Source of the DNA: an uncultured Gammaproteobacteria bacterium
Lineage (GTDB): Bacteria > Pseudomonadota > Gammaproteobacteria > GCA-002705445 > GCA-002716945
Length of the DNA: 45,312 nucleotides
Direction of reading: 5' to 3'
Assembly: GCA_902628335.1 (NCBI GenBank)
Contig: CACOMO010000001.1
Span: 1 to 45,312 of the forward strand
The position numbers were made by a program, and so were the translations under genes. The notes beneath the pieces are model-generated. The model made no database searches. It was not told the DNA's origin and saw only the letters and a program-made list of their open reading frames with translations. The stretch's first letter is position 1. Every line of letters starts with the position of its first letter. Shown here piece by piece: positions 1 to 45,312 of the stretch.

Positions 1-298
1 CAAGGGAAACACAAAATTTATTTTGTAATAAATCTAAAAAAGTATAACAATTTTTCTGCGCTAATGGTTCACCTCCAGTTACTGTTACAAATGAGGTGTT
101 ATAATCGGAAATCTTCGATATTATATTTTCGAATGAGATTACTTTTCCATCTTTAAATGCGTAGCTTGTGTCACAATATGAACACCTTAATGGGCATCCT
201 GCCAATCTTATAAAAATAGTAGGTTCACCTGCAGTAAGACTCTCGCCTTGTATAGAGTAAAATATCTCATTAATTAATAGAGTATTTGTTTTAGACAC
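1..298 (-). CDS. queE: 7-carboxy-7-deazaguanine synthase QueE, N-terminal part (cut by window edge)
   Basis: QueE is a radical-SAM enzyme that makes 7-carboxy-7-deazaguanine, the ring-contracted precursor of queuosine. Only the first 99 codons are present; the rest lies beyond base 1. They contain the motif INEIFYSIQGES, the substrate-binding GEP, and the cluster motif CPLRCSYCDTSYAF, whose CxxxCxxC followed by DTxYA separates QueE from NrdG-type activases. TVTGGEPLAQ is the next family block. The only sensible start is a GTG at 296-298, which overlaps the ruvC stop by eight bases (GTGTCTAA), with AAAGAG a little upstream as a weak ribosome binding site. Translational coupling to ruvC is inferred from the overlap. 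Function is secure; the C-terminal half cannot be judged. Confidence 0.9.
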   Translation of the reverse strand, partial: MSKTNTLLINEIFYSIQGESLTAGEPTIFIRLAGCPLRCSYCDTSYAFKDGKVISFENIISKISDYNTSFVTVTGGEPLAQKNCYTFLDLLQNKFCVSL

Positions 299-788
299 TT
301 TCAATATCTCTTTCATTATCAAGGATCGTCCTACCATGACTTATTGCTACTGCCAGTGCATCGGATGCGTCTATCTCTAACTCATATTTTACCTTTAGGA
401 TTTTTTTTACTCTATCCCTCACGACCTCCTTATCAGAGGCTCCGTTATCAGTCACTAACATTTTTACACGTCTAGGAGAATATTCAAAAATTTCTAAATC
501 AGCTCTACTACAAGCACACACCGCAGCACCTCGTGATTGTCCAAGTTTAATTGCTGTTGCAGCATTAACACTAAAAAAAACCGATTCAATAGCAACATGA
601 TCAGGTTTAAATTCTCGGATTATTCTCTCAGTCTCATAATTTATTTTTGCCAATTTTACGGTATATTTATTTTTTAGCCCAGTTTTAATAATTGAGTGGT
701 GTAAATACTTTAGTTTTGAGCCTGTTAAAGATATTATGCCAAATCCTGTAATATTTGTGCCTGGGTCTATTCCTAAGATCTTTATCAT
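291..788 (-). CDS. ruvC: Holliday junction endodeoxyribonuclease RuvC
   Basis: RuvC cuts four-way junctions at the end of homologous recombination, acting as a dimer with the RuvAB motor. The 165-residue protein has the family's normal length. The four acidic catalytic residues are all visible: D8 in ILGIDPG, E68 in VAIES, and D140 and D143 in EIDASDALAVA. The SVNAATAIKLGQSRGA helix is also well kept. It starts one base after the yebC stop, so the two are read together. In most gammaproteobacteria ruvA and ruvB follow ruvC; here queE follows instead, so ruvAB must lie elsewhere if present. Confidence 0.97.
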   Translation of the reverse strand: MIKILGIDPGTNITGFGIISLTGSKLKYLHHSIIKTGLKNKYTVKLAKINYETERIIREFKPDHVAIESVFFSVNAATAIKLGQSRGAAVCACSRADLEIFEYSPRRVKMLVTDNGASDKEVVRDRVKKILKVKYELEIDASDALAVAISHGRTILDNERDIESV

Positions 789-789
789 T

Positions 790-1503
790 TCAGCCGTTTG
801 AGATATTCATATAAACATTCTGAACATCATCTAATTCTTCCAGCTTGTTAAGAAGATTCATTGCCTTCTCATACTCATCTTTGTCAACATCAATGAAACT
901 GGAAGCTTCCATCACTATTTCCTCATCGTGAGTCATCATGTCTCTATCTTCAAAGTACTTTTTTACCTCAAAGAGCTGCTTAGGTTCTGTAAAAACTATA
1001 CAGTTATCAGAATGACACTCATAGTCGATTAGATTTATATTATCAATATGTTCAAATAATACATCTTCAGTTAGATTTGTTATTCTTAACAGACCCATCC
1101 TTTTGAACATATGTGCAACAGAACCTTTTGTACCTAAGCTTCCTCCATTTTTTGAAAGTACATTTCTAACCTCAGATACTGTTCTATTTTTATTGTCAGT
1201 CAAACAATTAACTATAAGAGCAATACCCTTCGGCCCATAACCTTCGTAAACAATTTCCTCGAAATTCTGATTATCCTGACCTGATGCCTTCTTAATAGCC
1301 CTCTCTAACGTATCTTTAGGGACATTTGCAGAGTTTGCTTTTGAAATTGCTAGTCGTAATCTTGAATTAGATGATGCGTCAGCGCCACCAAGTCTTGCAG
1401 CAACGCTCACTTCTCTGATAATTTTTGTAAATATTTTACCTCTTTTGTTATCCTGAGCTTTTTTGCGGTGTTGAATATTTGCCCATTTACTATGACCGGC
1501 CAT
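790..1503 (-). CDS. yebC: YebC/PmpR (TACO1) family protein
   Basis: Member of the YebC/TACO1 family, with members described as DNA-binding transcriptional regulators and, more recently, as ribosome-associated factors easing translation of difficult sequences. The 237 residues open with the diagnostic MAGHSKWANIQHRKKAQDN, followed by FTKIIREVSVAAR and the central YEGYGPKGIALIV block. The acidic C-terminal third (EELDDVQNVYMN) is typical. The start ATG shares its A with the nadA stop (TAATG), which fixes the start and indicates coupling. yebC directly before ruvC is the standard proteobacterial order. Confidence 0.96.
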   Translation of the reverse strand: MAGHSKWANIQHRKKAQDNKRGKIFTKIIREVSVAARLGGADASSNSRLRLAISKANSANVPKDTLERAIKKASGQDNQNFEEIVYEGYGPKGIALIVNCLTDNKNRTVSEVRNVLSKNGGSLGTKGSVAHMFKRMGLLRITNLTEDVLFEHIDNINLIDYECHSDNCIVFTEPKQLFEVKKYFEDRDMMTHDEEIVMEASSFIDVDKDEYEKAMNLLNKLEELDDVQNVYMNISNG

Positions 1504-2486
1504 TATGATGCCTTTGTTATTAACATTTTTTCTCTAAAACTCACCATGCGAGATATTGATTTTTGAGCACTATTGATAATATGTTTAGGTATGTGTATCT
1601 CATTCTCATCGTTAGTCAGAACTGACAATATTTTATCTAGTGAATTAAGTTTCATCCAGGGACACCTGCCGCAACTCTTACATGATGCTCCCTCACCTGC
1701 AGTAGGTGCTTCTATAAATATTTTATTCGGAGATAACTTCTTCATTTGATAAAAAATTCCTTTTTCCGTAGCAACAATTATGTATTTCTTTTTACTATCT
1801 TTTGAAGCTTGAATTAGTCTAGATGTAGAACCAACGACATCAGCAAGGCTTATAATACTTCTTGGTGATTCAGGATGAACAAGAACATCACAATCTGGAT
1901 ATTCATGAATCATCTTTTTTAATTCTGAGGATTTATATTCTTCGTGTACAATACATGAACCATTCCATAGAATCATGTCTGCTCCAGTTCTATCAATTAT
2001 GTATTGTCCTAGATACTTGTCAGGAGCCCATATTAGTTTTTTTCCAAGTGAAGTTAAATATTCTATAAGTGAAACTGCTATACTTGATGTTACTACCCAA
2101 TCTGCAATAGATTTAACTCTAGCACTTGTATTTGCATAAACGACCACTTCTCTATCTGGATGCTTTGAACAAAAATATTTAAATTCATCAAAGTCACAAC
2201 CAACATCTAATGAACATGTTGCAGTTGGATCTAAAACATAAATATTTTTCTCAGGGCTCAATATTTTTGCTGTTTCTCCCATGAATTTCACTCCAGCTAC
2301 AACCAGTGACGACTCAGGTTGCTTTTGACCAAATCGAGCCATCTCTAGACTATCGCTCACTAAGCCACCTGTGTCTTCTGCCATTTTTTGAACAGACTGA
2401 TCTACGTAATAATGTGCAATTAACTTAGCATCATGTTCTCTTAGGAGGTTCTTAATCTCATATAAGTATTGTTCGTAGCTCTTCAT
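1503..2486 (-). CDS. nadA: Quinolinate synthase NadA
   Basis: NadA condenses iminoaspartate with dihydroxyacetone phosphate to quinolinate for de novo NAD synthesis, using a [4Fe-4S] cluster. The 327-residue protein shows the three pseudo-symmetric domains of the family: LIAHYYVDQSVQKMAEDTGG near residue 25, DPTATCSLDVGCDF, WNGSCIVHEEY, and the C-terminal cysteine patch CKSCGRCPWM. One cysteine from each of the last three regions is expected to bind the cluster. It overlaps aspS by four bases (ATGA) and touches yebC (TAATG). NadA inside an aspS-yebC-ruvC string is not the usual order. NadE, which finishes NAD, is also in this window, 9 kb away. Confidence 0.96.
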   Translation of the reverse strand: MKSYEQYLYEIKNLLREHDAKLIAHYYVDQSVQKMAEDTGGLVSDSLEMARFGQKQPESSLVVAGVKFMGETAKILSPEKNIYVLDPTATCSLDVGCDFDEFKYFCSKHPDREVVVYANTSARVKSIADWVVTSSIAVSLIEYLTSLGKKLIWAPDKYLGQYIIDRTGADMILWNGSCIVHEEYKSSELKKMIHEYPDCDVLVHPESPRSIISLADVVGSTSRLIQASKDSKKKYIIVATEKGIFYQMKKLSPNKIFIEAPTAGEGASCKSCGRCPWMKLNSLDKILSVLTNDENEIHIPKHIINSAQKSISRMVSFREKMLITKAS

Positions 2487-4249
2487 TCGTCTGTACTCTC
2501 TATTTTAAGTGATAGTTCATCTAATTGTAAATCGCTTATTGATGAGGGTGCATTAGTCAACAAACATGAAGAAGACTGAGTTTTAGGAAAAGCAATTACA
2601 TCCCTTATACTGTTTGCCTCAAGTAGTAACATGGCCAATCTGTCGATACCGAATGCTATTCCACCATGAGGAGGACACCCATAAGATAGGGCTTCAATAA
2701 AGAAACCGAATTTAGACTCGATCTCATCTTGTGATAATTTAAGAAGTTCAAAAACTTTCCTCTGAATTGATGGATTGTGAATCCTGATTGACCCGCCACC
2801 TATCTCATTTCCATTAAGAACTAAGTCATAGGCTCTAGATTTAATATTAAGGACGTCATCTAAGTTGAGATCTTCATCATGAGCAGGAGATGTAAATGGA
2901 TGATGTAAGGATGTGAGACTGTTAGACCCATCAATTTTTTCAAATAATGGATAATCTGTTACCCATAGGAACTTCCAGTCAGGTTTAATGAGATCTAAGT
3001 TTTCCCCAAGTTTTTTAATGAGTGTAGACATAGACGTATTAACAATATTTACTTTATCTGCTGAAAAGAAGATGATGTCGCCATCTTTCGAGTTAGTTAA
3101 TTTGATTATATTGTTCACAACATCAGGACCGAGAAATTTTTTTATTGGTGATGTAATTCCATTATCATAATCTGAAATACAATCACATTTCAAATATGCT
3201 AAACCTTTTGCACCACAACTAATTACAAGTTGTGTTAATTCATCAATTTCCTTTCTTGAAAGTTTGCCACCACCAGGTGCTTTAAGAGCCACAATTCTAG
3301 AATCTTCTTTATTTACATGATCTGAAAAAACTTTAAATTCAACTTTATTAACTAGTTCTTTTATATCTAACAAAGTTAGTGGATTTCTTAAATCAGGTTT
3401 GTCACATCCGTATTTCTCGAGTGCATCGGAATATGATATTTTTTCGAAAATACCAATATCTTCATTTAAGATGTCCTTAAATACTTTTTTAAAAAGTTTC
3501 TCAATCAATTCAGCAATAATATTTTCGTCAGCAAAGGCTAATTCTACATCAAGCTGAGTAAACTCCGGTTGTCTATCTGCCCTCAAATCCTCATCTCTAA
3601 AACACCTCGCGATTTGAAAATACTTATTTATTCCCCCTATCATTAAAGTTTGTTTAAAAATTTGCGGTGATTGAGGTAAAGCAAAAAAATCTCCAGGGTG
3701 CATCCTGCTTGGTACTAGATAATCTCTCGCACCTTCTGGGGTAGTTTTAGTCAAAATGGGAGTCTCAATATCAATGAAATCATGTGAGTAAAAGAAGTTT
3801 CTTATCGACTCAATAAGTTTTGATCTTAAATGAATGTTTTTTTGAAGTTGCTCACCTCTCATATCTATATATCTATATTTGAGCCTTTGGTCCTCATTTA
3901 CAGACAGATCATTAATTGAGAATGGTGGTGTTTTAGATTCATTTAATAATTTTATTTTATCCACGACTAACTCAACATTACCAGAGATCAGTTTTTCATT
4001 AATATTTTCTTTTGAACGTTCGCGGACTACGCCAGATACTTCAACTACATACTCACTTCTAAGTCTTTCTGCAATAATAAATGAATCTTTATTTTCTGGA
4101 TTGAAAACTATCTGGATTATGTTATTAGAGACACGCAGATCTATAAAGATTACCCCTCCATGATCTCTGCGTTTATTCACCCAGCCAGCAATAGTTACGT
4201 TTTTACCGATACTGTCTTGGTCAATTTGATATTCGTATAATGATTTCAT
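2483..4249 (-). CDS. aspS: Aspartate--tRNA ligase (possibly nondiscriminating)
   Basis: Class II aminoacyl-tRNA synthetase of 588 residues, the normal bacterial length. Domains in order are an N-terminal OB-fold that binds the anticodon (about residues 1-105), a catalytic core with motif 2 FRDEDLRADRQPEFTQLD, the bacterial GAD insertion (about 290-410, including VALKAPGGGKLS), and motif 3 GGIAFGIDRLAMLL. Residue 30 is histidine in KRRDHGGVIF. In characterised enzymes histidine at this place goes with charging both tRNA-Asp and tRNA-Asn, whereas E. coli has leucine, so this enzyme may be nondiscriminating. It lies 22 bases after fmdB and leads the nadA-yebC-ruvC-queE string. Confidence 0.97.
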   Translation of the reverse strand: MKSLYEYQIDQDSIGKNVTIAGWVNKRRDHGGVIFIDLRVSNNIIQIVFNPENKDSFIIAERLRSEYVVEVSGVVRERSKENINEKLISGNVELVVDKIKLLNESKTPPFSINDLSVNEDQRLKYRYIDMRGEQLQKNIHLRSKLIESIRNFFYSHDFIDIETPILTKTTPEGARDYLVPSRMHPGDFFALPQSPQIFKQTLMIGGINKYFQIARCFRDEDLRADRQPEFTQLDVELAFADENIIAELIEKLFKKVFKDILNEDIGIFEKISYSDALEKYGCDKPDLRNPLTLLDIKELVNKVEFKVFSDHVNKEDSRIVALKAPGGGKLSRKEIDELTQLVISCGAKGLAYLKCDCISDYDNGITSPIKKFLGPDVVNNIIKLTNSKDGDIIFFSADKVNIVNTSMSTLIKKLGENLDLIKPDWKFLWVTDYPLFEKIDGSNSLTSLHHPFTSPAHDEDLNLDDVLNIKSRAYDLVLNGNEIGGGSIRIHNPSIQRKVFELLKLSQDEIESKFGFFIEALSYGCPPHGGIAFGIDRLAMLLLEANSIRDVIAFPKTQSSSCLLTNAPSSISDLQLDELSLKIESTDE

Positions 4250-4271
4250 AAAATTTGTTTAGACAAGAGGT

Positions 4272-4496
4272 TTAGCTCTCATTATTATCTTTGGTATTCT
4301 TTTTACTTACTTTGTTTTTAAAGTCAGTTTCATACCATCCAGAACCTTTCAAACGGAACCCTGATGTTGATATTATTTTTATTACACAGTTTTGTTTTCC
4401 ACATAATGCACAGGTATTTAACGCGCCCTCTGTTATACTCTGAAAGTACTCAAAAGTCCCGTTACATTCATTGCATTTATATTCGTATATTGGCAT
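4272..4496 (-). CDS. FmdB-family small zinc-ribbon protein
   Basis: Small regulatory-type protein of 74 residues from the FmdB family (putative regulator, zinc ribbon). The N-terminal MPIYEYKCNECNGTFE and a second CALC pair (CxxC...CxxC) form a zinc ribbon, followed by the conserved SGFRLKGSGWYETDF box. The basic, low-complexity tail is typical. The founding member was found beside a formamidase gene in a methylotroph, but most family members have no tested function. A position just upstream of aspS is common in proteobacteria. It is the first gene of the leftward string and is divergent from the cytochrome pair. Confidence 0.9.
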   Translation of the reverse strand: MPIYEYKCNECNGTFEYFQSITEGALNTCALCGKQNCVIKIISTSGFRLKGSGWYETDFKNKVSKKNTKDNNES

Positions 4497-4553
4497 CTTT
4501 CTCAGAGTATATCATACAAAAAAAATGAAGTTTTATCTCTATCAAATTTAGTG

Positions 4554-4559
4554 TATAAT
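4554..4559 (+). promoter_or_regulatory. Putative -10 box for the cytochrome c pair
   Basis: TATAAT lies 17 bases before the first cytochrome ATG in the 80-base divergent spacer. No convincing -35 hexamer stands at the right distance (TTTTAT at 4531 is weak), so only the -10 element is claimed. Confidence 0.4.
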
Positions 4560-4576
4560 CCTCTCGTAAATAGGTT

Positions 4577-4891
4577 ATGAAATCAACAATAAAATTTTCT
4601 ACAATTTTAGCATTTTTATCAATATCTTGCCTAAGTTTGGCTGATGATTTTTCAGCAGGAAAAACAAAATCAGAGACATGTCTGGGTTGCCACGCGATCC
4701 CTGGATACAATAACGTATATCCCACATATAAAGTACCTAAATTAGCTGGTCAACATGCAGACTATATCATCAGTGCACTAAAAGCTTACCAAACTAAAGA
4801 AAGGAAGCATCAGACTATGCATGCCAATGCAATGGGTTTGACGGAGGAGGATATGAAAGACATTGCTGAATACTTTGAGTCTTTAAAATGA
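4577..4891 (+). CDS. Periplasmic monohaem cytochrome c, first of a pair
   Basis: A 104-residue class I cytochrome c. An N-terminal signal peptide (about residues 1-22, ending in SLA) sends it to the periplasm. The haem-binding motif is CLGCH with cysteines 35 and 38 and histidine 39. The later KLAGQHADYI and GLTEEDMKDIAEYF blocks match the cytochrome c4/c553 fold, with a methionine before the last helix as probable sixth ligand. It overlaps the next cytochrome by four bases (ATGA). The two proteins look like the separated halves of a dihaem c4-type cytochrome. The electron donor and acceptor cannot be told from the sequence. Confidence 0.88.
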   Translation: MKSTIKFSTILAFLSISCLSLADDFSAGKTKSETCLGCHAIPGYNNVYPTYKVPKLAGQHADYIISALKAYQTKERKHQTMHANAMGLTEEDMKDIAEYFESLK

Positions 4892-5217
4892 TAAAAATTG
4901 CTAATACTTCTATTATTATATTAATACTCACTTTTACTTATCAAGTACATGCCGGCAGTTATCAAGCTGGAAAGGAAAAGTCTCAAGTCTGTGCTGCCTG
5001 CCATGGTGCAGATGGAATCTCTCAAATCAAGATGTATCCAATATTAGCTGGTCAACATAAGAATTATCTTATTCATGCTCTGAATGAATATAGATCTGGT
5101 ATCCGGGACAATGTTGTAATGAAAGGTTTCGCTGCTGGTTTATCTGATCAAGACATAGCTGACTTGTCGCAATATTTCTCTATGCAGCAAGGCCTAAAGA
5201 TTCCACCACTAAAATGA
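4888..5217 (+). CDS. Periplasmic monohaem cytochrome c, second of a pair
   Basis: A 109-residue class I cytochrome c with signal peptide (about 1-22, ending in VHA) and haem motif CAACH at the same residue numbers (35-39) as its partner. MYPILAGQHKNYL and AAGLSDQDIADLSQYF are strongly c4-like, and VVMKGF supplies a possible methionine ligand. It is closer to the c4 consensus than its upstream neighbour. It is coupled to that neighbour by an ATGA overlap, so the pair is made together. It ends three bases from the convergent RND pump gene. Confidence 0.9.
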   Translation: MIKIANTSIIILILTFTYQVHAGSYQAGKEKSQVCAACHGADGISQIKMYPILAGQHKNYLIHALNEYRSGIRDNVVMKGFAAGLSDQDIADLSQYFSMQQGLKIPPLK

Positions 5218-5220
5218 TAA

Positions 5221-8200
5221 TTATTTTTCAATAAGTCTATATAATGCAGGCACTAAGTATAGCGTTATTAAGGATGATATAGCTATCCCACCCAGAACAA
5301 CGATAGCCATTGAATATCTACTCTCAGATCCGGCTCCAGTACTTAAAACAAGAGGTATTGCTCCTAATAATGTAGATATAGTTGTCATCATAACCGGTCT
5401 TAGTCTTATCATTGAAGATTGTACAATTGCCTCTTCAATCGCTAGGCCTTCCCGTCTTAGTTGATTTGCAAACTCTACTACAAGAATTCCGTTTTTTGCA
5501 ATCAAGCCTATTAGCATCAAGAATCCTATTTGACTGTATACATTAATTGAAGTACCTGTTAAAAAAAGCGTATATAATCCAGACGTTAGAGCTACAGGTA
5601 CTGTTAAGATAATTGTTAATGGATTTTTAAAACTCTCAAATTGTGCGGATAGTACTAAATAAACAACTAGTACTGCGAATAAAATAGTAATAAGTAAGCT
5701 ACCACCAGATTCAAAATACTCCTTAGAGGTTCCACTATAACTAATTTTCGCATTACCAGGAAGAATCTTATTTGTAAGATTTGTTATCTCTTTCAATGCA
5801 TCACCTAGAGGATAACCTGGTAGAAGAGATGCTGAAAATATTGTTGACGGCATTCTATTTATTCTTTTTAATGTCTCACTAGAAGAGGTTTCACTCAAGC
5901 TTACAAGGTTAGAAATAGGTATTAGAGATTCAGTTGTTGGGGATTTTATATAAACATTGTCTAGATTATCAGGGGTCATTCTAAAATAATTCTCGGCTTG
6001 TAAGATCACATTATATGTAAGTCCATCTGATGCGTATGTTGTGATTTTATTTGCAGCAAATAGTGTCTCTATGGTTGTACTTATCTCATTAGCATTAATT
6101 GACAACTCGTAAGCTCTATCCCTATCTATAGATAGATTAATTCTTGGATTAGTTAGCTTGTAATCAATATTTGGATTCTTGAAATTCATAGTTTCAGTAC
6201 TTTTTAGCAGTGTATTTCCCCACTCATTTATATCTTCATAATTATTACCGCTTATTACTAATTGAAGACCAGGTTTAAAATTACTACCTCCTAGACTAGG
6301 TGGATTAATGGCAATGACTCTTGCTCCTGGGATAGATATAAGTTTTGGAAATATTTCGGCAACTATCTCTCTTTGATGTCGTCTATCGCTCCATGGTGTA
6401 AGTGTGGCAAATAAATAAGCAGTATTAACAGCACCTGGCTGACCTGAGAATCCAGGTGCTACAACAGCGAATAATTTTTTAATTTCATTGTCGTTTTTAT
6501 ATGGTATTAAATATTCTTCAACTTGTTTTACTATTCTATCAGTATATTGAAGTGTTGAACCCTCTGGAGTAGAGACAACAATAATAAAAACACCTCGATC
6601 CTCAGTTGGTGCGAGTTCTTTTTGTATCACTTGAAATAAAACTAGAGACACTATTATAACAACAATAGAGAATATAAAGACTTTTTTTGGGTTATTCTGC
6701 GATTTGATCAATGAATCTTTATAGAATTTTCTAAATTTTATTATTGAATCAGGTTCTGCATCTGCAGATTTCACATTCTTGAATAATCTAGAGCATAACA
6801 TTGGTGTAAGTGTAAGTGCGACTATACTAGAGAAAATTACAGCGAATGATAAAACCACACCAAATTCAATAAATAGCCTACCAGTCTTTCCCTCCATGAA
6901 TGAGAGAGGAAGAAAAACACTCACAAGAACTACTGTAGTTGCAATCACGACAAATGTAATTTGTTTAGTTCCTAAAATAGATGCATCATAAACGGACTCA
7001 CCTTCATCTATTCTCCTTTTAATATTCTCCAAAACAACTATAGAGTCATCAACTATTAATCCAATCGCTAATACTAACGCTAAGAAAGTTAAAACATTCA
7101 ATGAAAAACCTAATATATAAATTATGTAAAACGTGGCAACAACTGATATTGGTATTGTAATTGCAGGTATGAGTGTAGCACTAGGAGAACGAAGAAAATA
7201 AAAAATAACTGCTATCACCATTAACATAGATATGAAAAGAGCAAGTCTTACTTGAAAAATAGATTCTTTCACGAATACAGATTGATCATAACCAATATCC
7301 ATAGTTATATTTTTAGGCAATGATGGTCTAATGAGCTCTAACTCTCTTTTTACAGCATCTGCTACTTTTAACACATTTGATTTCGTTTGTCTTACAATGC
7401 CAAGACCGATTGCATCTTCTCCATTTGCTCTGAGAAAACCTCGCTCAGTTTCTGCTCCTATCTCAATTCTTGCAATATCATCCAAGGTAATTTTCTTACC
7501 ATCAATATTCTTGATCAATAGATTTTTAAATTCATTTATAGATGATAATTTTGATGTCATCTGAAGATCTAATTCTCTATTTGTAGAATCTAGACGGCCA
7601 GCAGGTTTCTCAACATTTTCTCTATTAATCGAAATCAGAATATCATTAACAGTAATACTTCTAGCTGACATTTCATCAGGGTTTAACCATATACGAACTG
7701 CATATTTTCTCTCACCACCTATGGTTATAGATGCTACTCCCGGTAAAATCGATAGACGGTCTATGATATTTCTATCAAGGTAATCATTTAGCTGTATACT
7801 TGTGAGCTGATTACTTGAAAATCCAATCCACATAACTGCCCTTGCATCAGTATCTGATTTTGATACTCTTGGTTGCTCTGCATTCCTGGGTAATTTAGAG
7901 AGTGCTCTACTAACTTTCTCTCTGACATCATTAGCGGCGGAATCCATATCACGTGAAAGATCAAACTCAACTTTAATACTTGAAAACTCATTCTGACTTT
8001 CTGATCTAATCTCTTTGATATTAGATATTCCTGATATAGAGTCTTCAAGTATCTGTGTTACATCCCTCTCCATTATTTCTGCTGATGCACCTCTATAAAT
8101 TGTAGAGACAGTCACGACTGGTTTATCAATGTCTGGATATTCACGTATTGAAAGCTTATCGTACGATACCAATCCTAGAATGATAAGGAATAAACTAATT

Positions 8201-8247
8201 ACTATTGCAAGTACCGGTCTATTGACTGTTATTTCAGAGATATGCAT
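5221..8247 (-). CDS. RND-family efflux transporter permease (HAE-1 type)
   Basis: Inner-membrane proton-driven drug or solute exporter of the AcrB/MexB superfamily; 1008 residues, within the family's usual range. It begins with the cytoplasmic segment and first membrane helix (ITVNRPVLAIVISLFLIILG), then the first large periplasmic loop and helices 2-6. GLIVDDSIVVLENIKRR in the fourth helix carries the two adjacent aspartates of the proton relay. The second periplasmic loop and closing helices (ARNGILVVEFANQ-like block, then RLRPVMMTTIST) complete the duplicated fold. It starts one base after the adaptor gene. No outer-membrane channel gene is in the window, so a TolC-like partner must be elsewhere. 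Substrate unknown. Confidence 0.95.
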   Translation of the reverse strand: MHISEITVNRPVLAIVISLFLIILGLVSYDKLSIREYPDIDKPVVTVSTIYRGASAEIMERDVTQILEDSISGISNIKEIRSESQNEFSSIKVEFDLSRDMDSAANDVREKVSRALSKLPRNAEQPRVSKSDTDARAVMWIGFSSNQLTSIQLNDYLDRNIIDRLSILPGVASITIGGERKYAVRIWLNPDEMSARSITVNDILISINRENVEKPAGRLDSTNRELDLQMTSKLSSINEFKNLLIKNIDGKKITLDDIARIEIGAETERGFLRANGEDAIGLGIVRQTKSNVLKVADAVKRELELIRPSLPKNITMDIGYDQSVFVKESIFQVRLALFISMLMVIAVIFYFLRSPSATLIPAITIPISVVATFYIIYILGFSLNVLTFLALVLAIGLIVDDSIVVLENIKRRIDEGESVYDASILGTKQITFVVIATTVVLVSVFLPLSFMEGKTGRLFIEFGVVLSFAVIFSSIVALTLTPMLCSRLFKNVKSADAEPDSIIKFRKFYKDSLIKSQNNPKKVFIFSIVVIIVSLVLFQVIQKELAPTEDRGVFIIVVSTPEGSTLQYTDRIVKQVEEYLIPYKNDNEIKKLFAVVAPGFSGQPGAVNTAYLFATLTPWSDRRHQREIVAEIFPKLISIPGARVIAINPPSLGGSNFKPGLQLVISGNNYEDINEWGNTLLKSTETMNFKNPNIDYKLTNPRINLSIDRDRAYELSINANEISTTIETLFAANKITTYASDGLTYNVILQAENYFRMTPDNLDNVYIKSPTTESLIPISNLVSLSETSSSETLKRINRMPSTIFSASLLPGYPLGDALKEITNLTNKILPGNAKISYSGTSKEYFESGGSLLITILFAVLVVYLVLSAQFESFKNPLTIILTVPVALTSGLYTLFLTGTSINVYSQIGFLMLIGLIAKNGILVVEFANQLRREGLAIEEAIVQSSMIRLRPVMMTTISTLLGAIPLVLSTGAGSESRYSMAIVVLGGIAISSLITLYLVPALYRLIEK

Positions 8248-8248
8248 A

Positions 8249-9172
8249 TTAATCTACTATATTTATCAACGATTGGTCTTTTAGTTTTTCTTGACCCATG
8301 AATACTACCATATCATTTTCATTTAAACCTGATGTAACCTGAATTAAAGCATCGCTCCTAACGCCTATGGTTATCTCTTTCAACACAGATCTATCTTCAT
8401 TGATAACATAGACAAAGTGCTTTCCATTTATACTTAAGAGGGCTTCTTCGGGAATAAGAATTGCATCATTGATGCTTTCAAGTATCAAGTCTACTTTCAT
8501 TAATAAACCTGGTTTGAGTATATTATCATTATTATCAAGCAACGAATATGCTGCTATTGTTCTGGTACCTTTATCAATACGAGTATCAATGAAATCTAGT
8601 TTACCTGTAAATTTTTTGTTTGCTAGGTTAGAAGAGGTTGCTCTGATTTTTATATCTGTAGTCAAAAAAGGGGTTAATCTTTCTGGTAAATTTAATTCAA
8701 GTTTCATTTTAGTATTATTATCTAATGAGGAAAGGAATGAACCTTTTGTAACCGCATCTCCAACATTTTTCTTGCTCAGTCCAATCAACCCATTAAAGGG
8801 TGCATATATCTCAGCCATGCCAACTTTATCAGATGAGAGTATACTGTATAGTTTCTGATTTTTAGAGATTTCTGTTCCCTCAATAAAATGAATGCCATGG
8901 ATAACACCATTAACTTTTGATGTAATATCAATCGATTGCAAGGATTTAATTGTTGATATCGCACGAAATTTTCGTTCGGCAGTGTCAATGATCACAGGCT
9001 TAACTTTCACTGCGGTAATTTGTGTTTGATTAAGAAATTTCATATAAGATTGGTACTTAATTGCCAAGTTTATCGCGCCATAGATTAAACCAATTACGAG
9101 AATGACTATAAGTAGGTTGAGTGGTGTTAGGTCTTTTATGTAATCTTTAATCTTTGCTATCATCAGAATCAA
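8249..9172 (-). CDS. RND efflux periplasmic adaptor (membrane fusion protein)
   Basis: A 307-residue adaptor that would link the RND pump to an outer-membrane channel. It has an N-terminal membrane anchor (about residues 15-38) and no lipobox, then a lipoyl/barrel-sandwich domain split around a short hairpin (SIDITSKVNGVIHGIHFIEGTEI and YAPFNGLIGLSKKNVGDAV), a beta-barrel (KFTGKLDFIDTRIDKGTRTIAAYSLLDN) and a membrane-proximal domain. The hairpin is much shorter than in AcrA, as in heavy-metal and MexH-like adaptors. The start overlaps the end of pgeF by 26 bases, or by 17 if Met4 is used; the sequence does not decide between them. Confidence 0.9.
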   Translation of the reverse strand: MILMIAKIKDYIKDLTPLNLLIVILVIGLIYGAINLAIKYQSYMKFLNQTQITAVKVKPVIIDTAERKFRAISTIKSLQSIDITSKVNGVIHGIHFIEGTEISKNQKLYSILSSDKVGMAEIYAPFNGLIGLSKKNVGDAVTKGSFLSSLDNNTKMKLELNLPERLTPFLTTDIKIRATSSNLANKKFTGKLDFIDTRIDKGTRTIAAYSLLDNNDNILKPGLLMKVDLILESINDAILIPEEALLSINGKHFVYVINEDRSVLKEITIGVRSDALIQVTSGLNENDMVVFMGQEKLKDQSLINIVD

Positions 9173-9905
9173 TGCATATTATTGAGACTATACGTCCAGT
9201 CTGATTCTCTCTGCGATAAGAGTAATACTGATCTGGATTAGAAAATGTGCAAATATTTTCTAAGAAAATTTGTTCTACACCGGCTTGCTTTAAAATTATC
9301 TTAGCCACATATTTCAAATCTAAGTGCCATGCACCTATGTCTTTTGTACGTGAAAAAAATTTTGTAGAGATTTTAGATAATTTATTAAATACATCCTCAC
9401 GTATAATATAATTTTCCGGATTTATAGATGGACCAATCCATACCACGACATCTTTTGGATTCCTTGCAAATCTCTTAAGGAATTTCTGAATGATTCCACT
9501 TGCTAGTCCTCTCCAACCGGCATGAATTACGCCAATCTTATCCCCATTATTACTTGCGATTATTATTGGCAAACAATCTGCGGATAAAACCGCTAACGGC
9601 AGACCTCTTACGGACGTATAACACGAGTCACATACTAAATTATCAGACGGACTTTTTGCAACTCTAACAGTAGCACTGTGAATTTGCTTCATGAATACTG
9701 GCTTTGTATTTAGATTTAACTGCTTAGCCATGGAATCACGATTTTTTATCACGTCTTTAGGATTATCTCCGACATCTAAACTCATATTTGAAAACTCAAA
9801 TGCTCCACTACTCCACCCTCCGATCTTAGTAGAGTGGTAAGCTATGATATTTTTAGGCGCACCCCAAGCAATTTTTCTTATTTGTACATCCATATTAGTT
9901 TCCAA
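9147..9905 (-). CDS. pgeF: YfiH/PgeF family protein (peptidoglycan editing factor, multicopper-oxidase-like)
   Basis: Member of the DUF152/YfiH family, 252 residues. Homologues have been described as copper-type polyphenol oxidases, as purine nucleoside-processing enzymes, and in E. coli as an editing factor that removes wrongly built peptidoglycan precursors. The metal-site motifs are present: LSADCLPI (cysteine), VIHAGWRGLASG (histidine) and WIGPSINPENYIIREDVF, with YSYRRENQTGR near the C-terminus. It overlaps rluD by 11 bases, the common proteobacterial rluD-pgeF order, and the efflux adaptor starts inside its 3' end. Confidence 0.92.
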   Translation of the reverse strand: METNMDVQIRKIAWGAPKNIIAYHSTKIGGWSSGAFEFSNMSLDVGDNPKDVIKNRDSMAKQLNLNTKPVFMKQIHSATVRVAKSPSDNLVCDSCYTSVRGLPLAVLSADCLPIIIASNNGDKIGVIHAGWRGLASGIIQKFLKRFARNPKDVVVWIGPSINPENYIIREDVFNKLSKISTKFFSRTKDIGAWHLDLKYVAKIILKQAGVEQIFLENICTFSNPDQYYSYRRENQTGRIVSIICIDSDDSKD

Positions 9906-10833
9906 GTGCTAATGACATTACAACATTAAATGCATCCCCAGGTAAACACTCAATTTCAATATCTTTATCATTAGAAGGGTGTTTAAACTTCAAATAGTAG
10001 GCATGGAGAGCAATTCCCTCATAATTCTCCATATATTCTTGAAGTTTCCTATTTTTTTTGAGTTTACTATTTTTGAAACCATACAATTTATCTCCAAGGA
10101 CTGGATGTCCTAAATTAGATAAATGAACTCTTATTTGATGAGTACGGCCAGTGACTATCTCTACATCTAATACTGACGCATACTCTTTATATAAAGTAGA
10201 ATGGATAATAGTCTTTGCGTGTTTACCATTATCATCGACAATCATTTTTTTTCTATTAGTTCGGTGCCGACGCACAGATTTATTTATTGTAACACTACTC
10301 TTGAGTGAGCCAGACACAACAGCCTTATATTTTTTTGTAATTTTTCTCTCTTGAAGAAGTTTAGAGAGAAAGAACTGGCTTTTGAGATTTTTACATACAA
10401 TCAAAATGCCTGAGGTTTGCTTGTCTAGTCTGTGTATAATGCCTGCTCTGGGTAATGTTTTTAGTTTTGAGTTGTAATGCAATAGAGCATTTTGTAAAGT
10501 TCCATTGTAATTGCCTATGGCTGTGTGTGTCACCATCCCCGATGGCTTGTTCACAATTAATAATATCTCATCCTCATATATAATATTGAGCTCAATATCC
10601 TCAGGTAAAATGTCGATTTCCTCGTCCTCAATTAGTTCGATCTCTATTTTGGATGTTTGCTTAATCTTATCTTTGGATAGACACTCTCGTCCGTTCACCA
10701 AGAGTCTTTTATCCTTTATCCATTTCTGGATTCTCGAACGAGAGTACTCAGGTAATTCTCTAGATATGATTTGATCAAGTCTAAGTTCATGATCTGGCAA
10801 GATATTAAATTCAAAAATATTCTTAGATTTCAT
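9895..10833 (-). CDS. rluD: Ribosomal large subunit pseudouridine synthase D
   Basis: RluD makes the conserved pseudouridines of helix 69 in 23S rRNA. The 312-residue protein has an N-terminal S4 RNA-binding domain (about 15-75, LDQIISRELPEYSRSRIQKWI) and a catalytic domain with GIIHRLDKQTSGIL, where D137 is the nucleophile. EIVTGRTHQIRVHLSNLGHPVLGDKLYG is the second signature. It leads a leftward string with pgeF and the RND pair, and is divergent from bamD with only 34 bases between them. Adjacent rluD and bamD in opposite directions is a familiar gammaproteobacterial and betaproteobacterial arrangement. Confidence 0.96.
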   Translation of the reverse strand: MKSKNIFEFNILPDHELRLDQIISRELPEYSRSRIQKWIKDKRLLVNGRECLSKDKIKQTSKIEIELIEDEEIDILPEDIELNIIYEDEILLIVNKPSGMVTHTAIGNYNGTLQNALLHYNSKLKTLPRAGIIHRLDKQTSGILIVCKNLKSQFFLSKLLQERKITKKYKAVVSGSLKSSVTINKSVRRHRTNRKKMIVDDNGKHAKTIIHSTLYKEYASVLDVEIVTGRTHQIRVHLSNLGHPVLGDKLYGFKNSKLKKNRKLQEYMENYEGIALHAYYLKFKHPSNDKDIEIECLPGDAFNVVMSLALGN

Positions 10834-10855
10834 ACCACATATCCTATAACTAATC

Positions 10856-10861
10856 TATAAT
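10856..10861 (+). promoter_or_regulatory. Putative -10 box for bamD
   Basis: TATAAT ends six bases before the bamD ATG. If used, transcription would begin at or next to the start codon, giving a leaderless message. No ribosome binding site is visible before bamD. A weaker TATAAC at 10845 could give a short leader instead. Confidence 0.35.
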
Positions 10862-10867
10862 ATCAAA

Positions 10868-11740
10868 ATGATTAGAAAATATCTCGTAACTTATCTGGTA
10901 ATAATTTGTCTTTTACCAGGTTGTAGCTTCTTAGATAAGATGCTTGAAGAAGAAGATACTACAGTTGGTCTGACAGCAGCACAATTATACCTTGAAGGAA
11001 AGGAGTTTCTCAATTTGGAAGATTTTAATAATGCCATTAGATATTTTGAAGTATTAGAATCAAGATACCCTTTTGGGAAATATTCAACGCAAGCAATGTT
11101 AGATCTCTCATATGCATATTATGCCTCAGCTCAACGTGATAAAGCCATAATAGAAATAAATAGATTTATTAGACTATATCCTAATCATCCAGAAGTGTCT
11201 TATGCTTACTACCTAAGAGCACTTTCAAATTTTGATAAAGATGCCAATGTACTGACGAGATTCTTTGGGTATGACCCATCAAGATATGATGTCACAGCAT
11301 TAAAAGAATCTTTTAATGATTTCTCATTAGTAGTTAATAGATATCCAGATAGTAAATATGCCGAAGATTCTTTAAACAGACTAATCTATATTAGAAATCA
11401 AATTGCTAGGAGTGAACTTTATATAGCAGAATACTATCATAAACGTGCAGCTCACGTTGCTGCAATTGAACGAGTAAAATTCATGCTTGAAAATTACGGT
11501 GGAACACCGAGTACAGAAAGAGGTCTCCTAATTTTAATTGAAAGCTACAATAGTTTAAATATGAGACAGTTAGCTTTTGATGCTGCGAGAGTGCTCAAAA
11601 AAAATTATCCGGAATATAGAGTAGAAGAAGTAGATAAAATAATAATAGTTTCAAAAATTGATGCCAATAAGGATAAAAGTTCATCAGACAGTTCCTCTGA
11701 TGATAATAGTTGGTATGATATTTTTAATATATTAGATTAA
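10868..11740 (+). CDS. bamD: Outer-membrane assembly lipoprotein BamD
   Basis: Essential lipoprotein of the BAM complex that folds beta-barrel proteins into the outer membrane. A lipoprotein signal peptide ends with the lipobox LLPGC, giving lipidated Cys19. Tetratricopeptide-like repeats follow (LEDFNNAIRYFEVLESRYPFGKYS; SAQRDKAIIEINRFIRLYPNHPEV; VVNRYPDSKYAEDSLNR), matching the BamD fold. At 290 residues it is longer than E. coli BamD; the excess is mainly a serine- and aspartate-rich tail after residue 265, probably disordered. It runs towards nadE and the two genes end three bases apart. Confidence 0.95.
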   Translation: MIRKYLVTYLVIICLLPGCSFLDKMLEEEDTTVGLTAAQLYLEGKEFLNLEDFNNAIRYFEVLESRYPFGKYSTQAMLDLSYAYYASAQRDKAIIEINRFIRLYPNHPEVSYAYYLRALSNFDKDANVLTRFFGYDPSRYDVTALKESFNDFSLVVNRYPDSKYAEDSLNRLIYIRNQIARSELYIAEYYHKRAAHVAAIERVKFMLENYGGTPSTERGLLILIESYNSLNMRQLAFDAARVLKKNYPEYRVEEVDKIIIVSKIDANKDKSSSDSSSDDNSWYDIFNILD

Positions 11741-11743
11741 TAA

Positions 11744-12496
11744 TTAACTAGTTTTGAGTTTTTCGTCAATAATGCAAACTGGTATTGGATTCATTTTGTG
11801 CAAATTATCTTTTCTAATTTCAACATATTTTTGATAATGTTTGCTACTAGGGTTTGACATAGCTTCCTCAATCTCTTCGTATGATAAACCCAGTTGATCT
11901 TCATCATTTCTGCCATCCTCCCAGAGACCATCTGTAGGTGGTGCTTTGATGATATCTTGGTGTATATTTAAATAAGTTGCTAGTGACCTTACTTCAGATT
12001 TTGTCAAGTCTGCTATTGGAGAAATATCTACTCCTCCATCTCCGTATTTAGTGTAGAAGCCTACGCCAAAATCCTCTACTTTATTACCTGTCCCGACAAC
12101 GATACCAGAGGACGAAGCTGCGATTTGGTATAGTGCTATCATTCTCATTCTCGCCTTAGTATTAGCAAGGCCAAGATCACTAGAGAAACCTAAGTCAGTA
12201 AAGTCACTTTCAAAACTATCATATATTTTAGACATATCAATTTTGTAGTGAGATACGTTTGAATGGTCGTCTACTAATTGGTTGCAGTGAAGCAAACTGA
12301 GAGATATGTCTGGTGATCTAATTGGTAAAGTTATAACAATTGTCTTCTTTCCGGTAAGTGCACAAAGTTTACTTACTAATGCTGAATCAATGCCACCAGA
12401 GACGCCAACTATAAAAGCTGATAAAGTACTTTTTGAGTTATCCATATAGGACTCTAGCCAATTCTGAATATGTGAAACTACAGCTTTATTATTCAT
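11744..12496 (-). CDS. nadE: Ammonia-dependent NAD(+) synthetase NadE
   Basis: Last step of NAD synthesis: amidation of deamido-NAD with ATP. The 250-residue protein has the PP-loop VGVSGGIDSALVSKL near residue 30 and the conserved TKARMRMIALYQIA and GTGNKVEDFGVGFYTKYGDGGVDISPIADLTK blocks. There is no N-terminal nitrilase domain, so it should use free ammonia or a separate glutaminase. It stands alone on the minus strand between bamD (convergent) and a small membrane protein (divergent). With nadA it shows that NAD is made de novo here. Confidence 0.95.
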   Translation of the reverse strand: MNNKAVVSHIQNWLESYMDNSKSTLSAFIVGVSGGIDSALVSKLCALTGKKTIVITLPIRSPDISLSLLHCNQLVDDHSNVSHYKIDMSKIYDSFESDFTDLGFSSDLGLANTKARMRMIALYQIAASSSGIVVGTGNKVEDFGVGFYTKYGDGGVDISPIADLTKSEVRSLATYLNIHQDIIKAPPTDGLWEDGRNDEDQLGLSYEEIEEAMSNPSSKHYQKYVEIRKDNLHKMNPIPVCIIDEKLKTS

Positions 12497-12545
12497 ATTT
12501 TAAAATATCTGTACTTGTGCAAAATGTGAAATCATAATAATAGAG

Positions 12546-12551
12546 TATAAT
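12546..12551 (+). promoter_or_regulatory. Putative -10 box for the coaE-zapD string
   Basis: TATAAT in the 84-base divergent spacer after nadE, about 30 bases before the first rightward ATG. No good -35 hexamer was found at 16-18 bases; TTGTGC at 12515 is too far. Tentative. Confidence 0.35.
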
Positions 12552-12580
12552 AAAATAATCAAAAAATACAAAAAAAGATA

Positions 12581-12769
12581 ATGATACGTATAATTGCAGT
12601 ACTTTTTGTAATATTATTAATACTAATATTATTAAATAGATTAAGAACTAAAAGAGGTTCTAATGAAAAAACTAGAGGAGTTCTAAAGTATTGCGAATAT
12701 TGTAAATCATACGTAACAGATGATCAGAAATGCGTTAATAAAGATTTTGATCATAGGGATTTAGATTGA
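12581..12769 (+). CDS. Small membrane-anchored zinc-ribbon-like protein (resembles PP0621 family)
   Basis: A 62-residue protein with one N-terminal membrane helix (about residues 3-19), a basic linker, and a short cysteine region YCEYCKSYV with a third cysteine eleven residues after the second (QKCVNK). The layout resembles the PP0621-type family of short proteobacterial proteins, which have a membrane anchor plus a small metal-binding knob and no known function. A fourth metal ligand could be H57. It begins a rightward run of overlapping or nearly touching genes ending with zapD. It is probably real because of its biased composition, plausible AAAGATA before the ATG, and tight spacing to the next ORF. 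Confidence 0.65.
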   Translation: MIRIIAVLFVILLILILLNRLRTKRGSNEKTRGVLKYCEYCKSYVTDDQKCVNKDFDHRDLD

Positions 12770-12776
12770 ACGAGCT

Positions 12777-12854
12777 ATGAAACGACCACCACTTCTTTTA
12801 ACACTCACCATCATTATGATGATTGGTATAATACTATCGATATCACTGAGATAA
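12777..12854 (+). CDS. Possible 25-residue single-helix membrane protein upstream of coaE
   Basis: A short ORF reads MKRPPLLLTLTIIMMIGIILSISLR. It has a positive start, then an uninterrupted hydrophobic stretch (residues 6-23), i.e. one membrane helix. It starts seven bases after the stop of the previous gene, and its TAA overlaps the coaE ATG (TAATG), the same junction type used between proven genes here. That position could mean a true small membrane protein, or a short coupling ORF that delivers ribosomes to coaE. No family was recognised. Length is too small for certainty. Confidence 0.45.
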   Translation: MKRPPLLLTLTIIMMIGIILSISLR

Positions 12855-13432
12855 TGAGAAATATTATTATTATAACAGGACCAATAGGTTCTGGAAAATC
12901 GTCAGCATGCAAATTTCTTAAGAAGTATGGTTACAAATACATAAATTCGGATAAACTTGCAAAAGAAATTATTAGAGGTGATAACAATATAAAGAAAAAA
13001 ATTTCTAAGCTTATTAATATAGAGAACGATTTATCTAAGCGTATACCATGGAAAAAAATACGCGACTTTATCTCACTAAGTACGAGTAACAAGAAAAATT
13101 ATGATGCGATAATTCATAATTCTTTCTATAAAAAATTAAATAGTGAGATAAATAACAAAAAATATAATTATGTTATTGAAATACCACTAGTTGAAACGAT
13201 CAAAAAGATTAAACAAAAAAAAGTAATTATTTGTATTTTATCTAATTATAAGAAAAGAAGACAGCGATTCGTTAAAAATAAGCGAAGAAATGAGGTACAA
13301 TTCAATAGTCTTAATAGATTACAAAAAAGTTATAAATTTTATATAAAGAATTCTGACTATGTGATCTATAATAATGATGAAATGGATATAATGACTAATA
13401 GACTGATTTCAATTATTAATAAATATCAATGA
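12854..13432 (+). CDS. coaE: Dephospho-CoA kinase
   Basis: CoaE phosphorylates dephospho-CoA, the final step of coenzyme A synthesis. The 192-residue protein has the P-loop GPIGSGKSSACKFL near residue 10, the substrate-site INSDKLAKEII (a shortened form of the usual DADxIA motif), and the VIEIPLVET strand where other members have a conserved PLL or PLF. The arginine-rich lid is seen in KKRRQRFVKNKRR. It is unusually rich in lysine, isoleucine and asparagine and is more divergent than its neighbours. It is coupled to the ORF before it (TAATG) and to zapD after it (ATGA). In many relatives pilD precedes coaE; here it does not. Confidence 0.88.
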   Translation: MRNIIIITGPIGSGKSSACKFLKKYGYKYINSDKLAKEIIRGDNNIKKKISKLINIENDLSKRIPWKKIRDFISLSTSNKKNYDAIIHNSFYKKLNSEINNKKYNYVIEIPLVETIKKIKQKKVIICILSNYKKRRQRFVKNKRRNEVQFNSLNRLQKSYKFYIKNSDYVIYNNDEMDIMTNRLISIINKYQ

Positions 13433-14196
13433 CAATCTTATCCGATAATCAAGTTACAATCTACGAAGAGCCTGTCGTAGAAAGAGTGCGTAAATTTATT
13501 AGAATGGAGTCATTATTCCAGAAACTATATTTCTTTAAAAATAGAGAAAATCCACTTGAGAGTTATGTTGCACTCCAATCACTTTGCGATATTTATGAGA
13601 TTTTAGCAAGATCTGATATCAAAGCTGAACTAATAAGAGAAATTGAAAATCAGAATCAGATTTTTAAAAAAATACAAGATATTCCACAAACGGACTCTGA
13701 TAAATTGAATTCTATTCTAGAAAAACAAAAACTTCTTCTTGATCTATTGCACGGGACACAAAGTAATTATATCGATTACCTGTCTAACGACGTTCTCTTT
13801 AAAACTATACTAAAGAATTGTTCCTCACAAATGCAACCTGCCTCGGTCGATTTTTGGCTATCCAGAGATATAGTGTGGAGGTCAAACATTATAGATTTAT
13901 GGATTGAGCCACTTCAGTTCATAAAAAAATCAATAGAATTTATTCTTGAACTAATTAGAAAATCTGGGCAATTTAGTGACAAACTTGCTGAGAAAGGATT
14001 TTATATTGATAAGCTTGACCCTAAAAAAAATATACTTCTTGTTAGAATAACAATTGCTACAGATCTCTATTATTTTCCTCAAATAAGTGTGGGGAAACAA
14101 AGGTTAAATATTATGTTTATGACGAAAGATGAATTAAATAATTTCACAAAATACCAAGAAGATGTATCATTTCTTTTAACACTCTGCGCACTATAA
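13429..14196 (+). CDS. zapD: Cell division protein ZapD
   Basis: ZapD (YacF) bundles FtsZ filaments by binding the FtsZ C-terminal peptide, stabilising the Z-ring. The 255-residue protein fits the family length and starts with the usual YEEPVVERVRKFIRMESLFQKL. Other family blocks are ALQSLCDIYEILARSDIKAELIRE and the end region NIMFMTKDELNNFTKYQEDVSFLLTLC. It directly follows coaE with an ATGA overlap, the standard coaE-zapD order. Its 3' end overlaps the convergent Nudix gene by six bases. The FtsZ tail it should recognise is intact in this window (VPAFLRQQ). Confidence 0.92.
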   Translation: MTILSDNQVTIYEEPVVERVRKFIRMESLFQKLYFFKNRENPLESYVALQSLCDIYEILARSDIKAELIREIENQNQIFKKIQDIPQTDSDKLNSILEKQKLLLDLLHGTQSNYIDYLSNDVLFKTILKNCSSQMQPASVDFWLSRDIVWRSNIIDLWIEPLQFIKKSIEFILELIRKSGQFSDKLAEKGFYIDKLDPKKNILLVRITIATDLYYFPQISVGKQRLNIMFMTKDELNNFTKYQEDVSFLLTLCAL

Positions 14197-15267
14197 TTTT
14201 TCGTTATTCTTTTGCCAAAATTTACTTATACCAGCTATGCCACTTCCTCCATTGAGGAATGATAGTCTGATTGACTCTGGAGTGTTATCGATTCCTCCTA
14301 ATGCTAGAATGGGTAATCCAGTTTTTGAACTCAAATTCCTTAAACCCTCCCAACCAAGTTCGTGATTTTGATCTTTTGAAATTAAAATAGGCGATAGTAA
14401 TGCAAAGTCGAAATTAAGTTCACATGCCTTATCTAAATCATCTTTAGAGTGACATGAACTAGATAGGTACTGTAAACTGTGATCGCGAGACCAAATACTG
14501 CTCTTGTCAAGATTTTGTAGTTTATATGAATTATAGTGAATGCCACCAATTAATTCTTTGTAATTTACAGGTAATTTCTCATAAATATTAATCGAATCTA
14601 TTATTAGTAGCCTATGATTATGAACACGTGGAAGAAATGATTTAATATAATTAATATCACTTGATTTCAGAATGTTTTCTATGTAATTTTTCACTAAATT
14701 TAAATAATCAACATCACTCATATCTCCCTGTCTAATTCTACAGGAGTAAATTTGGTGTTTGATGCTTTTCCAGATCTGAAAATGACTGACATTATTTGCA
14801 ATAAATAACTCATTTGGTATCTCAAATAATCTCAGAATTCTGTACGTAGACGGCAAATAATCGAAATTATTGTCATACAATGGGTTAGAGAAGATAATAT
14901 CTTTGTTTTCATTCGATTCTAAGGCGTAATCCTCAGGTAGTGACACAAGAAATATATTTAATTTGACTTGATGATTTTGATATGTGTGTGTGATTGTTTT
15001 AAAAAAAGATATGTGTATCTTAGAATTGTCGACTCTTTTTCCAGATTCGACATAGACGCAATCACAGGGATTTATGCCAATCTCTTCATATAATTCTCTC
15101 TGCAGGCAATCTATTGAATTCTCACTTGTCAATCTTTGACCGCCAGGAAACTCATAAGAATTAATAAATGGTAATTTAGTTCTTTTCACAAAACATAAAG
15201 GTTGTTTGCCAGGACCCATCCAATCATGTGGAGATCTCTTGTATATAAATCCTAACGAACACTCCAT
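14191..15267 (-). CDS. Nudix hydrolase (MutT-like) fused to ThiE-like domain
   Basis: A 358-residue two-domain protein. The N-terminal half is a MutT-type Nudix hydrolase with a complete Nudix box (GGQRLTSENSIDCLQRELYEEIGI split over residues about 42-65), so it should remove oxidised or otherwise unwanted nucleotides such as 8-oxo-dGTP. The C-terminal part (about 205-355) is a thiamine-phosphate-synthase-like barrel ending in LPILALGGIDNTPESIRL. Positions normally used by ThiE look altered (LLIIDS for LLINDR, GIHYNS for GVHLGQ), so thiamine synthesis is doubtful. Nudix-ThiE fusions after secA-argJ are a known gammaproteobacterial feature. It starts five bases after argJ. Confidence 0.85.
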   Translation of the reverse strand: MECSLGFIYKRSPHDWMGPGKQPLCFVKRTKLPFINSYEFPGGQRLTSENSIDCLQRELYEEIGINPCDCVYVESGKRVDNSKIHISFFKTITHTYQNHQVKLNIFLVSLPEDYALESNENKDIIFSNPLYDNNFDYLPSTYRILRLFEIPNELFIANNVSHFQIWKSIKHQIYSCRIRQGDMSDVDYLNLVKNYIENILKSSDINYIKSFLPRVHNHRLLIIDSINIYEKLPVNYKELIGGIHYNSYKLQNLDKSSIWSRDHSLQYLSSSCHSKDDLDKACELNFDFALLSPILISKDQNHELGWEGLRNLSSKTGLPILALGGIDNTPESIRLSFLNGGSGIAGISKFWQKNNEKL

Positions 15268-15272
15268 ATTAA

Positions 15273-16439
15273 TTAAGTTGTATATTTAGAGTTAATTTGA
15301 ACATATTTTGTAGATAGATCAGAAGTAAACATGTTTGCACCATGTGAACCTGCGTTAAGACAAATCTCAATATTTATGTTGGAGTTTTTCATGCTAGCAT
15401 TCAATTTTTTGGAATTGAGACGCTTTACTGGAATTCCTTTCGTGAAAACTACTATATCATTTATCTTTAAAACAACATCATTAGAATTGTATTTAACTTT
15501 ATTGAGGCTCCCTAGTCTTGCTATTATCCTTCCCCAATTAGGATCTTCACCAAACAATGCTGTTTTAAATAAGTTAGAGTTTGCGATTGAATAACAAGCC
15601 ACTCTAGCCTGTGCAAGACTGTATGCTTTGATTACCGAAACTTTGCAAACTTTGGTTGCACCCTCACCATCACTGACTATCATATGTGCTAGGTGATTGA
15701 AAACATTATGGATGTTTTTCTCAATAATTTGATAATTCCTTTTATTTGTTAAATCAATTGACTTAGACCCAGTAGCTACTAACGCTACACTATCATTAGT
15801 CGACATGTCTCCATCAACAGAGATTTTGTTAAATGAATCTGATGCGCAATTTTTAAGAATTTTACTGATAATATTTTTGGATGCTCTAATATCAATAAAA
15901 ATAAATGCTAACATTGTTGCCATATTTGGCTCTATCATTCCCGCGCCCTTACATAATCCTCTTATTTCTACTTCTTTTCCTGATACTTTAAATTTTCTCA
16001 AAACCCACTTCTCATATCTATCTGTTGTCATAATTGCCATAGAGGCTCTCTTGATAGAAGATCTAAATTTAAAATCACATTTATTGATTACATTGATCAC
16101 TTTTTTTATTGGTAATTGTTGTCCTATTATTCCTGTGGAGAATATTAAAATGTTCTCTGCGCTACATCTCAGCTTTCTAGATAAAGTATCGATATAGTCT
16201 TTTGCATTTTTCATACCTTGCTTTCCTGTACATGCATTCGCGTTCCCAGAATTAATAAAAAGATATTTTACTTTTGAGTAAGGATATTTACTTTTATTAA
16301 TAGTTACAGGAATAGCAGGAAATTTGTTCTTAGTTGCAATTAGTGCTAGTGAAGATGTATCCGGTAATTTTATGCATACTCCATCTGTTTTTTTTTCTTT
16401 TATACCCAAGTGAAGAACTTCAATTGATTCTTTAGTCAT
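15273..16439 (-). CDS. argJ: Bifunctional glutamate N-acetyltransferase / ornithine acetyltransferase ArgJ
   Basis: ArgJ moves the acetyl group from N-acetylornithine to glutamate in the cyclic arginine pathway. The precursor cleaves itself before a threonine; the motif KGAGMIEPNMATML is intact, with T the new N-terminus and nucleophile. INSGNANACTG and GEDPNWGRIIARLG are further signatures. The start at 16439 is preferred over an in-frame ATG 18 bases upstream because it makes an ATGA overlap with the secA stop and has GGGAG six bases before it. That gives 388 residues, within family size. secA-argJ-Nudix is a conserved gene order. Confidence 0.95.
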   Translation of the reverse strand: MTKESIEVLHLGIKEKKTDGVCIKLPDTSSLALIATKNKFPAIPVTINKSKYPYSKVKYLFINSGNANACTGKQGMKNAKDYIDTLSRKLRCSAENILIFSTGIIGQQLPIKKVINVINKCDFKFRSSIKRASMAIMTTDRYEKWVLRKFKVSGKEVEIRGLCKGAGMIEPNMATMLAFIFIDIRASKNIISKILKNCASDSFNKISVDGDMSTNDSVALVATGSKSIDLTNKRNYQIIEKNIHNVFNHLAHMIVSDGEGATKVCKVSVIKAYSLAQARVACYSIANSNLFKTALFGEDPNWGRIIARLGSLNKVKYNSNDVVLKINDIVVFTKGIPVKRLNSKKLNASMKNSNINIEICLNAGSHGANMFTSDLSTKYVQINSKYTT

Positions 16440-19015
16440 TTTAGTCTCCCACAACATCTTTTATATTTTTTGCCGGAACCACATGGACAGGGAGCATTTC
16501 TTGACACATCTTTATCATCAATGGCTGATCTTGTATTTTGAGGTACAGCACTATTTTTTCTTGTATCATTAATTGCAACATTATCTTTTATCTTTATCCT
16601 TGCTAAGATTTTTAGAGTTTCATAATTATTTGTATATAACATTTCCTCAAACATCTCAAAGGATTCTCTTTTATACTCGTTTTTTGGATTCTTTTGTGCA
16701 TATCCTCTTAGTCCAATGCTTTGTCTTAAATAATCCATTGCATTAAGATGATTTCTCCAATCTTCATCAATTACTGTTAGAAAAATGTTTCTTTCAAGTT
16801 CTGTTTTGTCAGAATTATTAATTATCGACATATTATTCTCAATTTTTAAGAGAATGCAATCATAAATTACTTTTACTATTTTTTCAAAATTATTATCAAT
16901 ATTGATGAAAGTTGATTCATCTATATTTAGAAGGAATTCTGCATTAAGAAATTCTATTAGTTCTGATAAATCTTGATTTTGACCTGTTGCATTGTGCGAT
17001 AGATGAGATTTAGCTATGTTATGTGATATTTCATCAGTCATTGATCTAATAATTTTGTCAAAATTACTCAAACTTAGTATCTGATTTCTTTGATTATATA
17101 TTATTTTTCTCTGATCATTCGAAATATCATCATACTCGAGAAGTGTTTTACGTATATCAAAATTATGTGCTTCTACGCGTTTTTGCGCATTCTCTATGGA
17201 TTTTGATACCCATTTATGCTCTATAGCCTCTCCTTTTTGCATACCTAGTTTCTTCATTATTTCACTCACTCTCTCAGATGCAAAGATTCTCATTAAACTA
17301 TCTTCCAGAGAGAGGAAAAATTTTGTCTCTCCAGGATCACCTTGCCTTCCTGATCTTCCTCTTAGTTGATTATCCACTCTCCTTGACTCATGTCTCTCTG
17401 TACCAATAATATATAAACCACCAAGATCTTTTACTTTATCTTTTTCATCTGTGTCTTTACTGTTAACATTAGGATCTTTAATTTTTCCTCCGAGGACAAT
17501 ATCTGTTCCTCTTCCTGCCATATTAGTAGCTATAGTCACAGATCCTAGTTTTCCTGCTTGAGCAATTATTTCTGCTTCTTTTTGATGGTGTTTTGCATTC
17601 AAGACAGAGTGTGTAACTCCCTGCTTCTTAAGTAATTTAGAAAGATATTCTGATGCTTCAATAGATGTTGTCCCAACTAGTACTGGTTGTTTTTTTCGAT
17701 TTATGCTTGTTATAGATTCGAGTATTGCTTTATATTTTTCGTCGCTTGTCAAATAAATAAGATCTACATGATCATTTCTGATCATTTTCATATGTGTTGG
17801 TATTACCACTACTTCAAGATTATATATTTGCTGAAATTCTAGAGCTTCAGTATCTGCTGTACCAGTCATTCCTGAGAGTTTATCAAATAATCTAAAATAA
17901 TTTTGGAAAGTAATTGATGCATATGTTTGATTTTCATTTTGAATAGAGACTTTTTCTTTTGCTTCAATAGACTGATGAAGACCCTCAGACCAACGTCTCC
18001 CTGGCATTTTTCTCCCAGAAAATTCATCAATTATAACAACAGCATCATTTTCAACCACATAGTCAATATCAATTTGATATATGAGATTAGCTCTTAGGCT
18101 AGAATTAAATATTTGAAGTAGTTGAATATTTTTCGGATTATAAAGATTATCGTTATTATCGATATATTTATGTTTCATTAGTAGAGATTCAATTTCTGCA
18201 TGACCATTTTCAGTCAATGAAACATTCTTTTGCTTCTCATCAAGAATATAAAAATCATCTTTCAGATTATTATTTATAAATAATTGAGCAAGTTTGTTTA
18301 TTTTATGATACAAGTTTGTTGATTCATTTGCTGAACCTGAAATTATCAGAGGAGTTCTAGCCTCGTCAATTAAAACTGAATCAACTTCATCTATGATAGC
18401 ATAAGATAATTTCCCCTGTACTTTATCAGAGAGAGAGTAAACCATATTATCTCTTAAATAATCAAATCCAAATTCATTATTTGTACCGTATACTATATCT
18501 TTTGAGTATTGCTCTTTTTTTTCGACTACGTCCATATCGCTTGTGATAACACCAACACTCAAACCAAGATATGAATAAATTTTTCCCATCCACTCAGAAT
18601 CTCTTCTGGCAAGGTAATCATTCACGGTTATTATAAAAACTGGTTCAGTTGAAAGTGAGTTTAAATATGCCGGAAGTGTTGATACTAGGGTCTTACCCTC
18701 TCCCGTTTTCATTTCTGCAATCTTGCCAAAATGCAGTGCGATACCTCCAAGAATCTGTTCATCGTAATGCCTCATTCCAAGAGTCCGCACAGAAGCCTCT
18801 CTCACAAGCGCGAAAGCTTCGGGAAGTAGATCATCAAGATTACCGGATTTGGCATACTCTGCTTTTAAATGGAATGTGATTTCTTTTAATTCCTCTTGAG
18901 ATAGACATTGATATTTACTCTCCAGTGAATTTATTTTGATCACAATAGGCTTGTACTCGCTCAACAACCTTGAGTTTCTAGAACCAAATATTTTTTGAAG
19001 TAAAGAGTTCAACAT
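16436..19015 (-). CDS. secA: Preprotein translocase ATPase SecA
   Basis: SecA drives unfolded proteins through SecYEG. At 859 residues it is slightly shorter than E. coli SecA. Visible parts are the N-terminal GMRHYDEQILGGIALHFG, Walker A MKTGEGKTL, the Walker B region AIIDEVDSVLIDEARTPLI, the preprotein-binding domain, the second motor domain with TNMAGRGTDIVLGGK and GTERHESRRVDNQLRGRSGRQG, and a C-terminal zinc-binding tail CPCGSGKKYKRCC that binds SecB and phospholipid in relatives. It is divergent from dciA with a 56-base spacer, and argJ is coupled to its stop. Confidence 0.98.
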   Translation of the reverse strand: MLNSLLQKIFGSRNSRLLSEYKPIVIKINSLESKYQCLSQEELKEITFHLKAEYAKSGNLDDLLPEAFALVREASVRTLGMRHYDEQILGGIALHFGKIAEMKTGEGKTLVSTLPAYLNSLSTEPVFIITVNDYLARRDSEWMGKIYSYLGLSVGVITSDMDVVEKKEQYSKDIVYGTNNEFGFDYLRDNMVYSLSDKVQGKLSYAIIDEVDSVLIDEARTPLIISGSANESTNLYHKINKLAQLFINNNLKDDFYILDEKQKNVSLTENGHAEIESLLMKHKYIDNNDNLYNPKNIQLLQIFNSSLRANLIYQIDIDYVVENDAVVIIDEFSGRKMPGRRWSEGLHQSIEAKEKVSIQNENQTYASITFQNYFRLFDKLSGMTGTADTEALEFQQIYNLEVVVIPTHMKMIRNDHVDLIYLTSDEKYKAILESITSINRKKQPVLVGTTSIEASEYLSKLLKKQGVTHSVLNAKHHQKEAEIIAQAGKLGSVTIATNMAGRGTDIVLGGKIKDPNVNSKDTDEKDKVKDLGGLYIIGTERHESRRVDNQLRGRSGRQGDPGETKFFLSLEDSLMRIFASERVSEIMKKLGMQKGEAIEHKWVSKSIENAQKRVEAHNFDIRKTLLEYDDISNDQRKIIYNQRNQILSLSNFDKIIRSMTDEISHNIAKSHLSHNATGQNQDLSELIEFLNAEFLLNIDESTFINIDNNFEKIVKVIYDCILLKIENNMSIINNSDKTELERNIFLTVIDEDWRNHLNAMDYLRQSIGLRGYAQKNPKNEYKRESFEMFEEMLYTNNYETLKILARIKIKDNVAINDTRKNSAVPQNTRSAIDDKDVSRNAPCPCGSGKKYKRCCGRLK
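16446..16450 (-). promoter_or_regulatory. argJ: Ribosome binding site deciding the argJ start
   Basis: GGGAG stands six bases before the ATG at 16439, inside the last codons of secA. It lies after the alternative upstream ATG at 16457, so it can only serve the shorter argJ form. Confidence 0.7.
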
Positions 19016-19026
19016 TCTTAATTTTA

Positions 19027-19056
19027 TTGCTCATTAATAATAAATTGTCGTACAAT
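19027..19056 (+). promoter_or_regulatory. Putative dciA promoter
   Basis: TTGCTC (19027-19032), an 18-base spacer and TACAAT (19051-19056), with the dciA ATG at 19072. This gives a leader of roughly ten bases. The spacer is shared with the divergent secA start, for which no clear promoter was found. Confidence 0.4.
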
Positions 19057-19071
19057 AGAGTATAGATTGTC

Positions 19072-19338
19072 ATGAAAAAAATATCATCATATTTACCTCA
19101 GCATGTTATTAATAAAAGAGAATTATTGATTAAAATTACCCATGATCTTCATGGAATTATGTCAAATGAAATTAAAAAAAGTATTTCAGTCATATCATTC
19201 AAAGACCATATTTTGACCATTTCTTGTGATGATAGTTCGATTGCAACTTTAGTACGATTTGAAAAGCACCATTACATGACACACATAAATGCAAAAAAGT
19301 ATGTGAGATTAGACGATATCAGATTTTGTGTGAGTTAG
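19072..19338 (+). CDS. dciA: DUF721 / DciA-like replicative helicase loader (short form)
   Basis: A small basic 88-residue protein assigned to DUF721, the family of DciA, the ancestral loader of the DnaB replicative helicase. The evidence is position plus pattern: in Pseudomonas and relatives a DUF721 gene lies between lpxC and secA, as here. The C-terminal part has the strand-helix-strand look of the domain (ISFKDHILTISCDDSSIATLVRFEKHHYMTHIN, then VRLDDIRFCVS). It is shorter than most members, with almost nothing outside the domain. One base separates its stop from the convergent lpxC stop. The assignment is moderately sure. Confidence 0.65.
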   Translation: MKKISSYLPQHVINKRELLIKITHDLHGIMSNEIKKSISVISFKDHILTISCDDSSIATLVRFEKHHYMTHINAKKYVRLDDIRFCVS

Positions 19339-19339
19339 G

Positions 19340-20254
19340 TCAATCAACCAATAATGGTTCTGGAGAGGTATATAGTATTGGTGACTTTGTGACATCCTCA
19401 ATAATAACCTCTTCCCACGCTTCCTGATTATTATCCAATTCCCTCAGTAATAAATTATTCAAATGATGCCCGGATTTATAGGCCGAGAAAGAACCAATTA
19501 ATCCATGGCCAAGTAAATACAAATCACCAATAGCATCTAGAATTTTGTGTTTTACAAACTCGTCTTGGAACCTCACACCCTCATCATTAACAACTCTATA
19601 ATCATCTATAACGACTGCATTATTAACGCTACCACCAAGAGCTAAATTATTTTTTCGTAAATTCTCGATATCTCTAACAAAACCAAAAGTTCTTGCACGA
19701 CTAACTTGGCTTAAGTACGAAACTGATGAAAAATCAATTTCTGAAGATTGAGATGAATTATCAAATGCTGGGTGATTAAAATCAATTGTAAATGCAACTT
19801 TGAAACCATCAAACGGCTCAATTCTTGCCCATTTCTCATTTTGTCTAACTTCTATAGGCTTGATGACCTTTATGAATTTTTTCGGTGCATTTTGCTCTTT
19901 AATACCAGCAGATTGAATCATAAATACGAATGGTCTTGCACTACCATCCATAATAGGGACCTCAGGTCCATCTAGTTGGATTATGGCATTATCAATACCA
20001 AGACCTGCAAGTGCTGATAAAAGATGCTCTACTGTCGATATTTTCACTTCATCATTTGATAGTGATGTTTGTAATCTAGTATCGTTGACATTGTCAAATG
20101 AAGCTTTGATAGGATTACTTTTAGTATCGGTTCGTATAAATGTGATTCCTGTATCTGCATCAGCTGGCATTAGAGTTAGAGATACCTTTTTACCAGTGTG
20201 TAATCCCACGCCTGATGCATTTATTTTACTTGATAATGTTCTTTGTCTAAGCAT
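19340..20254 (-). CDS. lpxC: UDP-3-O-acyl-N-acetylglucosamine deacetylase LpxC
   Basis: Zinc enzyme for the committed step of lipid A synthesis. The 304-residue protein has normal length. Zinc ligands are seen in TVEHLLSAL (H77) and [16 protein letters not shown] (histidine and aspartate). [10 protein letters not shown] near the N-terminus and [13 protein letters not shown] are conserved. It ends the dcw cluster as usual, but is preceded by ftsA rather than ftsZ, with a 103-base spacer that contains a possible promoter. Confidence 0.97.
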
Positions 20255-20357
20255 TTGTCTATAAATTCACTATATTTTAAAGGTTTTCAGTCAAAATGTT
20301 AAGCTTTATGAGTATTTTCAGACCTCTTACGTAATATTATTAGACCAAATTATAACC
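20255..20357. other. Spacer between ftsA and lpxC where ftsZ normally lies
   Basis: In nearly all gammaproteobacteria ftsZ occupies this junction. Here 103 bases hold no ORF and no trace of ftsZ in either direction. A TATAAT on the minus strand at 20349-20354 could serve lpxC, with a long leader; its -35 (TTTTCA at 16 bases) is poor. Confidence 0.6.
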
Positions 20358-21605
20358 CTATAGTTCTCTGTGAAAATACGAAGATATTCTACTCCAGGTC
20401 TTGTACAAATATGTTAAAAATGGATTTTTAGGAAGTTTTCTATGAGGCATTTTTTTGAGTTGCTCATCCCTATATAGTAGAAGGCCCACAGCTGTCGAAA
20501 ATCTCGTCAAGCCATTCAGATTAGTGATGCCAGGTATTGGCTTTGGGCTACCAATCCTGACTGGAATATTATATTTTTTCTCTGTGTAACTGTCTAACCC
20601 CTGTAATTTTGAGCCACCACCAGTGATCACGATCCCTGCACGGATACTTGATGAATAACCACTAGATTCAATCTCTTTTATTAGTTGTGATAATATTTCA
20701 TCCATACGACACGTTATTATGTGTGTGAGTGATGATTTTGAAATCTCTGTATCCGGTTTATCAGAGACAGATGGAACAGAAATAACTTTTTGGTCGTCAT
20801 CAATAGAGTTTATTAAGGATCCATCTGATATCTTGATTTCTTCAGCAGCTTCAAGTGATGTTCTTAAACCTATTCTGATGTCATTTGTAACATTTTTTCC
20901 AGCAATTGGTATCACGGCTGAATGTTTTATATCTCCCTCAGTAAAAATTGCAACATCGGTTGTGCCACCACCAATATCAACAAGACAAACTCCTAAAGAT
21001 CTCTCTTCCTCAGTTAAAACCGAATAACTAGATGCGACTGGTTGCAAAACGTATTGGTCCACATCTAAAAGACTGTTCTCAATACATTTTGTTAAATTTT
21101 TCTTTGCTGTGGAAGAACATGTTATTAAATGAACATTTACTCCTAATCTCTTTCCAGCCATTCCAACTGGTTCTCTGATGCCTGTTTGACCATCAATTGT
21201 AAAATATTGTGGAATGATATGAAGGATTTCTTGATCTTCTGGAATACTAATATCTGACGCCATATCAATGACCTTCTCTTTATCTTCTTCTGTAACTTCG
21301 TCATTGAGAATATTTACATCTGAGTTTCCGTTGTAACTCTGAATGTGGCTTCCAGCTATCCCAGTTGTGACTGATTCGAATTTAATTGTAGCCATTGTAG
21401 ACGCTTTATCTTTTGCTCTGCGTATACTGTTTACGGTAGCTCCGATTTCAGATATCACTCCTTTATTAAGACCCTCACATACCTCTTGGCCGACACCTAT
21501 GATACGAAGATTATTATCCTCGTCATAATCTGCTACTAAGCATAGTACTTTGCTTGTACCGATATCGAGAGCAATAATGACTTCATCGTTGTAGTTGTTA
21601 GACAT
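20358..21605 (-). CDS. ftsA: Cell division protein FtsA
   Basis: Actin-like protein that ties FtsZ filaments to the membrane and starts divisome maturation. The 415 residues show the actin-fold phosphate and adenosine motifs: IIALDIGTSKVLCLVADY at the start, VCLVDIGGGTTDVAIFTEG near residue 203 and GIVITGGGSKLQGL. The SHMA-type 1C domain lies between residues about 80 and 165. The C-terminal amphipathic membrane helix is present (NPFLTYLYKTWSRISSYF). It follows ftsQ by 18 bases. Its usual partner ftsZ is not downstream but 11.5 kb upstream in the same cluster. Confidence 0.97.
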   Translation of the reverse strand: MSNNYNDEVIIALDIGTSKVLCLVADYDEDNNLRIIGVGQEVCEGLNKGVISEIGATVNSIRRAKDKASTMATIKFESVTTGIAGSHIQSYNGNSDVNILNDEVTEEDKEKVIDMASDISIPEDQEILHIIPQYFTIDGQTGIREPVGMAGKRLGVNVHLITCSSTAKKNLTKCIENSLLDVDQYVLQPVASSYSVLTEEERSLGVCLVDIGGGTTDVAIFTEGDIKHSAVIPIAGKNVTNDIRIGLRTSLEAAEEIKISDGSLINSIDDDQKVISVPSVSDKPDTEISKSSLTHIITCRMDEILSQLIKEIESSGYSSSIRAGIVITGGGSKLQGLDSYTEKKYNIPVRIGSPKPIPGITNLNGLTRFSTAVGLLLYRDEQLKKMPHRKLPKNPFLTYLYKTWSRISSYFHREL

Positions 21606-21623
21606 ATTTTATAATACCATCAT

Positions 21624-22277
21624 TTACCGTACTGCAAAACCAGTCGGATATCTTAAATCAACGTGAATTTTTTTTCTATTTTTCAATTTACTTTCAAAAT
21701 CAGGATAAATAGAAACAAATTCTCCTATTTTATCTGGGTATCTTGAATATCTAACAGTTATTGTTAGATTTTCCGACTTAATTTCCAGCATATCGTCTTG
21801 TTTGGAGAGTGCCAGAACAGCTTCATCGATATCTAATAGGTATGATTGTATAGATTGGAATAATTCATACATTTCCTGATATCCGTAATCATTACTTGAT
21901 AATTCTAGTATATTTTTGACTGGAAAATTAGGAGTAGAAAAACTTTTCATATCTCTATTTACATAATTCAGCTCATTCCACAAAAATAATGGTTCATGTT
22001 CGATTATCTTTACAGTTAAATTGTCTGGTGGTTTTATTGAAATTTGTGAATACTTTACCCAAGGGATTTTTTCAAATTCACTTTTTTGATATCTTAAATC
22101 GATATTGTATAATTTTTTGCCCATTAGATGCTTTGCTCGTTCTGTGATTAATTGAACATCAGCAAAATTGAATTCACCCTCTATATCTACTTTATCAATA
22201 GTAGAAGTTAAATCTCTGTGATTTATGAAATAAAAGCCTGCAACAATAATAGTAAATAGAAAAAAAAGTCTAATCAT
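21624..22277 (-). CDS. ftsQ: Cell division protein FtsQ (short)
   Basis: Bitopic divisome protein that scaffolds FtsL and FtsB. There is a very short cytoplasmic start, one membrane helix (about residues 3-18) and a periplasmic POTRA domain (STIDKVDIEGEFNFADVQLITERA through PPDNLTVKIIEHEPLFLWN), followed by the beta domain ending in HVDLRYPTGFAVR. At 217 residues it is shorter than the E. coli protein (276), mainly because the cytoplasmic tail is almost absent. It overlaps ddl by eight bases. Confidence 0.92.
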   Translation of the reverse strand: MIRLFFLFTIIVAGFYFINHRDLTSTIDKVDIEGEFNFADVQLITERAKHLMGKKLYNIDLRYQKSEFEKIPWVKYSQISIKPPDNLTVKIIEHEPLFLWNELNYVNRDMKSFSTPNFPVKNILELSSNDYGYQEMYELFQSIQSYLLDIDEAVLALSKQDDMLEIKSENLTITVRYSRYPDKIGEFVSIYPDFESKLKNRKKIHVDLRYPTGFAVR

Positions 22278-23223
22278 TTTTAGTCAATAGAATTGTTTCT
22301 ATGAGCTCTAAGTATGTCCATCCAATTTTATGAGCAGACATTGGAACTAGGCTATGACTAGTCATGCCTGGTATAGAATTTAGCTCAATTAATTTTATAT
22401 TCTTAGCTTTATCTAAGAAGAAATCTATTCGTCCCCATCCATCAGATCCAAGAGTCTTAAACGCACTCATACAAATATTTTTTATTTTATCTTCAAATTC
22501 TCTCTCGAATGATGGAAAAGAAAATCTTGTGTCGTCATCTTCATACTTTGCTTGATAATTATAAAATTCTCTCGAAGTATCAATTTTTATTATAGGGAGA
22601 ACCTCATTATTCACTATTGGTGCAGTATATTCATTACCTACAACAAATTCCTCAATAAAATAATCATCTAGTTTAATATCGTTATAATAACTACTAATTG
22701 ATGACAAGAGGTTTTTAATACTAGTAACATCTAAGTCATCTATTTTAAGAATTTCTATACCTACACTTGATCCTGATGAAATTGGTTTGACAATAATTTT
22801 TTCGCTGTTTTGTATCTCTTGTAAAAAGTTTTCATTGATCTCAGATAAAATTGAATAATGGGGTGTAGGAATATTTTGCTTCACCCATTTATCTTTTGTT
22901 ACTATTTTATTAAATGACATGTTTGAAGAATTAGAATCTGAACCAACATACTTCACATTAGCATTATCAAGATATGATTGAACAAGACCATCCTCTCCTC
23001 CAACGCCATGCATTAGATTGAATACCAAATCTATCTGATTAGTTTTAATTGATCTTATCAGTAAAGACTCGTCTTTTGAGTGAAAATCCATAATTGTAAC
23101 TTTATATCCATTACTCAACAACGCATCATACACTGCTTTACCGCTGGTTAGCGAAATTTCTCGCTCATCTGACCAGCCGCCACACAATACAAGGATATTT
23201 TTCTTTTTAAGTTCTTCTTTCAT
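22270..23223 (-). CDS. ddl: D-alanine--D-alanine ligase
   Basis: ATP-grasp ligase that makes the D-Ala-D-Ala dipeptide for peptidoglycan. The 317 residues include LCGGWSDEREISLTSG at the start, FNLMHGVGGEDG, the ATP-grasp lysine and loop VKPISSGSSVGIEI, and the metal site SDGWGRIDFFLDKAKNIKLIELNSIPGMTSHSLVP. The loop SYYNDIKLDDYFIEEFV contains the expected E-E pair. It sits between murB and ftsQ, the normal ddlB position. Confidence 0.96.
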   Translation of the reverse strand: MKEELKKKNILVLCGGWSDEREISLTSGKAVYDALLSNGYKVTIMDFHSKDESLLIRSIKTNQIDLVFNLMHGVGGEDGLVQSYLDNANVKYVGSDSNSSNMSFNKIVTKDKWVKQNIPTPHYSILSEINENFLQEIQNSEKIIVKPISSGSSVGIEILKIDDLDVTSIKNLLSSISSYYNDIKLDDYFIEEFVVGNEYTAPIVNNEVLPIIKIDTSREFYNYQAKYEDDDTRFSFPSFEREFEDKIKNICMSAFKTLGSDGWGRIDFFLDKAKNIKLIELNSIPGMTSHSLVPMSAHKIGWTYLELIETILLTKND

Positions 23224-23224
23224 A

Positions 23225-24076
23225 TTAATAAATGCATATTTCTTTTTCTAATCTAATTTTATGTTGTTGATAAATGTCTGTTTGAATTATTTTTATTAGT
23301 TTTTCTAGATCGTTACAGGAACCTGAACCATCATTTATAAAATAATTACAATGTTTATTCGAAATATATATACCACCATATCTTTTTTTGCTTAACTGTG
23401 ATTTGTCAATTAATGCACTTGCAGAAATATTTTTTTTAGGATTCTTGAAAATACATCCTGAGGACCATTGATTTATCGGTTGTGTTTTCTTTCTCTTATC
23501 ACTAAATTCATTAAGTAAATGTTTTTGAAACTTACGTTTTTTGTTAATTTTAAAAAAAACATCTATAAATGCTGATGTGCCTTGCATACATACCTTTCTG
23601 TATGAATAATCGAATTTTGATTTATCGAGTTTGACTAAATCAAATTTTTTATCCAATATAGTAACATATTGAACATTGTCCCAAATCTCAGCACCAAAAG
23701 CTCCTGCATTCATCCTAAGAGCACCTCCAACTGTTCCCGGGATACCATAGAGAAATTCAAAACCTGGTATATCATTTCTATGAGCGAATTTTGCTAGTTT
23801 TGCACACGAAATGCCAGCACTTGCATAAATATTGTTTGATCCAATTAGAGATAGCGAATTTTTAAGTTTTTTGAAACATACTAGGTCATTTTTATAACCA
23901 ATATCTTTGAAAGCGATATTAGATCCATTGCCAAGAATTAATGTTTTTTTCTTTTTTAAAATATTTTTTATTGCTTTTATCTCACTATGATTCTCAGGAA
24001 AATAAATGACTTTAGCTGGCCCTCCAATTTTAATTGTATTATATTTTTTTAGGGACACATTTTGTAAAATTTTCAT
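23225..24076 (-). CDS. murB: UDP-N-acetylenolpyruvoylglucosamine reductase MurB
   Basis: FAD enzyme that reduces UDP-GlcNAc-enolpyruvate to UDP-MurNAc. The 283-residue length and lack of the extra E. coli-type insertions suggest a type II MurB. Motifs are NTIKIGGPAKVIYF, LGNGSNIAF, GIPGTVGGALRMNAGAFGAE (FAD binding), the YSYRKVC tyrosine-arginine, the catalytic serine region QWSSGCIFKNP, and IDKSQLSKKRYGG. It overlaps murG by four bases. In many relatives murC comes between murG and murB; here that place is empty. Very lysine-rich. Confidence 0.95.
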   Translation of the reverse strand: MKILQNVSLKKYNTIKIGGPAKVIYFPENHSEIKAIKNILKKKKTLILGNGSNIAFKDIGYKNDLVCFKKLKNSLSLIGSNNIYASAGISCAKLAKFAHRNDIPGFEFLYGIPGTVGGALRMNAGAFGAEIWDNVQYVTILDKKFDLVKLDKSKFDYSYRKVCMQGTSAFIDVFFKINKKRKFQKHLLNEFSDKRKKTQPINQWSSGCIFKNPKKNISASALIDKSQLSKKRYGGIYISNKHCNYFINDGSGSCNDLEKLIKIIQTDIYQQHKIRLEKEICIY

Positions 24077-25152
24077 TTCTCTTTTAAATATTGGGAGTTA
24101 GTCTCTATAATAATATCTTTACCATTATATGGTAGCACTGTCTTAATATTTTGTGCTAGAGCATATAATCTTGATTCACTATTAAGTAACAAGTTAATAG
24201 TCGTAACAAAGTTTTCAATAAAATGATCATCTTGCCTTAGTGTTATTGCCGCTGAGTTATTCGACAAATACTCAGCATTTTTATACTGATGATCATCAGT
24301 AGCATATGGGTATGGTACAAGAACACATGCTCTACCAATAACACTTAATTCTGAGAGCGTTGTTGATCCAGACCGACAGATAACGAGAGTAGACCAATCA
24401 AACAAATCTCTCATTTGATCTGAATACTCTATCACTGATGATTTAATACCATAATCGTGATATTTTTTTTGAGTGTCTTCGAGTTTACCATTGCCGCAAA
24501 TATGCTTCACCTCAAACCTATCTCTTGAGAAATGTGATAATGCAAAAGGTAAAATACTATTGAAATATGCTGAACCCTGACTACCACCTAAAACTAGTAT
24601 CTTCAAAAAAAATGAATTTGAGGTATAAATATCCTCAGGTTTTGTACAATTCGTTAGCTCTGATCGAATCAGACTCCCAGAATGAATGATTTTTGTGTTA
24701 AATTTTTTAAAACTACCAGGAAATGTCTCAAATACTGTATCTGCAAAGTAATAACAGATTTTGTTAGCAGTTCCTGCAATTGCGTTTTGCTCATGTATTA
24801 CCCGTGGTATTCTCATCAAGAAAGCTATGATAATTCCAGGTAAACTTATATATCCTCCAAATCCAATTACTAGATTTGGTTTACTTTTTTTCAATATACT
24901 TAAAACTTGTACGAATGATATTAATAAATATGAGAGTGATGTTATTTTTTCGATTACTCGTTTTCCTCGGAAACCTTTTGATCTTATATGAATGAGGTCA
25001 ATTTTTTCTTTATCGATGATTTCATTTTCAATACCATCTTTTGTTCCAATCCAAATTACTTTATAATTTTTTAAAAGATATTCTTGTGCAAGCGTGTAGG
25101 CTGGATAAACATGTCCTCCAGTACCACTTGAAAATATTGCTACAGTTTTCAT
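24073..25152 (-). CDS. murG: Lipid II synthase MurG (glycosyltransferase)
   Basis: MurG adds GlcNAc to lipid I on the inner face of the membrane. The protein starts at the ATG at 25152 (MKTVAIFSSGTGGHVYPA), which shares a base with the ftsW stop (TGATG). An upstream in-frame ATG would run 25 codons back into ftsW without family resemblance and is rejected. The resulting 359 residues match the family. GxGGHxxPA near the start, VIGFGGYISLPGIIIA, HEQNAIAGTANK, VLGGSQGS and the donor-site CRSGSTTLSELSVIGRACVLVPYPYATDDHQYKNAEYL are intact. Confidence 0.96.
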   Translation of the reverse strand: MKTVAIFSSGTGGHVYPAYTLAQEYLLKNYKVIWIGTKDGIENEIIDKEKIDLIHIRSKGFRGKRVIEKITSLSYLLISFVQVLSILKKSKPNLVIGFGGYISLPGIIIAFLMRIPRVIHEQNAIAGTANKICYYFADTVFETFPGSFKKFNTKIIHSGSLIRSELTNCTKPEDIYTSNSFFLKILVLGGSQGSAYFNSILPFALSHFSRDRFEVKHICGNGKLEDTQKKYHDYGIKSSVIEYSDQMRDLFDWSTLVICRSGSTTLSELSVIGRACVLVPYPYATDDHQYKNAEYLSNNSAAITLRQDDHFIENFVTTINLLLNSESRLYALAQNIKTVLPYNGKDIIIETNSQYLKEK

Positions 25153-26306
25153 CAATAGCCACCTTGAACACCTTGGCTCACTCTCTTCCTGTTCTCTATA
25201 TGAACTCTGATTAGTATGCCAAAACATATGAACATCACTAGTAAGTTCGTTCCACCATAACTAATAAAAGGTAGGCCCATTCCTTTTGTTGGAAATAATC
25301 CAATATTAACCATTATATGAATAATTGCTTGAAAAGTAATGAGAAATCCTATCATGTATGATAAATTGCCAGCAAAATTTAAATTATTCATATAAGACTT
25401 TTTTGCCAAAGAGAATATACGTAGAAAAATAATATAAAATACGATGATTATCAAAAGTGTAAAAATTAAGCCTAACTCTTCTGCAATCAGAGCAAATATA
25501 AAGTCATTATAAGACTCCGGTAAATAGAATAATTTTTGCACACTTGATCCTAATCCCAAGCCAAAAAAGCCACCCTTACCAAATGCCAGCAAAGACTGCA
25601 TTAATTGATAGCCAGTTCCAGTAGGATCTTTCCATGGATCAAGGAATGAGACCATTCTAGCTAATCTATAAGGTTGAAGAATAATCAGTGGTATAATAGC
25701 CAAACATACAATTGTGAAATAAGTAAAAAATTTACGTAACGACAATCCCAAAATAAGCACTAGAGCAAAAAAACTACTAAATAATAAAATTATACTTCCC
25801 AAATCTCTCTGGAAAATAAGGATTATTGATAAGAAAATAACCATCATCAAACATTTGTTAAATGCTTCGTCAATATTATTCCTTGATAGATAACTACACA
25901 TCCAAATTAAAAGAAACAATCTAGAAATTTCTGTAACCTGAAGAGTTATAAACCCTAAATTCAACCATCTTGTTGCACCATTAATTTCTTTGCCTAATCC
26001 TGGTAAGAAAACCACAAGAGATAGAGCAAAACTCATAACAAGGAAATATTTGGAGTAATCATTAAAAAAATCGAGTCTAATTCTACTCAATACTGATGCA
26101 GTGACTAGACCTAATATCATGTAAACTGAATGTCTAGTAATAAAATAAAATGATGATCCTGTTTTTTCGTAAGAATAATCTAAAGTAGCTGATGATACCA
26201 TTACTAACCCAATCGAACATAAGATAACTATGGCGAGTATTAGAGTCTGGTCTATAGCCCAGCTTTCTGTTTGAAGTATTTTCTTTCTTATAAAATTAGT
26301 CAGCAA
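25152..26306 (-). CDS. ftsW: Lipid II polymerase FtsW (SEDS family)
   Basis: SEDS-family glycosyltransferase that, with FtsI, builds septal peptidoglycan. The 384 residues contain about ten membrane helices. Key family regions are LGLVTASVLSRIRLDFF, the WKDPTGTGYQLMQSLLAFGKGGFFGLGLG loop with the catalytic-region aspartate DPW, LPESYNDFIFALIAEELGL, and the end FPTKGMGLPFISYGGTNLLVMFICFGILI. It overlaps murD by 11 bases and is coupled to murG. The position is standard. Confidence 0.97.
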   Translation of the reverse strand: MLTNFIRKKILQTESWAIDQTLILAIVILCSIGLVMVSSATLDYSYEKTGSSFYFITRHSVYMILGLVTASVLSRIRLDFFNDYSKYFLVMSFALSLVVFLPGLGKEINGATRWLNLGFITLQVTEISRLFLLIWMCSYLSRNNIDEAFNKCLMMVIFLSIILIFQRDLGSIILLFSSFFALVLILGLSLRKFFTYFTIVCLAIIPLIILQPYRLARMVSFLDPWKDPTGTGYQLMQSLLAFGKGGFFGLGLGSSVQKLFYLPESYNDFIFALIAEELGLIFTLLIIIVFYIIFLRIFSLAKKSYMNNLNFAGNLSYMIGFLITFQAIIHIMVNIGLFPTKGMGLPFISYGGTNLLVMFICFGILIRVHIENRKRVSQGVQGGY

Positions 26307-27597
26307 TTTTTAACACCGTATTTGTAAAAACATTTCCCCTATGCTTATAGTCTTGATAAAAATCAAAACTTGGACTAGCAGGTGATAAAATTACTGAATC
26401 ATTCTTGATTGCATGACTATTGGCAATCTCTACAGCATCTGTCATATCTATGGCTTCATATATTTTTACACTGACTTTGAGGTCACTCAGAATTTCTTTA
26501 GAGTTTTTTCCCGTGACAATTAGTATTTTAACAGTATCATCAATTATTTTAGATAATTTCGAAAAATTCTGTTTTTTTGTCGACCCTCCCATTATCAGAA
26601 TCACATTTTTACGAAGAGACTTCAAAGCCCAATACGTTGAATCACAATTTGTAGATTTAGAATCATTGTACCATGAAATATTATTAGACTTTTTTATTAA
26701 CTCTATCCTGTGAGGAGGATGAACAAAAGTTGTTAGAGACGTAATACATTTTTTTAAATTAAATTTTAGATAGTCCATAACTGATAGAACAGCTAATATA
26801 TTTTGAAGGCTATGATAGCCTACAAAATCAAGATTTACTCCATCACAATGAAGTTTTTCTCCGACAATATGGAGATCATTTGTGACTTTATTATTAATAA
26901 TTATTTCAGAGAGATCATCATTATATCCAAAATATACTACATCATCAGTATCAATAGAATTTTTCAAAGAAATGTTTTTAATTTTTTTTCCATCATTATC
27001 AAAAATACTCATTTTTATTTTTGAATATTCCTCAAAATTTTTATGTCTATCTAAATGATCATCAGTAATGTTTAAAATAATGCTCACATCACTAGATTTA
27101 TTTGTCATATATTCAAGTTGATAACTTGATAATTCAACAATAGCATAATCTAATTCTTCATTGATGAGATTAATAGGCGGAATACCGTTATTACCACATG
27201 CTTTTGCCCTTTTATCAGAATCCCTGAGTATTTTCTCAAGCATGTTTACAACAGTCGTCTTACCATTTGTACCTGTTACTGAAATTATTTTTCCATCATA
27301 AATGGATTTAAAAAGGTCAATGTCTGTTTGAATTTGAATATCATTGTTACGGATTTCATTGATAAGTGGATGATTTAGTTCAAAGCCAGGGCTAATAATT
27401 ACGGTCTTAATCCCATGCAAAATACTATTATTGTAGTGATTGAAATAAAATTCATTTTGCTCGTAACCCTCAATACTTTTAAATTTTTCTTCGGATCTTG
27501 TGTCGTATACTCTACATACTTCGTTAATGCTATTAAAGTACTTTAAACAAGATTTCCCAGTAATTCCAAACCCAAGTATAAGTGTCTTGATTATCAT
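26296..27597 (-). CDS. murD: UDP-N-acetylmuramoyl-L-alanine--D-glutamate ligase MurD
   Basis: Adds D-glutamate to UDP-MurNAc-L-Ala. The 433-residue protein has an N-terminal Rossmann-like domain (LILGFGITGKSCLKYF), the ATP P-loop VTGTNGKTTVVNML, LSSYQLEYM, NITDDHLDRHKNFEEY with the carbamylated-lysine region, WYNDSKSTNCDSTYWALKS, and ILSPASPSFDFYQDYKHRGNVF, all characteristic of MurD rather than MurC, E or F. It begins one base before the mraY stop region with essentially no gap. Confidence 0.96.
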   Translation of the reverse strand: MIIKTLILGFGITGKSCLKYFNSINEVCRVYDTRSEEKFKSIEGYEQNEFYFNHYNNSILHGIKTVIISPGFELNHPLINEIRNNDIQIQTDIDLFKSIYDGKIISVTGTNGKTTVVNMLEKILRDSDKRAKACGNNGIPPINLINEELDYAIVELSSYQLEYMTNKSSDVSIILNITDDHLDRHKNFEEYSKIKMSIFDNDGKKIKNISLKNSIDTDDVVYFGYNDDLSEIIINNKVTNDLHIVGEKLHCDGVNLDFVGYHSLQNILAVLSVMDYLKFNLKKCITSLTTFVHPPHRIELIKKSNNISWYNDSKSTNCDSTYWALKSLRKNVILIMGGSTKKQNFSKLSKIIDDTVKILIVTGKNSKEILSDLKVSVKIYEAIDMTDAVEIANSHAIKNDSVILSPASPSFDFYQDYKHRGNVFTNTVLKIAD

Positions 27598-28683
27598 TTA
27601 CCTTATTTTCAATGATGAGAGGCCAATTAAAACTAAGACAAATGTTATAATCCAGAATCTAACGATTATTTTAGATTCATGCCAGCCTTGAAGTTCAAAA
27701 TGATGGTGAATTGGAGACATTTTAAAAACTCTTTTACCAAATACCTTATATGAAAACACCTGAATCATCACTGATAGTGCTTCTGCAACAAAAACACCGC
27801 CCATGATAGCGTAAACGAATTCCAGTCTCAATAAAATTGCAATCGTTGCTAGAATAGCACCCAATGATAGTGAGCCAACATCTCCCATAAATACTTGAGC
27901 AGGATAAGAGTTATACCAGAGAAATCCTAAACCAGATCCTACTATTGCACTAGCAAAAATAGCAACTTCTGAGACATCTGGTAGATAGGGTATAAGTAGA
28001 TAATTGGCAATGTTGAAATTTCCTTGCACATAAGCAAAAAGAACAAAAGCTGACGCAATTAATATACAGGGTAGAATAGCTAAACCGTCTAACCCATCTG
28101 TTAAATTGACTGCATTACTGGATCCAACTATTATAAAAATTGACCATGGAATAAAGAGAACTCCCATATATAAAGCATAATCTTTTACAAATGGTATTGT
28201 TAAGCTTAGGTCAATCGGTTGAAATGCAGTTGTGAAAATATAGATAATTGCGAATGATGCAAAGATAATCTGGAGTGCAAGCTTTAGCTTTCCACTTATC
28301 CCGTCACTTGATGAATGTAAATGTTTTTTGTAATCGTCGTAAAAACCTATACAGCCAAAACTCAAAAGGATAAATGATAGTATCCATATGTTATCGTTTA
28401 GTATATCTGACCAGAGGAAAGTACTTAATAAAACAGAGAAGATAATTATTGTTCCACCCATTGAGGGTGTCTCTGCTTTCGTTGCTAAGTGTGATTTTGG
28501 CCCATCATCTCGAATGCTTTGGTATAGCCCTTTTGATTTAAGATGATTAATAATTATAGGTCCAAACAATAAAGACACAGTAAGTGCAGTCAGTGCAGAT
28601 AAGATTATTCTGAGTGTAAGATATCTAAAAACATCAAATCCAGAATGAAACTGTGTCATATAATCAAAAAAATAATATAGCAT
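27598..28683 (-). CDS. mraY: Phospho-N-acetylmuramoyl-pentapeptide transferase MraY
   Basis: Membrane enzyme that makes lipid I from UDP-MurNAc-pentapeptide and undecaprenyl phosphate. The 361 residues form about ten membrane helices. Active-site features are TPSMGGTIIIFSV, FYDDYKKH with its aspartate pair, NAVNLTDGLDGLAI, FMGDVGSLSLGA and the HHHFELQGWHESKI histidine motif. Length and order in the cluster (murF, mraY, murD) are standard. Confidence 0.97.
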   Translation of the reverse strand: MLYYFFDYMTQFHSGFDVFRYLTLRIILSALTALTVSLLFGPIIINHLKSKGLYQSIRDDGPKSHLATKAETPSMGGTIIIFSVLLSTFLWSDILNDNIWILSFILLSFGCIGFYDDYKKHLHSSSDGISGKLKLALQIIFASFAIIYIFTTAFQPIDLSLTIPFVKDYALYMGVLFIPWSIFIIVGSSNAVNLTDGLDGLAILPCILIASAFVLFAYVQGNFNIANYLLIPYLPDVSEVAIFASAIVGSGLGFLWYNSYPAQVFMGDVGSLSLGAILATIAILLRLEFVYAIMGGVFVAEALSVMIQVFSYKVFGKRVFKMSPIHHHFELQGWHESKIIVRFWIITFVLVLIGLSSLKIR

Positions 28684-28685
28684 AT

Positions 28686-30029
28686 TTATACTTTTAGAGA
28701 GTTTACTATTGATTCAAATTTCATACTTCTAGAGGCTTTTATAAGAACATCTATATCTGATTTTAGCATAGGTAATATATATTTTATCAAATCTTCTTTT
28801 GATTTAAATATATTAATTTCGATTTTCACGGACTTTTTAATGTTATCTGCATGTTCAGAAATTAAAAAAATTTTACTTATTTTTTTACTTTCAGCGTATT
28901 TTAAGACTGCTATATGATGCTCTTCTGAGGCCTGACCAAGCTCTCCCATTTGACCCATAATGATCCATTTTTCTCTGTTACCTCTCAATACAAGAGAATC
29001 TATTGCTGCTTTAAAAGATTCTGGATTTGCATTGTATGAACTATCAATTATCTTGGAATTATTGTAACCATTTAGTATGGTAAATCTACCATTTGGTACT
29101 TCGAAATTTTTTAGGCCACGTTTAATTGATTCTACATCTACACCTGACTCTGTTGCACAGGCTATGGAGAATAGCACATTTGTAATCATATAATCTTCAT
29201 TATGATGAGTATTAACATCTATAATACCAAATCGCTTTGTTCCTATAACCAGCTTTCCGGGACTTTGTCCAATCAATCTATAATCACTGTCTTGTCTTTT
29301 TGAAATTGTTATTACATGATGTCTGGCTGCTTTTTTTTTCCATTTAAGGAAGTTTTCGTCATCTTTATTTAAAATAACAATTTTTCTATAACCCTGATCC
29401 TCAAGGAGCTCCTCTTTTGCCTTATACACATTTTCAATATTGCCAAAAGTTTCTAAATGAGCAGGAGATACATTTAATAGAGCAACAATATTAGGTTTTA
29501 CAATTGAAGTAAGTTCTCTTATGTCACCCACTTTGCTTGCTCCCATTTCTAAAACAAAAATCTCAGTATTTATATCTGCGGTCAGAATCGACAATGGTAA
29601 CCCAATTTGATTGTTATAGTTGCCCAGGGTTTTAGCAGTTTTATAATATTGTTGGGTTATAGACGCCGTCATAGCTGTTACTGTAGATTTTCCGTTGGTG
29701 CCAGTTATCCCAATACTTTTAGAATCTATTTTTTTTATAAAATAATTAGCAATCAAACCGAGAGATTTTATAGAATCTCTTACAGGAAATACTAGCGGAT
29801 TTTTGTGTGACCTGTTAGTAATTACAAGACAAGCTCCATTGCTTATAGCATCATCTATATAGTCATATCCATCCACATTAGACCCTGGTAAAGCGATGAA
29901 AACATCATTCTTTTTGACTTTGCGAGAATCAATGGTGAAAGAGTTAACTTGACAATTAGCTAATGTTACTCCATTATCTTGAGCGTCGTCTCTAATTACA
30001 CTCAATATTTCAAATACAGATATACTCAT
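28686..30029 (-). CDS. murF: UDP-MurNAc-tripeptide--D-Ala-D-Ala ligase MurF
   Basis: Adds D-Ala-D-Ala to complete the peptidoglycan pentapeptide. The 447-residue protein has the MurF-type N-terminal domain (FTIDSRKVKKNDVFIALPGSNVDGYDYIDDAISNGA), the P-loop GITGTNGKSTVTAM, YNNQIGLPLSIL, EMGASKVGDI, and IIDSSYNANPESFKAAI, a MurF signature. It overlaps murE by four bases. Its substrate D-Ala-D-Ala is made by ddl in the same cluster. Confidence 0.96.
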   Translation of the reverse strand: MSISVFEILSVIRDDAQDNGVTLANCQVNSFTIDSRKVKKNDVFIALPGSNVDGYDYIDDAISNGACLVITNRSHKNPLVFPVRDSIKSLGLIANYFIKKIDSKSIGITGTNGKSTVTAMTASITQQYYKTAKTLGNYNNQIGLPLSILTADINTEIFVLEMGASKVGDIRELTSIVKPNIVALLNVSPAHLETFGNIENVYKAKEELLEDQGYRKIVILNKDDENFLKWKKKAARHHVITISKRQDSDYRLIGQSPGKLVIGTKRFGIIDVNTHHNEDYMITNVLFSIACATESGVDVESIKRGLKNFEVPNGRFTILNGYNNSKIIDSSYNANPESFKAAIDSLVLRGNREKWIIMGQMGELGQASEEHHIAVLKYAESKKISKIFLISEHADNIKKSVKIEINIFKSKEDLIKYILPMLKSDIDVLIKASRSMKFESIVNSLKV

Positions 30030-31405
30030 TTAATTAAGCTCTCAACATATTTTATATCATTATGATAAATATGTTTATTTTTATAAATAATCTTTGACTC
30101 ATTCCCTTTTCCAAGTAGTAAGACTAAATAATTATTTCGTGCAAAATCTAACGATCTTCTAATAGCAGATTTTCTATTATTAATAACTTCATAATTACTC
30201 TCTCCCTTCAACGCTTCTGTTATTTGATTAGTTATTTTGATTGGATCTTCAGATCTTGGATTATCATCAGTAACAATTATGAAGTCAGCATATTTTTTTG
30301 CATGATGTGCCATATTAACTCTTTTCTCTTTATCTCTATCACCACCGCAACCAAATATTATTAATACTTTCATATTGTCTAAAGATGCCGAAACGAGTCT
30401 TTTGGAATGTTTGCACACCTCAAGAAATGAGCTTGATGTATGTGCATAATCAACAAGAAACCTCTCTCTTTTGCTTCCATTTAAAAAGTGATATCTACCT
30501 GGTATTGGTTTTAATTTATTAATTACATCGATAATATTAATTTTTCTATTTTGTCCATAAATATTTGTGAACTTAGTAAATAGATCCCTAGGTATTGTTG
30601 GATTGTCCATGAGTTCTCTCTGAGAATTGTCCTTGAAAAATACCTTTTTTGCGTTTATATTCCGCATCTCAAGATTCTTTAAAGATTCGTTTATAAATAT
30701 ATGCTTAGTAGTCATTTGTAGTAACAGTAACTTGGATTTGATATAATTTTCATTATTTTTGTGATAATCAATATGATCTCTATTTATATTTGTCAGTATT
30801 GAAACATCAAAAGAATGTGAGTTTAACCTGCCCTGATGTAAACCTTGCGATGAACATTCTATAATTAATATTTGGACATTTTTTCGTCTCATCTTATCAT
30901 ACTGTCGATAAAGCAAATGATTTTCAGGAGTCGTTCTACTTGTTAATGACAATTTTGGATAAACACCGTTACCTTCAGATGTAATTATCCCAATGTTTTT
31001 TCTAGGAAAAAGTTTTGACAAGTACTGTGCTAAAAAATGACATGTTGATGTTTTTCCGTTCGTTCCAGTAACACCTATTATAAACATATCCCTTGCTGGA
31101 TAAGAATATAACTGATCAAGAAAAGCGTTTATTTTCTCATTTAGATTAGTAATTTTTAGTATTGGTATCCTAGAACTAATATCTTCTACATTTGTTCGAT
31201 TATCTACAACTAATCCTTTGATTCCCTTTTTTATAGCCTCATTTATATAATGCGGTAGCTTTTTTTTATTCCCATATTTAAGAACAAATATTTTATCTTT
31301 ACAAGAATCTTTACTTGAAAAAACAAAATCTCGGTAATTAAGACTCTTTTTTTGATAAATATTTGAAACAAAATTTATTATCTTATCATTGTCAGATAGT
31401 TTCAT
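30026..31405 (-). CDS. murE: UDP-MurNAc-Ala-Glu--meso-diaminopimelate ligase MurE
   Basis: Adds the third residue of the stem peptide. The motif DNPR (in VTDDNPRSEDPIKI) selects meso-diaminopimelate rather than lysine. Also seen are the P-loop GVTGTNGKTSTCHFL, TTPENHLLYRQ, ECSSQGLHQGRL, TNINRDHIDYHKN and VDYAHTSSSF. The 459 residues are slightly short, and the N-terminal domain is poorly conserved, with runs of lysine and isoleucine, so the sequence has drifted more than murF or mraY. Overlaps ftsI by four bases. Confidence 0.95.
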   Translation of the reverse strand: MKLSDNDKIINFVSNIYQKKSLNYRDFVFSSKDSCKDKIFVLKYGNKKKLPHYINEAIKKGIKGLVVDNRTNVEDISSRIPILKITNLNEKINAFLDQLYSYPARDMFIIGVTGTNGKTSTCHFLAQYLSKLFPRKNIGIITSEGNGVYPKLSLTSRTTPENHLLYRQYDKMRRKNVQILIIECSSQGLHQGRLNSHSFDVSILTNINRDHIDYHKNNENYIKSKLLLLQMTTKHIFINESLKNLEMRNINAKKVFFKDNSQRELMDNPTIPRDLFTKFTNIYGQNRKINIIDVINKLKPIPGRYHFLNGSKRERFLVDYAHTSSSFLEVCKHSKRLVSASLDNMKVLIIFGCGGDRDKEKRVNMAHHAKKYADFIIVTDDNPRSEDPIKITNQITEALKGESNYEVINNRKSAIRRSLDFARNNYLVLLLGKGNESKIIYKNKHIYHNDIKYVESLIK

Positions 31406-33084
31406 CTTTTATCTGGATAAACCTCAAGTAAATTTAGGCTGTAACTCATAAATTCACTAAATATAGGTGCCGCGTTTTTTCCACCTGAAACTGGTCTGTT
31501 TTTAGGATTTCTTACAATGACTGCTGCAACATATTCAGGTTTTGATGCTGGCGCTATACCTACAAATATAACATTATGATTATTTTTGCTATATTCTCCA
31601 TTAATCCTTAACCTAACTGTCCCAGTTTTACCAGCTACGGAGTAGTTTTGTATTTTTGCACTTTTGCCAGTGCCATTATCAACTGCCTTTCTCATCATCT
31701 GTAAAATTTCTCTAGATGAATCTCTTTGAAGAATCTGCTCGCCCATTACCACGTCATCAACTTTCTTGTAGCTCAATTGCACTCTGACTCCGTCATTTGC
31801 AATAATATTATAAGCATTCGCAAGATGAAGAAGAGTTGTAGATAGACCATAACCATAACCGACCGTTCCATGTAATGCTTCATCCCAATTGTTTATATCC
31901 TTGATACTCCCATTTTGAATACCAGGAAAATCGACATATAAATCACTACCAATATTAAATTCTGCCAAAGTATCATATATCCTCTGCTTATTTGTTTTTT
32001 TTGCTATCATCGCTGCACCCACATTACTGGAGTTTCGTATAATGCCTTCTAATGTTAACAGTCCAAGATTTTTGTAATCAGTTAGTAATTTGCTTTTACT
32101 ATCTAATTTTAAACCATTTGCTGTATTTATTGTATCGTCAAGATCAATTGTCTCCGACGCAAGTGCAGCATAAACAATGATGGGTTTAATTGTCGACCCT
32201 GGCTCAAATACTGTTGAAACTACTTTATTTTTAATTTTCTCTCCTTTGAATTCATTTCTATTATTAGGATCAAAAGATGGATAATTAATCATAGTTACTA
32301 TCTCCCCTGTTTTACTCCTAATAAGAACCAGAGAAGCGCTATCTGCATCGGTTACATCTACATGTTTCTTTAATATAGAGTATCCAACATATTGTAATCT
32401 CTGGTCAAAAGATAGTTGAATATCTTCTCCAGGTTTCGATTCTTTAATAACTTCTAAAAGTTCGACAGATCTTCCTAAATTATCTTTCCTTATTTTCTTG
32501 ATACCCTTCTGAGATTTAAGAATATTGTCCTCTGCTAATTCAATGCCACTTAAACCATTATCATCAATGTCTGTAAAACCTATAACATTTGAGAAATATT
32601 CCCCACTTAGATATACACGATCATACTCATCTATAAAGTAAACATAGGGATAATTTAATTTCTCAAGTTTATTATATGTATCATCGTCGATTTTTCTTTT
32701 GAGATAGTACTCTACCTTATCTTTATTTTTCCTAAGTAAGTTGTTGAATCTTTTTTTGGGTAAATTTATAATTTTTAGTAGAGCATCAATATCAATCTCA
32801 TCTTTTATGTATGGCTCATATATTTTCTTGAAATTAATACAAAGTGTTTTTTTAGGAACACTCATTGCTAAAATACGACCATTTACATCATAAATACTCC
32901 CCCTATTCGTAATTATCTCTCTGTGATTAATTTGCCTCTTATCTGCATGAGTACTTAGATCACTCTTACATGATTCGCTATTCAGATAAAAACAATCGGT
33001 TTCAAAACCTTGCAAGAGAATTACTCTTATCATCATTAAAAAAAATACAACGGAGACGATCATATAAAAAAATGATCGTCTCAT
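31402..33084 (-). CDS. ftsI: Septal transpeptidase FtsI (penicillin-binding protein 3)
   Basis: Class B penicillin-binding protein that crosslinks septal peptidoglycan with FtsW. The 560 residues comprise one N-terminal membrane helix (about 5-25), the dimerisation/pedestal domain with RGSIYDVNGRILA, and the transpeptidase domain with the three active-site motifs: STIK (serine 297), SSN, and KTGT. No ribosome binding site is evident before the ATG; the bases just upstream read AACCTCC. It lies 28 bases after ftsZ, whereas in ordinary dcw clusters it follows ftsL directly. Confidence 0.96.
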   Translation of the reverse strand: MRRSFFYMIVSVVFFLMMIRVILLQGFETDCFYLNSESCKSDLSTHADKRQINHREIITNRGSIYDVNGRILAMSVPKKTLCINFKKIYEPYIKDEIDIDALLKIINLPKKRFNNLLRKNKDKVEYYLKRKIDDDTYNKLEKLNYPYVYFIDEYDRVYLSGEYFSNVIGFTDIDDNGLSGIELAEDNILKSQKGIKKIRKDNLGRSVELLEVIKESKPGEDIQLSFDQRLQYVGYSILKKHVDVTDADSASLVLIRSKTGEIVTMINYPSFDPNNRNEFKGEKIKNKVVSTVFEPGSTIKPIIVYAALASETIDLDDTINTANGLKLDSKSKLLTDYKNLGLLTLEGIIRNSSNVGAAMIAKKTNKQRIYDTLAEFNIGSDLYVDFPGIQNGSIKDINNWDEALHGTVGYGYGLSTTLLHLANAYNIIANDGVRVQLSYKKVDDVVMGEQILQRDSSREILQMMRKAVDNGTGKSAKIQNYSVAGKTGTVRLRINGEYSKNNHNVIFVGIAPASKPEYVAAVIVRNPKNRPVSGGKNAAPIFSEFMSYSLNLLEVYPDKR

Positions 33085-33112
33085 GGAGGTTATAGTATTA
33101 AATTTTTGTTTA

Positions 33113-34285
33113 CTAATCAGCTTGTTGCCTTAAAAAAGCTGGTACATCAATATTATCAGAGTCACTATCGGAAATAACTTCTCTCGGTATATCTGAAGCA
33201 TCTTCAGTGTTCACTGTATCTTGAATATTGCTACTTGTGATTTGATTAAGATTAATATTTTGCGACTGATTCATGTTCTCACTAACTATTGCATTTGTAC
33301 CGACATTTACGATATCTGACTCTAGTCTGGAGGTATCGAAACCTGTTGCAACGATAGTCACTCTCAAATCACCAAGATTATCCTCTTCTTTGATACATCC
33401 AATAATAATAGTAGCTGAATCATCGGCTATTTCTTTAACCTTATCACCAATAGCGCTAAATTCTTTTGATGATAGATCAGCTCCAGCTGTAATATTAACT
33501 AGAACACCACTTGCATTATTGAGATCTATATTTTCTAGCAGTGGGCTACTGAGAGCCATATTTACAGCATCCTCTGCTCTATTAGGTCCAGATGCGACTC
33601 CAGAGCCCATCATCGCTTTCCCACGTCCTGACATAACAGTCCTGACATCTGCGAAATCAACATTTATGAACCCTCTTATTGTAATTATTTCAGCTATGCC
33701 TTTCACAGCACCTCTAAGTACATCGTTAGCATTATCAAAAGAGCTAAATATAGAGTTATCGCCTCCATATACTTCAGAGAGTTTTTCATTAGGAATGACT
33801 ATCAAGGAATCAACCCACTCACTCAGTGCCTCGATTCCCTCTTCAGCATAGTGCATTCTCTTGCTGCCCTCAAATTCATAAGGCTTAGATACAACAGCCA
33901 CAGTCAAGATTCCTGCGTCACGAGCTATTTGAGCGATAATAGGGGCAGCACCAGTCCCTGTTCCGCCTCCCATACCAGCTGCTATGAAAAGCATATCAGC
34001 TCCCATGATAGCGTCAGCCAGTTCCTCTTTTGCCTCAAGAGCAGCCTGTCGACCTTTTTCGGGGTCGGCACCCGCACCTAGTCCTTTGGTAATGTCAGAT
34101 CCAATTTGAATCATTGTTGCGCCGCGAACATCGTTAAGAGCTTGGCTATCAGTATTAGCTAAAATAAACTCCGCGCCATGTATCTTAGACTCCAACATAG
34201 ATTTTACTGCATTACCGCCACCACCGCCAACACCGATGACTTTAATTACAGCATTTTGATTATATTCATTGACTAACTCAAACAT
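33113..34285 (-). CDS. ftsZ: Cell division GTPase FtsZ, in an unusual dcw position
   Basis: Tubulin-like GTPase that forms the Z-ring. The start at 34285 (MFELVNEYNQNAVIKVIGVGGGGGNAV in parts) is chosen because GGAGGT lies five bases upstream; an in-frame ATG seven codons earlier would put that site inside the gene. The resulting 390 residues match the family. The tubulin signature MGGGTGTGAAPIIA, NTDSQAL and the T7 loop NVDFADVRTVM are intact. A variable linker rich in N, S and D is followed by the C-terminal peptide VPAFLRQQ that FtsA, ZipA and ZapD bind. It sits between ftsL and ftsI, not after ftsA. Confidence 0.98.
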   Translation of the reverse strand: MFELVNEYNQNAVIKVIGVGGGGGNAVKSMLESKIHGAEFILANTDSQALNDVRGATMIQIGSDITKGLGAGADPEKGRQAALEAKEELADAIMGADMLFIAAGMGGGTGTGAAPIIAQIARDAGILTVAVVSKPYEFEGSKRMHYAEEGIEALSEWVDSLIVIPNEKLSEVYGGDNSIFSSFDNANDVLRGAVKGIAEIITIRGFINVDFADVRTVMSGRGKAMMGSGVASGPNRAEDAVNMALSSPLLENIDLNNASGVLVNITAGADLSSKEFSAIGDKVKEIADDSATIIIGCIKEEDNLGDLRVTIVATGFDTSRLESDIVNVGTNAIVSENMNQSQNINLNQITSSNIQDTVNTEDASDIPREVISDSDSDNIDVPAFLRQQAD

Positions 34286-34290
34286 TATAC

Positions 34291-34296
34291 ACCTCC
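34291..34296 (-). promoter_or_regulatory. ftsZ: Strong ribosome binding site of ftsZ
   Basis: GGAGGT with a five-base spacer to the ATG at 34285, a near-perfect Shine-Dalgarno match and the best one noticed in the window, where most starts have only weak purine stretches or overlap the previous stop. It begins three bases before the ftsL stop codon's first base in gene direction is passed, so ftsZ can be loaded independently of ftsL. Confidence 0.75.
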
Positions 34297-34298
34297 GA

Positions 34299-34568
34299 TT
34301 ACTCAATTGAATTCAGATAAATTATTTTTTCCTTACTTGGTAAAACCATATTTAAATCTTTTGTAATCCTCTCTTCTAGAAGGACTTTATTTAAAATTTT
34401 TGTCTTTTTATCTAATAAATTTTTATAATCATTTATTTCTCGTGAAAGTTTCTTTTCTGTCATCTCAATCTCAATGTTCATAATTCTATTCAGATGCTTT
34501 ATATAAACGACTAAGAAAGCTGAAGCTGCAATAAAGAAAATTATGAATAGATTAAGAGAGATTTTCAT
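34299..34568 (-). CDS. ftsL: Cell division protein FtsL
   Basis: Small bitopic divisome protein that pairs with FtsB through a coiled coil. The 89 residues have one membrane helix (about 4-24) and a charged heptad-like periplasmic stretch (IMNIEIEMTEKKLSREINDYKNLLDKK in parts). Sequence is poorly conserved in the family, so the call rests on length, topology and place right after rsmH, with which it overlaps by four bases. The next gene is ftsZ instead of ftsI. Confidence 0.85.
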   Translation of the reverse strand: MKISLNLFIIFFIAASAFLVVYIKHLNRIMNIEIEMTEKKLSREINDYKNLLDKKTKILNKVLLEERITKDLNMVLPSKEKIIYLNSIE

Positions 34569-35497
34569 TGAATTCTCTCTAATACATTCAATTTTGCAGA
34601 CCTTGCTCTGCGGTTTGTAGTAATTTCATTTAGTGAGGGTTTAATAGATTTTTTTATCAATTTAAACATTTTTGAGAGGAATTCTCCTTGAACAGGTAAT
34701 TTTTTAGGAGTTGATAGATTTCTATCTGTATGCACCAAAAAGTCCTTTATGACTCTATCCTCTAATGAATGGTAGGTAATGAGGACTAGTCTCCCACTAG
34801 GAGCTAAAATACGATAGGAGCTGTCCAATGCCTCTCTCAAAACATCTAGTTCTTTATTAATAAATATTCTTATTGCCTGGAAAGTTCTTGTAGCATTATT
34901 TATCTTGGTATCATACTTTATTTTGGGCACACATTTATTTACTATGCTGGCAAGTTGAGATGTTGAATTTATGATTGATAATTTTCTTGCAGATACAATA
35001 CCTCGAGCTATTTTTCTAGAATACCTCTCTTCACCATATTTCCAAATGATATCTGCCAACTCCTCTTCTTTAGCGTTGTTGATTAAGTCATGAGCACTAA
35101 TGCGAGAATTCTGATCAAACCTCATATCAACTCTTCCATTATTTTTAAAACTAAATCCTCTTTCTGCTGTATCTAGATGATGAGATGAAACGCCCAAATC
35201 AAAAAGAATTCCATTAACAGAACCATGAACACCCCAGTCTTTAGTGAATTTTTCGAGCTGTGAAAAACAACCATAATCTAATCTGAATCTCTTATCGCTT
35301 TTCAGTTTTTTGTTTAGAGATTTGAAAACATCCTGATCTTTATCTAATGAAAATAGCAAACCATTTTCTCCAATGTTTTTCAGGATTTCTTGTGAGTGAC
35401 CGCCGGAGCCAAAAGTAGCATCTATATAACAGCCGCTCTCTTTTATATTTAGAGAGTCTATTGATTGACCAAGCATTACTGGGATATGTTTTATCAT
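34565..35497 (-). CDS. rsmH: 16S rRNA (cytosine-1402-N4)-methyltransferase RsmH (MraW)
   Basis: SAM-dependent methyltransferase acting on C1402 of 16S rRNA. The 310 residues begin with HIPVMLGQSIDSLNIKESGCYIDATFGSGGHSQEIL, containing the SAM-binding motif. GILFDLGVSSHHLD, RGFSFKNNGRVDMRFDQN, TRTFQAIRIFINKELDVL and TYHSLEDRVIKDF are family signatures. It overlaps the J-domain gene by four bases and ftsL by four. In other proteobacteria it follows mraZ directly. Confidence 0.97.
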   Translation of the reverse strand: MIKHIPVMLGQSIDSLNIKESGCYIDATFGSGGHSQEILKNIGENGLLFSLDKDQDVFKSLNKKLKSDKRFRLDYGCFSQLEKFTKDWGVHGSVNGILFDLGVSSHHLDTAERGFSFKNNGRVDMRFDQNSRISAHDLINNAKEEELADIIWKYGEERYSRKIARGIVSARKLSIINSTSQLASIVNKCVPKIKYDTKINNATRTFQAIRIFINKELDVLREALDSSYRILAPSGRLVLITYHSLEDRVIKDFLVHTDRNLSTPKKLPVQGEFLSKMFKLIKKSIKPSLNEITTNRRARSAKLNVLERIQ

Positions 35498-35691
35498 TTG
35501 TGTTGAAGTTTGTGCTTTATTATCGTTTCATATGCTTGTTTGGCATCAATAAACATCTTTAACGAGGTTTGGTCGTCTTGATTTTTATCAGGGTGATATT
35601 TGTGAGCAAATTTTCTATATATACGTTTAATACTGTCCAGGTCCTCGTTACCTTTTATTCCTAAGACTCTATATGATTTCGATATGCTCAT
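35494..35691 (-). CDS. Stand-alone J-domain protein (DnaJ-like) within the dcw cluster
   Basis: A 65-residue protein that is almost nothing but a J domain: helix I (SYRVLGIKG), helix II (DLDSIKRIYRKFAHKYH), the HPD tripeptide at residues 33-35 that activates DnaK-type ATPases, and helix III (KMFIDAKQAYETII). There is no zinc finger, G/F region, membrane helix or client-binding domain. Its start shares a base with the mraZ stop (TAATG) and its stop overlaps the rsmH start (ATGA), so it is fully embedded in the operon. It may recruit a DnaK/HscA chaperone to a division or cell-wall factor, but its client is unknown. Confidence 0.88.
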   Translation of the reverse strand: MSISKSYRVLGIKGNEDLDSIKRIYRKFAHKYHPDKNQDDQTSLKMFIDAKQAYETIIKHKLQHK

Positions 35692-36143
35692 TATATTTTT
35701 ATATCCATCAAAATAGACTCTTCTGATTCTTCTGTTTCCTCAGCTCGCCATGCTGTTACACGTTTTTCCCAAATATCATTACTCCAGATCTCGAATTTTT
35801 CACCTTGGCCAATCATAGTGATTTGTCTCGTCATCTCTGCAAATGAACGTAGTGGTTTAGATAGCAGAATTCTCCCGTTGCTATCTAAATCAATATCTTC
35901 AGCATGACCTATCAATAATCTTTGTATTCTCCTGGCATTTTTATTAAAACTTGGTAAATCATTGATTTTTTCTTGAATTTTCCTCCAAGAAGTACTGGGG
36001 TATAGAAGGAGACACTTCTCTTCAGAATCAATCGTGATTACCATTTTACTATTTGATTGTTCGTCGATGACAGATCTATATTTAGTTGGGATAGTTAATC
36101 TACCCTTAGTGTCTAATCTAATATTTGTAATTCCTTTAAACAT
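35691..36143 (-). CDS. mraZ: Transcriptional regulator MraZ
   Basis: Conserved first gene of dcw clusters; a ring-shaped DNA-binding protein with two AbrB-like swapped-hairpin halves that represses its own operon in E. coli. The start at 36143 is preferred: MFKGITNIRLDTKGRLTIP is the canonical beginning, and the promoter places transcription so that this start has a leader of about 40 bases. An in-frame ATG at 36182 would lie almost on the transcription start and would make the repeat boxes coding. The resulting protein has 150 residues, the usual size. The second half repeats the motif as DIDLDSNGRILLSKPLR. Confidence 0.93.
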   Translation of the reverse strand: MFKGITNIRLDTKGRLTIPTKYRSVIDEQSNSKMVITIDSEEKCLLLYPSTSWRKIQEKINDLPSFNKNARRIQRLLIGHAEDIDLDSNGRILLSKPLRSFAEMTRQITMIGQGEKFEIWSNDIWEKRVTAWRAEETEESEESILMDIKI

Positions 36144-36146
36144 CCT

Positions 36147-36181
36147 TACCAAAAAATCCCACAAAAAAACATTTTTTACCA
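36147..36181 (-). promoter_or_regulatory. Probable MraZ operator: four phased 5-base boxes
   Basis: Read on the minus strand, TGGTA (36181-36177), TGTTT (36171-36167), TGGGA (36161-36157) and TGGTA (36151-36147) follow each other at exactly ten bases, with five-base spacers of A or T. E. coli MraZ binds TGGGN repeats separated by five bases in the leader of its own operon, so spacing, sequence and place all agree. One box (TGTTT) is a poor match. The last box adjoins the mraZ start, so bound protein could also block translation initiation. Confidence 0.65.
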
Positions 36182-36190
36182 TATATCAAC

Positions 36191-36219
36191 ACTATATGGC
36201 TTTTTCCTAGTACTTGCAA
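36191..36219 (-). promoter_or_regulatory. dcw cluster promoter upstream of mraZ
   Basis: TTGCAA (36219-36214), a 17-base spacer and TATAGT (36196-36191) form a good sigma-70 type promoter. Transcription should begin near 36184. This is the only strong promoter seen for the 17-kb minus-strand cluster that follows. Confidence 0.7.
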
Positions 36220-36242
36220 GAGATATGATGGTTAATAAATAA

Positions 36243-36267
36243 AGGTTTTTAGAGGTTTTTTAGGGTT
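36243..36267. repeat. Three phased repeats / A-tracts upstream of the dcw promoter
   Basis: On the plus strand AGGTT (36243), AGGTT (36253) and GGGTT (36263) are spaced by exactly ten bases, separated by runs of T. On the transcribed strand these are A-tracts in helical phase, expected to bend DNA, 24 to 48 bases upstream of the -35 box. They may act as an upstream activating element or as a distal set of MraZ-type boxes in the opposite orientation. Confidence 0.5.
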
Positions 36268-36320
36268 ACGAATATATTGTGCATATTTATCATACACTTA
36301 TCTAGATATCTTAAAAAATT

Positions 36321-36654
36321 TGAGAGTTAGCCTATAAGCCGGGTTCTGTCTTGTGTGACTATTCATCTAGGATCACCGTCACCGGTGACCTCAAGCAGCC
36401 TACCATATAGTTAGTCAAGGACGTGACATATCCTATAAATTTGCCTTGCTCCTGACGGGGTTTGCTTTGACCAGAATCAGTTACCTGTTTCTGCGGTGAG
36501 CTCTTACCTCACCTTTTCACCCTTACTGAGATAATCAGCGGTTATTTTCTGCAGCACTTTCCGTAGATTCGCATCTCCCAGGTGTTACCTGGCGTCATTG
36601 TCCATGGAGCCCGGACTTTCCTCTGTATAACAGCAGTCACAAAGCTAACTCTCA
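36321..36654 (-). ncRNA. rnpB: RNase P RNA (type A)
   Basis: Catalytic RNA that matures tRNA 5' ends. Read on the minus strand, GAGGAAAGTCCGGGCTCC forms the 5' half of the core, AGGTAAGAGCTCACCGC-type sequence and GGAGCAAGG the specificity part, and CCTAGATGAATAGTC plus ACAGAACCCGGCTTAT the conserved 3' end. The two ends (36644-36654 and 36321-36331) are perfectly complementary over 11 bases and make helix P1, which sets the borders at about 334 nucleotides. AATTTTTT follows the 3' end without a local hairpin. A position just upstream of mraZ is known from Pseudomonas and relatives. Confidence 0.97.
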
Positions 36655-36659
36655 AGCTA

Positions 36660-36687
36660 ATTATAAATTTTTGTCAGATCAAATCAA
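36660..36687 (-). promoter_or_regulatory. rnpB: rnpB promoter
   Basis: TTGATT (36687-36682), a 16-base spacer and TATAAT (36665-36660). The predicted start, six to seven bases on, falls on the first base of helix P1 at 36654, supporting both the promoter and the 5' end of the RNA. Confidence 0.7.
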
Positions 36688-36695
36688 TCAGATAG

Positions 36696-37493
36696 TTATT
36701 TTTTTGCGATTATGTATGCTAACCATCCTGGATCAGCATCACACTTTCTTGTCTTGTAAAATCTCTCAGTTTCCTCGTCCTTCTTCGCATCCCACCCCTG
36801 CATATAGAAATCTACTGATTTAAAACCTGATTCATTAAGGCATTCTTTTATCTCCATTAAAGACCACAGTCTCCATTCATACTTGAATGCACGGTTTATT
36901 CTTGATTTATCCTTAAATTCAAAATGAATAAAGCATGTTAAGTCATTAGTGATAGGATTAAATGAATGCTGATCCCATACATAAGTAAAGTTCTTATGTT
37001 TTGTTCTTTCCTCTAATTCTTGATGTGCTTCGTATCCACCAAAGGCATCTAAAATAAATAAACCATCTTTTTTAAGACACTTGTATGTATTTTTAAAATA
37101 TTTCTTTAGCTTATCTCTTGTTTTGAAGACCCAATAACTAAAATTACACGCGCTTACAATGTCAACCCTCGGGGATTTATAACTAAGTGAATCACCATAT
37201 ATAAGATGTAGGCGTTTTTTCTGCTCGGTATTAAGGTCAGCGCTGCTTACATTTTTTGCATAATTTAGAATTTTTTTATCCAGATCAATTGCGTAAGAGA
37301 TCGCTGAAGAACTACATTTTACCCACTCCACTGATATTTTACCAGATGCACAGAAATCCTCTCTCAAGCTAACTGCATCCCTATTTGCAGATTTTTTAAA
37401 CATTTTTTTATAAAAACTTACTTCAAATTCTACATTCTGAACTGATTCTTCATATAGCTCATATTTGTCAGCTTTTTGAGCCAGCTTTTTCAT
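36696..37493 (-). CDS. Class I SAM-dependent methyltransferase, substrate unknown
   Basis: A 265-residue methyltransferase of Rossmann type. The SAM motif is REDFCASGKISVEWV (a variant of the LREDFCGTG form seen in a proteobacterial family of unknown substrate), followed by an acidic strand end YAIDLDKKIL and ACNFSYWVFKTRDKLKKYF, then LKKDGLFILDAFGG as motif post-I. The N-terminal YELYEESVQNVEFEVSF block is typical of that family. It begins two bases after dusA and is probably co-transcribed with it. Its substrate cannot be inferred; a tRNA or small-molecule role would be a guess. Confidence 0.8.
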   Translation of the reverse strand: MKKLAQKADKYELYEESVQNVEFEVSFYKKMFKKSANRDAVSLREDFCASGKISVEWVKCSSSAISYAIDLDKKILNYAKNVSSADLNTEQKKRLHLIYGDSLSYKSPRVDIVSACNFSYWVFKTRDKLKKYFKNTYKCLKKDGLFILDAFGGYEAHQELEERTKHKNFTYVWDQHSFNPITNDLTCFIHFEFKDKSRINRAFKYEWRLWSLMEIKECLNESGFKSVDFYMQGWDAKKDEETERFYKTRKCDADPGWLAYIIAKK

Positions 37494-37495
37494 AT

Positions 37496-38440
37496 TTAAT
37501 GCTCCTTAAATTTCCTTAATTCATTCACATTTAAATCTTCGCTAATTATTTGATGGAGAAGCTTTTTCCATTTCTTTGACTTCGATGTATTATAATACAA
37601 ACCAAACAAATGTCTTAATATTAAATAATTAGAATTATGATGCTTCAATAATTGAATCGCATCAAGATATTTTTCTACTATTTCTGATCTAGACAGTTGA
37701 AAATCTTTTCCATCTAAATGATTCTGTAATCTCTGAATGAAGATTGGGTCACTATAAATTTTTCTACCTATCATTACTCCATCAAATATATCTAATTTTT
37801 CTTCTATTAATTCTATCTCCTCAATACCACCGTTAATTATAAACTCTAAATCAGGAAACATGTTTTTTATTGTCTCCGCATCTTGATATCGTAATTTTGG
37901 AATTGATCGATTTTTCTTTGGACTCAGGCCTCCTAATATTGCATTTCTTGCATGGATAATGAATTTCCTACAACCCACAGCACGAGTTTCTGTGATTAAA
38001 TTAATCAATAAATCCAAGCTCTCGTCATAATTTAGACCAAGTCTTGTTTTTATAGATATCGGAATATCAGAATGTTCATTTATTTCTGTAACAATTGAAG
38101 ATAAAATTTTTGGCTCTTTCATGAGGCATGCACCAAAAGCACCTTTAATAACTTTGCTACTAGGGCAGCCAACATTTATATTCAATTCATCATAACCGTT
38201 AGCTTCAATTATTTTAGCGCATTTCGCGAACTTTTTTGGGTCTGATCCTGCTAATTGTATCGATATATGATGCTCATTTGTGTCAACTTTATAGTTTCTC
38301 CTATCTGTGAACAAGTATGCATCACAAGTAGTCATTTCTGTAAATAAATTGATGGAATCAGAGATGCTTCTGATAAGTATTCTAAAAAAAATATCAGTTC
38401 TTCCCACCATTGGTGCAATATATGTTTTATTTATTTTCAT
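37496..38440 (-). CDS. dusA: tRNA-dihydrouridine(20/20a) synthase DusA
   Basis: FMN enzyme that reduces uridines 20 and 20a in the tRNA D-loop. The start at 38440 (MKINKTYIAPMVGRTDIFFR) matches the family; an upstream ATG would add 28 hydrophobic residues and overlap the divergent mobA. The 314 residues include LAGSDPKKFAKCAKI, the active-site block NVGCPSSKVIKGAFGACLMKEP with its catalytic cysteine, ISIKTRLGL, IIHARNAILGGLSPKKNRSIPKL, and EFIINGGI. The C-terminal HLFGLYYNTSKSKKWKKLL helix is DusA-like rather than DusB- or DusC-like. Confidence 0.95.
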   Translation of the reverse strand: MKINKTYIAPMVGRTDIFFRILIRSISDSINLFTEMTTCDAYLFTDRRNYKVDTNEHHISIQLAGSDPKKFAKCAKIIEANGYDELNINVGCPSSKVIKGAFGACLMKEPKILSSIVTEINEHSDIPISIKTRLGLNYDESLDLLINLITETRAVGCRKFIIHARNAILGGLSPKKNRSIPKLRYQDAETIKNMFPDLEFIINGGIEEIELIEEKLDIFDGVMIGRKIYSDPIFIQRLQNHLDGKDFQLSRSEIVEKYLDAIQLLKHHNSNYLILRHLFGLYYNTSKSKKWKKLLHQIISEDLNVNELRKFKEH

Positions 38441-38493
38441 GAAATATAATTTTATTATACTAGAAAAGTATTTTCTAATGATAAAATAAAAAA

Positions 38494-39099
38494 ATGAATC
38501 TAGATCAACATAACTTAAGTACACTCATACTTGCAGGAGGCAAAGGGTCAAGGATGAAGGGTGTTGATAAAGGATTGATCAATATTGGTGGGAAATATAT
38601 CATTGAGTATTTGGTAAGTATTTCGTCTATGTACTCTTCTGGTGTTTTTGTAAACGCAAATAGAAATCACGAGGAATACAAAAAATTAAACTGTAAAATT
38701 ATAAAAGATATTCTTGAGGGCTATCAAGGACCGCTTTCAGGCATTTATTCTGGGCTTTTACAAATAAAAACAAATTATATGATTACATTACCATGCGATG
38801 GTCCATTTTTATCAGATGAATATTTCAAAAGAATGCTGGAAAAGCCTCTTAATGATAAAATAAGATGTGCGTTCTCGAACAATAGACTTCAACCTGTGTA
38901 TGCATTAATACCAAAGAAATGTGTCAATACGCTCAAGTTATTTCTTGAGGGCGGCGGGAGAAAAATAGATAAATGGTATAAACAATATGGTTATGAGGTC
39001 ATTGATTTTTCTGATATGGAGGAAATGTTTATAAATGTGAATACAGAAGAAGAATTGTTACAATATAAAAATGAAATTAAGAAGAGATTATTAGGATGA
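38494..39099 (+). CDS. mobA: Molybdenum cofactor guanylyltransferase MobA
   Basis: MobA joins GMP to molybdopterin to form the bis-MGD cofactor of DMSO-reductase-family enzymes such as formate dehydrogenase. The 201 residues start with the nucleotide motif LAGGKGSRMKGVDKGLINI and contain LEGYQGPLSGIYSGL, LPCDGPFLSDEYF and NNRLQPVYALI. It is the first gene of the rightward C1-cofactor string and overlaps the flavoprotein gene by four bases (ATGA). The linkage suggests a Mo-dependent C1 enzyme, probably formate dehydrogenase, encoded elsewhere. No clear ribosome binding site precedes the ATG. Confidence 0.9.
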   Translation: MNLDQHNLSTLILAGGKGSRMKGVDKGLINIGGKYIIEYLVSISSMYSSGVFVNANRNHEEYKKLNCKIIKDILEGYQGPLSGIYSGLLQIKTNYMITLPCDGPFLSDEYFKRMLEKPLNDKIRCAFSNNRLQPVYALIPKKCVNTLKLFLEGGGRKIDKWYKQYGYEVIDFSDMEEMFINVNTEEELLQYKNEIKKRLLG

Positions 39100-39626
39100 C
39101 AAAACCTGAAAGGATAGCTTGGGGCATCACTGGTTCTGGCCATTATCTTAAAGAATCTATGCAGATAATTGACAAATTATCGAATGTAGATCTTTTTTTA
39201 AGCAAGGCTGGAGAGGAGGTTCTCAAATGGTATGACTATGATTTAAAAGAGTATAAGAATAAAGGTGTTAAGATCTTTAAAGATGTCACTGCTAGCTCAG
39301 CTCCAGTTAGTATGCTCTATGATGGGGTTTATAGATGTCTTATTGTGTCACCTGCTACATCTAACACAGTTGCTCAAATGGCATTTGGATTTTCTGATAA
39401 TTTAATTACTAATATGTTTGCACAAGCTGGTAAGTGCAGAATTCCATCTATAGTCTTTGCATGTGACACTGAGCCAACTGTTATAACTCAGGCACCAAAA
39501 AAAATGGTAACACTATATCCAAGAAAAATAGAATTAGATAATTTCAAAAAACTAAAATCTTTTGACGATGTAAGCGTAGTAGATAATGTCGATGATCTCA
39601 AAAAAGCAATAGAGAAAATAAAATGA
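39096..39626 (+). CDS. Flavoprotein, probable dihydromethanopterin reductase (DmrB/archaeoflavoprotein-like)
   Basis: A 176-residue flavoprotein of the PF02441 fold. IAWGITGSGHYLKESM near the start is the FMN phosphate loop, LIVSPATSNTVAQMAFGFSDNLITNMFAQA is the conserved substrate-flavin region, and FACDTEPTVITQAPKKMVTLYPRKIELDN matches the archaeoflavoprotein group. Homologues in methylotrophs and Burkholderia, and DmrB of Methanosarcina, reduce dihydromethanopterin to tetrahydromethanopterin, the last step of making that C1 carrier. The gene is coupled on both sides by ATGA overlaps. The exact reaction is inferred from family and context. Confidence 0.75.
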   Translation: MTKPERIAWGITGSGHYLKESMQIIDKLSNVDLFLSKAGEEVLKWYDYDLKEYKNKGVKIFKDVTASSAPVSMLYDGVYRCLIVSPATSNTVAQMAFGFSDNLITNMFAQAGKCRIPSIVFACDTEPTVITQAPKKMVTLYPRKIELDNFKKLKSFDDVSVVDNVDDLKKAIEKIK

Positions 39627-41032
39627 CTAAAAATCACATTCTTTTTATTACAGGAAAATTGGCAGAAAATAATCTATCTAAGGTGCTAAATAGAATCGAG
39701 AATAAAGAGTTCACTTATGAAATAAGGTGTGTAAACATTAATGTAGCTGCCTTAATGACAACAGAACTTATTGCCAAGAAGATGGGTCCTATTAATGGAT
39801 TTGATAAAATAATTATTCCGGGTAAAGCAAGAGGTGATATCAAAGAGTTAGAGAAGAATCTTGGTATACCGACTGAAAGAGGCCCAGAGGAATTGAAAGA
39901 TCTACCAGCCATGTTTGGTGGCGAAAGTCTAAAATATGATCTAACACAATATGAGGTTCATATTTTCGCTGAAATAACAGATGCGCCAATGCTTGATATA
40001 GATAGTATTTTGGATCTAGCGCGAGAATATCAAAGAAATGGTGCAGAGGTCATCGATATAGGTTGCTTACCTAATCAAAATTTCCCACATCTTACTGAGA
40101 CTATTCAAGAACTAAAACGTAACAAATTTTATGTCAGTATTGACTCACATAAGAGAGAAGAGATTATGGAGGGTTCAAAAGCAGGTGCTGACTATGTACT
40201 AAGTTTAAAGAAAGATAATTTTGATATTCTTGATTCAATTAGTTCGACACCTGTAATAATTCCCAATTCGACTGATGATTTTGATAGTCTTGTTTGGTGC
40301 ATAGAGAAATGTAAAGCCGATAATAGAAATTTTATTGCCGATCCTATTCTCGATCCTCTTAATTTTGGGTTCACTGATTCTCTCATGAGATATCATAAAC
40401 TACGTCAAATGTATCCAGATATAAACATTATGATGGGAACGGGCAACATAACTGAATTAACCCATGCTGATACAAGTGGTATTACCGCAATATTGATGGG
40501 AATCATTACAGAACTCAAAGTTAATCATATTTTAACTGCTCAGGTTAGTAATCATTGTAGAACAGTAATTAGAGAGACGGATATAGCAAGACGCATCATG
40601 CATGCAGCTGCAAAAAATAATGTTACACCTAAACATATTGATAATGGCCTTCTTGTGAATCATGCTGCTGAGCTGAATAAAGTTACATCTGAAGAAATTG
40701 AAGAATTGTATAAAAAAGTAAAGGATAAAAACTACCGAATAATACTTTCTAAAGACGGTATAAACCTTTTCAATAAATCAGGGAGAATCGTGGCTGATGA
40801 TCCTTATGATTTCTATGACTTCATTGATGTAGAAGGTGATATTGGTCATGCTTACTACTTGGGTATAGAATTAGCAAGAGCACAAATAGCATTTCAATTG
40901 GGGAAAGAATATGAACAGGATGAGGAGCTAGAATGGGGTTGCTTACTCGACAAAGAAACAGATGACAAAATGGAATTTAAAGAGACCAGATCTACATACA
41001 AAAAGAAAAATAAAAACAATGAAAATCCATGA
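39623..41032 (+). CDS. Dihydropteroate-synthase-related protein of the tetrahydromethanopterin pathway
   Basis: A 469-residue protein of the family annotated as dihydropteroate-synthase-related (TIGR00284 / DUF6513), found in methanogens and methylotrophs. The N-terminal region (about 1-110) is specific to the family (ILFITGKLAENNLSKVL; IIPGKARGDIKELE). The barrel domain (about 115-310) has the pterin-site blocks NGAEVIDIGCLPN, FYVSIDSHKREEI, NFIADPILDPLNFGF and MMGTGNITELTHADTSG. In Methylobacterium a homologue is needed for C1 metabolism. It probably handles pterin-arylamine coupling in tetrahydromethanopterin synthesis, but its reaction is not settled. Overlaps the DUF447 gene by 14 bases. 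Confidence 0.85.
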   Translation: MTKNHILFITGKLAENNLSKVLNRIENKEFTYEIRCVNINVAALMTTELIAKKMGPINGFDKIIIPGKARGDIKELEKNLGIPTERGPEELKDLPAMFGGESLKYDLTQYEVHIFAEITDAPMLDIDSILDLAREYQRNGAEVIDIGCLPNQNFPHLTETIQELKRNKFYVSIDSHKREEIMEGSKAGADYVLSLKKDNFDILDSISSTPVIIPNSTDDFDSLVWCIEKCKADNRNFIADPILDPLNFGFTDSLMRYHKLRQMYPDINIMMGTGNITELTHADTSGITAILMGIITELKVNHILTAQVSNHCRTVIRETDIARRIMHAAAKNNVTPKHIDNGLLVNHAAELNKVTSEEIEELYKKVKDKNYRIILSKDGINLFNKSGRIVADDPYDFYDFIDVEGDIGHAYYLGIELARAQIAFQLGKEYEQDEELEWGCLLDKETDDKMEFKETRSTYKKKNKNNENP

Positions 41033-41588
41033 AGTAATTATAACAAGCTGTGACAAAGCTAATAATCATCATATTGCACCGATGGGAATAAATATTATAG
41101 GTGATGAGGTCATTGTCAGGCCTTTCAAGCCCTCTAAAACTCTTGATAATATCAGAGAAACGAAATCTGCAGTTGTTAATTTTATCGATGATGTTCGTGT
41201 CTTTGCAGGTATAGTGACTGGCGCAAAGAGAAAATGGGGCCTTAAAAAAATCAGGGGTGATCAAGTGATGAGGCTAGATGATACAAATTCATATTTTTTA
41301 CTTCGTGTAAATTCAGAAAATGACGATCAAGTAAGACCAAAGATAACATGTGATATCCTTGATAAGAAGATGTATAGACCATTTCTTGGTTTTAATCGTG
41401 CACAGTTCTCTGTTATTGAAGCAGCAGTACTTATAAGTAGATTAGGAATGATACCAATGGATAAGATTTATAAAGAATTAGAATACTTAAAAATTGGTTT
41501 AGATAAAACTGCTGGCAAAGTTGAACTTGAAGCCTGGTCTTGGATAGAAGCAAAATTACAAAATTTTGAAATTGAAAATGACTCCTAG
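41019..41588 (+). CDS. DUF447 family protein of the C1-cofactor cluster
   Basis: A 189-residue protein of the DUF447 family, which folds as an FMN-binding split barrel and is restricted to methanogens and bacteria with tetrahydromethanopterin. The start at 41019 is chosen because MKIHEVIITSCDKANNHHIAPMGI is the family's beginning; an earlier in-frame ATG adds 19 basic residues inside the previous gene. Other features are RPFKPSKTLDNIRETKSAVVNF and the C-terminal helix RLGMIPMDKIYKELEYLKIGLDKTAGKVELEAW. Genetic work in Methylobacterium ties this group to methanopterin synthesis; the reaction is unknown. Confidence 0.85.
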   Translation: MKIHEVIITSCDKANNHHIAPMGINIIGDEVIVRPFKPSKTLDNIRETKSAVVNFIDDVRVFAGIVTGAKRKWGLKKIRGDQVMRLDDTNSYFLLRVNSENDDQVRPKITCDILDKKMYRPFLGFNRAQFSVIEAAVLISRLGMIPMDKIYKELEYLKIGLDKTAGKVELEAWSWIEAKLQNFEIENDS

Positions 41589-42264
41589 AACACTTGTTAG
41601 CATAAAAGATACCTATGAGGCTAATGTAATTAGAGATCTAGAAATCGACATAATTGACCTAAAAGAAGTATCTAATCCACCTATGGGTTTTGTCGGTCTA
41701 GAGAAAATTAAATTAATCAAAAATATTCTTCCAAATAGAGTAATTAGTGTAACAATGGGAAATAACATAAATCCTTATGAAAAAAAAATAATCAATTTAG
41801 CTAATGAAGTGGCGGCGTCTGGAGTTGATTACATGAAGGTCGGTTTATTTTCAGAGAACGAGATTAAAAACCACGGAAAATTCTTGAGAGAATTAAATTT
41901 GAAAAACTGTAGACCAGTCTGTGTTATTTTAGTCGATAATTCAGTGGATATTAATTATCTAGATTCTCTTCATGAAATCGGTTACAAGGGTGTTATGTTA
42001 GACACCATAAATAAAAAACAATCACGTGTTTTTGATCTACTATCAGAGAAAGAATGTATCTCATTTGTCAATCAATCTAAAAAACTTGGGATGACTAGTG
42101 GTATTGCTGGATCTTTGACATTGGATGATTTATCAAAAATCATGAGAATCAATCCGGATTTTATCGGATTCCGTGGACAACTTTGTAAGGAAAAATCAAA
42201 TAGATTTAATTTAGATAGAGATGCTGTGATTGAGGTGTTAAGAGCTACTCATCTTTCGTCGTAA
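41578..42264 (+). CDS. mfnB: (5-formylfuran-3-yl)methyl phosphate synthase MfnB
   Basis: MfnB (DUF556) condenses two glyceraldehyde-3-phosphates into the furan ring of methanofuran. The start at 41578 (MTPRTLVSIKD) fits the family; a TTG four codons earlier is rejected. The 228 residues form a TIM barrel. IIDLKEVSNPPMGFVGL contains lysine 29, matching the Schiff-base lysine of the archaeal enzyme; VDYMKVGLF and GVMLDTINKKQSRVFDLL carry further conserved lysines, and MTSGIAGSLTLDDL is the phosphate-binding end. It overlaps DUF447 by 11 bases and the convergent pabB by 27. It shows that methanofuran, not only methanopterin, is made. Confidence 0.9.
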   Translation: MTPRTLVSIKDTYEANVIRDLEIDIIDLKEVSNPPMGFVGLEKIKLIKNILPNRVISVTMGNNINPYEKKIINLANEVAASGVDYMKVGLFSENEIKNHGKFLRELNLKNCRPVCVILVDNSVDINYLDSLHEIGYKGVMLDTINKKQSRVFDLLSEKECISFVNQSKKLGMTSGIAGSLTLDDLSKIMRINPDFIGFRGQLCKEKSNRFNLDRDAVIEVLRATHLSS

Positions 42265-43596
42265 CGAATTTAATAATGGCTTAATTTTATCAAGTGTCTC
42301 AGAGTATTCTGATTTAACTTCTGAATCAAATGTTATTCCTCCTCCTCCCCAAAAATAGAGGTTAGAATCTACAGATAAAACTGTGCGTATAGCAATGTTG
42401 AAATCGCATTTGTAATTTCTACTGATGTATCCTATTGCTCCACAATATATGCTTCGATTATTCATCTCTAACTCATTTATAATTTGCATAGCTCTTATCT
42501 TCGGTGCACCTGTAATTGAACCACCTGGGAAACAATCACGTAGAAGTTTAAAAATATCATTTTCCTTGGAGAGCTTGCCCTTTACAGTACTTACTAAATG
42601 GTGCACATTAGCAAAAGTTTCAATCTTAAATAAATCACTTACTTCAACAGAACCAAAATCACAGTTTTTACCAAAATCATTTCTTAACAAATCTACTATC
42701 ATGAGATTTTCTGCTTTTTCTTTATCAGAATGTTTTAATTCATCTATCATTTTTAAATTATCTTTTTTGTCAGATAAAACTGGTCTAGTGCCTTTTATAG
42801 GTTTTGTCTCAACTACTTTACCATCTTGACTTATAAATCTCTCTGGAGAAAAACACATGATTTTGGCAAAAGGATAATTTAAATATGCAGAATATGGTGC
42901 TCCATAACATTGAGATAATTTCTTATAAATACCCCAGCTACTCCCCTCATAGTCGAGGGAAAATCTTTGCGAAAAATTAATTTGATAACAATCACCCTCT
43001 GTAATGTAGGATTTTATTCTTTTGAATTTCTTGGCATACTCTTCATAAGATAAATTAGATTTATAATCAGAATTAATTTTATAAGGGTATTTTTTCATGT
43101 CCTCTTTAAAAGATTCTAACTTTTCTCTTATTTTTTGAATTAATTCTGTATTATTTTGGAAGATTAATATTGTCTCTTTTTTATCATGATTAATAATCAA
43201 TGCCCAATCGTAAATACCAAAAGCTACATAAGGAATATCAAAGTCATCTGTTTTTTGATTAATGCTCTCATATAAATTTCCTTGATCATATGAGAGAAAG
43301 CCTATTGCACCACCACTAAAAGGTAAGCTATCTTCGTGCTCAAAACTACCTTTCATATAATCATGTAACAAGCTTATTGGGTCAGATGAAACAACGTTTT
43401 GGGATTGATGATCTTCTACGATAGAATTTTTCCCTCTTCCATGAATTTTAATAACAGGATCAGAAGTCATTATATCAAATCTTTGACAAGAAAACTTTTT
43501 ATGATTGCTATCGAGTAATACAGACCATTCTCTATTCTCAATTAGAGAAAAAATATCTTTTGGATTTTCAAAATACTTAAATTTAATTTTGTGCAA
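42238..43596 (-). CDS. pabB: Aminodeoxychorismate synthase component I (PabB)
   Basis: PabB turns chorismate plus ammonia into aminodeoxychorismate for p-aminobenzoate. The 452 residues hold the component I N-terminal domain and the chorismate-binding domain (from about residue 185: YITEGDCYQINFSQRF). ETKPIKGTRP carries the lysine that marks PabB; anthranilate synthase has alanine there. CFPGGSITGAPKIRAMQII and IYCGAIGYIS complete the site. No amidotransferase domain is fused and no pabA is in the window. Its place among methanopterin and methanofuran genes, overlapping the MfnF-like gene by 14 bases, suggests it feeds the arylamine part of tetrahydromethanopterin as well as folate. Confidence 0.93.
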   Translation of the reverse strand: MHKIKFKYFENPKDIFSLIENREWSVLLDSNHKKFSCQRFDIMTSDPVIKIHGRGKNSIVEDHQSQNVVSSDPISLLHDYMKGSFEHEDSLPFSGGAIGFLSYDQGNLYESINQKTDDFDIPYVAFGIYDWALIINHDKKETILIFQNNTELIQKIREKLESFKEDMKKYPYKINSDYKSNLSYEEYAKKFKRIKSYITEGDCYQINFSQRFSLDYEGSSWGIYKKLSQCYGAPYSAYLNYPFAKIMCFSPERFISQDGKVVETKPIKGTRPVLSDKKDNLKMIDELKHSDKEKAENLMIVDLLRNDFGKNCDFGSVEVSDLFKIETFANVHHLVSTVKGKLSKENDIFKLLRDCFPGGSITGAPKIRAMQIINELEMNNRSIYCGAIGYISRNYKCDFNIAIRTVLSVDSNLYFWGGGGITFDSEVKSEYSETLDKIKPLLNSLRRKMSSS

Positions 43597-44629
43597 AAAA
43601 GCTCTCCTCTTTAAGCATATTTGCTAGGAAATATGCTGGAGCGATATGACAAGGGCTAATTTTAGTTCTTGATACACTCACTCTCATAATTGAAGATAGG
43701 TCAAGGTATTCTTTATGGTTTTGAATACAGATATCCTTGATAATTTCCGCTCCAATTCCTACACCTATGATTTTAACATTTTTAATAGATAAAAAATTTT
43801 TTTTAATATGATAATCTATCGTCTTATTTAAAGTAGCTGAATGTAAATCTACAATTTCAGAAGCAGCTAAGACTAACGATTTCTTGTATTTAATCTTGTA
43901 GTCTAAACCAAAGTTTCTAGCAAACCTGACCAAACATGATTTTATATCTCTATCTTTATCATCACATGTTGTACAATAGTAATGATTCTTCGGTAGTTTT
44001 TTTGTTATCCTATAAATATCAGCTAAAGATGAAAAATTTTCTGGTATTATCTGCACCCTTGTTTTGTTAATTTGAAAAGATCTTTTAAAAATATATGGCG
44101 GTGTCCTCAGACAACCAGTATATAATAACTCTTTTGAGCTAAGACCTGAGAAATCGCTTACTCTCTTATTTATGATATTAGAATTCTTTACTAATATGAA
44201 ATCTGTAGTAGTCGAACCTAAATCTACTATAATCGCATTTTTTACCTTTTTACTCATGTATTTAGCAATCACATGCCAATTTGATGATGCAATATTCTGG
44301 GTAGATAAATTATTTTTTAAACTTATAACCCCCTTGTTTTGAGTATAGACATAAGAATTAGCAAATCTTTTAAAATAACCAAGAATTTTTCTTACACCTT
44401 CAACCCTATTCTCAAAAGAGTCACACATCTCACCTGACATAGTAATTATATTATGAACTCTGCCCTGTATTGAATAATGTTCGATTATTGTATCAATTAT
44501 CTGATCGATATTTTCTTCTCTCCATAATTCACAGATTTTTACTGAGCATGTAATTTTCGTATCAGTGATTGCACAATATTTAAGATGTGCGCCACCTATA
44601 TCCCAGCCGATAAAAACTTCTTTTTTCAT
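43583..44629 (-). CDS. MfnF-like hydantoinase/oxoprolinase-family protein (H4MPT-linked C1 pathway)
   Basis: A 348-residue ASKHA-fold protein of the group known as probable tetrahydromethanopterin-linked C1 transfer pathway protein (TIGR03123). The N-terminal phosphate loop is GWDIGGAHLKYC (D10), the second IIVDLGSTTTDFILV (D136). A cysteine pair YCTTC lies near residue 220. The archaeal homologue MfnF joins the aminomethylfuran phosphate to glutamyl-tyramine in methanofuran synthesis. The bacterial member is probably equivalent, given MfnB and an MfnD-like ligase beside it. It overlaps pabB by 14 bases and the ATP-grasp gene by four. Confidence 0.85.
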   Translation of the reverse strand: MKKEVFIGWDIGGAHLKYCAITDTKITCSVKICELWREENIDQIIDTIIEHYSIQGRVHNIITMSGEMCDSFENRVEGVRKILGYFKRFANSYVYTQNKGVISLKNNLSTQNIASSNWHVIAKYMSKKVKNAIIVDLGSTTTDFILVKNSNIINKRVSDFSGLSSKELLYTGCLRTPPYIFKRSFQINKTRVQIIPENFSSLADIYRITKKLPKNHYYCTTCDDKDRDIKSCLVRFARNFGLDYKIKYKKSLVLAASEIVDLHSATLNKTIDYHIKKNFLSIKNVKIIGVGIGAEIIKDICIQNHKEYLDLSSIMRVSVSRTKISPCHIAPAYFLANMLKEESFFAQN

Positions 44630-45312
44630 GATAGATGTATTCTCCTTGATCGCGGATTTATATACATGGATTCCATAAATTTATTTATTTGAGATAGATT
44701 TATACCAAGAGTGCTAGAGATACCAGTGAAAGATGTAGTAAGTCTTGGATTAATTTCTACAACTAAAATTCCTTTTCCAGTAATTATAATATCAATACCA
44801 ATATATCCATAGAGTCCAGGTAAGTTATTGTGAATTTTTTTAATTAAGATATAGATGTCAAGAAAATAATTATTCTTAATATTTACTTTTAAACTTCTGA
44901 GTCTAAGGTTGTTTTTTTTGACTATGATATCTTGTTCATTTAGTGTAAGTAGTTTAAATTTTGTTTTTGTAAAATATACGCACAGACTATAATCATCACC
45001 TTTTATATATGGCTGATATATCATTTTTTTACTATCTATAACATGATGTTTTGCAATTTTTTTCACGTGTGAACAGCCAATTCCATACCTGTGTTTCTCA
45101 ATAATAATCTTGTTAGAAATAAAATTGATTTGATTAGATAAATAGGAGGGTATACTAGGTATATCTGTCTTTTCACAAAAGGTTGAAAATTTATACTTAT
45201 CAGAGAGCAACTTTATAGTCTCAGGGGAAGATAGAAGCATTTTAATTTTTTCTTGTGAGAGAAATTTACTATAAGCATATAGCTCCATATTTTGTTCAGG
45301 AAGTACTGGAAG
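44626..45312 (-). CDS. ATP-grasp ligase, MfnD-like (tyramine--glutamate ligase type), N-terminus off the window
   Basis: ATP-grasp protein with KIIIEKHRYGIGCSHVKKI (lysine and flexible loop), MIYQPYIKGDDYSLCVYF, and the metal-site strand YIGIDIIITGKGILVVEINPRLTTSFTGI. The reading frame stays open to the right edge with eight codons before the first ATG (45288), and the first visible part is already inside the fold, so the true start lies beyond the window. In archaea MfnD, an ATP-grasp enzyme, joins glutamate to tyramine for methanofuran, and methylotrophs carry a homologue next to the MfnF-like gene. The lysine- and isoleucine-rich sequence is divergent, so substrate is inferred from context. 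Confidence 0.75.
   Translation of the reverse strand, partial: LPVLPEQNMELYAYSKFLSQEKIKMLLSSPETIKLLSDKYKFSTFCEKTDIPSIPSYLSNQINFISNKIIIEKHRYGIGCSHVKKIAKHHVIDSKKMIYQPYIKGDDYSLCVYFTKTKFKLLTLNEQDIIVKKNNLRLRSLKVNIKNNYFLDIYILIKKIHNNLPGLYGYIGIDIIITGKGILVVEINPRLTTSFTGISSTLGINLSQINKFMESMYINPRSRRIHLS

Follow-up and report, generated by a model that had tools for sequence, protein, structure and literature searches.

The locus considered here raises the question of what C1 compound is oxidized by a bacterium that keeps genes for archaeal-type C1 carriers in a very small genome. The window, i.e. the whole stretch of DNA that was analyzed, is 45,312 nucleotides long and corresponds to positions 1-45312 of contig C1 of the source genome (G000), with the contig numbering continuing past its end; the source assembly amounts to 910 kb at 86% completeness. 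A preliminary description of this DNA had recognized compact, AT-rich coding, which is borne out by a GC fraction of 0.32, a 95% coverage by non-overlapping ORFs and a median gap of -4 bp. It had further drawn attention to a run of cofactor genes close to the end of the window. Family profile matches identify eight genes at 38494-45312, namely mobA and seven for the synthesis of tetrahydromethanopterin (H4MPT), methanofuran and pABA:

38494..39099, plus strand: mobA, molybdopterin guanylyltransferase (TIGR02665, 171.5 bits, cut-off 151.85; position kept in relatives)
39096..39626, plus strand: AfpA/dihydromethanopterin-reductase-like flavoprotein (PF02441, 1.2e-22; TIGR02699, 3.8e-31)
39623..41032, plus strand: DUF6513/dihydropteroate-synthase-like (DHPS-like) protein (PF20123, 8e-27; TIGR00284, 4.5e-60)
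about 41019..41588, plus strand: DUF447 protein (PF04289, 5.9e-23; PF20766, 4.5e-11; the ORF opens at 40962, the start at 41019 being suggested by homologs)
about 41578..42264, plus strand: MfnB, (5-formylfuran-3-yl)methyl phosphate synthase (4HFCP synthase; PF04476, 1e-42; the ORF opens with TTG at 41566, with an ATG at 41578)
42238..43596, minus strand: PabB, aminodeoxychorismate synthase component I, providing pABA for H4MPT (TIGR00553, 363 bits, cut-off 328)
43583..44629, minus strand: MfnF-like/H4MPT-linked C1 transfer protein (TIGR03123, 6e-68; NF040623, 5.5e-40)
44626..45567, minus strand: MfnD-like tyramine-glutamate ligase of the ATP-grasp fold (PF02655, 4e-27; NF040722, 2.2e-22; cut by the window end at 45312)

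The seven genes from the flavoprotein to the MfnD-like ligase had been named earlier, and both their identities and their order hold. The eighth, mobA, which begins at 38494, had gone unnamed; its product plausibly serves the molybdenum enzymes FhcB and FdsA. Most of the matches exceed the Pfam gathering scores, in the case of the DHPS-like gene by way of its DUF6513 domain, while MfnB, MfnF, MfnD and the DHPS-like protein score below NCBIfam cut-offs that appear to be tuned to archaea. Other genera of the host family keep this gene order at 35-73% protein identity, indicating that the cluster is real and not a chance arrangement. By itself such a cluster is ordinary; it is the surrounding context that is a lead deserving a bench test.

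From these genes the preliminary description had proposed formaldehyde oxidation with archaeal-type carriers, staking the claim on fae, mch and fhc occurring somewhere in the genome. The window covers just one end of an island of about 39 kb (C1:38494-77810), the remainder of which (C1:45571-77810) reads as follows:

45571-46263, plus strand: HisA/F-like protein
46291-46812, minus strand: fae (979 bp beyond the end of the window)
46855-47727, minus strand: CitG-like orf9
47737-48645, minus strand: mptN-like gene
48642-49610, minus strand: mch
49603-50715, minus strand: second ATP-grasp gene
50678-51568, minus strand: mtdB
51586-52539, minus strand: mptG
52629-57216, plus strand: fhcBADC
57199-57732, minus strand: TlpA-like protein
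57743-59746, minus strand: SCO1-MauG fusion, the MtoX maturation gene
59890-61254, minus strand: mtoX (NF052453, 715.1 bits, curated equivalog cut-off 650)
61358-62857, minus strand: FadL-like porin
63045-63317, minus strand: 90-aa membrane protein
63452-64540, minus strand: NADH reductase (2Fe-2S/FAD, BenC/XylA-like)
64680-65330, minus strand: GST-like protein
65687-66919, minus strand: AlkB-like hydroxylase
67113-67778, plus strand: SCO1
67775-68143, minus strand: PCD-like protein
68489-70711, plus strand: FdsGB
70712-73471, plus strand: FdsA
76941-77810, plus strand: fdhD

Thus fae, mtdB, mch and fhcABCD all lie on the same contig as the window, and with them the H4MPT-linked pathway is complete there; formaldehyde is almost certainly oxidized by this route. 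The synthesis set for H4MPT and methanofuran includes homologs of MptG, MptN, MfnB, MfnD and MfnF, most of them below the archaeal equivalog cut-offs; FhcB likewise scores 176 against an NCBIfam cut-off of 328, yet is placed within the fhcBADC order. A second, more divergent fae is found on contig C4. The anticipated retention of a whole pathway by small, dense genomes is seen across the host family of approximately 1-Mb genomes. A comparable clustering of fae, mtdB, mch and fhcABCD with H4MPT and methanofuran synthesis genes is known from Methylobacterium extorquens, Methylophaga and the TMED127 "methylotrophy island" (PMC12542740), the last of these also being from streamlined marine genomes. 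However, TMED127/Methylaequorales is an alphaproteobacterial order using XoxF, whereas the source organism here is a gammaproteobacterium of about 1 Mb without xoxF or mxaF, in which the pathway is linked with mtoX and with a hydroxylase resembling AlkB.

What then supplies the C1 unit? The preliminary description had looked to a methanol or methylamine dehydrogenase, and its expectation of the former was not borne out: no PQQ methanol dehydrogenase (XoxF/MxaF) scores above the family cut-off in any of the 25 family genomes, two of which are 99-100% complete. Methanol was rejected on these grounds, and the C1 source is probably a different compound. Assimilation through the RuMP pathway was likewise rejected, there being no hexulose-phosphate synthase above cut-off. 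Some bacteria detoxify formaldehyde through H4MPT pathways, and on such grounds the island could be devoted mainly to detoxification, or to another C1 substrate such as methylamines, with the link to sulfur being secondary. We hold this to be very improbable, given the lack of a methanol dehydrogenase above cut-off in the 25 family genomes, the retention of the entire island in genomes of about 1 Mb and the adjacency of mtoX to H4MPT genes in several families. The neighboring genes point to methanethiol and, probably, dimethylsulfide (DMS) as the C1 source, with mtoX, the SCO1-MauG gene and the hydroxylase/reductase/porin block all sitting between fhc and the formate dehydrogenase. In MtoX, which clears its curated cut-off, H94, H95, H147 and H430 align with histidines of 2ece and match the HH, H, H pattern reported as the copper ligands of this enzyme (PMC5739008). 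With this predicted activity methanethiol is, with good confidence, a C1 source of the organism. In Methylophaga thiooxydans (PMC6548844) and in Hyphomicrobium sp. VS (PMC5739008), the mto clusters show the same succession of mtoX, SCO1/MauG and a TlpA-like gene, with SCO1 and MauG fused in M. thiooxydans as they are here. In contrast to those clusters, mtoX is here directly continuous with the H4MPT genes, with those for formate dehydrogenase and with the AlkB-like/reductase/porin block, and the genome has no methanol dehydrogenase.

The AlkB-like protein bears the Pfam label FA_desaturase and has no NCBIfam match. Its nearest solved proteins by sequence are the alkane monooxygenases 8sbb and 8f6t, and a fold search with an AlphaFold model (pLDDT 84.7) recovers these two and nothing else significant. 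It keeps the first two histidine boxes (HELSH and HVYNHH) and the NYxEHYG motif (as NYLEHYG), whereas the third box reads GRQADHH (QxxHH) where AlkB has RHSDHH (HxxHH); the form GRQ[AG]DHH is found in all members of the subfamily. On this basis the protein is predicted to be an AlkB/XylM-type diiron membrane hydroxylase. An ordinary AlkB is ruled out by the low identity to AlkB/XylM (about 25-35%), the third box and the lack of an NCBIfam match. The protein matches no PHROG family either. Front-end desaturases also carry QxxHH; hence the change to glutamine is compatible with activity and marks a distinct subfamily, although its chemistry may differ from that of AlkB. The adjoining BenC/XylA-like reductase and FadL-like porin resemble the arrangement of the TOL xylMA-xylN set. 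Unlike in the AlkB/XylM systems, no alcohol or aldehyde dehydrogenase adjoins the hydroxylase, which fits a product that falls apart into methanethiol and formaldehyde.

The analysis establishes which genes are present, how they are conserved, where they co-occur and that viruses carry one of them, along with the motifs and predicted fold of the hydroxylase; DMS as the substrate, the order of steps and the viral role are inferred. The FadL-like porin would let in a small hydrophobic methyl-sulfur compound, and the 2Fe-2S/FAD reductase would pass electrons from NADH to the diiron hydroxylase, which in turn would hydroxylate one methyl group of DMS. The resulting hemithioacetal could split spontaneously into methanethiol and formaldehyde, and periplasmic MtoX, matured by SCO1-MauG, would oxidize the methanethiol, yielding H2O2 and a reduced sulfur species along with formaldehyde. 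Fae would then couple formaldehyde to H4MPT, with MtdB, Mch and FhcABCD taking the C1 unit on to formate and FdsABG oxidizing formate to CO2. Taken as a whole, we favor, on balance, the reading that the island makes this streamlined marine gammaproteobacterium a methylated-sulfur methylotroph, with the AlkB-like enzyme being both a candidate DMS monooxygenase and a viral auxiliary gene.

The hydroxylase was traced through a sample of 369 genomes of the class, and close versions (at least 50% identity) were found in 13 of them from 7 families. All 13 encode MtoX (11 above cut-off and two truncated at contig ends), as against 22 of the 356 others (Fisher p=4.8e-15, or 2.4e-11 without counting the two, values inflated by relatedness among the genomes as the independent unit is nearer the 7 families). 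Fae is likewise present in all 13. Distant AlkBs at about 30-35% identity have no clear association with MtoX (3/17, p=0.08), and among 398 genomes sampled from the phylum the sole match at E <= 1e-60 is G000 itself. In the host's own family (f1) the hydroxylase is physically linked to mtoX in three genera, its block being inserted inside the MtoX-formate dehydrogenase segment. In the unrelated family f122, a stretch of about 13 kb holds fae, mtoX and the genes for the porin, reductase and hydroxylase, and in f3 one hydroxylase copy adjoins the flavoprotein, DHPS-like, DUF447 and MfnB genes. The distance between fae and mtoX in f40 is about 25 kb.

These neighborhoods bear on the possibility that the pathway oxidizes methanethiol only, derived from the environment or from methionine, with the AlkB-like enzyme being an accessory that, for example, oxidizes some other methylated or alkylated compound. 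In f45 and f135, mtoX lies inside the H4MPT/formate dehydrogenase segment with no hydroxylase adjacent, and the MtoX module thus does not depend on having one as a neighbor. Still, this account appears unlikely to us, considering that every sampled genome with a close hydroxylase has both MtoX and Fae and that the f1 hydroxylase block interrupts the MtoX-formate dehydrogenase segment. Alternatively, the protein might be a desaturase or hydroxylase of membrane lipids that shields membranes against the H2O2 and sulfide arising from MtoX activity, with phages using their copies to adjust lipids. Such a role would be in line with the Pfam label, the QxxHH box and the placement of the hydroxylase copies of f40, f45 and f164 beside a MerR-type (MerR/B12) regulator in place of mtoX, with FabA as well in f40 and f45, a context that would fit a lipid function in those families. 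The closest solved relatives being alkane monooxygenases, the NYxEHYG motif and the TOL-like reductase and porin speak against it, as does the ranking of the hydroxylase, along with the 90-aa protein, MtoX and the porin, among the best-conserved proteins of the island; we consider a lipid function rather improbable for the island enzyme. Family f1 additionally has a hydroxylase paralog (76%), which sits among housekeeping genes.

Co-occurrence and conservation do not by themselves name a substrate, and it is the genomic context that suggests, with reasonable probability, that the hydroxylase acts as a DMS monooxygenase. The same net conversion of DMS to methanethiol and formaldehyde is catalyzed by DmoA of Hyphomicrobium sulfonivorans. 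However, DmoA is a soluble flavin enzyme of the luciferase family (PF00296), whereas the hydroxylase is of the membrane diiron type; the luciferase family is lacking in G000 and in 24 of the 25 family genomes, being present in one. Proteins like DmdA, another enzyme known to make methanethiol, are also lacking in G000, G002, G006 and G007, each of which has a single weak GCV_T match; additional GCV_T matches in G005 look like contamination. In M. thiooxydans, the model marine degrader whose first DMS enzyme is unknown and might be a monooxygenase, the genes strongly upregulated with DMS as growth substrate include sco1-mauG and both copies of mtoX, together with those for a fatty-acid porin, a flavin reductase and a "fatty acid desaturase" (PMC6548844). 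This desaturase was published in terms of lipid homeostasis (PMC6548844), in keeping with the lipid alternative; its possible membership in the present hydroxylase subfamily is a lead. We found no AlkB-type DMS enzyme in a 2026 review (PMC13360808) or in searches of the open-access literature. The protein is a specific, testable candidate for the first enzyme of DMS degradation, with a strong genomic association and a lineage apparently dependent on it. We lean slightly toward a broader proposal, namely that a new AlkB/XylM-type diiron DMS monooxygenase with the QxxHH box is the entry enzyme of this family, also occurs in other DMS degraders for which the first enzyme had been unknown, is carried by marine T4-like phages and could alter marine DMS turnover.

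A scan of IMG/VR with the hydroxylase yielded about 200 matching stretches, of which 80 were kept. T4-like hallmarks (major head protein, prohead protease, tail tube, UvsY, UvsW, UvsX or gp41-like helicase) flank the gene in 66 of these, with two recurrent sites, one between gp23 and gp19 and the other beside the gp41/UvsX genes. One set of viral copies, at 85-95% identity, interleaves in the tree with the mto-linked f1 copy rather than with the f1 paralog, and a second viral clade (61-66%) is sister to f1. The viral copies look to be under purifying selection, with dN/dS ratios of 0.03-0.14 when they are paired with each other and 0.02-0.05 when paired with host copies (the latter with near-saturated dS), and the glutamine box is kept in all of them apart from one that is truncated at the end of its contig. 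MtoX and the reductase occur in none of the 80 stretches, and neither they in separate viral scans nor the 90-aa protein in viral contigs could be found, absences that concern close homologs as the scans were seeded by exact peptides and reach fairly close relatives. The main groups of the viral set are unlikely to be cellular contamination: the gene has phage hallmarks on its flanks and is never accompanied by MtoX or the reductase. Four loci (L154-L157) have no hallmarks and cluster with cellular copies, and these may be of cellular origin. No close copy was detected in published isolate phages or in plasmids.

Whatever its substrate, the hydroxylase is very probably a functional viral auxiliary metabolic gene. 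In carrying a single part of the oxygenase with which the host pathway begins, and not the remainder, these viruses recall the pmoC/amoC phages (PMC7674155), although the enzyme family differs and the carriers here are marine T4-like phages in which the gene is inserted either between gp23 and gp19 or in the vicinity of gp41. As is thought for the pmoC/amoC phages, the hydroxylase alone would presumably sustain energy flow in the host during infection, and its presence in viruses gives infection a possible influence on DMS loss. Should the proposed substrate be wrong, an oxygenase on many marine phage contigs that matches no PHROG family would still point to a real gap. Fae was additionally found in six viral contigs, at 60-63% identity.

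The AlkB-like hydroxylase of the island, a candidate DMS monooxygenase, is also found on marine T4-like phage contigs from IMG/VR (L085-L164), where it lies in the gp23-gp19 interval or adjoins gp41/UvsX, and this phage-borne version is covered by no PHROG family. Two IMG/VR examples are:

L131:4001-5227, viral hydroxylase
L151:3995-5062, viral hydroxylase

A Fae relative (60-63% identity) is present in six IMG/VR viral contigs (L165-L170). Genomes of the family that includes the studied bacterium, G000, keep a second hydroxylase copy in a housekeeping gene context:

L041:9325-10518 (G000 contig C2), second copy, 76% identity
L060:9143-10336, second copy, 73% identity

Related hydroxylases in L042, L046, L051, L052, L053 and L054 have a divergently oriented MerR regulator, with a B12-binding domain where tested (L042), and some are adjoined by fabA or photolyase; together these features suggest light or cobalamin control.

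In another family (L082:2-7135, L083), mtoX is adjoined by what, judged by eye, resembles a sox gene cluster. Downstream of it, again judged by eye, come genes similar to those for SQR and persulfide dioxygenase; this array is plausibly a sulfide sink.

Within the island, GC is 0.385 in the mto-hydroxylase segment (C1:57743-67057, L012/L013), as against 0.32 in the H4MPT segment. FdsGB of G000 (L013:3489-5711 = C1:68489-70711) is 740 aa long, versus 558-560 aa in relatives, and carries an integrase-type arm DNA-binding part as an in-frame N-terminal fusion, possibly reflecting an insertion or an assembly join. The window also encodes an RNA gene, scoring far over the Rfam gathering score:

36319-36652, minus strand, RNase P RNA class A
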